Positions 1 to 64,000 of a stretch of DNA of 64,000 bases are shown here, in pieces. The notes under the pieces are model-generated. The model was not told the DNA's origin. It worked only from the letters and a program-made list of their open reading frames with translations, and searched no databases. The number at the start of each line of letters is the position of its first letter. The first letter of the stretch is position 1. A program made the position numbers and the translations under genes. Source of the DNA: Gloeophyllum trabeum ATCC 11539 (Eukaryota; Basidiomycota; Agaricomycetes; Gloeophyllales; Gloeophyllaceae); contig NW_006920414.1 in assembly GCF_000344685.1 (NCBI RefSeq), positions 1,927,577 through 1,991,576 on the forward strand. Reading direction: 5' to 3'.

Positions 1-2410
1 AGTCCTCTGCGAAATCGTCTCTTCATGTTCCGCCTCTCATCATATACTCGCCCAATATTATTGTTTGCGCCGATGCTGATCCACTCGTCCTTTAGCTCTC
101 CGTGATTCTCGCTGTCTCACTGTTGTGTGTGGTATGATGTCTCAACATGCTTTTTTGTTCATTGTGTTCTGTATGTCTATGTCTCAGTCTTTTTGTTCGC
201 TGCGCATGCTCTGTCACCTGCGCCGTACTTGCGCTCAAACTCGGTGATAAATGGCTCGTTATTCATTACACTACTCAGTGCAAGGCGGTCAATCCTAATA
301 CAATGACGTAATTTGTAGCCTGGCAAATCCAAATGTTCCCAAGGTCTTTTGCGACGGTGAGGTGAGTGAACACCACTCATGCATCTGCGCCCATCGCCTT
401 AAGTGTCCCATTCCTGCTTATATGAAGTGGTGCTGCGAAGCCTCAACTGGTCCGACAACGATATCGTCGGTTACCACTCCATCAGGTGCTCTGCACTTAG
501 AGAGTAGAGATGGTCGACAGCAGACAGAGTTACGTGTTTGTAGTGCCACGCATGTCAAACAAATATATTTTTAAATAAATGCTCGTCGCCAGATAAAGGC
601 AAGGGTTTGGGGTCCTAGAGTTAAGCGAGTCGGACTGTGAAGCGTAGGAGCATGCGTGACGGAGCAACTTGACCTGGCGGTTCTCGGCCACCGTACTCCT
701 GCAAATACTCTCTATTCTGAAGTGTACATACCTATTCTGAGACTTTCGGAAAGCGAATCGGCTTGAACTGTAAGCGAGCTGCAGGAGCCTGAGCCCTGAG
801 GCCAGCTGCAGTCTTGAGACCTGGTCCAAGTTGCAACCGGGATACTGAGTTCCAACTGATCACACAGTGTGCGAGTCCTCTACCCCGACGCCTTTGTTGA
901 AATATTCCAAGCAAACGGAAGACAAGCACGTTTGCCCCAGGCGGTCGGTTGCCCGAAGGGCAATCGCATACAGTACATCGAGTAGATACAACGAATATAT
1001 ATGAATTTCTTATCACCTTATACCGTTGCCGAGCAGGACCAGGTCGACTTTAGGAAATCGAGCACAGCAATGCGGGCTTGCACTCGGGGTCCTGGCACCG
1101 CGTGATGGAAAAGAGTGACATCCACCTCTAAATATCGAGTTCCTCCTGTGCTAATGCTTGTTGACTTCTATGTGCTCTCTAAGTACACTTCTATTAGGTC
1201 TGAGAGTATGGAGAGAGCCTATATACATAGTCTGGTACAGTATATGTGTAATTAGCACCCTTCTCTGTATGAATTACGCAGTACTATATATTACCAAGGT
1301 CTGCCTATGGTATAAGTGACAACTCTGCTTCGTTGTTGAAGATCTAGAAATACCATGAAGTCCGGTTCATAGCTTGTATACACTCGGCATGGAATTGTAG
1401 GAGTGGTGGTGTTTCAGGATTGATGTGATTCTCTAACATGCATCCCTAGTTGAAAGGTAACAAGGTACATTGGTGAAGTACTCTGTGCCTCAAAGGCTCC
1501 AACAAGAATTCCAGTGGAGGAAAGTGCTATTTGAAGCAATGTATTGCACTTTATAGCAGGTTGGATAGCTAACAACAGTGGACTATATGTTGGTATCAGA
1601 AGTACATGTCCTAGGCTACTACTAAATCTGAGTGTGACCAGTCTCATCTCCTGGCAGCTTGTATCATCAATGTAGAGAAACATTGAACTTGTCACCATTG
1701 AAGCTGCTACTTAGTTGAAGCTTCACTACAGCTGGAATGAACAATGCCTCCCACTTGGGTATGGTGGTAGTCACACTATATATGGTAGACGTCTAGCTAC
1801 TGGAAATGTGACTACAGGTCACAGATCCACGCCACAGAGACCCCAACGCCACAATCCGAACTCGCGACGCTCAAAGTCGACCTGGTCCTGCTCGGCAACG
1901 GTACCTTATCAGTTGGGCCCGCCTGCGGCGGTCCCCCCTGACCACGCGCAACACGGCGCGAGCTCGCAAGCTCGATCCCGACTCCCGAAATCCAACAGCC
2001 TTGCGCCCGAAGCACCAGGAAAGACGCACATGTCGAACACTAGTACTTACATACTTTGGGGCAGTCGCATTTGGAAAGCTCACTTGCAATTGTGGCAACC
2101 TATATGTAGGAACCTCCAGAATGGCGCGTGGTAAGCACAGCCACAACCCCTTCGAACGCGGCCAGATCCTATCGCCCAAGTTCCCAACCCCTCCCTTAAA
2201 CCCTCTCTCACTCGCACAACAACGAAGCTGCAAAACGCACGATTACATTCCGCAAGCATGAGCGCACACCAGCTAGCTAAATGTCATACGATACAAAACA
2301 GAAGCTCAAAGGAAACAGTCCGGGACGAGCGCCAGCAACAAATGTCCAGCTCGTATAGTCCGCAGCCCTCGTACTCACTTCACTCACACACGCACACTCG
2401 GGCCTGGGGT
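1..2410. other. Gene-poor left flank
   Basis: I see no supported gene here. Open frames on both strands are short, start at arbitrary positions and show no recognisable domain or consistent splice pattern. The stretch from about 1200 to 1800 is AT-richer than the rest of the window and looks like ordinary intergenic or degraded repeat DNA, but I found no paired terminal repeats. A stretch near 2040-2230 has splice-like signals on the minus strand without a convincing product. Confidence 0.5.
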
Positions 2411-3459
2411 TCAGTCGAGGTCGAGGTTGAGCCGGCTGACGCGGCTCGTGCGCCTACAGCGATGGCTCGTCAGCGTGTGTTCAAGCGAAGGGGCGAGAGG
2501 GACCGACCTCTGCAGACCGAGGAGCTTCTTCAGCTTCGCGGCCTCGCTCTGGAGGCCCTGGGCGGCGGCCGCGCCGTTCGCGCCCTTCTGCTCGGACGAC
2601 GCGGCTTGCTGCGAGGACGACGACTCGGTGGCGGCTGCTGACTCCGCGGAGGCGCTGGCGGAGGCAGCGGCTCCTTCAGCAGCGGACTCGGTCGCGGCGG
2701 CGCCCTCAGCAGCGGACGACTCGGCGGCGGCGGCGGAGGACTCGGTGGCGGACCCGGCGGCGGCGCTCTCGGTTGCGGTGGCAGTCGAGTTGTTGCTAGC
2801 GTTGCCGCTGCCGTTCTTGTTCTTGTCGCTGCCCTTGCCGCTCTTGCTGCTCGACTGAGCGCCGGTGCCAGTCTCGGTCGAGTTCGCGCTCATGCCGGTG
2901 TTTTGGGCGTTACCATTCTGGTTCTTCTTGCCGCCCTTATGGTTCGCCTTGCCCTTCTTTCCGCTATTCTACGCGACATCGAAAGTAGTCAGCATTCCGC
3001 GAAAATACAAGGCGGTGAGCAGGAAGTACTCACAGCGCTACCGGTCTGGATCGACCCGTCCGCCATCTGGGTGACCGTGACGGTCTGCGCGACGCAGCTC
3101 GCGGACGTGTCCGTCGAGTTCGAGCCCGAGCCCGAGGCGCTGGTGATGGACGCGCCCGCGGCGGACTCGGTGGCAGTCGCGCCGTCGCCGCTCAAGCCTG
3201 TCTCGGACGAGCCGAGCGCAGAGCTGGAGAGGGTGGCAGCCGCGCCGGAGGTGTCGGTGGAGTTGGAGCCTCCTGCAGCGGCGGTGGCGGTGGCCTGGAA
3301 GAACGGTGAGCATGTGTCCGGGGGGGGACAAGAAGAGGATGGGCTTACTGCCACGGCGGACTCGCTCGCGGTTGCCTCGGCGTTCTTGGGCATGGGCGCG
3401 GCGAGGGCGCTGCCGGCGAGGGCGATGACGAAGGGGACGAGCGCGTTACGGAACAACAT
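2411..3459 (-). CDS. Secreted Ser/Ala/Thr-rich low-complexity protein
   Basis: Four exons read in frame: 3459-3349, 3294-3034, 2968-2894 continuing without a break to 2411, joined across introns with GTAAGC/CAG and GTGAGT/TAG ends. The product is about 309 residues. The first 20 residues form a clear signal peptide (basic Arg4, hydrophobic core, Ala-Leu-Ala-Ala cleavage region). The rest is almost wholly Ala, Ser, Thr, Gly and Glu with N-S-T glycosylation sites, a Cys pair motif around residue 44-50, a short basic Lys/Asn patch after the second intron, and alternating ESAA/SSAA blocks. This suggests a heavily O-glycosylated cell-wall or extracellular protein. I see no GPI signal at the C-terminus and no catalytic domain. 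A TATA-like sequence lies upstream at about 3692-3700. Function unknown. Confidence 0.75.
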
Positions 3460-4485
3460 CGTGTAAAGGCGGTGAGATGAAAGCTTGGAAGACTACGAGA
3501 CTAATGGGACGGATGCGTCGAGGAAGAGTGCACTGCACTGGACTGTCTCAGATGAAAGGGCGAGCTTCAAGCGTAAGCAGCAGGAAGACCGATCGCGGAT
3601 CGGTACTTCGAAAAGACGAGGAGAGCAGACGAAAAAAGAGGGGGGAGGCCGAAGAAAGGTCTGGGGAATCCCCGCCTCGCAGCATACCTGGGTACTTATA
3701 CGCCCTCGGTAACGGCCGCGCGTAAAGGGGGCCCTTCGCAGGGCGGATTGGCATGGCACCCGGGGCCAGTCGCAGGAGACGTTGGAGCGCGAGCTGATGG
3801 TTTAGCGTTGAAGGATTGAATTGGAGCGCGTCGAAGACTGGCAACGGACGCGTCCTGGAAACGAGGGAAGCGTGCGTGCTATCCTTAGCACGTTCGCACA
3901 GGAACAAGGTGTGATGACGTCTTCTGGGGTATTGGAGCGTGATCGGGCTTGCCTGCCGAAAAGGGAAATGAGTGCGGGAGAAGCACTCGGTCCTCTCGGG
4001 GACACCCAGCCTTCGGAACCGGGCGCTGTGGCGCTAGCATACCACGATGGCGGATGTGCCGACCATCATACATGTAGCTGATACTGGAAAGCACTGCATG
4101 GACCATCACAAAGATCACTGGCAAACAGATGTGAGGCGATATATTAGACGCACTCTGCACGTCTGGTCATCATCGACGATGCCACAAAGCGATCTGACCG
4201 CAGAACCCAGCTCTTGTACTCTCGGGACTCACCACTTTGTGGCGAGAATCCAAAAAAAATTACTGAACTTTCCATGGCAGCCATCAGCGGATTAGCCTGG
4301 ACCCAACCTCCGATCCGCAGGCATCTCAATCTTCGTGATGTCGACACCCATTGACCTGAATCACGGACCACTGACAGACTAGAAACAAGCGCACAAGGGC
4401 CGGTCATCATCGGAAACACCGTCCCATCACCATAATCTACGGTTTGGCGTACGATTCCCCATACCAAATCCGAGAGGCATAACAC
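3460..4485. other. Intergenic: promoter of the Ser/Ala-rich gene, otherwise empty
   Basis: This holds the 5' region of the gene ending at 2411 and a stretch with no supported coding content. Short open frames on both strands have no domain features. Confidence 0.5.
3692..3700 (-). promoter_or_regulatory. TATA-like box for the Ser/Ala-rich secreted protein
   Basis: The minus strand reads GTATAAGTA here, about 240 bases upstream of the ATG at 3459. Position and sequence fit a core promoter; this is inference only. Confidence 0.3.
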
Positions 4486-4782
4486 TCACAACTCAAGGTA
4501 CATGACCGAGATTATCAGCTCCATATGACTCCGGTCGTCATGTAGTCGCCGTGAATGCGCCATCCTCCAATCAAGAACCAGGAGCTACAGGTTTAAATGT
4601 TGAATACATACCAGCCTGCTGATGTAGCTGGAGTCCCCTGCTATTCGGAGGCCCGGCGACTCGGAGGACGACGCGTGGCGGATCATTCTAGTGAAACGGC
4701 CGGAGACTTGATGAATGCCTACCAGGGCCAGTCCCGCTCCTGCACCCAACCCGAGCCCGAACCCGACTGATGAACCACTCAC
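4486..4782 (-). CDS. Possible small Gly-rich protein (89 aa)
   Basis: Two exons can be read: 4782-4612 (57 codons) and 4584-4486 (32 codons plus stop), joined in phase across a 27-base GTATGT...TAG gap. That gap is shorter than normal fungal introns and weakens the model. The N-terminus is a Gly/Leu/Ala run (residues 6-22) that could be a membrane segment, followed by a basic stretch. The ATG lies only 64 bases past the HGH1 stop on the same strand. I recognise no family. It may equally be HGH1 3' UTR. Confidence 0.25.
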
Positions 4783-4845
4783 AATTCATCTCACTCCCGG
4801 CGACCACGCATCTCGCCCTCACCCGTTCCATTCATCTCACTGCGT

Positions 4846-6509
4846 TCACACCTCTTCGATTCTATCATCCTCATCGCTCTCCTCCTCCTTGCGTACGGCA
4901 CTCGCCCCCGTATCTACCTCCAAACCCGCGTCGTCCCGCTCGGTCTCGGGCCCTTCGACGCCCTTGAGGAGCACCACGAGGCGCTCGACCGCCTCCGCCA
5001 CCTACACCATATTCCTCCATCAGCCTTCTTCTCCCAGCCGAAAGCAAACGCACCTTCTCCACCCCCTCAGCCAAATGCATCGCCCGCACCACCTCGTACA
5101 CGCCGTGCCCGCGCAGAAAGTCGCGCCCCCAGCGCGTGGTGCAGAGGAGCAGCAGCGTCTCGACGTGCGTGCGCCGCAGCACGGGGTCGGGCTCGCGCGT
5201 CTTCGTGGGCGGGAGGAGCTGCAGCGCGGGCGGGAGGCGGTCTTGCTCCTGGCCGGGCCGTGGTCAGTGCGGCGGAGGGAACGAGCGGGACGGGCGCAGC
5301 GCACCTCGAGGTCGAGCTCCTCCGGCCCGGCGAGCGGCAGGAGGATGGACGGCAGCGCGTCCATGCCGGGCGCCGCCGCGGCGCCCGGGGGGGCCGCGAC
5401 GCGCGCGGATTCGGGCGCGAGCAGCGCGCGGTGCGCGGGGGCGTGGAAGGCGCAGTTCCTGGCGTGTCACGGGTCAGGCGGGAGTGCGCGCGTGAGGAGG
5501 AGGAGGAGGAGGAGGGAGGACGGACGGACTTGATGGTGGACGCGACGCCCCCGCGCCGGATCGTGTCCGGGTGCTCGGTGAACGCGAGCAGCTTCGCGAG
5601 TGGGTACTCGAGATCTTCCGAGGTGCCCATCGGCTCTTTCGGCCGCGGGGTGAGGAAGAACAGGCGTCCGGGAGGGGTCTACAGGACGTTTAGCACCGGC
5701 ACTGGCAGTGGTAGTACCGCACTTACCAGCGACAGATTGGCAAACACACTCGCGAGGAAATGGAGCTGGCTCCCGGGCTCGCCCTCCCTGCTCGGCACGC
5801 GCGCGCTGAGCACGAACGCGTCCAGCAGCAGCGGGAGCGCCTCCACCTCGCGCTTCGTCCCCGCAGGATACGGCTCGGGCGCGGGGCAGCTCCCGCAGCG
5901 CGACTGCTCGGCGTAGTACGCGCCGCGCACGGGGTAGTCGGCGATGACGGGGATGGCGAGGGCGAGCAGGGCGGACTGGACGGAGGGGGCGGCGGAGAGG
6001 TTGGAGAGGAGCATTGCGGCGAGGTCGGCGAGGACTGCCTGCGGGTTCTATGGCGGGGTGAGGGGGAGGGGAGGGGGCGGAGAGGGGGACGTACAAGGAT
6101 GTAGGAGACGAGGAAGGTGAGGAAAGGCGTGTCGCTGAGGCTGGGCGCGAGGAGCGGCGAGTCCGAGAGGTTGACCAGCGCGCGGAAGGCGTCGTGCGCG
6201 ACTGTCTGCAGGGCTTCGTGTCACGTCTGTCACTGCGGTGGGTATGTGTGCTTACTGTAGGCTCTCGGCACAGGAGCTTGAGATCGCGGATCGCGTCGGT
6301 GTCCTGCGTCTTCTTGAGGCCGGAACTGGGCAGGAATATCTTGCGGTAGGGAGAATCGGCGTCGGTGTGGCCGAGCAGGTTGGAGAGCGCAATCTGGCGG
6401 ACTTGTGGGCTGCGGTCGTGCAGGAAAGGAAGGAGCTGGCGGAGAGTTGTTATCATAGTGTGCAGAGAAGGATATCCATGAGACAAACCTCTCGCAGTTG
6501 GTCCTCCAT
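4846..6509 (-). CDS. HGH1: HGH1-like HEAT-repeat chaperone for eEF2
   Basis: HGH1 helps fold translation elongation factor 2 together with the TRiC chaperonin in the cytosol (known of the family). Eight exons give 428 residues: 6509-6489, 6435-6256, 6205-6095, 6047-5727, 5678-5530, 5458-5305, 5248-5054 and 5001-4846, all in phase. Family hallmarks are LLPFLHDRSPQVRQIAL at residues 8-24, the AHDAFRALVNLSD block, a Cys-containing loop in the middle, the GTSEDLEYPLAKL block, and the C-terminal LLKGVEGPE motif. The start ATG is a 7-codon first exon. One intron has a GTCCGT donor, and the same intron carries a GAGGAG-type purine repeat (about 5493-5519 on the + strand). It is divergent from SPT20 across about 900 bases. 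Length and motif order match the family. Confidence 0.93.
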
Positions 6510-7027
6510 TGCGGGGTGTGTCTGCAGCGAATTTATTGGGTTGCAGGTGGTCCGAGTCCGATCTCGAGATGATTTGCAAACTCTTGCTGAGTTGAAGCAA
6601 CCCTTATGGGATGCAAGTGTACTCAGTACCGCTGTGGGGTTGCTTGTCAGCTGCTCGTGCTCGGAAAGTAGTAGGGCTGCTCAATAGTTGATCGTTGGTC
6701 AAAAGGTTAAACAGCGGAAAATGGCTATTCTAATATAATTACAGTGAACCGCAAAAGTATTGCACCAAGTTCTCTTTGGTGTCAAATGCAAGCTTGTAGT
6801 ACTGCTTTCCCTCTACATCATGATAGTATTACCAAAACATCCTGCTGTATTATGGCTGGAAAGGAGGCCAAATACAACGGTCTGGTTTCAAGACTGGACA
6901 CCCTGGGAACCAGCGCATCTCTATCCTTTCCATTTACGGGGTTATCGTTACTCGATCGGGTATGTCCTAGTTTACAGTATTGACATATGTCAACGGTACG
7001 TTGGGCTTCTTACCTTTGCATCTTTGG

Positions 7028-7035
7028 TATATAAG
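7028..7035 (+). promoter_or_regulatory. TATA box, probable SPT20 promoter
   Basis: A consensus TATATAAG lies 387 bases before the proposed SPT20 ATG and is followed by a CT-rich tract, a common fungal transcription-start context. It implies a long leader. Confidence 0.45.
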
Positions 7036-7114
7036 GCCCTCTACCCTCGTAATTTCCGTCTCTCTTCCCCAGTCCTTCTCCCCATCTCCTGTATTGTCCC
7101 AGAAGGTTTTCCCT

Positions 7115-7261
7115 ATGCTCGAGGACACACATTTCATTGCTACTAGTCTCCAAGCATCAGCCCTCCAGCTCACCGAAATGCCCCAGCCTGAGCGTTTCGT
7201 ACAGTCTCCTTCAGGTCCTTCGAAAGTATGTCCGAGGAGTCCCTCATCTCACGGAATCTAG
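7115..7261 (+). other. Upstream ORF in the SPT20 leader (48 codons)
   Basis: An ATG at 7115 opens a 48-codon frame closed by TAG at 7259-7261, between the TATA box and the SPT20 start. A GTATGT donor-like site inside it at about 7227 could instead make it a 5' exon. Translation of it is not shown. Confidence 0.3.
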
Positions 7262-7414
7262 GAGGACACGACTTGAGTTGTTTTCGGGGGCAACGCCGTG
7301 GAAAACAAAGCTACCAAGGCGCTTAACCAAAGCTCCGCTTCGCCGTGGTGGCCACAGCCGCGCCCCTGCGTCGTCCGTTCCGTCATTGCCACAACCGCCT
7401 CCGCTCATGCCTCG

Positions 7415-9853
7415 ATGACAAGCTACAACCTGACGCGCTTCGTCCAGGAGCTCCTCTCCAAGACCGACGCCGCCCCGCCCTCCTTCACCGTCCACCTCTA
7501 CACCGAGCACTGGACTCTCAATAACGGCTCCAAGTTCCTCTACAACAACCAGGTCGCGGTTAGTCGTCTCCCTTCTTGCCACACTTCGCGCGTCTGATCA
7601 TAATTCAATGTTGCAGTCTCTGCTGGACGACATCCGCCAGCAGCGCATCCCCCCAGACTTCCTCGAGCTCTTTGAGGCCTCGCGCGTGCCGTTCTACGAA
7701 GGTGCGCCCATCACATGCATGTGCTCTGTGGCACCGACTCCTGTTAATGCGTGCGCCAGGCTGCCTCATCGTAGAGCTCCTCGACTACCGCCCGCGATCG
7801 AAGAACGCAAAGGTTGACAAGCCCGAGCGTAGCCGCGTCGTACTGCACCCGACGCCCGAGTCCCTCTGGGCGGACATATGCTTACTCAACCAGAAGGCGG
7901 ATAACAAGTGGACGGACGAGGATGCATTGCACGCCGAGGCTAGTCTGCTGGTACGTAACACTCCATATTGCAGTGGGTACATGACTACATGCTCGCCACC
8001 AGCTTGCCACCGCCCCGCCAATTTGCCTCGACCCCGACCCCCGCCTCGTCCGCGCCGTGAACGGCATAATCAGAGTATCCACGCCCCCCGTTCCGCAGTC
8101 CCTCAAACGCAAAGCGGTCGTGCTCGAGCCCGAGGAGGACGAGATTGAGGTGGCGCGCCGTGCCCGGCTCATGCAGTACATGAACCCGAGGATTCACCGC
8201 CCGTCGATGACGCCAAAGTGCGTTCGCTCTCGTTTCTCATGTGTGATGTGGTTAACGCGTGCGCCATGTAGCTACCGGATATTGGAAGCCGCCAAGGCTG
8301 TGAAGGCGCGCAAGGAGCTCATGGCCGCCGAGGCCGCCAGAGCGAGCGCAGCGACGACGCCCGCACCCGCTCCGGCGCCGGCGCAGACACCAGCTGCTAC
8401 GCGTCCGCCGTCGGTACAGGCGGCTCCGGCTGCAGCGCCTATGCCCGTTCCGGATATGATGGCGCGTCCCCCGATTGCCGTTGCGCACGCGAGGATGCAG
8501 CCGACCCCGCAGATGAGAGGCACGCCGCAGATGAGAGCGGCGAGTATCCCGTCGCCGTCTGCGCATTCGAACGGGACGTCGGTTACGCCTACGCCGGTGC
8601 CGACGAATGGACCTATTGCCCATCCACAGCACCCGCAACATCCCCAGCATTCTCATCATCCTCAACATCCTCAGCATCCTCAGCATCTTCAACATCCTCA
8701 ACTTTCCCAGCATTCTCAACTTCCCCAACATCCACAGCACCCTCAGCACCCTCAGCATTCTCAACATCTCCTGCACCCGCACGCTCCACAACCCCGAGCT
8801 TCTCCCATGCCACCCGCACAATCGCCCATGCCCCGACCCGTCTACATCGCGGGACAGCACGCGGGCGAGCCATCGCAACAGCGCAATCCCACCCCCATCC
8901 AACGCCCGCCGACCACACACCAGTCCCCGCGGCCCCCGTCCTCCCAGCAGCAATCCCACCCGCAACCACAACCGCAGCTGCAACCACAACCGCAACCAAC
9001 CCCCGCGCAGTACCAACAGTTCGCGCAAGCGCTGCATGCCCAACAGCAACAACACCAGGGGTTCCAGGCGCAAATGCCTCATCCACAACTCCTCGCGCAG
9101 CGGGGCAAGCCCGTCCCCGTTCCTCGCCCGCAGGGGACGCCCGCGCTGCTCACGCAGCCGTTGGCCCAGCAGCAGCAACAGCAACAGCAAGGACACACGA
9201 ACCAGGAGCAGCTGAACAATGTGTTCCAGCATATGCAGCGGATGCAGATGGAACGGCGGATCATGGCGCAGCAGGTGCAGCAGATGCAGGGCCACCACCC
9301 GAACGCGGCCCAGAACCCCCAAAACCTGAATGCGACGCAGAACCACCAGAACCCGAATGCGAATGGGCGGGTGACGCCCCAGGCGCAGACGCAGGCGGGG
9401 CGCAGCCCGATGGTGGCAGCTGCGCAAGCTCAAGTTCAGGCGCAGGGGCAGGACCCGCGCAACAGTCCGGCGGTCGCGAACAGGCACCTGTCCGCGTCGC
9501 GCTCGCCGATGCCGCAGCCTGCGCAGGCGCAGCCCCAGGGCGCGTACAACGGGTACAACGTCCACGCGATGTCGCAGTACCCGCACCACATGGTGAACGG
9601 CGGGCAGCAGCAGGGCGCGCCGAATCTCAATCCCCAGCAGCAGGGACAGCAGGGACAGCAGACAGGGCAGCCGATGATGCATTACCCGCCGCAGATGTAC
9701 TTTCCGCGGATGCCGCCTGGGTACTGGCCGATGCAGATGCCGATGGGACGCCCGGTGGTGAACGGGGGGCAGCAGCAGATGGCGGGGGCGGCGGGGATGG
9801 CGGTGAATGGCGCGCAGAAGCCGGTGCCGGGGGGGTTGCAGGGACGGACGTGA
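7415..9853 (+). CDS. SPT20: SAGA complex subunit Spt20
   Basis: Spt20 is a structural subunit of the SAGA histone acetyltransferase coactivator in the nucleus. Five exons (7415-7558, 7617-7701, 7760-7950, 8003-8217, 8272-9853) give 738 residues with every junction in phase. Residues 1-170 form the Spt20 domain: a YNLTRFVQELL opening, a FTVHLYTEHW strand, the LLDDIRQQRIPPDFLELFEAS helix region and the CLIVELLDYRP strand. The C-terminal two thirds is disordered and rich in Pro, Gln, His, Ala and Met, with a His-Pro-Gln minisatellite and poly-Gln runs, typical of coactivators. The ATG at 7415 directly precedes the conserved domain; an in-frame start 39 codons upstream (7298) is possible. A long antisense open frame across the last exon is a composition shadow. 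Confidence 0.92.
8621..8783 (+). repeat. His-Pro-Gln minisatellite in SPT20
   Basis: About 18 tandem copies of a degenerate 9-base unit (CAYCCYCAR) encode repeated H-P-Q or H-S-Q triplets inside the last SPT20 exon. The unit keeps the reading frame, so copy number can change without breaking the protein. Confidence 0.85.
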
Positions 9854-11091
9854 TTTGTGGGTGTATTGTATTCATGTATTGTACTACTCTTCTACTGGTG
9901 CCGTTGGAAGGACTTGTATTTTTGTGCATTTGGGTAGATCTATCTACATACGTACGCTGGAGCTTACCTAATCGCTGCTGTGCGCCGGGGATATCCAGAG
10001 GAAAAGGAACTCGGGAAGGGACCAACTGTTGACGACTGGATCAGATGCATCTGACCTGCACATCTTCGCGTTCTCGGGATCGTTATCTGGATGCACGCAG
10101 CGGAGGAAGATCGGCTGTTTTAGGCAATCCGCAGGAGTGGATTGGGTCCCTCCATGGCTAGCTTCATGTAACGAAAGCTAGCACTTTGCAGCGGACCCAT
10201 CATCAGGTGCTAGCATTAGTACTAGCGCAGAGCTTGCCGCTGCTGATCGCGAGTGCATGTGATCCCCCACTGGCACTGTTACTGCAGCACGCTCATCAAT
10301 AAATTTCCTTGTAGTCGTGTCGGTGTGTAATGACTCAAAGCGCGGGGGATGTTGGCGCTTCTCGCGCTCGGACGTTCTGAGGCTGGGGACGGCAGTCACG
10401 GTGAAGGAGGGTGATACAGCTGTTGAACGTCAAGGGGTGGGGGCGGCGTACTTATATCCATACGTCCTGGGAATGCTCAGGCTCGCGGGGAAGCGATCCT
10501 TCAAAATTATGCAGGGCTGCGCGACCGTGCCACCGTGCCGCTGTTTCGCGACAACACCCCGGTATCACCGCTCTCGCAGAGGACAGGGAGACACTATTGC
10601 ACGTACCTGACATACGCGATTCGTCGACCACGCGGCCGGCGGAAGGATGCGAGGACTCAACGCACACACTCACCACTCACCTCCGTCCCTGCGTCCAGTG
10701 GTCGACGGTGAGCCGGCTGCTTCCATGTGACGTCTGTCTGTCTATTTGACGTGGACATGCATGCACGGAGGGAGGAAGGAAGGAAGTCGAGGAGGCGAGT
10801 AATTGGGCGGAACGTGCCGCAGCTCGGGTCGGGGACGAGGGCGATGACAGCCGGCAGAGACTCGGAAGGGCTGACGGTGGCGGAATCCCAGACAGACAGA
10901 CAGGAGACTGGCGAGCAACTCGAGACGCAGGATACGCGATTGGGACTGTGCACGGAAACGGAAACGGAGGAAATGGCAGATGAAAACAGGGGGACCGAAG
11001 ACAACCCATATCCCACAAACGAGACAGACAGAAAAGACGGAAACGACACACTAGCACAACACAACTGCAGACGATGATGCGCCCCGCCCCC
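9854..11091. other. Convergent intergenic region, SPT20 / GATA factor
   Basis: Both flanking genes end here, so this holds two 3' UTRs. I found no gene. Short tetranucleotide runs (GTCT/AGAC type) occur near 10733-10745 and 10889-10903. No terminal repeats were found. Confidence 0.5.
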
Positions 11092-12855
11092 TCACTCCCC
11101 GCGGCTCCCTGCCTCGCCCGGCCCGGGCGAGTTGAACGACTCGTCGTCGTCGCTGGCGCCCTCGCCGCTCGAGCCGTCGCCGAAGCCCTGCCGCGCGGCG
11201 CGGCCCTTGGCGCCGCCGCGCCCGCCGCCCGCTGCATCTCTCGTCCTTCGCTTAATCTGGAGGCACACATGGGAGAATAGACGCGGCCAGCTAGTCAGTC
11301 GAGCTTCTCTTCGCGATGTGATAGAGATGGAGATAGAGGTTTGGGTTTGGGAGTTAGCGCACGTACCATTTTGGCGTACACGAGCCCGCAGGCGTTGCAT
11401 AGTGTTCTCGGGCCTTGAGTGCTCTCTATCAGCGCGAGAAGACCCTTGCGAAGGTGATACGGGCGGAGGCTCACCCATAGGCCCTCTTCTCCACTCCGGC
11501 GTGGACGTCGCGCTGCACCCTAGGCACACCTGTCCCTCCTGCACGGGCTGCCCCTCCTGCGTTCCCAAGCACCACATCAACCAAAAGAAAGGGAGCACAA
11601 ATACGAATCAGAATCAGCACCGCGCCGAGCAACGTCCGACGAAGCCAAAAACGCACCCTCTTCACCGGCGCGCCCGCACCCGCGGGCGTCGCCTCGCGGG
11701 GCATCTCGGGCGCGGCGGGCGGCGCGCTCGCGGCGGTGTCGAGCACCTGCCACCCGAACTGTGTGGCCTGGCGGATGCGCTCGAACACGTCCGGCGGCGG
11801 CGTCGGCGCGCTGCCTAGTGCTTGCGCTTCGTGGATGGCGAGGCGGTAGGATTCGAGGAGCTGTCAGTAACGTACGAGAAGGGGGGGAAGCGTGGGGGAG
11901 TGGGTGTATGCGTGATTGGGTGAACGGATGTGTAATTGAGCGGATGCACGGTTGATTGAGCGGGTGTATGCATGATTGAGTGAATGCATGCGATTGGGTG
12001 CACGGATGCGCGATTGCGTTGATATGGGCGTGGCGTGGCGTGTCATGTTATGTCAAAAACAGAGTTTCATGGAAGCCGCCTTGCGAAATCACAAACCTTG
12101 TGGAAATCGAGCCCCGGGGGGGCGCTGGGATTGGGCACCCGCCCCGCGGGCTGCGACGCCTCCCTCTTCGCCTGGGGCGGCTGCTGCTGCTGCTGCTGCT
12201 GCTGTTGTGGCGGGGGCGGCTGGGGCTGGGGCGTCGACGCGGACGAGCGCATGCGCGGCTGCTGGTACGCGTCGGGTCTGCCGGGCCCCGAGGTAAAGGC
12301 GGGGTCGTGCACGGCCGGCGCGGACGCGAACGGCGGGGCGGGGTTCGGGGCGTACTGCGCCCAGCCGTCGCCGGTCCACTGCGGGTGCTGCTGGGGCTGG
12401 GGCGGGGGCTGGTGGTGCTGTTGCGGGTGCTGCTGGACGGGGTAGCTGGCGGAGGCGTACGGGGGCTGGTACGGGGGCTGGGGCGGAGGCTGGGGCTGGA
12501 AAGACTGGGGGTGCGGGGGCGAGTGCGCGGGGGCGGGCCGCATCTGGCGGTGCGGGTGCTGGGGCATCTGGGCGGGGTCGTACGGCGCGGATGCGTAGGG
12601 CGGGTAGTCGTACGCGGCCTGCATGGGCTGGGCGCCCTGTGGCTGGTGGTAGAGATAGCGGCCGTCGGACGACATGTGCGCTGGCTCCTTGTCGGCGGAC
12701 GGCGGGTACGCGCTGGTGGGGGTGCCGAGCGCCTCGTTGAGCGACGAGTAGGGCGCGTCGGTGGTGGGCGAGACGAGGTAGTGCGGGATGCGCGACGAGC
12801 CGGGTGTGGCGGGAGACTGCGAGTCCGGTGAGTAATCGTACAGACGCGGCGGCAT
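11092..12855 (-). CDS. GATA-type zinc-finger transcription factor
   Basis: Five exons (12855-12097, 11860-11657, 11556-11475, 11413-11367, 11256-11092) give 418 residues, all junctions in phase. The DNA-binding domain is split over three exons: a C-X2-C-X18-C-X2-C GATA finger with TPEWRRGPMG, TLCNACGLVYAK, then a basic IKRRTRD tail. Upstream are a 250-residue Pro/Gln/Tyr-rich region with a nine-Gln run near its end and a conserved helical segment (LLESYRLAIHEAQ, then VFERIRQATQFGWQVLD). The tail is Gly- and Asp/Ser-rich. GATA factors control nitrogen use, light response or iron in fungi; no PAS domain is present, so a white-collar role is unlikely. The start MPPRLYDYS fits the exon; an in-frame extension upstream looks like leader. 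Confidence 0.9.
11881..12030. repeat. Degenerate tandem repeat in the first intron of the GATA factor
   Basis: Irregular repeats of a unit like GATTGAGTGNATGCATG fill much of the 236-base intron between 11861 and 12096. That intron is several times longer than most others in the window, probably because of this expansion. Confidence 0.6.
12181..12207 (-). repeat. CAG repeat encoding poly-Gln in the GATA factor
   Basis: Near-perfect CAG triplets on the minus strand encode nine consecutive Gln residues just before the end of exon 1. Confidence 0.75.
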
Positions 12856-13677
12856 GCTGGCGGGACGAAAGAAAGAACACAACCCTAGCGCGTACACGCA
12901 CGCGTGCGCCGGCGTACGAAGCGAAATACCATCGAAACATGGCCCAAGGGGGGCCCCCTCGATGGCCCGACCCCCGTGAACCGAGTCCCAATCCGGGGAA
13001 ATCCCCTCGCAGCCCCCGGCCATGCCCCCTTATCGACCGCAAGCCAAACAGAATTTCTTACTTTCTCTGTCCACAATTCTCCCCTTCCTCGCGCAATTCA
13101 ACCACTCGCAGCGGCAATCCCGTACAAAACGGGCTATCAACAATTATTCGTAATTTGATGGCGTGCTGCGAGCTTGTCGGGTCCTGCTGGCGCCCACCCG
13201 GGTCTCGTATCCCCGCTTGCTCGAGTTTCCCTCTTCTTGCTGCCTCTGGATCTCCAACTTACGGAGAGCGCTGCGGGCAACGAACAACGAAGCAACCGCC
13301 CGCCTTCCTGCATTCCACGAACCCTGTCTCCGAAGCATTCTCTCACACAGGAACAAACAGTCACGAGCCACACACGCGTTTATCTGGATCATCCCAGGAA
13401 CTACTAAGCTTTTAGCTTCTATGGCCCATACAGCCGTTTGCAGTTCGATGGGCCCATTTCTCGAAAATCATTTACAGTCGGACCATGTCGGAGAAGGAAA
13501 TTCAAGTCCCCAAGACCCCAATATCAGACCACTTGGACTTCGTTTAATTTCTGGGACGTCCCTGGCACCATGTCCGACACACTCCGACTATATGTGACTT
13601 TCTGAAGTGACGGCCTATCGATCTGCAAACGGCTGTAATAGCCCCCGCGACGACAATCAATATCACAATCCAATAGC
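12856..13677. other. Intergenic, 5' side of the GATA factor
   Basis: This contains the GATA-factor promoter and leader. I see no supported gene; open frames on either strand lack splice support and domains. Confidence 0.45.
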
Positions 13678-13994
13678 AGGACCCCCGATAATCAGTATAA
13701 ATGCCTGATCCCGAGGACCCATAAGTAGACCCATTTTGTCCGGAAGAAAATCGCCGATTTTGGACCTTTTGTCCGGAAGAAAACAGGCATCACAGCGAAA
13801 AAGTGGCTCTAAAAGGCAACTATGGCGTGGGTACGTCTAAATTTAGCCTCCCCGGCAGGTGCCGGGATAAATATGGCGTCGAAATGGCCAAATCTGACCA
13901 AAATGTCCGGAAAAAAATCAGCCATTGAGGGCTCTAAAGTCCCAAAATTTGTCCGGAACCTGATCAGACATTTATACCAATTATCGGGGGTCCT
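13678..13994. mobile_element. MITE-like DNA transposon, 8-bp target duplication
   Basis: A 317-base element with terminal inverted repeats of about 33 bases: 13678-13711 and 13961-13994 match when one is reversed, with about four mismatches, starting AGGACCCCCGATAAT. It is flanked by a perfect 8-base direct repeat, CCAATAGC at 13670-13677 and 13995-14002. There is no coding capacity. Inside are four copies of a GTCCGGA motif (near 13737, 13769, 13905 and 13950) and a small central hairpin. An 8-base duplication fits the hAT superfamily (or P elements); the family assignment is inference. A larger element at 56732-57838 shares the AGGACCCC end and the TCCGGA motif. Confidence 0.85.
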
Positions 13995-14140
13995 CCAATA
14001 GCAGATGCATGCGTGCGATGAACAACGATAGTGCGATTATCCAAAACAAACAATGCAATGAGAAAACGAATGACAGCGAAAACATGTTCCCTAGAATGAG
14101 AGAGTGTCCGTTCTTCAGCCTGACACCAAGCTGGCTGGCG

Positions 14141-15928
14141 TTATCCTAATCCAGCGCTGTTCTGCAATCGCCCGCCCCGGTCGTCAGCGGCCCCTCCCCC
14201 ATCCCCCGTCCACTTATTCTCCGCGGGCACGTCCGCGTGCGGCGGCGCAAACCCGGGGTTCACATCGTCGTCCACAGCATCCTTCTTCTCCGGCGCCCGC
14301 GCGCTCCCCTTCCCGCTCGCCGCCGCCGCCGCCCGCTCCCGCGCCCTCCTCCTCCGCTTCAGAATCGTCTTCCGATTCCGCACCGCCCTCCTGAACCTCG
14401 CCTCGTCCCCGTAGAACAGGTCGTACTCGCAGAACGGGCAGATCCACTCGTCCGCCGGGTTCGTCGGCAGCGCCGCGGGCGTAACCTCGGACTTCTTCCG
14501 GCGGCGCGGCGGGATCTCCGCCGCCAGGAAGCGCAGCGGCGGCGGGCTCACGAAGCTCTGCGCGTTCGCGCCCGCCTGCGCGGCGGCCCCCCCGCCCGAG
14601 TGCGGCAGCCGCGACGGCACGTAGTTCCGCAGGTGGTGCGGGTTCGACGCGTTCGCCAGCGCGCTCCGCTTCTTTTTCTTCGTGCGCGGCTTGTTGGGCA
14701 CCCCGTTCGCGAGCGCAGAGTCCACGGAGGACGAGTTATTTTGGTCGATCGCAGCCGTGGCCTTGGCCGTGCGCGCCCGCTGTTTAGAACGTTCGGTCCG
14801 TTTCGCCTTGCTCAGAGACGAAGCCGCCGCCTTTGCCGCTTCGGCTGCCTTTGCAGCCTGCCGCGCGAGCTCGACTTCGAAACGAGCGTGCAGCGCAGCA
14901 ACTTCCTCCTTTGTCGCGACCAGCCTCTCAGACGCTGTACCAACTTCATTAGACGCTATACGCAGGATATCGTAGATAGAACAACTTACTCGCACTATGA
15001 CAATCAAAAGTAAACTCTGCCTCGGGCAAAGCACGCTCCTGCCGCTGCAGCGCCGCGGGCACATTCTCCTTCAACACCCGCAGCGCACGCGCAACCCTTG
15101 CCGCCTTCCGGCGCGAAGGCCGCACCTTGGGTGGCGGGGTGCTCTTCGGGTCGCCCCCGGGCGCACGATTCGCAAACGGGTAGTTCGCCGACAGCGCCTG
15201 GTCGAGCGCGAGCGTGTCCCCGAGCGACAGCGCGCCGAGCACGGCCGACAGCTGCCGCCTGCGATGCCGCAGCAGCTCCTTGTGCGCGAGGCCGACCTTT
15301 GTCGCCTTCGACAGCCGCCCTTTCTTCTGCGCGAGCGACAGGGCGCCCGGCGCGGGCGTCCCCGCCCGCTCGAGCTCCGCAACGTCCGCGGCGTCCCCGC
15401 GCGCGGCGCCCCGGTCGGGGAGCTCCTCCTCCTCGCCCGACTGCGCCGGGCTTGCGTCGAGCCCGCGGTGTGCCGAGCCCTGCGCGTTCGCGGGCACCTT
15501 CCGCTTCTTCGTGTTCCCCGGCTGCTGCAGGTGGTCGACATAGTCCCCGTCACCCTGCTCGTCCTCCTCCCCGCCATCCCTGTCCCTGTCCCTGCCCCTG
15601 TCCGCTCCGTCCCTCTCCCGCGCATCCCCGAACACATCCAGCGCGCCCGCGCCAAAGTCGGACTTGAGCAGGAGGTCCTGCACGCCGCCGAGGATCGGCA
15701 TGTAGTACGACTGGAGCGCCATCTGCGCGGAGAGGCTGTCCAGCTCGTCGTCGGCGTCGTGTGGCGGCACGTCCTGCGGCAGGGGCTCCATCGTCACCCG
15801 GCGGCGCTTGGGCAGCGGCTTCACCCGCCGCATCGACGGGAACTCGGGGACGTCGAACACAGGCGTCGACGCTCGGTACATCTCGTCCGACTCGATTCTG
15901 TGGCCCCGGCGCTGATAATCCAAAATTG
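14141..15928 (-). CDS. Conserved fungal protein with a Cys-X2-Cys motif, 5' end unresolved
   Basis: Two exons are clear: about 15928-14990 and 14934-14141, joined in phase by a GTAAGT...CAG intron, giving about 577 residues plus an unknown N-terminus. Near the start is a basic block (MRRVKPLPKRRR); the middle is acidic and Arg/Asp-rich with Lys/Arg clusters; a helical Ala/Lys/Glu-rich stretch follows the intron. The conserved C-terminal core is DEWICPFCEYDLFYGDE, then a very basic RNRKTILKRRRRARER segment. A two-Cys knuckle with aromatic residues and several nuclear-localisation-like patches suggest a nuclear nucleic-acid or chromatin-associated protein. I do not recognise the family with certainty. 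In-frame TAA just upstream forces a splice near 15929, but I cannot find the first exon with confidence. Confidence 0.7.
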
Positions 15929-16756
15929 CTTAGCCCTGCAGCACAAGATACGAGAATCATCACCCAGCTGACATGTCTTCTAGTTATGTGCTCTCCCTCG
16001 CTCCGGGCAGATCTCAATTTCGCCGAATTTGCAGAGCTCGTCGTCGTCGAATGATGGTATGTCGTAGCCTGCCACGACGCAAAAGAAAGGCCCGGTATGT
16101 AAGCGGCACCCTGCGGATAACATCACCGGATGTGGGTGATGGTTTATTCATCTTTCGCACACACCTTCTGCTACCTTCTGCCACACACAATCCACGAAGT
16201 TCCGCGATAACCGTTATTGATGGATTGCAGTGAAAGAGAGAGAGAAAAATGCTATGACTACGATACAAGATGTGCGATGCTCTAGTAATACTGTCTCGTT
16301 GTGCTTGTGGATATAATATGTCCGACTGCGTCGTCGCAATAAAAAAGGGGTATCGCGAAACGAAGACCGACACTGTAACAACCTGCTCATATAATGCATG
16401 CGGAGGCCCCGCTGTAAACCTTCTATAGTGTGGAGAGAACGGGAAATGTAGGGTGTGACGCACGGAAAGGCATTAGGGTGGTGCACGTCATGTAGGGAAT
16501 AAAAGGAGATTAGGATAGGGCCGTTAGAGTCATCATGAGCAGATGTAGCAACGAGACAAAATCATAACCAGGGTCGTTAGAGCAGCGCAGGATTCAAATC
16601 GGAGTCGATAGTCGAGTGGAAAACATGGGAGGGAACGCTAGCAAAAATTTTGAGTTTTTCAGGGATCTTGAAGGAACCATAGAAAGCCATAGAAGAGGTC
16701 GAAGCATAGGACGAGAGACATATGCCAGGGAAGTGGTCGCGGGCAAGGCAAACTGT
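15929..16756. other. Intergenic between the zinc-knuckle gene and DED1
   Basis: This holds the missing 5' exon or promoter of the gene ending at 14141 and the DED1 3' UTR. A 47-codon ATG frame on the minus strand (16123-15980) is listed separately. Nothing else is supported. Confidence 0.45.
15980..16123 (-). other. Orphan 47-codon ORF, possible exon of the downstream gene
   Basis: An ATG frame on the minus strand encodes an acidic, protein-like segment (YDIPSFDDDEL, then KFGEIEI) and stops at 15980-15982, just 52 bases before the first clear exon of the zinc-knuckle gene. There is no usable GT donor before the stop. It may be a uORF, the end of another exon, or a first exon disrupted by an indel. 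Confidence 0.25.
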
Positions 16757-18864
<2,108 letters not shown>

Positions 18865-19216
18865 ATTATCAGAATTACTGCGAAACACGAACAAAAGTGT
18901 GATTTTTGTCTATGAGTGTGTTTTGAGACCCAGTGAGTGGGGGTTTGAAGAGAGACAGCGAGGCGCCACTGAAATTTGCCTCTTATACGGTGGCGACTGC
19001 TGACAAAGCCCTCATAACTTGATTCGGTACATCCATTTTCCATCCACAGCGCTTCATTAGACGTTTGTGGAGGCTAATTGGGACAGTATTACTGTACACG
19101 ACGCTACCTATACAACAGCTGTGATAGTGGAAAGCATGCCTGACGTGAAATGAGGGCGAAGACATGGAGCAGTGCAGACGCAGGGATGCAGCATGGGGGC
19201 GACGCCACCCGGGCCC
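18865..19216. other. Intergenic between DED1 and the ING gene
   Basis: About 350 bases: DED1 promoter and leader on one side, 3' UTR of the ING-family gene on the other. No other feature seen. Confidence 0.5.
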
Positions 19217-20868
19217 TTATCGCCTCTTTCGTCGAGCTTTGGGGCGAGTGGCAACATCCTTGCAATCCCTGCAATACCACTTGCCACGAGGTGCTTCAGT
19301 CAGGTCCACGCAACCATAATGGAACTGGACCAGCGTTAGTCTGGTCCTGATCAGCGATTGCATGTCACTTACCCATTCACGCTCGCAATTAGGATTGTCG
19401 CAAGCAATCATCTGGAATGGCGAGTCAGAGGCATGTACATGGGCATCAAAGACACACGCACCTCTCCGTACGAAACTTGGTTGCAGAAACAGTACCGCGG
19501 CTCGTCCGGATTAGCAGCTATATCCGGGATCTGCGGGACAACAGGCGGCACAGTCAACTTCACCGACTTGATATTCGTCGTCGCAGGCGCCAACGGAGCC
19601 CCCTCATCCTGTCCTTCTTCTTGCTCCCCCGCGCCCTTCTTCGGCCTCCCCCTCCCCCTGCCCTTCCCCTTCCTCCGCGACTTCGGCGCGACGCGACCCT
19701 CGACGACCTCCGAGCTAATCCCCATGGTTGGCGCTCCCTCAGCCTCGGGTGCTTCCATGACGTCTACAGCCATGTTCTCCAAGTCCGAGGGAGGGGGTGT
19801 TTGGTGGGTCCGTGTCTGCCGTTTGGGCACCATGACGTCCGGGAGGACGATCGGCGCTGGAAGGGTACCAGGGCGGAGGCCATGAGAGAGGGCTAGTTCT
19901 TGTTCTTTGATGGCTTGGTCTAGGAGACGAATATGTCTGTCTACCTATCGTTCTGCAGGTCAAACAGTGATAAATCCAGGTGAGACCTGCGTACTCACCG
20001 TGTCATATGCGGATTTAGCTACATTGACCTTCTCTTGGGATGCTGAGACAATCTCCTCGGAGAGCCTTGCTACTCGAGAGAGCATCACCTGTGCCTGAAT
20101 CGAGTTTTCCGGCACGGGAGGAACGGAGGTCGGAGTTGCTGTCTTGCTGGCAGCCCTCTCAGCGGGAGGGGCAGAGGCGGACTTCTTGTTGAGCAGCTCC
20201 GGGGGGTTACTGATGCGTGGCGGCGTGTGTAACATTCCTTCAGGCTCCGTATGATTACTGTCGACGGCAGCTGACGGAGGATCCACATTCATTTGTTCGG
20301 GATCATGTTGGGCTTCCTGATCATTTGGCTCCTGCGCCTTTGCTTGATTAAGACCCGCTCGCAGCCTCCGCCATTCCGTATATCTCTGGAGCATCGGTAA
20401 AAAGGAGGTTTGGTACTCTGCAACGCACCGCATTCATACATGAGAGAGATCCGTCCCCGTACATGGACCACTTACCATGTACATGCTCATCCAACTCTTT
20501 CAGAAGTGTAAAGTGACGCTCTAGCGATAGCGGTAGTTGTTCCACAGCTAAGATCGTCGGGTATAAGCGATATCCCATCCGAGCGAGAATGCGGACTTGT
20601 CATTTAAGCAAGTGATTCGAACATTACTTTCGAAGAACTCCTCTTTGAACGCCTCCCAGACTTCAGCCTCTTTCTCCCGCTGCTCTCGCCCCTCTTCCGC
20701 GCCCTCCTTGTCTTCCATAAGCACGTCAGGCTGCTCTTCGCTGGGTTCCTCCTCCTGGTCGTGTACCTCCACGAGTTCAGCCTCGGGTTGTGCCGCATCA
20801 CCTGCTTCAGCCTCGAGAACCTTTCGACTAGGCCGTGTTCGCCTTTTAGACCTCGATTTCGAGGACAT
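19217..20868 (-). CDS. ING-family PHD-finger chromatin protein
   Basis: ING proteins read H3K4me3 and sit in NuA4 or Rpd3-type complexes in the nucleus. Six exons (20868-20628, 20547-20476, 20417-19999, 19944-19462, 19411-19373, 19324-19217) give 453 residues. The N-terminus is a basic [10 protein letters not shown] patch and an acidic Glu-rich stretch. An ING-type helical region follows ([12 protein letters not shown], then a hallmark [15 protein letters not shown]). The C-terminal PHD finger is complete: [27 protein letters not shown] and WYCRDC, with the aromatic Tyr and Trp cage positions present. A basic RRKRR tail ends the protein. The PHD is interrupted by two small introns. It shares a 205-base divergent promoter with SEC72. 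Whether it is the Yng1, Yng2 or Pho23 type cannot be told here. Confidence 0.92.
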
Positions 20869-21073
20869 CGTACTGGTTGAAGCTACGGAAAGCCAAAGTG
20901 CCAACGTCGACTCCCGCGACGCGCACGCGCTAATTGTACAATGAGACGGTTTCACGAGGTCCGCGTTTCCCACGAATCGCGTCCGTGGCTGAAGCTGCAA
21001 TGCATTGCTGGCATGCTCACAGACGTCCGCTGATTACACGCCCCTCCCCTCCTTAGCCTCCCCCGCTAGCGCT
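20869..21073. promoter_or_regulatory. Bidirectional promoter, ING gene / SEC72
   Basis: Only 205 bases separate the two divergent ATGs, so core promoter elements of both genes must lie here. No TATA box is evident. Confidence 0.5.
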
Positions 21074-21964
21074 ATGTCCCAGCAGCAAATGCACTCGCAC
21101 GGCCCCGGCCAGCCAATGCACACGCACGGGCCCCCAGGCCAGCAGCCCCCGCCGCAAGCCGTCGTCCCCGCCCCGGACCCCAACGTGCAGGCCCTCATCG
21201 ACGCGGACTACACACCGGTCGATCTCATCTTGTCGGCGGACGGTACGCAGGCGCTATGCGCAAAAAACAAAGAAGAGAAGGATCTGGACTCTGGCGTCGA
21301 CTTCACGGCGACGAACCGGCTTGCGCGGCTGCTGCTGGCGCAGCCGAATCTGAGGTGTCCGCCCCCGCCCCAGATCGTCACGCCGAAGCTGTCGCAGGTA
21401 GTGAACAACACGAAGGAGGAAGGAAACGTGAGTGTACCGGATATTCTGTCGAATGCCTATTAATGGAATCCTGTCACAGCAACTGTTCAAAGCAGGCCAG
21501 CCAGACAAGGCCGTCGCCAAATACACCTTGGCCGCGAACTACGCTATGCAGCGCCCACCTTGGGAAGCCAGTCAACTCATGCGAGACGAGCTCTCCACCG
21601 TCATCTCCAACCGATCCGCTGCGTACCTCGAATCGGGCGACCTGATTGGTGCTCTCGTAGACGCAGAAACCGTCATCGCGCTCAAGCGGCCATGGAGTAA
21701 GGGGCACTTCAGAAAAGCAAAGGCACTGGTGGAGATGGGCGAGTTGAAGGAGGCGAAGGACGCGATCAACCTCGGCTTACAGTTCGAGCCAAATAATACG
21801 GTAAGCTAACGACCCCTTCCATTCCAAGAAGCGATGTATAGTGAAACGCGAATAATATGCTACAGGAAATGAACAGCTTCCTGGCTGAAATATATGCCCT
21901 GATCAAGAAAGCAGAAGAGGGGAAGGCAGCAGCACGAGCGTCCTCGCCATTAGCCAAGTCATAG
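21074..21964 (+). CDS. SEC72: Sec72-like TPR subunit of the ER translocon
   Basis: Sec72 is a cytosolic TPR subunit of the fungal Sec62/Sec63 complex that helps receive post-translational substrates at the ER. Three exons (21074-21427, 21480-21800, 21866-21964) give 257 residues. The first 40 residues are rich in His, Gly, Pro and Gln; a Sec72-type region follows (YTPVDLILSADG), then TPR helices (LFKAGQPDKAVAKYTLAANYA, ISNRSAAYLESGDLIGALVDA, HFRKAKALVEMGELKEAKDAI). No membrane segment is present, as expected. The start follows the divergent promoter shared with the ING gene. A generic TPR co-chaperone is the alternative, but length and N-terminal region fit Sec72. Confidence 0.85.
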
Positions 21965-22094
21965 CGCTACACACCGGTATTCACGCACATACTTCCTTCC
22001 CCCCTGATACCTCCACTCGCTAATCCTGCTGGTACATGGTCGCATCTTGTATCCTTATCGCACATTGCATACCTTCTTTAGTCCCTGTTTCACT

Positions 22095-24799
22095 CTATTT
22101 ATGTACCTCTAACCTCCCGAGAATCTCAAACGCCTCCACGCACTCCTCAGGTCTTCTGAACACCCTGAGCCGTATATGCTGCGGCACCTCTCGCCGTGCG
22201 CGCCATATTCGCATCTGCAGCTCCTGGCGTTTCCGCTCCGCCTCGGAGACTGCGTAATTCATGGAGTTCTGCCGCGACGATCCAGGCATCCATGCCCTTG
22301 AAGAGCGGCGGGACGACGACGCCGACGATGTGGTCGAGCTTGACGACATGGAAGGTGCGTTCTCCGGTTCGGCAGACAAGGTGGATGTGAACACCGGATC
22401 CGACGGGACAGTGTTCGAGGTAAAGTAATCCGTGGCGTCAGCCGCTGCCGCTGCCTGCTGGTCCACCGAATGCCCCCGCGTCGCCCTCGGGGTAGGCGTA
22501 GCCGACGACGGGGATATATTCTCCGACGTCCCTCTCGACGGCAATGGCCGCACAGCCGAGAGGGGCGCAAGCCCGGGCGTGCGCGCGCCCCTCGTCGGCT
22601 TGACAGTGGGATTCCTATCGAGCGCCGTGAATATTGCCTTAGCGTTCTGCCCGGTCGGGTCGTCCACGGGCTCCGCGCTGTCGTCGACCGTCGCGTCGCG
22701 CACGAAGATGGCGAGGATCTGCGTGGGCCGCTCGGCAGCGACGGCCGCGTACAGCTCGAGGTCCTGCTCGCCCGTGTCGCCGACGAGGATGAACTGCGAG
22801 TCCGGGAAGGCGCTGAGGATCTCGACCACGCCGGCGCGCTTCCGCGTGGCGGGCGCTGAGAGGAGGCCGTTGAAGAGTGAGCGGGTTCCGTATGAACGCA
22901 GTTTTATGGATCCTGTGTCGTCGAGGCCATGAGTAATTGGTGGACCTATGAATTAACAGTGACTTGCCTGGTGGTAGGTGGGATATCTGTAGGAAGTCAT
23001 TCAGAACAGGAAGCAGCTCGAAAGGACCGTTGGACTGAGCGACATCAATTGTCAGGCATCGATAACAATCGTGCCATAAGGAGAGATGCTTACGACGTAG
23101 TGAAACCTGACGCCTCTCTTCCACATCTCCATGTACCACTCGGACATACCAGGAATGACCACGTCCTCTAACTCCTTAACGAAGACGTTATAGAATACCG
23201 CCCTCGCACCGCTGAGAATACTAGACAACTTGACTGTATCGTCAACGTCCGAAATAACCCGCACAGGCGAATGGGTCAGAGGAACATGTGTAGCAGACGC
23301 GGGCAAATCAGACTCTATATATCGCGCGCGGTATCCAGGGTTGGGAGTGAAATGCGCCATGGGAGAGCCGGAACCTAAGTTGGCTTGCGGAGGAGGCGGC
23401 GGGAGCAGCTCCGTCCTGACGAAGAACTCGTGCTCCTTCGACGTGTCGCTCAGCGCCTTCTGCAACGCATACGCGCATATCCTGCTCCAGGGAATTACCA
23501 CAGTGCTCTGGAACGCGCCGTCGGGCCCCGTTAGGGCGTCCTGCGTCATCAACGGCGTGGGGAGTACATCCGCATTATTATTGTCGGTGCCGTGCTGCAT
23601 GTCTGAGATGGGGGAGGTGTAGACGGAGATGCGGACGACGCGGCCAGTAAGCGCAGTCGTCCAGAACGGCTCGAGTCGCGCCTCCAGGTTGGCGTGCATC
23701 TTGCGGACCGCGTCTGACAGGGAGTTGGCGTCTGAGCTGGTGCTGCTGAAGGAGGAGGAGGAGGAGAAGGAGGATACCACAGACGCGGGGGAGTCAACAG
23801 GGTCCAGGGAGCCTTCTCGGTATGCGTCTTCGCTGGATTCCCTCTCTTCGTTCTGACGCTGCTCGTTCTCGATCGTGACGAGCCGCATGGATGCCTCCAG
23901 TGCCTGGACTTCGTAATCATCGGGAATGTCGGACGGTGTTGGTGGTAGGCGCTTATCTCCTAGGAGCTCTTGCTCCACCGCTGAAAGTGAGGGTTCAGAT
24001 ACATTGTCTGATGGTATCTGGCCCGGTAGCTTAGGCAGAGCGGCAAAACCTGAGGTTGATGAGACAAGGGAAGTTCACAGAGTATAGTATAGAGACGCAC
24101 CTCTAGCCATTCTAAGGAAGGCTCTTTGGGCTCGTGTCGCATATTCTGGCGGGCGATGGCTCACGGCAAATCCTGCAATAGATACATGAATGTCAAACGC
24201 CCCATCTAGCCATGAGCGACGGAGGAAGTCAGTATTTCGTATCGGTGAGCACCTGCCGTACTGTATCCGACCATTCAACTGCCCAAACACGGATAGCTAA
24301 CCAGAACCACTACTTGATATCGGACTCACATCGACGCAGCAACATGTCGCCGAGACAGGATTGACTGGAGAGAGGACGGGGCAACCAGCGTACGCTCGTT
24401 ACCTGCGGGCTCTTTGCTCTTTCAGGATGCATTTTTACAGTACTCCGTTCACGTCATTAATCAGGCAGTGAATGGTCGGACACAAGACGCAGTTTCCAAT
24501 TAACCAAATAGCGGCTACTTACAAGAGTCCCCTTCCCTATACCGTCTCGTAGCCCATCCAGGGAAAAGTGATATTCTCTCTGCCGTAACGACGTTTCCCC
24601 CTCTCCCCTTAATCTTCTCCCCCGCCCACTGCCTCCAGCTCTGCTTCTTCCCCTCCCCATCAACATACCCGTTCTCGCCGGGGCGCAAGTCCCGCCGCCC
24701 AGGCAGCGCGTTCTTCAAGTCTGCACTGGTCCGCGCATTCGACAACTTCGAGAGGGCGGAGCTGAGCAGAGACCGCTTGGACATCGCAGAGTCCGACAT
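22095..24799 (-). CDS. APP1: App1-type phosphatidate phosphatase (DUF2183)
   Basis: App1 is a Mg-dependent phosphatidate phosphatase of cortical actin patches linking lipid metabolism to endocytosis. Six exons (24799-24523, 24205-24101, 24049-23094, 23034-22968, 22912-22095) can be joined in phase to 740 residues (five blocks as listed; an additional small exon in the first gap is possible). Motifs: LFPGWATRRY near residue 85, FAVSHRPPEYATRAQRAFLR, FAALPKLPG, the HAD catalytic DVDDT inside VISDVDDTVK, the SNGPFELLPVL exon, KLRSYGTRSLF, and the FILVGDTGEQDLELY motif. The C-terminal tail is Ser/Thr/Pro-rich. The intron at 22967-22913 has a GC donor (GCAAGT). The first intron (24522-24206) is unusually long at 317 bases. 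It is divergent from PCP1. Confidence 0.9.
22913..22967 (-). other. GC-AG intron in APP1
   Basis: The donor reads CCAG then GCAAGT and the acceptor CACAG. Only this junction keeps the conserved HLPPG / SIKLRSYGT frame. GC-AG introns make up a small share of fungal introns. Confidence 0.85.
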
Positions 24800-24932
24800 G
24801 AAGAGTTGCAATCGCTAGTGACCATGTCCACAGCCATAAATGGCGCCTCCAGACGCGCTGTGGAGGGCGACGAGGCCGCCACAGCAGTGACGCCCGCCCA
24901 CGTGCGTGCTTCAAGTTGCCGAAGGAGGGCGA
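24800..24932. promoter_or_regulatory. Bidirectional promoter, APP1 / PCP1
   Basis: The two divergent ATGs are 133 bases apart, the shortest such spacing in the window. Both transcripts must start within or beyond the other's leader. Confidence 0.5.
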
Positions 24933-26621
24933 ATGCCTCCGCCACCAATGCTCCGTCCTTCATGCGCGTCTTGGCTGTTCTCCTCGTTGTTGCGAAGACA
25001 GGCGTCATCCATACATCGGTGGGCCCCCTTTCGCGCAGGTGAACTACTCGCTTCTGGGTGGAGCAAGCCTAGGAACGTAGGACGGAGATGCCTGTCAGAA
25101 ATCCCGTCATTCAGAGAGCAGGTCGGGCGGACGGCGCAGGTGCCCTCTTTCGCTGATCGCTACAAAAAACCAGGCATTACCAAGCAGATTCTGGTGAGCT
25201 CAGAGACGGCTCACGTCATTTCCTCTTACGAACCGACTTAGTTCGCAGTGATCACGGGTGGGGTCTTGTACTTCAACTGGGCAGGCATAACAGACGAAGT
25301 CACCGCCATATGGATCGAGCGTCTCAGAATGAGCAGCCCTATTGTCGAGACGAGGGAACCCACCACAGAGGATATCAAGCGCGCGAGGTACTTTCATCTA
25401 GGGAAGGTGGGTTCTTCAATGGTGAGCCTCGCGAGCGAGAGAGTAATCCGCGCCCTTAGCGCCTACAAGCATGGCTTTACTCGTTGAAGGAGGAGGCCTC
25501 GAACCTCCCCCAGACGATCAAGTCCTTGCCGCTGTTTGCGACGGCAAGATCGATGCAGAACGTTTTGGATGCCTCGGAGGCGAGAAGGGTCTGCTGGATG
25601 CTTGTGATGATTAACTGCGGCGTCTATCTTGCATGGAAGATTCGTCGGTTACAGCCCGCCATGTCCAAAGGATTCACGCATAATCCGCTATCCGGGAAGT
25701 CATACACTTTGCTCACTAGCATGTTCAGGTTGGCATCTGCTTCTCTCTGTGAAAACGGTTACTGACCCCCTCGCAGCCATTCCAGTTTCTGGCATTTGCT
25801 GCTCAATTCCATGGCACTCTTGAGTTTCTGTAAGCTCGTATAGTATTCTCGATCGTCGACCAGTGTCTGAAGGTGTCTTCAGCGGCGACGGCAGCGCAGC
25901 ACCTGATCCGTGAACAGCGCAAAAGCCCATCTGGCATGCAGGAAGCAACAGTTAGCTACCACCTCTGGGCGTTCTTCATCTGCAGTCCGTATCATACATG
26001 AATCCACCTTCGTGTCTAGTTAACACGCGGATTATAGCGGGCCTGTTCGCAAACCTCTTCTCCCACATCGCCCAAGCACGGATTATATACCCCCGCCTGC
26101 TCGCTCGCATCGCGTCTCCATCAACCCCCGCAAAAGGTTTATTCCGACATATGGTGAACGAGAACACCCAGATAAGAGGGTCCTTGGGGGCCTCTGGCGC
26201 TATCTACGGCTCAGTCGTCCTGACAGCGCTGGCGTTCCCCGAGGCTGAGGTGTCTTTGTTCTTCCCTCCGGGGCTTACTCTGCCTATACAATGGGGCGTC
26301 GGCGGGCTGGTATTACTTGACATTACAGGGATACTGAGAGGATGGCGGTGAGATCCATGACTCCCTTATATCCTTTGTGCTGATGGATTCGTCCCTCGTA
26401 CGTCCAGATATTTTGATCATTGGGCGCACTTGGGCGGGGCGATATTTGGTATGCTTTACTATAATTATGGCCCGCTCGTTTGGGAGAAAACACGGGAAGC
26501 GATGAAGGTCACGGTTGACAAGGCGCGTGTGGAGAGGCAGGCGAAGTATATTCAGAAGTTGGAGGCAGAATACGAAAAAGTTATTTCTCAAGCAGATAGG
26601 AAGAAACCCCGCGAGGTGTAA
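24933..26621 (+). CDS. PCP1: Mitochondrial rhomboid protease (Pcp1/PARL type)
   Basis: Pcp1 is an inner-membrane serine protease that processes Mgm1/OPA1 and other intermembrane-space proteins. Seven exons (24933-25193, 25242-25406, 25460-25728, 25777-25829, 25883-25984, 26038-26347, 26408-26621) give 457 residues, all junctions in phase. The N-terminus (residues 1-60) is rich in Arg, Ser and hydrophobic residues with almost no acid, a mitochondrial presequence. The rhomboid core follows: YLAWKIRRLQP, FTHNPLSGKSYTLLTSMFSHSSFWHLLLNSMALLSF, the catalytic GASGAIYG with the active Ser, and HWAHLGG with the active His. The tail is a charged helix after the last membrane segment. The ATG at 24933 gives the presequence; an upstream GTG is not needed. 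Confidence 0.92.
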
Positions 26622-27266
26622 TGTATTGAGATCTAGAGGGTATAATAGACTTGGATTTCCTCCCCCCCCTCCAGGCCTTTGTCTTTCTTGGTGTGCTGCT
26701 CCTTGGGTACATACATCATACCAGTTAGTAAAGTGGAATGGTTGATATCCTTGGCCGGGACCTCATCCGAGCGAGGCCGAGAGAGCCAAGAAACGGCCGA
26801 CTGCAATTCGTCTATGCATGTGCCCTTGGCAAGGACCTTTGTAAGGCGGGTTATTCGTCAAGTTCCGCACATGCAACAGCCTCATCCTCCACATTTTAAT
26901 GGCCGAGTCAGCACTTGCTATAGGATAACCCACTGCTGTACGGCTCAGTGCACTTGAGCATGTCTTGGTGGCTGCGGGGGAGGTCCGCGGACCAGATGAG
27001 ACCTCCGGGCGGTCCGCCAAGTCTCTCGGTTCCCATGTGCGGCACGCGCGGCAGTGCGCGATCTCATTATACGCGCGCTGGCTGCGGGATATAAGGTCTT
27101 CTCGTTCTTGTTCTCTTGCGCTGGACGTTCTTTCTCCTCGACTTTTTGCATTCTCTTCAAGCACACTGACGCTCGCAGCGCGAGGACCGGCCTACTAACG
27201 TACTAGAACTCTCGACTAATCAATTCGCACTCGAAACCGACTTCGATCCCGGCACTCACCTCAAGT
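26622..27266. other. Intergenic before the aspartic protease
   Basis: About 645 bases with the PCP1 3' UTR and the promoter of the next gene. A GATATAAG sequence near 27086, about 180 bases before the ATG, is a TATA candidate. No gene is supported. Confidence 0.45.
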
Positions 27267-29159
27267 ATGCTTTCTTCATTACAATGGACTTTGGCTATCC
27301 TGCTGTTAATCGCTTCTGATACCCTTGCCGCCCCACGACCTAATACCGCCTCGCCACAAGCCATCCCGCTCGTACGGAGGGCACACAACCGGCGGACGAC
27401 GCAGGACTGGGGGGAATGGGCCAAGAACCACCGGGAAATCCTCACAAGCAAATATGGCGGCTCTTCCACGGGCGTTGCAAAGCGTGGTAGTGGCACGAAT
27501 CTGTGAGCACCTTATTATCTCTGGCTGACATGCGTTCTCATTCATTTCATTCAGCCTCACGAACCAGAACGCAGACTCAAGGTATGATTTTCTTGCCCTT
27601 TGCTTGGCTGCTGAGCTCACTGTCGCCGCAGCTACTATGGCTCAGTCGCCATAGGGACCCCTCCCGTATCCTTCAATGTCATCTTGGACACTGGATCTTC
27701 GTGAGTCTCATCGTCGCTGCGATCCATTGCAGCTATTTAAGTCGTTCTATAAATAGCGACCTCTGGGTAGCAGACAATGCCTGCGTTACAGGCTGCAAGA
27801 ACGTGCCGAAGTTTCAGTCGTCGCAGTCCTCGACGTTCAAGAACATGAGCAAACCATTCAACATCCAGTATGGATCCGGAGAGGCCGCTGGGATCCTTGG
27901 CTCGGACACCGTCCAGATGGCAGGCTTCTCAGTGGCGAACCAAGTCTTCGGCGTCTGTAACGCCGTCTCCTCTGGGTTGCTCAATAATCCTGTCTCTGGT
28001 CTGCTGGGTCTTGCCTGGAACACTATCGCCACGTCCGGCGCGACCCCTCTGTGGCAAACTCTGGCTGGCAGCGGAGCCTGGGACTCTCCTGTCATGTCAT
28101 TCCACCTCACTCGGTACGTTTCCTGCGGATCAGTATTTTTTCGTGGTTTTGACATCATCTGGCGCAGTTTCGTTGACGACAGCCAGGCGCAGACATTGGA
28201 GCCTGGAGGATCGTTCACAATGGGTGAGTTCTAATAGCGATATCCGGTTTCGCAGTTCTATTTCGACACTAACATGATTTCAAATACAGGTTTTGTCAAC
28301 CAATCTTTGTACACAGGTGATATCGACTTCCAGAACATCCCTTCCGGATCAGAGTCCTACTGGATCCTGCCGCTGACCGGTACGCCAACTCTTCCTCGAC
28401 AATGGCACATCCTCTGACATTTATCCTACCACAGAAATCACTGTCCAGGGCGCCTCCATGACCTTCCCCTCGACGCAGAGCTCATTCGCCGCCATTGACA
28501 CCGGAACGACGCTAGTCGGGGGTCCCTCCAGCGCCATCGCGCAGCTGTACTCCCAGATCCCCGGCTCGGCCCCCGGATCCGGCAACTTCGAGGGATACTA
28601 CACCTATCGTACGTTTCCTGCGCAGCCATGCGTATGCATGTCTTGAGATAAGAAGCTTACTGTGATGTTCCCAAAATAGCCTGCAACACGCAAGTGAACG
28701 TCTCCCTCGCGTTCGGCGGGAAGAGCTGGTCCATCAGCCCGCAGGACTTCCGCCTTACGCAGCTCACGCAGTCAGAATGCCTCGGCGCGTTCTTCGAGCT
28801 CACGACGGGTGGCAGCGCGCCCGCATGGATTGTCGGCGACACCTTCCTGGTAAGCTCACCTCATCTCCGATCTACCCTGCTCGGTACCAATGCGGTGAAC
28901 GTCCTCATAGAAAAACGTCTACTCCGTCTTCCGCTTCAACCCGCCCTCGATCGGCTTCGCCGCGCTCTCAGAGGCAGCAACTGCGCAGAACGATGCGGAC
29001 GGGCCCATACCATCTGCTACCATCGGCTCCGCGGCTGCCGCTGTATCTGCATCGAGCGGGACCGACGCTGTGAACAGCGCGGCGGTTAGCGCGTACTCGT
29101 TTAGCCCTGTGGTGTTGATGATTGCGGGCGTTGTTGCTGGGGTCGTGTCGCTCCTTTAA
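27267..29159 (+). CDS. Secreted pepsin-type aspartic protease, probably GPI-anchored
   Basis: Pepsin-fold (A1) endopeptidase for extracellular proteins. Nine exons (27267-27502, 27555-27581, 27632-27700, 27757-28113, 28168-28223, 28290-28379, 28435-28608, 28680-28849, 28911-29159) give 475 residues. A signal peptide (residues 1-21, ending LAAP) is followed by a propeptide with a basic KR site near residue 72. Catalytic motifs are VILDTGSSDLWV and AAIDTGTTLVGG; the flap (NIQYGSGEAAGILGSD) and the WIVGDTFLKNVYSVF block are present. The C-terminus is Ala/Ser-rich and ends in a hydrophobic run without charged residues, a GPI-anchor signal, so it may be tethered to membrane or wall. Wood-decay fungi have expanded families of these. 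Confidence 0.93.
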
Positions 29160-29444
29160 TGCGGATTGTGGGGAGTTGGACTTGCGTGTTAGGCGTGGAC
29201 AGTGCTGTATATTGTAGCGTTTGATCAATGGACTTTGTGGAAGACACAATTTGTATTTGCTTAGTTACTACCGCTAAGGACGAGTTAATGGCCCTGTAAT
29301 TGCATTCCTGATGAGATCTTTGAAGGCACGATTCAGACTCACGCTACTCTCGTCATGAACTTTGGTAAACATAGACAAACTCCTCCCGGACCGATCACTG
29401 GGCTGCCGCTGGTGTACCAACTGTAATTAACTCGCTGAAGGGCA

Positions 29445-30899
<1,455 letters not shown>

Positions 30900-31134
30900 C
30901 ACTTCACGTCCATGCACATGTCTTTTTCTTCCTAGTGTATTTCATACTGTAGCCCATGCGTCCTCTCTGTAACACAAATATGCCGAGGTGGCAGAATCGA
31001 CTTCATGTCAAATATACATATGTAATCCAAAGAGCAGCCGAAACTAGCGACATGTCCGTGAACGAGGTTATCTAGGGTGATTGGCCTATAGCCTACTTGA
31101 CAGGCTTCGCATTGAGCAGATCTGATTGCGGCAT

Positions 31135-34100
31135 TCAGTATGCAAGCCTTCTCGTAAGACTAAGGACGTTCATACCTTTCGCGACTTCCTTCTGTTCGTC
31201 GGTCAAACCAGAGTCGTGTGCCTCCAGGAAGGCATCCACCTCGTCCATAACCCCATCATCCTCCCCTCCAAGCTCATCGTCGGTATCATCATCCAGCGCA
31301 TCGTCAATGGCGAACTGCGGTCGCTCCATGAGCGCTTCATTGGCCGTCTTCATGATCGATATTGGCGACATCTCCGAGCCTTGCACCAATGTCTCTGTCG
31401 TCGACCGAGCATCAGAACTCAGAGACAGGTTGGATGTGGATGCGCCAGGTGACTGGGCCCTGTCCGTCGGTGACAGTGACGACGTTGATGTCGAAGGCCG
31501 CATCGAAGGGGTCAGTAACGATTCACGAGCCTTAGGCTCCTCTAGCTTGGTAAACCGTCCGATGGCGGGTCTATGTATGACCTGTTGCATGGAGTGAGAG
31601 AAGAACTGGCTAAAAAGATGTTTAAGAGCTCACTTGATGTTTCCCGATGGTCCGCCCAATCTGGTCAGTGAACCTGTTAAAGAGCTTCTTGTTGTCATCG
31701 GTGGCAATGTTTGAGATGAGGTCTCCAAGGAAGCCATTGCCCGACGAGGGCAATTCCATCATAGGGACAGGTTCAAGCTTGAACGAGGCCGACAGATCAG
31801 TCTCGAAGAAGGATTCCAAGATCTCATCTGCCAGGACCACCATCCTGAACCTATGGCACACATCAGGGGATGTAACTAGAGCAGACAGTTAAACTCACGT
31901 CGCGAGGTTCAAGTACGGTTGATTGGAGGCAATCCCGGGAGTCGGTGGCGGCTCATCAGAGTCGCCCTGCCCTTCAGGCTGAGGGAGCAACGCATCACCA
32001 TATTCGAAGGCATTTGTCATGAATCGACTGACGGCTCCGAGGTACGCGTCTCCGATCTCAAACCGGAAAATGAACTGGACGAAACTCAGCAACATCTTCA
32101 GCAGGTTTAGTGCGGACATTTACCAAGAGGGACTCGGACAAAGTCAACACTTCATCTTTAGTGAGATACCCGTCCTTATTCTTGTCGTGAAGGTTGAAAA
32201 ACCATTCGATGTTTTCCATTAGGTCATTGAACATAACACCATCCAGTCCCGATACGAGATCCTAAGCAACTATCAGCCGCTGGTCTCATTCACAAGGCAA
32301 GACTTACTTGGAAAGATAAGGCACCTTTGCAGTGCACGTCCCAGAAATAGAAGAGGCGGTCTATGAACTCGTGTTCAGCAACCTCACGGTCTACTCTTTG
32401 CTAGACGAGGAACAGTCAGTCGTTAGGCCAGCAACGCACAAGGATGCCTAGTTACCTGGAAGCCATTGATAATGATTTTTTCGTCCCTCGCCCACGTAGC
32501 AATCTCGCTAAGGAATACGCGGAAGGTGCGCAGACCGATACGCGTCTCCGGCTTTTCCTCGTTACCGTCGCTGATGAGCGTCGGCGCCGGTCTTGCTACT
32601 TCTGCAGGTGGTGGGATGATGCACATAGCTCTGTAGAGTGCATCATATATCAAGCCTGCCTGCTCTTTAGTGAACCGCTCCAGTGTCTTCAAATTGCGGA
32701 TAGCTGCTCGCTTGGAGAAGGACTCGATGCTGAATACAATCTCATTCCTGAACTTCTTCCTCTCGCTGTAGATGGTATCATCCGTGATGATAGAAAACTC
32801 CCTGAAAGACACTAATAAAAGCTCTTGGAACCGGGTAATAGCACGCGCACGCGGGTCGGGGGAGTGTGGGTGCGCTGACTGGCCCAACGAGGAGAAGTAA
32901 CTTCGCATTAGCCTTCAGTTTCGGCAACAGCTATGATCGTCAAAGTTTCTGGGATTTATAGGCATAAAAATACGTACTGGATGAAACCTCCATCGTCTTG
33001 AATCTTCAAAAGCTCCTCACCATTAATCTTCAGAATGGCTACGGGAAAATTGAGATGTATAAGAATGTCCTACGTAACGAGTACCTACCGAGTCTTCCAT
33101 CCGCGAATGGGACTGTGAGCACAGTGATGCCAGACGAGATAATGACAGTAGCTCACCCGACTTGGAATAGGACCTTTGGACCCATGCAGAAGAAGCAGTC
33201 GATTATGCGACAAGCAAAAACCATGGGCATACTGTTGATAAACCTGCAGCGCATGGATGAGCTTTGACGTACGTCAGAGAATACATCCAAACCCACAGAC
33301 TCAGGAACCATGGTAGGGAGGCAACTGAGAGCTGGACGTCTACTTCTTGGAAGTGGTCATGGATGATGGGCAGGCATTTCTGGACAAGAGATTCAAAAAC
33401 CCTCTGATCGAGAAGTGTGCCATGCATGGACGTGCTAGGGACGGGTCAGTGAGTCCAGTCCGAGTAGCACGAAGAGGTAGGCAAACCTGTAGTAGCCCGG
33501 AAGCAGACGGTCACAAACGACTTCCAGAAGCCAGAATGCCTGCTCTTCGGACATGTAGCTAGTAAGGTTAGCGTGGCAAAGCTTAGATACATATACCCGC
33601 TTACATTAGAAGCGCAGCGACAAGTATGTTCATGGCCTGCAGGAGGAATTAAGGCCGAGTTATAGGAACTTATATGACACCCGCACCTGGCAGTATCCTA
33701 GTTCCGGGTTCTTGAAGGAGTATGCTTGTAATACCCTGCGAAGAGCCGAAATACCCTCTTCTGATTGGTACGCCGAGTACTCAGGCAGACTACGATGCAA
33801 GTCTTTCTCGATGTCTTCGGTGCTGGTGCTCGTCCGGCCCTCATTCTCTTTCAATATCTCCTCGTACACACCGGGGTTGCTGAAACGGAGATATAAAGAC
33901 CCAGAAAGGACCTCCCACATCTCACCGCGCAGTCGGTTCGGCAGCCCGACCTGCACAAGGCGCGTGCATTGAGGGTAGCGTAGGAGAGTGAGGTTACGAC
34001 CGTGAGCTAAACCCTGGTGAGCTTCATCGCGTTAATAACGGTATATTGCAGCTTACTCCGTAGGTAAGTCTTCCATAACTTGACTTTGGAGGCTTCTCTC

Positions 34101-34880
34101 AGTCTGGAATCGTGAGTACACTTCTCGCAGTAGCATCGATGAAGGAGAACGTTACTTTTTGGGATCTCCCGGGAACTTAAACCTGAGCCCCAAACCACCG
34201 TGATATGGAGTCTCGACATTGTCAGTTCCCTCGGGTGCAACCTTCTCTTCTTGTTCCTCCTCCCCAGCCTGGGCCTCTGAGGCAACGAGGGTCTCCGAGT
34301 AGCAAGTCTTCACAAAGCTTCTGACGGCTTTCATCTGGCCATGCTGCAGTTCGGCCTTCAAAGAATCGCGTAGACTGGCACAGAACAAATCAGCAGTCGG
34401 CCTAAGGGAGGTTAGTTGTACCACCTTCACGCATGTCAGTAAACATACGGAGCGACGCTGCCTCGGACGTACTATCTTCATTCCATGCCAAAGAGACAAG
34501 CTTAGAGCGTATATCCCTGCTCTAGCATTCAACCTCTCCACCCTCCGTATAGTACACAGCGGCAATGTAAACCGGCATGACTTCCGGTCCAGCGAGGCGA
34601 AACACAGGAAGGGTGGTATTAGGTGGAGCTTTCCCGCCTGCAGAATCCACCACCATCCTAGCGATCTGTACAACGCTCACTTAGCGGACAATAGACTACT
34701 CACATACGAGTCCTCCTCTGCCTCCGCGCTCATACTCAGCACCGCGTTTATCTCCATCTTCTCGAGCCCATCCTTCTCGCACCGAGCCGTAAGGCTTGGA
34801 GGGACGGAGAAGAACAACTGTGTAATCTGTTCCTTGTTAGGTTCCTTGAAGGTCCTCAAATGCGTCGATATCGTCGACAT
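31135..34880 (-). CDS. GRAM/TBC/EF-hand Rab GTPase-activating protein
   Basis: A RabGAP of the TBC1D8/TBC1D9 architecture, acting on membrane traffic. Many short exons run from the ATG at 34880 (MSTISTHLRTFKEPNKEQ) to the stop at 31135-31137; exact borders were not all resolved. In order: an N-terminal region with a GRAM-like fold (about 34880-34000), the TBC domain (about 33960-33000) starting VGLPNRLRGEMWEVLSG, with the arginine-finger motif IEKDLHRSLPEY and the glutamine-finger motif GYCQ followed by AMNILVAALL; then helical parts, an EF-hand with a complete DKNKDGYLTKDE loop (about 32190), and an acidic Ser-rich tail (31590-31135). Both catalytic fingers are intact, so it should be active. 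The C-terminal exon ends TRRLAY. Confidence 0.85.
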
Positions 34881-35342
34881 ATTGCTTCTTCAGCAGGCTA
34901 CCCCGCAAGATTTGGGATTATTCCGCGTTTTTAGAGTAATAGTCCAAAGAAATGCTAGCCCCCGGTATCGATGTATCTCCTAGCCGTGAGTCGAAAGCAG
35001 ACCCTGGCACAGCGAACAGAGCCTCAATAGTTATAGCTGCGACATGAGCGAGAAACCGATCAACCGAGACGGCGGTGGCAAGCGAGATATACACGCGCCT
35101 ACATCTCCGAAGGTCAAGCTATCCATTCATTTGGTAATGGTACATTGGATTTGTTCGTTCCGCATAAAGTAAAGTGCTACATAGATAGAACGAAAGTTAT
35201 GCGAAAGGATCGCAAAACGAATGCTGCACGGACGATGCAAATGCTAGTAGTGACAAGAAATATTAGTCTATACGGTTCGTCATGAAGTGTCGTCAGAAAT
35301 AAGATAGCAACAAAAATACACAGCGCGCCCTCCCTCTCGTCT
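34881..35342. other. Intergenic between the RabGAP and the next gene
   Basis: About 460 bases holding the RabGAP promoter and the 3' UTR of the gene ending at 35343. No other feature seen. Confidence 0.5.
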
Positions 35343-36994
35343 TCATGACCTACGCTTCAGGTACATCTCCCTCGCTCTCTGCATCGACTCCCGCAACTCT
35401 GGACTCTCCCACGCAGTCGGGTCCTCCTGGAACTGCGACCGCTGCGACTCGACAGAGGCGCCTCTTGAGATACCTGAGACGCCATGCGAGTGACCTCGCT
35501 CGAACTGGTTGACCCGCGGCGAACTGCTGGCCGATGCCGAGCCAGCGAAGTACGCGGGCGGAGGGTGAATGGCTCGAGGCCTCTTGGACCGGCGCATTGA
35601 ACCTCTTCGTGAAGCAGTGGAAGGTCCGGCAGACTCTTCCTCCCAGTTACCAGTGCCATCATCGACTTCGTCTTCTTGAGCGTCACTCATGACGACGACC
35701 TCCTTGCCGAGCGCCTTCTTGCCCTCCTCGATGAGCTGGCTGATCTTTCCACCAATCCAGTCCATCTGAGGAACGTCAGTATCAACGTAGCATGGATATC
35801 AGAGGCTATTCACCTCTTCATCGACGTCGAGCTCCACGTCAGGGGTAGGTAGCTCCGCCTGCTGACTGAAATCGAAGCGAGGCTCCGGATGCCATGCCGG
35901 CGAGGCACTTCGGGTAGAGGTCTGAATGCGAGGGCGGGTAGGCGTGCGGCGGTGGCGGGTTGCGGCACGGCGGCTCCCAGCTGGGCGAGATCTTCGGTTG
36001 TGTTGGGGGGTGGATGGCGTGACTTGCACGGCAGGAGGCTCGGGGGACTATCATCGTCATAAGAAGGATGCTATCTCTAACAGCCATTGGTCGTACCTTT
36101 GCAGACTGAACAGGGACCCAGTCCCTTTCTTGATAAGGCGGGGGTGGTGGCAGCTGCTCGGGCTCCTTGCCTCGGTCTCTCCAACTGTCGTGTGGAGTTA
36201 GCACGCGAGCGGCAGCAACTTCGACGATAGACTCACAGGCGATAGACGGTGAGACCGACCGCCGTGCCTATTAAGGCCGCGCTCAACGCAGTTGATACAA
36301 TAGAGCCGGCGAGCGTTCGACGCCGCTTGGCGGGGGGTAACTCTACTCGTATATCGATAAAGACAGTAATGAGGCGATTGAACATGGAGGGGTGTAGAAC
36401 AGATGGACAGAGAGGATCAGGTCTTAAATGGGACACAGCCGTATGCACGTGTTGGGGGCATGTACAACAGGTGCCAACGAAGATCCGAGGGTTCAGGGCA
36501 TGTGAAGGAGAGGGAAACACACCTGCGACCATGTCCTCGACCTCAGTCTCCTCGTCCCTCGACGGCGCCATGTCCCTGTACTTGGCTGGGGTGTCGAGGT
36601 ACCCGCTGGTGGAGGTTTGATCGGTAGTTGCTTGACTAGGCTCAGCGAGGGCTGGCTCCCACCCGCGTTTGCGGTTTAAAGGCAATGTCTTAGTCGATGC
36701 AGAAGGAGAGGGCAGTCGGCGTTGACGAGGACCGACATCCCGTCGAGACAGTGTCTGCCTGCCACTGTCAGGACACCTCGGAGGCGAAACTTGCCGCTTT
36801 GCCGCCGCGAACGGGTTCGGTATCTCGGGCACGGTAAAGCTGAAAGTAAAACTGAAAACCATCTCGAACCGTAGAGTTAGAGGTATGACCACCAGAGCAA
36901 CGAGGAGTACGATGCGTGAAAAGCTGAGCAGCCAGGCTATGGCCAGGCAGCAAGCTGCGAGCACCGATCGGATGCACGCGCGCGAAGCGGCCAT
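35343..36994 (-). CDS. Unknown membrane protein with proline-rich and basic regions
   Basis: Five exons give about 436 residues from ATG 36994, or about 392 from a second in-frame ATG at 36862. The longer form starts with a roughly 30-residue hydrophobic stretch (VLAACCLAIAWLLSFSRI and on), a membrane anchor; the second start has the better context. A Ser/Pro/Arg-rich segment follows, then a basic PPAKRRR directly before a second hydrophobic segment (residues about 167-190, LAGSIVSTALSAALIGTAVGL). After it come a PPPPPYQERDW motif, an Arg/Thr/Pro-rich stretch, an acidic VELDVDEE, then MDWIGGKISQLIEEGKKALG and a charged C-terminus. The two-membrane-segment layout with PPPPPY suggests an endomembrane adaptor. 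I do not recognise the family. Confidence 0.7.
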
Positions 36995-38048
36995 GCACAA
37001 GAGGAATTGAGCATAACAAGTGTAAACAATGGCACCCACACCATGATAAAGTTCCTCCTGCACCCGGATGCAATGGGAGATTAGGGGGAACCTTGTTCCT
37101 AGAGCGCGAAAATAGAACCGTCGCATCATGCAAAAGCAGAGGGGTGTCCAAGCGAAGTCGGTGGGATGTCCAGGTAGTTATGGACTGGTCAGAAACTGGA
37201 CCACATCCGATGTGAGATCCCGCGCAACCCTCACTGTACGGGAGAATCTAGGTCGTGGTGTGAATGAATGTGAGCGCAGTAGATGGCCGATTTGATTCAA
37301 AGGAGGGAGTGCAGCCAACTCGAATCTCGATACTCAAGCAAACATGCACTAGTACTGATGTGGCTCAGGCAGTAAGGCAAGAAGGAGGCGACCAGATGAC
37401 ATGTTCAATTTGTGTTCAAGGTGGGCGGACGAAAAATGGAATTGAACAAGTCGATCGCTTCTGCCCAGAGGTAGTTCTAAGACCAAGGAACTGTGGAATG
37501 TCCGCCCATGACAGAAACAGCCGCTCTGTGCGGTCGACTGCTTTAGCATAAGTGGAAGGTCAAAACGCAAGGAAGTTCTCCTAATGATCCTGTACCCTAT
37601 TGGTCCGCAGAGACCTAACAATCCTTGCAATGTCCATCATGAATAATCGCAGGCTTAGAACAATTATAACTCACAGTGACTCCAAAACGCTGGCTGGTAT
37701 TATTACTGGTAGTAGGTTACCAGCTATGCTAGCTGCGTGGGACAGTCCCGGTTGCTTATGAAGACAAAAGTGCACTGCTACACCAGTCACGGATGCTCTA
37801 GGAGGGGATAGCACACAGGACGCGTCGGTAAATTGAACGCGTTTGTGGCAGGCCACGTGACTGTGATGTGCGTGACACACTGGTCACTTGTGTCGTGCTG
37901 CATGCTTAAAACGAGGCATCGCTCAAAACTCCTCTCGCCATCGAGAGCTATACTGATACCGTTCTCTATAGCGCGTATGTAATTTAATTCAGATGATCCT
38001 TGATCCGCATGTAGTCTCCACAAATAGTCTGGGAACCAAGACCGCAAC
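36995..38048. other. Intergenic, promoter side of the membrane protein and MFS 3' side
   Basis: About 1050 bases without a supported gene. Open frames on both strands are short and lack domains or splice support. Confidence 0.45.
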
Positions 38049-40474
38049 CTACATGACCCTCGACGCGAACTTACTCCGCCGTCGAATCGCAGGTCCATAT
38101 AAGAATAGGATCTACAAAGAAAGAAGATGGACATAAATCTGGTGCTTCCAGAGACAGAGATATGATCTCGTACCAATGGGATCGGGATCATGAGCACAGC
38201 GATCAGCGCCAATAGCGTGCTCGACCATTTGTATGTCAGCCGTGCATACATTTGCTGGCTAAATAATGGGAAAGCCATGCCCATGAGATTACCTAGATGA
38301 TACGGAGATAAGCACCCGCACGACAAGAATGTGTAGCAGAGATAGAACGCACGGCACAAGCTCTGTCCTGCTAAGGCAGACGAAGCAAACGGTCCGTAAC
38401 TAACAAGAATTCAGCCCGGAGTTATAGTCCTATGTGATAAAAATCATACCAATCTGCCAGGTAGGAAAACACGGCAAGATACATGATGAAAAGAGCCCAC
38501 ATGAAGACCTAAACAAGAATGTCAGCTTCGTGCAAACCTTCAACCTCAACATTCCTGAAGCTGCATACCACAATGCCGATTGCCAACCCTATCCAGTACA
38601 CGAAGGAAAAGGAAGACCATGCATAAATGAACAGTCCAACCGGGAAGAGTACGGCCGCGGCGCACGCGCAGTAAAGACGAGCTTCCGGGCCTCTTTGCGA
38701 GACGTACTTCCTGAGCGCTGTCAGTCATGGTAGGAAAGACGAGCCGGCCGAGTACATACTGATACAGCCGCTCCTGGTACACGTTGGTCAAGAAACCCAG
38801 CAGGGTACCAATTCTGCCCAGACATGAAACGTGAGATTCGCATCTGGAGCACCGGGACCTACCTACGGCATAGTAAGGAAGATTAATCCAACTTGGCCGG
38901 AGTTGAAGTGGTGTAGAGTCTTAAATATGGGGGAGATGGACCTGTATTTTTTTTTAGCTGCGGGCATTGGATACCAGCGACTCAGTAACGTACTCGATCA
39001 TGCCGTAGAAAATGCCCCATGCAAAGCCGATCCATAGCTATGGCCGAATGAGCCAGAGTACAAGTGCTTGGAAGACGTCAACTCACGCTGAAGCTAAAGA
39101 CGGCAGGCTCCGTGATTAACAGATCTGAAAGAGTTCTTATAAATTCAATCCGGACATAACTTAACCATAGCTAAAGCTTACGCAGCGGTCGTGTGCACGA
39201 GATTAAAATGAGAGTGCGCAGGCTCCCTCTCTCATCCTCCGCCCTAGCACGGTACCGGTGATTACCGGTCTCCTTGCGCAATTTCCTTGCCAGCCGTGTC
39301 AATAACACAGCTGAACGCGTCTCCTTCATGAGAATGGGTATCATGACTACATATATACCCGTGATGCTGTAGGATCATTCTGATCAGCGTCCTCGAGTGA
39401 ATTGAAACGGAAGCGGCACAAACATCAGATGTACCCATTGAATCCACCGCCATCCAAGCCGGTGGTTCATTTCGATCCAACCAGAGGCAGCAGGGCCGAG
39501 ACCCGAGGCGCCTATCGCGGCCACTGCGAAAAAGGACATGGGCAGACCCCGTCTGGTAGGTATGCCCGGTCAGCACCGATATTAACTGACATGTCGCGGG
39601 AGGAGCTCCACGCACTCGTATGGAAGCCAGATATCGGCAATGGTCCCACCCACCATGGTGGCTCCTGTTGAGCCGAACGCGCCCGCCAGCAACCGGGCGA
39701 CTATGACGGTTTGTATATTCTTCGACCTGGAGACGAATCAGTTTATTCGCTTGTTGAAGTGCGAGCTGCCGTGAATGAAACTTACAATGCAACCATTAGA
39801 TGCATGAGAGCAAAGCCGATGGCAGAGCCTATGTACAGAGGCTGCCGTCCGAATTCTTCACTGAAGGAGGCTGTCACAAGAGGTATTATGCCAAATCCCA
39901 ATGCGTAGACAGATAATCCAATGGACGCCTGGAACGTAGTGCAGTTCAGGTCGCGCATCATGGACGGGAATCCGGTGTTATACGTTGAAGCAGCAGCCGC
40001 TAAGCAGGACAGATACGACGTCGGCCATGTTTCAACCATAAATATTCGCATAATTGGATAGTACCTGAAAGACCCGTGAAAAAGCAAGCGCAGAGGGTGA
40101 GCACCCATTTTCTGGTACGCGAGAAGTTAATGGGATTCCGCGGGTCGCCTTTCTCAAAGTCGACCTGCCTCAAGGGTGAGCCTTCATCCGGCTGTAGAAA
40201 GTGCGGGGTAAATCACGTATATGTGTTCCGCCTCCTCAGGGGCATGCTTCTCAATATCCCCATGGTGGTGATGGTGGTCCCGATGGTGAACCAATTCGCT
40301 GAGTTGACGCGACAGACTCTCGTCCACTTCCTCGTCGTCCGGGATATCTTCGGGGCGGATCCTGGGGTCAACGGCGTCCGCTACCTCCTCCGCGCTCTTC
40401 ACGGCGAGTCCTTCGTTGTAGAAGGCCTCTTCGCGCGGGTCGCTCCTCAACGTGCTGGCCGGAGACACAGTCAT
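38049..40474 (-). CDS. MFS multidrug transporter (DHA1 family)
   Basis: A proton-coupled drug exporter of the fungal FLU1/CaMDR1-like group at the plasma membrane. About 13 exons join to roughly 550 residues. The cytosolic N-terminus is acidic with a His run (HHRDHHHHH). Twelve-helix features follow: RNPINFSRTRKWVLTL, motif C-like region GAFGSTGATMVGGTIADIW, GRQPLYIGSAIG, KETRSAVLLTRLARKLRKETG in the central loop, KYVSQRGPEARLY, and CYGPFASSALAGQSLCRNLMG near the end. Two junctions use unusual donors (GTTTGT before the ITGIYVV exon and GTCGCT before SISPIF); with simpler donors the frame breaks, so it could be mistaken for a pseudogene. The stop is a TAG at 38049-38051 after SKFASRVM. Confidence 0.88.
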
Positions 40475-41756
40475 AGCAGAAGGGGAGGGGAACAGAGTCA
40501 CGATCGGGAGTAGCGCATTTGATTATTATAAGCCCCCGCTTGACCGTGACTCCATTGCGACATGAAGAGAGCGGTGACTGGGGAAAGTGCTAACGAGCGG
40601 CAGCCCGCGGCACAGCGGCACGGCAAGCCTGCGGGACCTGCATCAACCAAGGAGAACGCTCGGAATCAGTCTCCCGGGCTCACGGCTTCGCAAGGCATGC
40701 CAAAGATGGGCGGAGTTTCCTGGCGATTGCTGCTTCTTGATTCGACGGCATCGGGTTGGCCAGCTGGACCCACCCAATTACCTTTCGTGTGATGCCATGC
40801 TGGAATGGGTCTGCACCCATAAAATACATGCAAACGATAGACCTGGGCACGCATGGTCACTGGCTACTGCTAGCTGAAGATGATTCTGACCAGGTTAGGC
40901 AAGGGTTGTTCCACTGATACCCAGCTGCGGCGTTGAGGGGACAATCAGAGACTCGGCGGTATCAGCTACAGATGCAAACGCGGCAGATCCGAACGAAATC
41001 CGAATAGGAATGAATGTCACATATCGATCTGAAACTGTTAATCATGCTACTTCTGCAGCTGGAAAACTTGAGGCTAGCAGTCTCTTCAATTGCCTGCCAG
41101 CACGCGGTCCTACAGATTTCCTGGTGTCATAAGCCTCGGAAGATAGGTGGAAAACCTTAGTGATTGATCAATGCACAGCTTGGATAGATGGTCTAATTAC
41201 CTTCCTGGACCACAAGCCAAGGCAGCTTACCTCCATAAGATTCCGACCGACTACCGATGCGTCATCTAGAGGGACTTATCGTGAGACGCCCAGTCCTCGA
41301 AAGCAATATTTCCGTAACAGCCAAGTTCCTGCTGTCGTAATCCACACAGTCCTTCAGTAAAGTGATCCTCATCCCTCTTGCGGCCAGATAGCGAGACCGA
41401 ATGTCGAGTTGGACTTGGAGAAAAGGATAGACATGAAAACCGTTGACTTATAATCAACCTCTTCTTAAGCACGAGCCTCTGAAGGCCATTCCAATCAGAG
41501 GCCAGCAGCTGCCTTTGCGGTTCACTTTGCTACCGCCGTCTCTGATCGGACCTTCAGCAGCAGACATCTGTGGCAGACGGACTAGGTTCAAGTAACCGGT
41601 ATATGAAAGCTGTGCGGGACACGTTCGGCGTGGGACCGATCGGAACGATCGACTGATGGGTGGCGTCGAGAGCAACTACCTAACCGTTTCTTGAATAATA
41701 AACCCCCTCGTGCCCTGGCCAACCATTTGCTAACAACTCTTGAGACTCAGAATCAG
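40475..41756. other. Intergenic between MFS transporter and DUF262 gene
   Basis: About 1280 bases: the promoters of both divergent genes lie here. No gene, tRNA or repeat pair was found. Confidence 0.45.
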
Positions 41757-43374
41757 ATGCGCAAAGTCGTAACAGAGTCTGACGATGATTGGGAGGAATG
41801 CGATGACGAGAATCCCTCAATTATGAAGATACGCGACCCGTTATGCCCCGCCGAAAGCAAAACATTGACCACGAAAGAGCTGCACAGTGAGCAGAACGAT
41901 TCCCCCCCAAATGTTACAGTCTTTTGACTGCAACCGCAGCTCTGATACATGAGGGACACATTGACTTGTGTCCCGCTTATCAAAGAGGTTGGTACTAAGG
42001 ACCCTCTCCCCGTCTATCGTCCGGTAATTGGGGTGAAAGACGTGGTATGGCCGGAGAATAAGCAGATCCGCCTCATCGACTCGATATTCCGTAACTTCTA
42101 CATACCTCCAATCGTCTTCACCGTTTCGAAGGACCAGGACGGCGAGGACGTCTGCACTTGCGTCGATGGTAAACAGCGCCTAACGTCTATCCAGAAGTTC
42201 ATTGACGGTCAGGTGAATCACGCCGCTTGCCCCTCGTTAACGGATATACTCATGCAGTACAGATACCACACCGGGATCCTGTGACGGGCAAGAGTTTCTG
42301 GTACACTATCCCTGAGAGTCTGCGCTCGTCGCGGCTCGAGGTGCCTGCCCACTACAAACGTCTCTTTGAATCGAAGCCAATCGCATGCGGTGAGTGAGAC
42401 ATTAGACTCCGGCTTTCTGACTGTGGTACGACCATACGCAGCGGAGTATCATAATCTTCAGCCAACGACTGAACGTGAAATCTTCCAGAGGGTGCAGCTG
42501 GGCATGGCACTCACAGTAGCGGGTGAGGCAATCCCAGCCGCCGGCATATCCACGCAGAATTTCTGAAGCCCACTGTTTGCTGCAGAAAAGATGCAGGCCA
42601 TCTCCTCCCCACGGGCGACATGGATCGCCGATATGCAAGAAAAGTGGGTCCTGGACGACCACAACGGCCTGGCGGACATCCTCGACTGGGACACCAAGCG
42701 CGGGCGCATCTTCCAGAACCTCGCGCAGCTCATCTTCCTCTGCGAAAACTGGCCCACGCAGTCTGTGCCGTCCTCGAAGAAGATCGAGGTCTGGCTAGAC
42801 GGCGGCGACCCAGTACGCGAGGAATTCAAGCAGCGTATCGAGAAAACGATGGAGACAATGGTGCACATTGCGAGTCATAAGTCACTAGCTAAGGGCTTCA
42901 GGCAGCTGAAGGAACGTGTAGCGCCTATTGAGTTCGTTTTCATCGGTGAGCAATTACCCCCGTAACACCCGTAGCTCCTACAAACCCGTGATATCATCTG
43001 CAGGAGTGATGCTCTTCCTCATCCCTCATGCATCGCCCGAGCAAACCGCTGATAACATATACGATTTGCGAACGTTCCTCCGCAGGAAGTTCCAGGACGT
43101 GAGGAACAACGCTCCGATAGTCAAAGCTCTATGGAATTGGATTGACCAGAAAATGGCCGAAGACGACGATGAAGTGCAAATCGTCGAGGACTCACTCTTG
43201 CCATCGGGTCGGCCCCGGAGGTCGGCCGCCGGAAGAAAGAGGAAATCTCTGGTCGAGTCTGACGAGGGGATGGATGAGGAGGACAGTGACTTTACCAGCA
43301 GTAAAGCAAAGCATACGAAAACATCCAAGAGGGTCGCCGCTGGCGGCCAGAAAGGTCGCCTAGGTAGGAAATGA
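41757..43374 (+). CDS. DUF262 (GmrS/ParB-like fold) nuclear protein
   Basis: Seven exons give about 431 residues. The DUF262 core spans residues 45-250: an AYQRDVVWPENKQIRLIDSI opening, FYIPPIVF, then the hallmark CVDGKQRLTSIQKFIDGQ (the D-G-Q-Q-R type motif, here DGKQR). The second half has a helical region (FQNLAQLIFLCENW) and ends in a low-complexity tail with acidic runs and Lys/Arg clusters (SAAGRKRKSL, KHTKTSKR), which looks like nuclear localisation. In bacteria DUF262 proteins (GmrSD, BREX-associated and others) are NTP-dependent nucleases in restriction; fungi encode many of unknown function. Every splice junction preserves the domain frame. No HNH/DUF1524 nuclease domain follows it. 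Confidence 0.88.
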
Positions 43375-43669
43375 GGGGTATTCACTGTTGGGCTGTCTAA
43401 CTGTTGTCGAGCTGTGTACCGGATCTGTCTTGCATGTACATTAGTAGTCTGCTGTGAACTGTAATAGCTTTGTCATCTTGAATAGCATGTCTTGTTGTTT
43501 TTGTTATTTGGTATGTCCAAACGACGCCGTCGCACCGCTCGAATATACGCACTCCAAAGAGACGAGGATCGCACGAAGTTCGCCGACATGCTATGCTGGC
43601 TGAACAGGGAGATAATAATGATAATGATCGCCAAGTTGACATCCATACCGAAGTCAACCCTTGATCGCA

Positions 43670-44540
43670 CTATGACACCGATCCATCTCCGACACCATTT
43701 GTTTGGCCTCTCTCCACTTTCCGTCGCCACTCCGCCAACATCTCCACGCTGATCATCTTCAGCCCCCATCGGTCCGCGAAGCGCCTGCAGTCGTCTCGCC
43801 GGGCCATACTTCCCTCGTCGTTGTCATTCACCAGCTCGCAGAGCAATCCCGCCTCCGGGAGGCCCGTCAACCTGCACAAGTCCACGCTCGCTTCCGTATG
43901 TCCTTTCCGGGTCAGCACGCCACCCTCCCGCGCGCGTAACGGGACGAGGTGGCCGGGCCGAGTGAAGTCGGTGGGCGCAGATTGCGGTGAGGCGAGCGCC
44001 CGCGCGGTCAAGGCACGGTCGTGCGCGGAAATCCCTGTTGTGGTGCCGTACTTGTAGTCGACCGTGACTGTATACGCCGTCCGATGGCGTTCTTCATTCT
44101 GCGGGACCATCATCGGGATGTCGAGCTCTTCCAGGCGCTTGCCAGGCATAGCTATACAAATGTACCCACTGAAGTTCTGTGAGCTGTAGTACGGTACACG
44201 CTGGAGGCAAAGGCACAGACCTCGTATGCTTGATCATCCATGCCATCTTCTGCGTGGTGCATTCGCTTGCGGCAATGATCAGATCACCCTCGTTCTCCCT
44301 GTTTTCGTCGTCCATCACGACGAGGAATTCGCCCCGACGAAAGGCCGCGAGCGCTTCTTCCATCGAATCAAACGCAAACTCTGTCCTTTCCGGGACGCCT
44401 TGCACTTCCACGGGTCTGCCATGCCTCTTGCCGTCTGCAGTAGGCCCGGAGGATGAAGCGGAAGCCATGTTCCGAGATTCCTTCGGATGTCCGTTGGGAA
44501 TGGATGCTGAAGAGGATCGATCGACTGCTGCCGGCGCCAT
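43670..44540 (-). CDS. RIB3: 3,4-dihydroxy-2-butanone-4-phosphate synthase
   Basis: RIB3 converts ribulose 5-phosphate to the four-carbon precursor of riboflavin plus formate. Two exons (44540-44221 and 44168-43670) give 272 residues. After a 50-residue Ser/Pro-rich leader come the family motifs: [22 protein letters not shown] with the acidic metal and substrate residues, [44 protein letters not shown], and [33 protein letters not shown]. The donor of the only intron is GTCTGT; splicing restores the T-S-G-Y-I-C motif. The leader is longer than in yeast RIB3. It is monofunctional, without a GTP cyclohydrolase II domain. Divergent from the phosphate carrier. Confidence 0.96.
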
Positions 44541-45006
44541 AGAGAGTATGAAACAAAGTAGTTGCCTCAGCCCGTGCTCGACTTTTAATGGTGATTTGAG
44601 GCCTCGATGGCCTGAGTAAAGGCTTAGTCCGCTCAGATGACAGAACCGATGCGTTGCACGTGAGATACCGTATCGAGCGTTCCCGCACACAGGCCGTTTA
44701 TGAGCAATTCATTGCGAGTCCCACCAGAGTATAGAGCACAGCGACGAATATAACAGCTTGCAGACCTCCGTTGCCGTCGTGCGCGTCGAGCAGAGCCCCC
44801 TGCTCGCTGGAACGGTCAAAGAACGGTCATAGCTGCCGAATGACGCATGTGGGTCGGCACAGGCCGGGAGAGAGTGGGAAGGACTGCCGACCCGCGCCGG
44901 TATTTTTCTGCAGCTCTGACAACGCATCCATCGTTCTCAGCATTCGCCCCCTCCTCCTGGTCGAGCCCTTGCGCCGCCTCTCTAGACTTACCTACATTAA
45001 TTCGTA
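44541..45006. promoter_or_regulatory. Divergent region, RIB3 / phosphate carrier
   Basis: 466 bases between two divergent start codons. I see no riboswitch-like or TATA element I can defend. Confidence 0.4.
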
Positions 45007-46200
45007 ATGACGACGCCATACAGCGGAAAGTGGGACGCCAGGTGAGTTGCCTTCGCTGTCGAGCGCGCTGTCGCGCCAGCGGAGATAGGGAAGGCGTGTG
45101 TTTTGGACAGTGCTGATAGTGCGCGTTGTGCAGATACCTGGGCCCCGTCCCCCACGATGTCTCGTACTACTCGAAGTGTATGCTCGGCGGTGCCCTGGCC
45201 TGCGGTTTCACGCACGCCGGCATCACCCCTCTCGACGTCACAAAATGTAACATGCAGGTGAGTCTTTGTGGTGATAGACGCGTTCTTTGAAATCAGCTGA
45301 ACACACTTGTACCTAGGTCAACCCCGGCAAATACAAGGGTCTGGTATCCGGTATATCGCTCATCATGAAGGAGGAGGGCTCCTCTGCCATTTGGAAAGGC
45401 TTCGGCCCGACCTTCGTCGGCTACTCGCTGCAGGGCATGTTCAAGTACGGTCTGTATGAGGTCTTCAAGGATCTCTACATGAACTTGGCAGGCGAGGAGG
45501 CGTCGGAGAAGTACAAGCCCGCCATCTGGCTGGCCGGCTCTGCCTCTGCTGAGGTCTTCGCCGACGTCGCCCTTTGCCCTCTGGAGATGACCAAGGTCAA
45601 GATCCAGACGAGTGCCCCCGGCACTTTCCCCATCCCCATGGGTGCTGCTCTCGCTGAGATGAGCAAGCTCAAGGCTGAGACCCGCTATCCCTTCGGTTCG
45701 CTCGTTCCCCTGTGGTCCCGTCAGGTACACAGTCTATGATTGCTGCAACGGCTCGAGCTTACGATTTGCTGTAGATCCCGTACACCATGGCCAAGTTCTT
45801 CTTCTTTGAGGGTATCGTCAAGATGTTCTATACGCACGTCTTCACTGCTCCCAAGGAGACCTACTCCAAGGGCACGCAGCTCGGTGTCACATTTGCTTCC
45901 GGTTACCTGGCTGGTGTCATCTGCGCTATCGTCTCGCACCCCGCTGACACGCTCGTCTCGCTTATGGGCAAGCCGGGCAACAGGGGCAAGAGCGTCGGTC
46001 AGATTGCGTCAGAAACCGGTATTGTCACCCTCGCCACGAAGGGTCTTGGTACCCGTATTGTCATGATCGGTGTGTGGTCCTCATGTGTGCTATCGTGACC
46101 CCTGCTGATGCTTGCTGAAGGTACCCTCACTGGCTTCCAATGGTGGATCTACGACACCTTCAAGAGCACGATGGGTCTGGGCACGACTGGTGGCAAGTAA
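45007..46200 (+). CDS. MIR1: Mitochondrial phosphate carrier
   Basis: Mir1/PiC imports phosphate with protons across the inner mitochondrial membrane for ATP synthesis. Five exons (45007-45041, 45134-45257, 45317-45724, 45775-46069, 46121-46200) give 313 residues. The three carrier repeats each carry the signature P-x-[DE]-x-x-[KR] or a variant: PLDVTKCNMQ, PLEMTKVKIQ and PADTLVSLM (third one degenerate, as in phosphate carriers). YSKCMLGGALACG and LWSRQIPYTMAKFFFFE are typical of this subfamily. Short polar N-terminus without a cleavable presequence. Confidence 0.95.
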
Positions 46201-46736
46201 ACGTATCAAAACTCCAACCGTATTATATAGAGGTGAGGCGTTCGTTGTTGATGCTCAAGGAAGAGATCCTGACTGTCTTTAGGGTGGTGGATATGCGAGC
46301 GGACGATTATACAATCGACTTGTTTTAGTTACGGTCTCTTACTTAGTCTTCCTGTTATTTCCTGCGTTGCGGCGCATCTCCGTTCACGCTTCAAATAGAA
46401 AGGATTCCCGCATCTTCTCATTGTCCCTGATCAAGTGACGCTGGCTATGGTGACTCGTAACGTTATATTTGCCGTCGGTATCCGCGCAGCTCCCGATGGG
46501 GTCGCAATGCGGGCACACAAGTGTCCAACTCGGGCTTTAGCAGTGTTTAGGCTTAGCGCGGCACTTGTGAATTGATGATTGATCACGCAGGTCTTCCTTC
46601 TGGGGACGATAGGGCCCTTGATATTAGGATTCGTTGTTGACCGCTGTGTGACCATTCGTTTCACTGAGCCGCCCACTGCCCGTGCCCAGCAGCGAACGTC
46701 GTGTGGACGAGGTCGACCGACTCGTCTGAATTCGTT
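46201..46736. other. Intergenic before the Zn2Cys6 factor
   Basis: About 535 bases holding the carrier 3' UTR and the promoter of the next gene. No other feature seen. Confidence 0.45.
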
Positions 46737-49700
46737 ATGCCCAAAGTACCGTCGGAAGGGGCGGTGACGAAAGAGAACCCAAATGTGCTGAAGAGAAACC
46801 AAGTGCGCCCGAGTCCAGTCCCCGACCCTCCCTGTGCGTTACACAACGTTAACACTGACGGGGTTTCCCTGTGTAGGCGTGTCATCAGTGTCGGCGACGG
46901 AAACTGGTGAGCTGCGTGCCTCGGATGCGCGTTTTGGCTGATTGACCGATGCCCGATCCTAGAAATGGTGGGTGGTGATTATAGACGCTGCTGCCCGAAA
47001 GCCCGAGGTTAAACCTTTTGCTGACCGGCGCGCCTTGCTTTCGGTTCTGTGGGTGGTTGGGGATGTAGTGATGCGAAGAGGCCGGCGTGTTCGACGTGTG
47101 TGAGATCGCATGCGCATGCAGTGAGCCATGCACCGGCGGGGGTGGAGGTCCCAGCGGTACCCGAGTGCTCCTACGACGAGAGTGAGTGTTAGTACTGTCT
47201 ATATTGGTTATGTGGGTGCTGACGGCGACGTTGATATCGGGATGTATGGTGGCTTTGATAGTACCTGAGGCATCGAGTTCATCGTCGGATGGCCCGAAGA
47301 GTCGATATGAGAGGCTGGAAAATAGAATCAGTGGGTGATGTGTTACTAATAGCTGATCCGTGGTTAAAGGTCGTATGCCATTACAGATGAACTGGAAGCC
47401 CTGCTTCGCCAGAAGGACCAGGCAGAAGCCCTCGGTAACGGCGGCCCACCTCCTGCATCGTTCTTCCCCGCCCCAGGTCCAGGCCACCACTACCGCCAGT
47501 CTACCTCAAGCTCCGAGGCGTCTGACTGGGTCGGCCCCCGCCAGCCTATGCCAGGCCCAAGCATGGGGTTCGCTGACTACAGCTTCGCCGCCCAAGCATA
47601 CCCCACTCCTGATGCAGTGGGGTACCAGACACATATACCGTCCCCCTTCGAAGCGCGGATCGACTCGGTGTCGCCGACGGGATTCGGGGCGTCGTCGACG
47701 AACAGCCCGGCTACTGGAAGTGGTAGTGATGGCCTTGTATGGTCCTCATGGTCGCCGAAGCTTCCAAAGCCAGAACTAGTACGACATCTGTAGGGAGCAT
47801 GTGGTTTCCTTGCGCCAAAATGGGGGCTAACTTCGTGCTTAGGGTCGATGCATTCTTTTCTTTCCATCCGAACGCAAGTCGGCTGTTCCACGCGCCTACG
47901 TTCATGTCCGCGCTTTCATTGCCGCCTGGCCATGCCAAGTTTCCGAATCCTGCTATTCTACATGCTATCTGTGCACTCGCTAGTCTGTACACGGCAGCAG
48001 TAACTTCACCTCCTCGATTGAATCCAGAAGAGCCACCAGGTACGCCGTGATGCTATGCTGATGCAACTTCTTTTCAGAGAAGATTTGAATGTCTGCGTTG
48101 TAGATGAACTATTCCGACGGCGGCATAAACCGAAACAAGGTCGTGTAGATACGTTCGCTGATACGCAGGCAGATTTTGCAAGAGATTCCTGTGACGAGCA
48201 GTGGAGCATGGGCGAAAATCTCTTTGAGGTGCTGCAAGGTACTGGCGTTTTCTATGCTAATACTTTATTCATCTGACACCACACGTGAGCCCGAGTTATT
48301 CTGACATACTTCTACTTGGCTCATGCTCGGTAATTATTGTCTCGTACATCTTTCTCATGTAGTTCACTGACGCACCCCACAGATGGAGTGAAGTGAACAT
48401 CAACCCGCTTTCTATCTTGGAGCCACAGCTCACTATAATATGCGTTTCCTCCGTAGGTATACCTAGCCGCCTCAACCATAATGCGAATATCAGTGGCATG
48501 CGGACTCAATTGTTGCGCGCCATTCCACACGATCGCTAACTCTACAAGACCACTGTCCTTGTTGCCCCGCGCAGAAACCACAGTTGAGGATGAAACACGT
48601 CGGAATACGTTCTGGTTGGCGTACTGCGCCGAGCGGCTGCACGGGTGCGGGAACGGATGGGCTTTGTGTCTCGACGATATGGACGTGACGCAGCTACTTC
48701 CCGTTCGCGGCGACCAATTCATCCAGGGTGTAAGTTGATTACATGCTGGGATATCCGTGCATTCTCACATAGCTCCCCAAATGAATCGATAGTCGCTCGT
48801 CGCCACTCAGCATCGACAATGGGCGCACAGCAAAGACTTGTTCCACAACCATCCAGATGACCACACGGACTCGTTTACACTCTACGTTAAAGCTGTCATG
48901 TTACTCTCCAGAGTGAAGAACTTCAACTTACGGTTCCGGACGCGGCAGTTCTCCGGGGACCCAGCCACCATGCCTACAAAGCCGTCAGATCCAAGGCACC
49001 CCGACGACCCGCGCACGACAGCCGCGTTCATGGAAATCGACGATTTCATCTCCTCCTTCAGGGCGTCATTCCCCCGACATTTAAATAATCCCATCGACGG
49101 GGACGGCACCGTCGACTGGCATTTATATACAGCGTGCTTGGTACCGCACGTGTAAGCTCACTCAATTGCTCTAAGGCAAGGGACCTAGAGCTATTCCTAA
49201 TGCTGCCACAGGGCCTCCATCCTACTTCACGAGCCGCACGCCGATCTCGAGCATGGGGGTTGCGCGTCCTCATGTCGTATCCTAGAAGCTTCCCGCGCTA
49301 TCTTAGACTTGGTGTATGCTCTCACCTCTACCAGTTATGATATCTCACTCTTGGATAATTTCTCTACGGTGCGTTGCGATTTCAGTCTCCTACGTCTGTC
49401 CGTTGAGTTGCCCTCAGTTTGCTTGGTTCCTGGCTGGCCGCATCCTGGTTCGTTTTCTCGAGGCGGCCCAGCTGGCGAATGGACGAGATCAGATACCTAC
49501 TTTAGTGAACGAAATCACGTACATCAGGTAGGAGGCGAGATGGACTATGTTTCACGTCTGCTAATGCCCCTAAAGGGTCGCGATCGCGAAAATGGGAGAA
49601 CGGGTCCCGCTTGCCTGTGAGTTCAGCAATGAATAATGACCTTGTAAATGTCTAAGCAGGATTCATAGATCGCTACGGCAAGATGCTGAACGACTTCCTC

Positions 49701-49886
49701 GTCCAAAAATGTGGCGAGGCCCATGCGCCACCTGTGTCCGCCTTGGCTCCGCGCTGGCCCATAGCGCCGGTTCCGACTCCTGTCACTTCGTATTATGAAG
49801 CAGCTGAGGGCGGTATGCACTTTGATTCAATTGCGTGTGGGAGGATGGGGATGCCGCCTTCGCAGTCATATCCGCATAATCCGTAA
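46737..49886 (+). CDS. Zn2Cys6 transcription factor with fungal-specific domain
   Basis: A binuclear zinc-cluster activator or repressor in the nucleus. The start MPKVPSEGAVTKENP precedes a basic stretch and the zinc cluster, which is split over three exons: ACHQCRRRKL, then KCDAKRPACSTCVRSHA, giving C-X2-C-X6-C-X5-C-X2-C, with a last Cys in ECSYDE. A coiled-coil dimerisation helix follows across another junction (RYERLENRI + NELEALLRQKDQAE). A Ser/Gly/Pro-rich linker leads to the fungal_trans domain (AFFSFHPNASRLFHAP, then FPNPAILHAICALASLYTA) and a long helical middle region to the stop at 49884-49886. About a dozen introns; some in 48050-49600 are only approximate. Its target is unknown. 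Confidence 0.85.
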
Positions 49887-50335
49887 GCTCTCATAGGTGA
49901 TTTTTTTGCCTTACAGATACATCGATATACGTGTAGCGGCGGGGTTCATAGGCTGTCTTTTCTGTAGCGATAGTAGCAGCGGGGCTATACCCGGTGTTTT
50001 CTTGTATATGTAGTTTATGACTCCTGTACGAGATTACCACGCATGTGCATGAGGAGCAAAGAACGGGTTGTTTATTAGCCTGAGCACTCTTCACATAGGT
50101 ATCAAATGATGTACTGGTTGCACGGACCGATCACTTAGATTCATATTCGAACCATGCGCACTCGGGACCGAGTCCTTCCGCCAAAAACATTGTATTGTGG
50201 CAATACTGCTGACATTCGGTATGCGAGTCAAGCATGGATCGACTGCCTCCCTTGCAGCGTTCCGCGAGATGCAATCGAGGGGACACGTTGTCCTACCATG
50301 TCAAACTGCAGCACGGCTTTGAGAACATGGGCCAG
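49887..50335. other. Intergenic between the Zn2Cys6 gene and the intronless gene
   Basis: About 450 bases with two convergent 3' ends. I found no repeat or gene here. Confidence 0.45.
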
Positions 50336-53300
50336 TCATACAAACTCATCCTCCATCAGGCGCTCGTGAGTCTCTTCTTCGGTCTCGCAGATGATAACTC
50401 TGGGTTCTAGCTTCCCGTGATCCACGGGGTTCACTCCAGAGTCTGGTCCTGGGTAACCAGTGGGCCCTGACGCGCCATCCGGGGCGGGCTTCACACTCTG
50501 CTCGTCCTTGAGCTCCGTGAAGCCTCCAGGAAACTGATACGCCTGGAATCGTTTCCCTTGAATTCCTCCATGGCCCCCTCGTCCTCCTTCGCCTCCAGGA
50601 CCTCCTTTGCCTTGTGCTCCGAACTGCACTCCGTCATTGTTCAACAAAGCCACAGACACTGTAAAACAATGGCCGGTGGTGTTACTCTGTAGCCAGTCCG
50701 GAACCTTGGTCTTTGTCGCAATTATTTGAGAGACGGGGAATGTCGACGGTCGTCCTCCGCTACCACCTGTACCCCCCGTGCCTCCCGTGCCTCCCGCTGT
50801 TGCTCGAGCACCGCCAATAACAGAATAGGAATAACCTGTCATTCCAGACCAGGGGTCAAAATTGGTATCAACAACACACTTGTCGCTGGTGCCGTTCACA
50901 CCATCGGCGCCAGCTTGACCATGAGCACCTTTCTCTCCTGTGCCACCAACCCCACCTCGATATTGGATTTCAAGATGGAGCCTGAGCTGCTCAGGCTCGC
51001 CGCTTTTGTAGACACTTTTGTCGGCGATTTGAACGAGCCAATTTCCTGTGACACGTATATCCACGAAACCGCCCATGTACCCGTCATTTCCTGCCATGGC
51101 CTGCCCGCCCATATCTGCGTAGCCACCCCATGGATCTCCTGATCGCACATCGAAGAGGACAACGGGAAATGCTTCAGGTGTGCTTGCTGCTGCCGTGGTT
51201 GCATATAGCTCAATGTCTTCGCATTGGAGCAGGACCTGTATCGGGACATCACTTTCGCATTTGACGGTGAGAGGACAATTTCGCATGATCAGCTTGCGCG
51301 CGAGGACGCGATATTTGACGATTTGCTGCCACTCGTCTCTAATGGCGAACAGTGCAAGCGGGTCATGCTCAGCGCCATCGAGAGTGATTGTGTCAGTCAC
51401 AATGGGCGGAGCAGAGTTGTCCCTAGGAACTTTGGGGGCGTCCGTCGACTTCGAAGGTCCATTCATGAAAGCAAAGTAAGATTCAATGTCGTGATAAATG
51501 GCAATATCCTCAGAAACTCCGGGTATGGGACGTGGATTAGGCAGCTGTGAAAGAACATTGGGACCAATGCCGACTATCAAGAGATCTTCGTCTGATGCCA
51601 AGTCTGCAGTTGCATAGGCTTTCTTATACCCCTGGGCCTTGTACAGGTTCACAACCCTTTCGACGGAGTGACCGTACGAGTTCCCTTTCCCAAAGGAAAA
51701 GTACACAGCTGGATCCCCTGCACTTCCGACAGACCGAGGAATAGAGTCACCGAGACCTCCATACTTGACCTTCAGTGATGCCTCGCTGCCATGATGGGTT
51801 GCGATGACATAGTAGAGCTTGCCATCGAGCTCGGAGATATTGTGAATGTACTCGTAGTTTGCGTCACCAGGATAGAGTAGCGGACGATCGTCATCCTGCA
51901 GTCCGACTACCAATGCCAGTGCGCCAGAATTATTCTTGTCGTCCTTATCAGTTGACTGGCATCTGAGTATCCGCCAGTTTCCTCCGGCTGGGCCGTATTC
52001 ATCGGTGGTGCACCATTCTAACAGCCCTTGAGCATGTATTGAGCAAGCCAGTTCGAAAGCTTTCGCTGTCAACGGTTGATCGGGGACAACCCAATGGCGT
52101 AGTGTAGGACATAGGCCGGTGCCACGAACGAGCTTGGCCCGTCCAGAGTCAGCAATCCGATAATGGTCGCGATCCCAATGGGATAAGATCACCGGCATAT
52201 CCTGGGTCTGTCGAAGGAAGTGATCAATCATGTCGGTGAAGTCACGATCTCCTTTGCCGAAGCCATAGTCGGATATGATACCCCATTTCTCCTTAGTCGA
52301 ACCGATCCAGCCCGCGGCTGCTACAGCCCACATGTTAGGCACGGTCAGAAGTATCCTAGCCTGGACGGACACACCTTGCCCCACATTTGCCATGGCATAA
52401 TGATCTGCCACTTTGTACTGACTAAGAGATATTGACTTCTTTGAAATGACGTCCGACAGACGGAAGAAGTTGGTGATATTATGACGGATAGCCTGACATC
52501 GCTCGAACAAAATTTGCAGCTTGTCCAAAGCTGTCTTAGGGACGTCAAGCGTAATCTTCGCCATGTCCACAGTTGCTTTGAAGCCGTTGTCAGTCTTTCC
52601 AAAGTTAGACAGGGCTCCACCAGTAAATGAGGCATAAGGGGATGTTACTTCGACCCAGCAAAGACCATTATCGAAGCTACCTTCAGGCGGAAGGACAGGC
52701 GCGTATGTTGCAGGAGTTGCAGCTTTCATGTCCAGCTCGAGGTTAACCCAGGTGCCGGCTTTAATGCCCGAAGGCAAGCTATGACAATAGATCTCGAGGC
52801 AGTAAATGCTGGTGGACGCAGCAGGAATGATGTTATCAGCGACAGTAATTCTCTTGATCTTTTGAAGCACTTCGTCGTCACCAAGGAGGTTTTCCTTGAC
52901 GGCTTCGATACGGACTGCGTAGCCGCGAGGATCTCCGGAACGCCCTTCCAGAGGGATAATCATGGCGACAGAGCCGTAGTAGTAGTCTTTGCGCTTGGCC
53001 TTCTGTTCGTCATCCTCGCGTTTCTTGTCTCGCTTCCGGTTTCGCTCCGCCTGCTTCCGCTTTTGTTTCTCCCGAAGATCACGATTAGCTTGATCCCGCT
53101 GTTCTTGCTGAGCAGTTTCCTGCGCGATCTTCTCCTTCAGCTGGCGCACAGCCTCTCGGAAAGCTGTCTCATCGGTTTGTAGGACCACACGAAATGAATG
53201 GCCGTATCGACTGGACAGGAGGATCAGCTCCATGTATAAGGCCGATCCGATCACTAGCAGCAGGAGGGCGGCAAAGGGAATGATAATGATTCCCTGCAGA

Positions 53301-53851
53301 GATACGTCGTCTTTGACGATGTGTGCCAGCTTGGATACGGCTAAAAGAGGTTCAGCCAATGTTTCCTCACTCCCCGAGGACGCTACCTCCTCCAGGTTTC
53401 GATTGGCCATCCGATCTGATATGAGAAGCAGCCTATCGACAGAGGTAGACGCGGAGGGTGCCAACAATAACGATGCCTTGAATCGTTCAACTGCATCGAA
53501 TGAGGACTTTGCGATTGCAGGATCCGATATCGACGAAACGTATGCCTCAAGTTTCGTGGTCGCATGTGCTTGAATGGTACTCCGCCATTTATCAGGGTCT
53601 AAGCCATTGGTATGGATGTTATCCTTCAATAACTGTATCGGAACATATTCCGGGATATCGGTCCCTTTGGAAAGCAAGGGTTGGTACTCCTGACCGGATA
53701 GCTCGGCTTGAAGCTTCCTGTGCTCCTCGTGGATATCGTGCGCATTTTTGCAAGTCGTGTTAAGCATCTCGTGAAGGGAGTCCGCCAAGGCATTCTCGAC
53801 TGCGTCCCTACTGAGTTCAGGAAAGCTTTGAAAGACATGTTCGATGTCCAT
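50336..53851 (-). CDS. Intronless membrane protein: ComEC-type MBL hydrolase with collagen-like tail
   Basis: One uninterrupted frame of 1171 residues. Residues 1-180 are helical and polar. A strong membrane segment spans about 187-212 (IIIIPFAALLLLVIGSALYM). A highly charged coiled coil follows (about 225-290, Lys/Arg/Glu/Gln). Residues 485-750 form a metallo-beta-lactamase fold of the ComEC/Rec2 class: NVGQGVSV (490-497; the usual Asp is Val), ISDYG (526-530), the metal motif SHWDRDH (557-563), YPGD (660-663), ATHHGS (684-689) and GKGNSYGH (721-728). Residues 965-1100 hold three Gly-rich collagen-like segments separated by non-repetitive parts. With one N-terminal membrane segment the hydrolase could face either side. 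ComEC hydrolases cut DNA or other phosphodiesters; the substrate here is unknown. The lack of introns over 3.5 kb is exceptional in this window. Confidence 0.85.
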   Translation of the reverse strand: MDIEHVFQSFPELSRDAVENALADSLHEMLNTTCKNAHDIHEEHRKLQAELSGQEYQPLLSKGTDIPEYVPIQLLKDNIHTNGLDPDKWRSTIQAHATTKLEAYVSSISDPAIAKSSFDAVERFKASLLLAPSASTSVDRLLLISDRMANRNLEEVASSGSEETLAEPLLAVSKLAHIVKDDVSLQGIIIIPFAALLLLVIGSALYMELILLSSRYGHSFRVVLQTDETAFREAVRQLKEKIAQETAQQEQRDQANRDLREKQKRKQAERNRKRDKKREDDEQKAKRKDYYYGSVAMIIPLEGRSGDPRGYAVRIEAVKENLLGDDEVLQKIKRITVADNIIPAASTSIYCLEIYCHSLPSGIKAGTWVNLELDMKAATPATYAPVLPPEGSFDNGLCWVEVTSPYASFTGGALSNFGKTDNGFKATVDMAKITLDVPKTALDKLQILFERCQAIRHNITNFFRLSDVISKKSISLSQYKVADHYAMANVGQGVSVQARILLTVPNMWAVAAAGWIGSTKEKWGIISDYGFGKGDRDFTDMIDHFLRQTQDMPVILSHWDRDHYRIADSGRAKLVRGTGLCPTLRHWVVPDQPLTAKAFELACSIHAQGLLEWCTTDEYGPAGGNWRILRCQSTDKDDKNNSGALALVVGLQDDDRPLLYPGDANYEYIHNISELDGKLYYVIATHHGSEASLKVKYGGLGDSIPRSVGSAGDPAVYFSFGKGNSYGHSVERVVNLYKAQGYKKAYATADLASDEDLLIVGIGPNVLSQLPNPRPIPGVSEDIAIYHDIESYFAFMNGPSKSTDAPKVPRDNSAPPIVTDTITLDGAEHDPLALFAIRDEWQQIVKYRVLARKLIMRNCPLTVKCESDVPIQVLLQCEDIELYATTAAASTPEAFPVVLFDVRSGDPWGGYADMGGQAMAGNDGYMGGFVDIRVTGNWLVQIADKSVYKSGEPEQLRLHLEIQYRGGVGGTGEKGAHGQAGADGVNGTSDKCVVDTNFDPWSGMTGYSYSVIGGARATAGGTGGTGGTGGSGGRPSTFPVSQIIATKTKVPDWLQSNTTGHCFTVSVALLNNDGVQFGAQGKGGPGGEGGRGGHGGIQGKRFQAYQFPGGFTELKDEQSVKPAPDGASGPTGYPGPDSGVNPVDHGKLEPRVIICETEEETHERLMEDEFV

Positions 53852-54551
53852 GTTGTATTGACCAGCGCTGTATATGAACTTGAGATATATTACTTTGCCT
53901 GCGTAGCACCGATGTGTGAGGGTACTGACCGCGATTGATATTCAGGGCTGAAACTTGAGACAGAGGGTAGATTGACAGACGCTCGTTCGTCAGCTTTTCA
54001 GGACAGATTTCCAGGAACACAAAAACGTCCCCGGCATGAATGCGGTATAGTACTTCGTTGGTGCCTTGAACTCTGACACTCAGGCTGTCAGGGCTCAGTC
54101 ATATTCCGTCGCCATTGTTGCTCGCCGCTTGGTATAGCTGCCAGAGGGCGCGCTCCATGCAGTGCAGAGCGGAGACCTCAAGCTTGATATACGAATTCGA
54201 CCATGCTGAAGGGTACCTGGAGACCATTGTCAGGAGCTTACACTGTACAGCCACTGAGCCAGGAGAGATTAAGCCGCATATGGTCACGTGACACAGTCGC
54301 GCACTTGCAAGCCTTGAAGCCACATTGGCTGAGCGAGACCACAAGGTGTGCAAGGTAACTGCGCTAGCGTCTGATTCGTTTTTTCTACAACAGTTTTGTA
54401 AAGGTATGTATACCAATCAGGACCTCAATCGATGCACAAAAGGCCTGCAGACCGTGGTTATTACAACCATTCATTCGTTAAATTCAAACTGAGATCATGA
54501 ATGAATCCATGTACATCATTTCAATGCTCGCTGTTACCAGTCTGAGCCGGA
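53852..54551. other. Intergenic, promoter of the intronless gene and 3' side of the M35 gene
   Basis: 700 bases with no supported gene. A long AT-rich stretch at 54380-54500 looks like transcript termination DNA of the protease. Confidence 0.4.
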
Positions 54552-55927
54552 TTAGCACTTGGTACTCGCATAGACCTGAGTGGAGAAGCACTGCCAACCC
54601 ATCGACGTTAGCAGGGGGTAGCGACGACCAGCGGGTACATACGTTGTAGTTGTCGGCATTCTCAGCAGCCTCGTCGGGACTCGATTCGCCAAGGCTCTGG
54701 TCATAGTCGCACCCGTAGCCCACTACCACAGTGAATCAGCAGGGAGAAAGAAGCAGGCGAGAAGCGACGCACCGTCCTCCGTGCCGGAAGTAGCATGCGT
54801 AAGCTCATGCAGGACCGTCCCGCCGCGGATGTTGCGCGACGCGACGGACGTGCCCGAGCACAGCTGCTCCGTCTCCACCTCGTCGTAGAAGATGTCGCAG
54901 AAGTAGATGTCCGTCGTGGACGTGAGCGTGTATGCGATCACGCCGTCGTCGCACGCGTTCGCGACGTCCGCGCAGTTCAGCGTGCGCCCGGAGTCGTCCT
55001 CGTTCGCCACGTTCTATCGGGTATAAGCGGGACGGCTTGCGGTGGGGAAGTGGGTACTTACGTCAAGGACGCCGATGACGGTGGAGGTGGGGGTCGTGCC
55101 AAAGTACGAGGTGTAAAGGTCGTCTCTGCCGTTGCTCGAGACATAATCCGAGGCTATCGACGCGAGCTCCTGGCCCTCCTGGTAGCTGCAGCGCTATGCT
55201 CAGCCCACCGTAGGGTCAAGAAAAGGAGTCCGAAGCCTACCTGGACGAGATGTAGCTCGCCTGGCTGGTATCGTCGCAGCTGACGGTCGCGCGCTTGCGC
55301 GGGAGTTCACGCCGCTTGACGTCACCGTTCACCTTCACGGCGAAGGCTTCGCTGCCGATCTGGGCCTTCGCGCGGTCGACGGGCTCGGAGTCGTTCGACC
55401 AGATCTGGAAGGTCGTGACGGGCTCGATGGAGTACGAGCCCGTGCCCAGGGACTCCAAGTCGTAGAGGGCGGAGACTGTTGTACGTGAGCGGGTGGAAAG
55501 GGGAGCATGAGTTGGGTGAGACTTACTGTCGTGCTCGACCGTGTAGGTCTGGCCGGCGGGGATGGTGATGAAGGCACCATCGCTGACCTTGTTCAGGTCC
55601 ACGGAGATCTGAGCAAGTGACATCAGTACGTATATCGCACTGCCAGCGATATTTGCCCACCTTTGCCCCGGTGAACTTCGCCTTCTGTCCGTCCTTGGAG
55701 ATACGGAACGAGCGCGTGGGCAAGTTCCCATCCAAAACCGTACCATACTTCAGGATCTTCACGTCCTCCGCGCCCGCGTTCTTCACGGCAGCAGTGAGCT
55801 TCAGTTCGCCGACAGAGTTAACCGACGAGGGCCCCGTGAGCGAGACGGAGAGTGCCTGGGCGCGTTTTGCTGGGCTAGCATAGGCGAGCGCGCCGAGGCC
55901 GAGGGTGATCAATGACAGGCAGAGCAT
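54552..55927 (-). CDS. Secreted deuterolysin-type metalloprotease (M35)
   Basis: An extracellular zinc endopeptidase of the aspzincin class. About six exons give roughly 360 residues. A signal peptide (residues 1-18) is followed by a propeptide of about 170 residues ending in a Kex2-like KR site (PRKR before ATVSCDD). The catalytic site has HELTHA (the HEXXH zinc motif) and the aspzincin GTED-VGYG motif that supplies the third ligand, the Asp. YGCDYDQSLGESSP and NADNYN follow as in the family. The end is CFSTQVYASTKC. The mature part resembles peptidyl-Lys metalloendopeptidases of mushrooms, but the specificity cannot be read here. A perfect TATAAA lies 86 bases upstream. Confidence 0.93.
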
Positions 55928-56012
55928 GGTGTTCGGAAGGCGGGAGGCGGCTCGGGAACAAAGCTGGGGAGGTCAATGAGTCCTCTGGGGTGTAAGCCTC
56001 CTGGGGAGGCCC

Positions 56013-56018
56013 TTTTAT
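56013..56018 (-). promoter_or_regulatory. TATA box of the M35 protease
   Basis: The minus strand reads GTATAAAAGG with TATAAA at 56018-56013, 86 bases upstream of the ATG at 55927, a normal spacing for a strongly induced secreted enzyme. Confidence 0.65.
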
Positions 56019-56731
56019 ACGTGCTTTGGTCGGATAGTCCCCCAGCATCGTCTGACTCGGTGTTTTGGGGTTCACTGGACTATGCGTGCGAGTTGGAGAT
56101 AGGAGCTCTTGCATGTGTTATGACGGACACTTATCCCACCAATCATTGGTTCGTTTGACACTTCTTCATGAGCGGTAAACAGGCGACTGTTATCATCACA
56201 GCAGTAGAGATAACTTGCCTGATCCGAGGAGGGTTTGTCGTCACCCAAGAACATTTTAGGCTCTGAAGAAGTCCTTCCCTAGGCTTCCAGCATCTGACCC
56301 AGAACAAGTGAGAGGTTCGAATGAAACAAGTCCGAGGACCCTCTTTTCGTATCATGTCGTGGTCACCCAGAACAAGTGAGAGGTTCGAATGAAACAAGTC
56401 CGAGGACCCTCTTTTCGTATCATGTCGTGGTCCTCGTGCTGAAACCGCGTAGAGGGCCCGTATACCGCCCGCAACAATGCCAAGAGGGCCCGTATATCCG
56501 TACTTCGAGCTGCTCAGCCGCGATTTGCTCAGCGCGACGTCCGAAATTTACGATCTTGCATCTCTTCGTTCGTTACGTCGGCGGAAAAAGCTAATTCAGC
56601 CTCAACCTCCGCTGTGTCTTGATATCGAGTCCTTATAATGCCAGAAACATGGAACAGGCCTAGGAGAGATCCGATTGCTGTGAAAGCCGGAGCTCATGCT
56701 AGCTCATGCCAATGGATGTCACGGTTGCATG
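56019..56731. other. Intergenic upstream of the M35 protease with a tandem duplication
   Basis: About 700 bases with no gene. It contains the 68-base duplication at 56297-56432 and a second short repeat (AGAGGGCCCGTATA, at about 56451 and 56482). Confidence 0.5.
56297..56432. repeat. Perfect 68-bp tandem duplication
   Basis: Positions 56297-56364 and 56365-56432 are identical. The unit starts ACCCAGAACAAGTGAG and ends TCATGTCGTGGTC. No coding content. The exact identity implies a recent event or a sequence-assembly duplication. Confidence 0.9.
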
Positions 56732-57838
56732 AGGACCCCTGAAAATACCGATAGATGCCGGTGCCAGTCCGGACAAAAAAGGCACCTCGGGTGAGGAACG
56801 CCGGTCCCAGTCCGGACGTAAATGGGGGGCTCAGCCGGCCAGCCCGGTTTTTTAGTCCGGACACCAACGGCACTGGATGACTTCCCGTAAGCATTTAGAA
56901 CGCGTTTTGAGCAGTTCTAAATCTCTAAACGCATCAAGCCGAGATGCCGTCTTGTCACGCTCTCGCTTAGACCAAGTTTTGATGAGGCTCGTCGAGCAAA
57001 AACCGTCTCTAAACTTTAAATCTAGCAGGGGGGGTCGACCCCCCTTTCCAAATCTCCAGACGACTCTAAACGCTCGCTTAGCCTCGGTTGAGGTCCGCGT
57101 ATCAAACCTGCCATCAGCACCTGCTAACTTGAGCGATCCGCTCGCCGTAAATGGAAAGCGACCTCATGGTCGTGACTTGCAGTCGTCGAGCGTTGGTCTG
57201 GCATTACGGATGGGAGGAACGGTTCTATTTTTCCATTGCACCGTGGCAGCGAGTGTGACCAGGTACGCTGATGGCGTTTAGAACTGCGAAATCTAGGATT
57301 TTGGCTTACGGGAAGTCATCCACTCCTTCAGTGAGGGCGGTTGTAGTCCGGACATGGTCAGCAGCCCGTCACTTCGTCCCGACTGGTACATTATCATTAC
57401 CCCGTATGGTGTTTTGTACCAAATAAGGATAGACATGCATGGAATTATACAGTTTTTAGTATCACGACGGCTTCCGGCGTCCAGTGGCTGGCTGTAAGAC
57501 GAAAGCCACCATGCTACAGGCCATTGAGTCTGATGGGGAATGTGACGAATTTTAGGGAGGGACATGATCATCTATCTCGAGAACTAACTTTCATAGATGG
57601 TTCAGGATGGTGGGCTAGCATACATACACCCTAGTATCTCGTGTCTAGAATGAATTGTGGACTACAATGGGTGATTTTCGCTGTTTCCTAGAGGCCGGGG
57701 CCATAGTCCGGACATGAATCCGACCTTGGCCGAGGCCGGTATTTTATCCGGACATAAAGGCGGAGGGCAGCCAAAAAAAGTCCGGACATGACAAAATCGA
57801 GTCCCGCACCGGCATCTATCGGTATTTTCAGGGGTCCT
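56732..57838. mobile_element. Non-autonomous DNA transposon with subterminal TCCGGAC repeats
   Basis: An 1107-base element bounded by 33-base perfect inverted repeats (start AGGACCCCTGAAAATACCG at 56732; the mirror copy ends at 57838). Seven copies of a TCCGGAC core, most as AGTCCGGAC, lie in the outer parts: three near 56766-56858 and four from about 57346 to 57786. It has no transposase ORF. Target duplication is not visible: the flanking 8 bases differ (GTTGCATG versus AGGAGTCC), so decay or recombination is likely. End sequence and motif match the 317-base element at 13678. A second element (56875-57321) is nested in it. Confidence 0.8.
56875..57321. mobile_element. Nested MITE, ACT target duplication
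   Basis: A 447-base insertion inside the larger element. Its ends, GGATGACTTCCCGTAAGC (from 56875) and the reverse complement (to 57321), match perfectly, and an imperfect inverted repeat extends inward with TTCTAAA and AAACGC blocks. The 3-base direct repeat ACT flanks it (56872-56874 and 57322-57324). It has no ORF of note. A 3-base duplication is typical of PIF/Harbinger-like elements, but theirs is usually TWA, so the family is not settled. Confidence 0.7.
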
Positions 57839-57942
57839 AGGAGTCCTCGTCCGCAACACCAAGTCCGTCGCTGTCCGTCATTCCATCTCCAGCCGCGAGC
57901 TGCGTCTTCAGCTGTCCCCGTCGTCTCGCACGTTGACCAGCT

Positions 57943-60242
57943 ATGGCGAGCTCATCAAATTCTTCCTCAATGTCTGCCGCTCCTCAGAAGCCCAGGGGTT
58001 CCTACGGGTCGAACGTTCTATGGGCTCATCTGCTACGCAAAGACACGTCCTTGATGCCGCAGCCCTCCCTGAGCAGTAATTCTATAGGTCCTATAACACC
58101 GACCGACAAGACCGGCACATCTATGCGTATACTCTTACATGATACACAAGCTACCCTGGAGAAATTCTCGGCGCGGGTCGATAAACTGACGTCGGGCGTA
58201 GAGGAGACGAAGAGGGAGATGGTGACTATGAAGACGCTGTTCGGCGAGGAGCACGATAAGGTTGTCGAGCACACGGTGTCACTTGGTGAGAGGTGGAGGC
58301 CATCAGCGGCTAGTGTACCGCGATTATGACGCGCATATACCGACGTCGGGAGCGTATTGACGGCATTCTCTAGTGAACAGGTGCCAGACGACGTTGCAGT
58401 CCTCCATCGGAGCGCCTGCCCAGGCAGTCAAGGTCCAGGAAATTTTAGACGATCTATCTTCGAAAGGGGCGAAGCTCGAATCTCTGGATAAAAAACTTGA
58501 GCTACTTCAAATGGTACGCTCATATCCGCTGCTTGCTTCCCTCGTCATTGGTGGCCGCATATGACCGTTTCTCTAGATGGTACAGATGCAAACACAGACG
58601 TTGCAATCTATCCAAGAACAACAGGTCAACTTACTAACGTCCATAGTCCCCGTACTCCCCCTCCTCCAAGCTATCCCCGTCCAGCTCGAAGCAGCCAAAG
58701 TCGACATCAAGGACGCTATATGCAATATCCCCATGTCTTTGCCTGCTCCCCCTGCAGCTCAACCATTTCGACGTGCAGTGTACCAGTCCTCGAGCCCGTC
58801 TCTCGGGTCGCCGTCGCAGACCCAGAGTCAGACGAGGAAACGCACGAGATCCACAATAATCCCAGACGACGGGCAATATAGCAGGTTCTCGTCAAGTCGC
58901 GGCACGTCCGGATCTCCTGCTAGGAAGCGGCGGCGTACATCCTCGCCTACCTCACCTGTGCCCCCGAAAAAATCTGGAGGTATCTGCGGACGGTCACTTG
59001 ATATCGGAGCCCTCTCTCCGCTAACGGATAGAACAAATCGATCCTTTCATAGTCGATCTATTGGGGACCTGGGTGTCGTGCCACGATATCCTACGCCGAA
59101 GCAGACGTCCCCTGTGCTAGCAAAGCCCTCTGATTCTGGACTGGAACGCTTTGCAGCTAGCTCAGAAGTGGTCCCTGAATCTCCTAATGCTAGTCAGTCT
59201 AGTCATGTCTTTCCGGTCGATAATCTGTGTCTGGCTAGTCATGGACACGCGTCTTCCCCGAAAGCAAGTCCGGGCGTTGCTGCTAAGTCCTCCGCTGTCT
59301 ATCGCCTGGGTGCTCCCCTCCTAGGACATGGCCAACCCGGCGCTTCTGTGACTCCTTTGTCTAGACGTGTATCTGCCGTTGCATCGTCTTCTATGCTCAC
59401 CGGCGGGTCCAGATTAATACAGAAGATCCCGCCTCCTCACTTGCCCGCTACTCCCAGTGTCAACAGACGGCCCACGGTGTCACGTTTGGTCCCTCCGACT
59501 CCCCTCGGAAGCTCTGGTAGTCGATTGCCTCTTGGATGTTTTGGTCGCTTTGCTCCTCCTGGACTGGCGGAGGGGTCTCCTGCACTGTCTGCTCAGGGTA
59601 CAAGTACCGAAGCTGGTCGTCCTGCACGGCCGGATGTCAGGAGGTCTCCAGACGTAATCGATTTTGTTACCCCTCAGTTGTCCGGAAGTCCGCCTGGTAT
59701 CCCTCTGGGAGGCGTCTCTAGTCCTGGTGGGAAATCTCCTCCGTCTTTGTCGTCACTCTCTCCTCTTCCTGGCATTAAGGGCAAAGTTGGCTCTGAAAGT
59801 CAGTTCTCTCCTGAGATGCCTCTGTCGCAGGTCGTCAGAGGTCGCCTCTCCTCTGTTCTGGCGACTAGCTCAGTGAAGACAACGATTACGCTCCAGGCCG
59901 AGAAGGAAGCGCGGGTGTCTTCGTCTCCTCCGATTTCTGCGCGCCCGCGTACGATCGGGGCGCCCACGGCTGCTGCGCTGTTCGATACTGATCAGGACGT
60001 CACTGTCATCTCGCGCGCGCAGGCTGTGGGACAGCCAGTGAATATCTTGGGGACCACTGTGGCGTATGATTCAGGGTCGGTGGGCGGCAAGCCTATGAGC
60101 TTGAAGGATAGGATGGCAGCTCCGGTACTCGAGTCTTTCTCTCTTCTTCCCTCTCGTACTGACCATTTAGCAGAAGCTCGAAGGGAAGAGGTTTATACCT
60201 GTGGATGACTTAGACGACGATGACGAGAGTTCGTTTGGGTGA
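57943..60242 (+). CDS. Unknown coiled-coil, Ser/Pro-rich protein
   Basis: Four exons (57943-58285, 58374-58513, 58577-60124, 60174-60242) give 699 residues with all junctions in phase. The N-terminal 200 residues hold a conserved-looking GSYGSNVLWAHLLRKDTS block, then two heptad-rich coiled-coil stretches (TLEKFSARVDKL to EEHDKVV, and ILDDLSSKGAKLESLDKKLELLQ followed by Met/Gln-rich helices). A long disordered Ser/Pro-rich region follows, with basic clusters (TRKRTRS, PARKRRRTSSP) that look like nuclear localisation signals. The C-terminus is a separate acidic exon, KLEGKRFIPVDDLDDDDESSFG. The layout suggests a nuclear scaffold; I do not know the function. Its ATG is only 105 bases past the transposon end at 57838, so that element may now supply promoter sequence. 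Confidence 0.75.
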
Positions 60243-60577
60243 TGGTGTTGTTCTTCTTGCTCCATGTACGCGGTGTTATCTGTGAACTGTTCCGACTGCG
60301 ATCTCGTGATGTACGTATACCGTTAGTTAACCACATGATATGCTTCAACGAATGTATACGCCACTGGGATGGCATGCTGCGCACGATTAACTGCCTGTGG
60401 CAATCCAGCGTGGCTGTACATCCCTTACGATACCGGCTCTGGGCTGCAGTGTAATGGAGTGCATACCCACGTCGGAGGCGTGCCCCGCCTCGTCCAAAGG
60501 TGCCTTATACCTGCGCGAACACCCTACACCGTTCACTGTCGTCTCTTGAGGTCAAACTGAGACTTTCTTGATTATTC
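60243..60577. other. Short intergenic region
   Basis: 335 bases between tandem genes; it must contain the promoter of the next gene. Nothing else seen. Confidence 0.4.
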
Positions 60578-62752
60578 ATGAGTCTCGATCAGAACCTGTT
60601 CACGCTCAACTTGGTACAGCGTCCGGACAATCCTGCTGTGATCGACCTCGTGGATACGAATGGGACGGCGCATTATAGGAAGCAGAGGATCCCGGGGAGC
60701 GTGTATAAGATAGAGTTGGTCGGTGAGTCGCCTCACGTTCGATGGGGGCAAGCGGATGGCTGATTCTGCCTGCCTTGCGTCTTCCTGCATCAGATCCCCT
60801 GTCCGAATCTGTACTTGCTACGGCGACGGCGCCGAGCGCGACGAATAAACATAAGACTATCGAACTGTACAATCCGAACCTTGCGATAGACTTGAGGTAC
60901 ACCGGAACTTTGTCGACGAGGTGGAAGTTCAAGTGGGAGGAGTGAGTGCTACAGTGCTGCTGGATGAGTCCTTGAGGAATGGCTCTGAACGTTGCGCTTG
61001 ATTTCAGCCATGAGTTCGAGTGGAAGAAGGAGGAGTGCTTCATTATACGGAAACCTGACCCTCCCGTGCTCGTCGCGATCACCAAGGAGCCCTCGAGCCG
61101 CGTCAGGTCATGGACGGTACAGATATTGGATTACAACATCAACCGGTGCGTTTCACTCTGACTTTGGGTTGATATGGGCGGAAGCTAAAAGGACGCGAAA
61201 GCTTTGACATTGAGGACAGGAAGGGGCTCGAGATCGTCATCCTGACGGCCTTGCTTACGTTCGGGGACTCGAGCGACACGTACCATCCTCCCGGGGATGA
61301 TCCCCCTCCCTACTCCGACCCTATCCCTTCGAGTTCCACTGCCCAGGCTGCACCCGCGAGCCTGGTCGCGAGTAGTGACATCAAAGCATCGCCGGAAGAG
61401 CCCCTTGAGTATAAGCCCCCGACACCCCCGCCGAAGCCTACCCCGAAGACGGGTATAGACAGGATCGCCGAGGTGCACGCGATGAGGGAGGAGATAAACG
61501 AAGTCACGGTCGACGATGAGGGGCTCTGTATGGATTACGCGCGGTACTGCTACAACCTGCTACAGGTACGGACCCAGTCGTTGCCTTAAAGCTCTCACTG
61601 ACTTCTGCTCGTAGGACGAAGCGATGCTGTTTATAACCGTCCGCTCTGCGAGCCCGGAGCAGGTGCCGAAGGTACTTCATGTGGTAGAAGAAGCGAAACG
61701 GCTTCGCCACCAAGCAGGTACGTACGCTCGTCGTCCCGCAACCTGGGCGTAGGATTGACCACATGCCGTATCTAGGGATAGCTTACGAGGAAGAGCTTCA
61801 CCAGTACGTCGTGTACGACACCAAGCCGGTGCCTCGGAAGGTACCGCGGGTCATCAACCTGGACGACCCTCCGTCTACGTCGCTGTATACGCCCCGGTCG
61901 AGCTTGACTGTGCATCTAAGTAAGATCCCTATGCCGGAACTGCAGCCGAAGCCTCCTGCACAGCCGGAGCCTGCGTTCAATCCTGAAGAATTCGGAACGT
62001 GGGCCCATCACTCGGATTCTTATCCTACGCCGAGCCAGTCGCCCAAGGAAGAATCGCACAAAGGGAAGGGCAAGGAGAAAGTTTTGGATCCGAAGGGAAA
62101 GGGCAAAGAGAAACAGAGCTCGAAGGACCGGAAGAAGAGAGAAAAGATGGAAAAGGAAGAGAAGGAACGAGAAAAGAAAGAGCAGGAGGACAAGGACAAG
62201 AGGGAGAAAGAGGAGAGAGAACGAGAAAGGAAGGAGCGGGAGAGGCGAGAGAAAGAGAGCCCGAAGCAGAAAGCCAAGCGAGAAAAGAAGGAGCGAGAGC
62301 AGGAGGTGAAGGACAGGGAGAGAGAGGAAAGGGAACGCCGGGAGAGAGGTAAGTAATTGTATACGCAGTTGCTTTGCAACTTCGCTGAACGCTCTTCTTT
62401 TACAGAGCGCAGCAGACTGTCTAAGCGTCGTGCATCTTCCTCCGGAAACCTCCACGTTCCTTCGAACCAAATGCATCCCTCGCAACCTTCGCCATCTCCT
62501 GCGCAACTGAACAACCCCGGTATATACATGGCACCGCCACCTCCGCGAAGTCCCAGACCTGCCGCATTGCCTGGACTGCCGCGTTTGCGGATACCCTTAC
62601 CAGAACCGCAGACCTGTCCAAGACCCCTCACGTCGTACGCTCATGCTAGGTTCTCGTCCTGGACCGGTGGGGATCGACCGGATGGGCGGAGGTTGTCCAC
62701 TGCGGCCCTGGCGACAGATTTGTACGACTTATTTAACTACAGGAGGACTTAG
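60578..62752 (+). CDS. Unknown protein with beta-rich N-terminus and KEKE coiled coil
   Basis: About eight exons give close to 600 residues. The first 190 residues look like one folded beta-rich domain (FTLNLVQRPDNPAVIDLVD, then IELYNPNLAIDLRYTGTL, then WKKEECFIIRKPDPPVLVAIT, FDIEDRKGLEIVILTALLTFGDS), similar in feel to tubby or LURP-like domains of agaricomycetes; that comparison is a guess. A Pro-rich linker (PPPYSDPIPSSS, PPTPPPKPTPKT) and a short helical segment follow. Then comes a very long Lys/Glu/Arg stretch (about 62050-62350), which should be a single charged coiled coil. The last exon is Ser/Pro-rich with an acidic-free, basic tail. Three copies of a proline-rich motif occur. The stop is at 62750-62752. 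Confidence 0.7.
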
Positions 62753-62866
62753 CGTTATGCCTTGAAGGTATATTGCGCCATTTTCAGCCTGTTCTTTGTA
62801 TACTCTCTTTTCATCGATCTCTGCCGTGACCTTATTTATAGATGCTCGTCTCCTTTACATGGATAT

Positions 62867-63199
62867 ATGGACATACATTTGGGCTTGTACGATGCCACAG
62901 GAAAATACTACGCTCTTTGCTATCGCATGCCTGAGCAGCTGTCGATCCGGCCGTTATTCTTCAAAAGAGGTCCTGATCATTTTGTGATAACTGACGACTC
63001 TGACCAGAAGGTCTTCTCGTTGGAAGAAGTCCCCTCAGTGTGGTGCGCTAATATTATTATTCACTTGTACGACGAGAGCTCACCCAATGTCATACTAACA
63101 GTGGAATATATTCCTCCCATGCTGTGTACGAACCGTGCCATCACCTCTGTCGAATCCATGTCTCCCACCCTCGACGCTCAGAACACCCGTTACTGCTGA
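62867..63199 (+). CDS. Small unknown protein (110 aa)
   Basis: A single open frame from ATG 62867 to TGA 63197-63199, with a beta-rich pattern and no low-complexity sequence: LYDATGKYYALCYRMPEQL, FFKRGPDHFVITDDSDQKVF and IIIHLYDESSPNVILTVEYI. The frame continues open upstream to 62762, so a longer start or a spliced 5' exon is possible. Its wording recalls the folded N-terminal domain of the preceding gene (strand-turn-strand with FIIRK/FVITD), so it may be a diverged single-domain paralogue; this is inference. Its stop overlaps the convergent dehydrogenase by 10 bases. Confidence 0.45.
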   Translation: MDIHLGLYDATGKYYALCYRMPEQLSIRPLFFKRGPDHFVITDDSDQKVFSLEEVPSVWCANIIIHLYDESSPNVILTVEYIPPMLCTNRAITSVESMSPTLDAQNTRYC

Positions 63200-64000
63200 T
63201 CTGGGACCAACGCAACCCTTCCTTTGAGCTTCCCGGCCATCATCTCTTTCAGGACCGTGCCACAGTCAGACAGAGGTCTCGTTTCCACGTGGGGTCGAAC
63301 GAGCCCCCCCCTAACGGCTTCGAGGACCTCCTTCAACTCCCCCTTACAGCCCCAGAAGGACGATTTGACGGTAACCTCCTTCAGCGCCGAAGGTAAGATG
63401 GGCAGCGCCATCGTGCTTGACCCCATGCCTACCACCACAATCGTCCCCCAAAATGCCACTGCAGAAACTGCAGTTTGGAAGCTGGCATCCGTCCCGACTA
63501 CGTCCACCACTACGTCGATGCTAAGCCTGTGCTCCTGGATCAGGGCTGCAAGTCTGTCCGGTTCGACCGCGTAGTCCGCTCCCACCTCCACGGCGGCTCG
63601 CAGACTCGTATCTCGGACGTCTGAGGCAACCACGCATCCCGCCCCGCAGCAGTTCTTTGCTATCTGGACAGCATTGTACCCTAGTCCTCCGCATCCTAGT
63701 ATGAGGACTGTCTGTCCTGATTGAATGCGAGCGATGGTGCGCATGGCGTGGTATGGGGTGAGGACAGCGTCCGTGCTTACGGCGACCACTTCAGCTGCTA
63801 TGTCCGAAGGACTCCCTGGTACAGCGACTATGGTCGAGGCCGGTACGACACAGTACTCTGCCCAGGACCCGTCTACTCCCAACCCGACCATATGCAGGGT
63901 GTAGCAAAGGTTATCTCGACCCATGGAGCACAGGACGCACGCTTCCTGGAGGCACGGGTTTACCCCAAGAATCGCCACGTACGTCCCGAGGCTGAACTCA
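63190..64000 (-). CDS. Zinc-dependent alcohol dehydrogenase (MDR family), 5' end outside window
   Basis: The C-terminal 270 residues of a medium-chain dehydrogenase/reductase; the N-terminus lies past base 64000. Structural-zinc Cys residues are present (a Cys-rich NPCLQEACVLCSMGRDNLC loop; the first gap has four residues, two more than usual). The Rossmann motif GCGGLGYNAVQIAK binds NAD(P), followed by VVASDVRDTSLRAAVEVGAD. The catalytic-zinc residues would be upstream. The end is KLKGRVALVPDQQ. No intron is seen in this part. Substrate class cannot be read; a secondary-alcohol or sorbitol-type enzyme is possible. Confidence 0.88.
   Translation of the reverse strand, partial: EFSLGTYVAILGVNPCLQEACVLCSMGRDNLCYTLHMVGLGVDGSWAEYCVVPASTIVAVPGSPSDIAAEVVAVSTDAVLTPYHAMRTIARIQSGQTVLILGCGGLGYNAVQIAKNCCGAGCVVASDVRDTSLRAAVEVGADYAVEPDRLAALIQEHRLSIDVVVDVVGTDASFQTAVSAVAFWGTIVVVGMGSSTMALPILPSALKEVTVKSSFWGCKGELKEVLEAVRGGLVRPHVETRPLSDCGTVLKEMMAGKLKGRVALVPDQQ

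What the first reader, a model, noticed from the sequence alone, without database searches (positions are those of the whole stretch)
50336..53851. Intronless 1171-residue membrane protein with a ComEC-type metallo-hydrolase domain
Seen directly: a single 3.5-kb frame with no introns, amid genes that each carry several; one strong membrane segment near residue 190-212 and a charged coiled coil; then motifs in the order NVGQG, ISDYG, SHWDRDH, YPGD, HHGS, GNSYGH. Known: this order belongs to ComEC/Rec2-like metallo-beta-lactamase hydrolases, which in bacteria act on DNA in uptake and in defence-like settings. Inference: a laterally acquired or retro-copied gene that became a membrane-tethered nuclease, possibly in fungal self/non-self or invasion response.
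Basis: partly seen in the sequence, partly recalled or inferred. Interest (0 to 1): 0.87.

Follow-up and report, generated by a model that had tools for sequence, protein, structure and literature searches.

The report
Fungal membrane-anchored ComEC-type nuclease-like protein
A wood-rotting fungus carries a membrane-anchored protein whose core closely resembles the DNA-cutting part of a bacterial DNA-uptake protein; some bacterial relatives sit beside antiviral genes, so this may be a borrowed DNA-destroying defence enzyme, but no activity has been shown.

The parts
50336..53851 (-). whole coding region incl. stop; 1171 codons unspliced, 1153 aa spliced (GLOTRDRAFT_60082)
52375..53851 (-). exon 1
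   Evidence: splice reconstruction equals P0001
52321..52374 (-). 54-nt in-frame, stop-free GT-AG intron inside the NVGQ(G) motif
   Evidence: the 18 residues are absent from P0001, P0002, P0003
50336..52320 (-). exon 2 incl. stop
53297..53851 (-). N-terminal helical region, residues 1-185
   Evidence: AlphaFold2 model: residues 1-130 moderate confidence, 131-224 under pLDDT 50
53216..53293 (-). hydrophobic, probable membrane segment, residues 187-212
   Evidence: mean hydropathy 2.67; a peak over 1.6 in 13 of 14 family members
52994..53200 (-). charged coil, residues 218-286 (21 K/R, 15 D/E)
52562..52987 (-). OB-like beta-barrel domain, residues 289-430, shared in outline with bacterial relatives
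51479..52414 (-). ComEC-type metallo-beta-lactamase-fold domain, residues 480-791 in unspliced numbering (includes the intron)
52376..52387 (-). NVGQ motif
52163..52183 (-). SHWDRDH metal motif (H558, D560, D562, H563)
   Evidence: His and Asp invariant in 14 of 14 family members
51863..51871 (-). PGD motif (D663), at the place of ComEC D700 by motif order
51785..51799 (-). THHGS motif (H686, H687, S689)
51668..51685 (-). GNSYGH motif, matching the N-x-[YF]-GHP stretch of ComEC
50387..51400 (-). C-terminal beta-rich region with Gly-rich segments (39 Gly in 134 residues at 50555-50956); present in most of the 14 aligned family members (P0010 stops before it), not in the 27 aligned bacterial proteins

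Best explanation
The gene encodes a single-pass membrane protein of fungi whose catalytic core is a ComEC-type metallo-beta-lactamase-fold nuclease. Shown by sequence or model only: one hydrophobic helix that can anchor it; a charged coil between the anchor and a small OB-like domain; then the MBL domain; then a C-terminal beta/Gly-rich module. Inferred: the catalytic part faces the cytosol; the OB-like domain holds DNA near the active site, as ComEC's OB fold does; two metal ions held by HxDxDH, the Asp of PGD and nearby His activate a water that cuts the DNA backbone. Most likely role (inferred, weaker): destroying foreign or self DNA as a defence effector, as bacterial relatives beside restriction and other defence genes may do.
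Confidence: 0.6

Rival explanations
1. The MBL domain is a phosphodiesterase on a non-nucleic-acid substrate at a membrane (for example a phosphocholine compound, as Pce), and the OB-like domain is incidental.
Against: 9ic4 (ComEC) fits better by 2.7 Z; sequence profiles that hit anything hit ComEC, not Pce. Pce is also ComEC's own nearest structural neighbour (PMC12455585), so it is an expected runner-up. Asp in place of the second His of HxHxDH is ComEC's difference from Pce (PMC5031224).
Confidence: 0.2
2. A protease-gated pro-nuclease of the HamM / Avs1a / CanC kind: silent until a partner protease cuts it, then it destroys DNA and the cell dies or stops growing.
For: ComEC-like MBL nucleases in bacterial defence work this way (PMC12799240); a nuclease inside a cell needs restraint (inference).
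Against: The model shows no segment of three or more residues under pLDDT 50 within 480-773, so disordered gating insertions are not apparent; PADLOC gives only one weak Cas3g hit in 1 of 10 family domains; no Peptidase_C14 match in the window (trypsin not searched). No HamM, Avs1a or CanC sequence was compared.
Confidence: 0.12
3. A housekeeping or developmental nuclease of filamentous fungi, acting on organelle or nuclear DNA turnover, not immunity.
For: Conservation over the full length at 67% between Gloeophyllum and Gymnopilus suggests steady constraint; no HET, NACHT or Peptidase_C14 match beside it.
Against: Only 14 proteins, itself included, were found by the full-length-type search of 5.8 billion proteins, a patchy set, though that search has limited reach.
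Confidence: 0.2

Closest known systems
ComEC/Rec2 beta-lactamase-like domain (9ic4, Moorella glycerini; TIGR00361)
   Same: MBL fold, HxDxDH variant, GD, HHGS and N-x-[YF]-GH motifs in the same order; an OB(-like) domain N-terminal to it
   Different: no multi-helix DNA channel; one probable membrane anchor; OB-like and MBL domains adjacent; extra N- and C-terminal modules; eukaryotic
bacterial stand-alone SHWDxDH family (mostly about 400 aa; e.g. Acidithiobacillus P0023, Methylorubrum P0035)
   Same: MBL core and, in many members, an N-terminal YFAYVD...W domain that aligns with the fungal OB-like domain; closest relatives found outside fungi
   Different: no coil or Gly-rich tail in the 27 aligned; HHGA or HHGG instead of HHGS in 26 of 27
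defence pro-nucleases HamM, Avs1a, CanC (PMC12799240)
   Same: ComEC-like MBL nuclease; those are used in immunity
   Different: they have two disordered gating insertions and a partner protease, neither seen here; no sequence comparison was made
phosphorylcholine esterase Pce (2bib)
   Different: His where ComEC and this family have the first Asp of HxDxDH; not found by the sequence profiles used

Membership tests
ComEC/Rec2 | MBL domain with H-x-D-x-D-H | tested here: met
   14 of 14 family members; profile and structure matches
ComEC/Rec2 | Asp of the GD motif, His and Ser of HHGS | tested here: met
   14 of 14 family members; equivalence to D700, H725 and S728 is by motif order, not by a residue-level structural alignment
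ComEC/Rec2 | multi-helix competence (channel) domain | tested here: not met
   one hydrophobic segment over the threshold in the window's protein; no Competence domain among Pfam hits of the window protein and 11 relatives
ComEC/Rec2 | score over the curated ComEC_Rec2 cut-off | tested here: not met
   window protein no hit; P0014 15.8 bits of 190
ComEC/Rec2 | N-terminal OB fold | tested here: inconclusive
ComEC/Rec2 | Mn-dependent DNA nuclease activity | not testable with these tools
   needs purified protein
gated defence nucleases (HamM/Avs1a/CanC) | two disordered insertions over the active site | tested here: inconclusive
   no stretch under pLDDT 50 within 480-773; no HamM sequence compared
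gated defence nucleases (HamM/Avs1a/CanC) | partner protease gene beside it | tested here: inconclusive
   no Peptidase_C14 match in the window; trypsin not searched
beta-CASP RNases (RNase J, CPSF73) | beta-CASP domain | tested here: inconclusive
retrocopy | no introns and a parent gene | tested here: not met
   one intron; single match in the genome, six frames

The most novel reading that the evidence does not exclude
A fungal immune effector: fungi took up a bacterial defence nuclease (an OB-like plus ComEC-type MBL core of the kind found downstream of type I restriction genes), tethered it to a membrane and joined it to a fungal C-terminal sensing or assembly module, so that it destroys invading or self DNA during infection or incompatible fusion.
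Probability: 0.25. Interest if true: 0.85.

Novelty: new variant of a known kind. Interest (0 to 1): 0.6.

Why it matters
ComEC-type nucleases are known from bacterial DNA uptake and, recently, from anti-phage systems. A membrane-anchored, channel-less form in Asco- and Basidiomycota, not recognised by Pfam, would add a nuclease class to fungi and another link between bacterial and eukaryotic immunity. The bacterial part stands on its own: a nuclease-like gene downstream of restriction-modification genes in several bacterial groups is a candidate defence component that can be tested at once in E. coli.

Tried and rejected
Pfam, NCBIfam and PADLOC scans of the window protein: nothing significant. 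phmmer against PDB: six hits, best E 0.11. First homologue search drew its words from residues 1-500 and found 3 proteins, itself included; a search on the MBL region found 14. Family MBL profile against PDB sequences: three WD-repeat (WIPI2) hits, best E 0.042, no ComEC. Pfam on ten MBL domains: two weak unrelated families. PHROGs on seven family members: weak hits, mostly coil regions, best E 0.006. Scans of viral and prokaryote contigs with the fungal alignment: 26 and 25 pattern matches, no relative; the bacterial alignment gave 74 loci. P0023 had no match in the phage collection. OB-like domain against ComEC by hhalign: none; Foldseek of that model: no hit at E <= 0.001. Viral structure library: one hit at E <= 0.001, TM 0.05 and 0.16, not meaningful.

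Tree: 15 family rows form one clade (SH-aLRT 100) and five ComEC rows rooted it; a tree holding all 112 bacterial rows together is not rejected (AU p 0.319), and the program warned of long branches, so 'nested in bacteria' is not claimed. Rows left out: L003, L024, L035, L058, L062, L063, L072 (length filter) and P0016, P0017; P0040, P0045, P0050, P0058. Likewise most of the 49 proteins P0018-P0066 carry none; 'bacterial' rests on the few named ones and on the 74 named loci.

HET, NACHT and Peptidase_C14: 1, 12 and 2 matches in the genome, none in the window. GC of the gene (0.52) is like the window around it (0.50-0.57 for most neighbouring kilobases). Window frame 58577-60205: no PDB match. 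Papers: the listings of searches showed no title about a fungal ComEC-type protein; that does not prove absence. PMC7685563 is not held.

Full report
What is there. The open frame of 1171 codons at 50336-53851 is on the minus strand; its stop-free stretch of 1201 codons is nearly twice the next longest of the window (622). The deposited protein of the same gene in Gloeophyllum trabeum (P0001, GLOTRDRAFT_60082) has 1153 residues. The 18 missing residues are a 54-nt GT-AG intron, 52374-52321; taking it out gives P0001 letter for letter. The intron is divisible by three and stop-free in frame, which is why a reader saw one frame. The genome search gave one match.

Architecture. An AlphaFold2 model on 33 sequences (mean pLDDT 77.6, pTM 0.67) gives, in spliced numbering, a helical N-terminus, a helix at 190-212 (in a low-confidence stretch), a long charged helix 218-286, a small beta domain 290-428, the MBL domain about 480-773 and a mostly confident beta-rich C-terminus with Gly-rich stretches. 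By a simple hydropathy scan 13 of 14 family members have a hydrophobic segment and 12 have exactly one; P0006 has none over the threshold and P0013 a second, weaker one. The 30 residues before the segment are net acidic or neutral in all 13; the 80 after it are net basic in 11 of 13, but the 30 directly after it are net basic in only 6 of 13. By the positive-inside rule (recalled) this leans to a cytosolic catalytic part; it is a weak inference.

Catalytic residues. In 9ic4's protein most metal-site alanine changes (H598, D602, H603, D700) nearly abolish nuclease activity, D600A lowers it about 5-fold and S728A about 3-fold (PMC12455585, section read). By motif order these correspond to H558, D562, H563, D663, D560 and S689 here (unspliced numbering), all invariant in 14 of 14 family members P0001-P0014. 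A looser pattern count over 17 family records incl. fragments gives SHWDxDH in 15 and HHG in 17, over 123 bacterial sequences 122 and 115. In the 27 aligned bacterial proteins the other His and Asp positions are invariant, D560's place is Asp in 24 and His in 3, and the Ser is Ala in 17, Gly in 9, Ser in 1.

Bacterial context. 74 loci were fetched; genes were called by a simple ORF script. A BLAST cluster of HsdM-like genes lies 2 to 5 genes upstream of the MBL gene in 7 of 74 loci (L002, L004, L013, L026, L043, L054, L056), none downstream, 6 of 7 on the same strand; an NPPF or NPPY motif is present in 7 of 7. The name rests on Pfam and PADLOC for those members that were in the 98 neighbours scanned and on similarity for L002, L013 and L043, whose genes were not. 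L054 and L056 are close relatives, so about six independent cases. Among the 98 same-strand neighbours Pfam finds N6_Mtase in 5, Methylase_S in 4, HSDR_N in 3, protein kinase in 4, patatin in 2 (the 25 commonest of 94 families are shown, so single cases such as a protease could be missed). Five further neighbours were compared with PDB sequences: malonyl-CoA decarboxylase, a weak SMC match, a Ser/Thr kinase, a HerA/TdpA-like ATPase, a weak VapBC match. Five plasmid loci were read: VapC-type and TIR-domain genes near a recombinase, UvrD helicase, patatin and other MBL genes, SIR2 with an ATPase, type VI secretion genes. No background rate was computed, so enrichment is not claimed beyond the one-sided upstream position.

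Origin. The 15 family rows form one clade; the data do not decide whether it lies within the bacterial family (AU p 0.319). Transfer from bacteria is the simplest reading of a family spread over many bacterial phyla and few fungi, but this is inference.

Function. Nuclease chemistry is the best-supported reading (0.6). An immune role rests on bacterial relatives and on the finding that ComEC-like MBL nucleases serve in Hachiman, AVAST and Canu defence (PMC12799240, parts 1 and 2 of 6 and passages read). In this fungus no HET, NACHT or Peptidase_C14 match lies in the window. PMC5031224 was read in passages and one section.

Noticed in passing
L002, L004, L026, L054, L056 (anchor genes at the match): A stand-alone SHWDxDH MBL gene follows a same-strand row of genes with an HsdM-like methylase in several bacterial groups; a candidate accessory defence nuclease.
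   Followed up: partly
L051, L055, L058, L062: Myxococcota records and one record named Comamonas carry very long versions (1405-1832 aa by the ORF script); L051 and L055 have repeated ADTGNH-type (NHL-like, recalled) segments after the MBL domain.
   Followed up: no
L080 8001-8567: Relative on a Vibrio tubiashii plasmid, on the same strand as and upstream of type VI secretion structural genes.
   Followed up: no
window 55237-55927, minus strand: Two overlapping frames resembling a secreted deuterolysin-type metalloprotease (recalled from the sequence; not searched), probably parts of one gene with an intron.
   Followed up: no
window 58577-60205, plus strand: 543-codon open stretch; no PDB sequence match.
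   Followed up: partly
window 50387-51400, minus strand: C-terminal beta-rich, Gly-rich module of the fungal proteins; modelled with good confidence as part of the whole protein but not folded or searched by itself.
   Followed up: no
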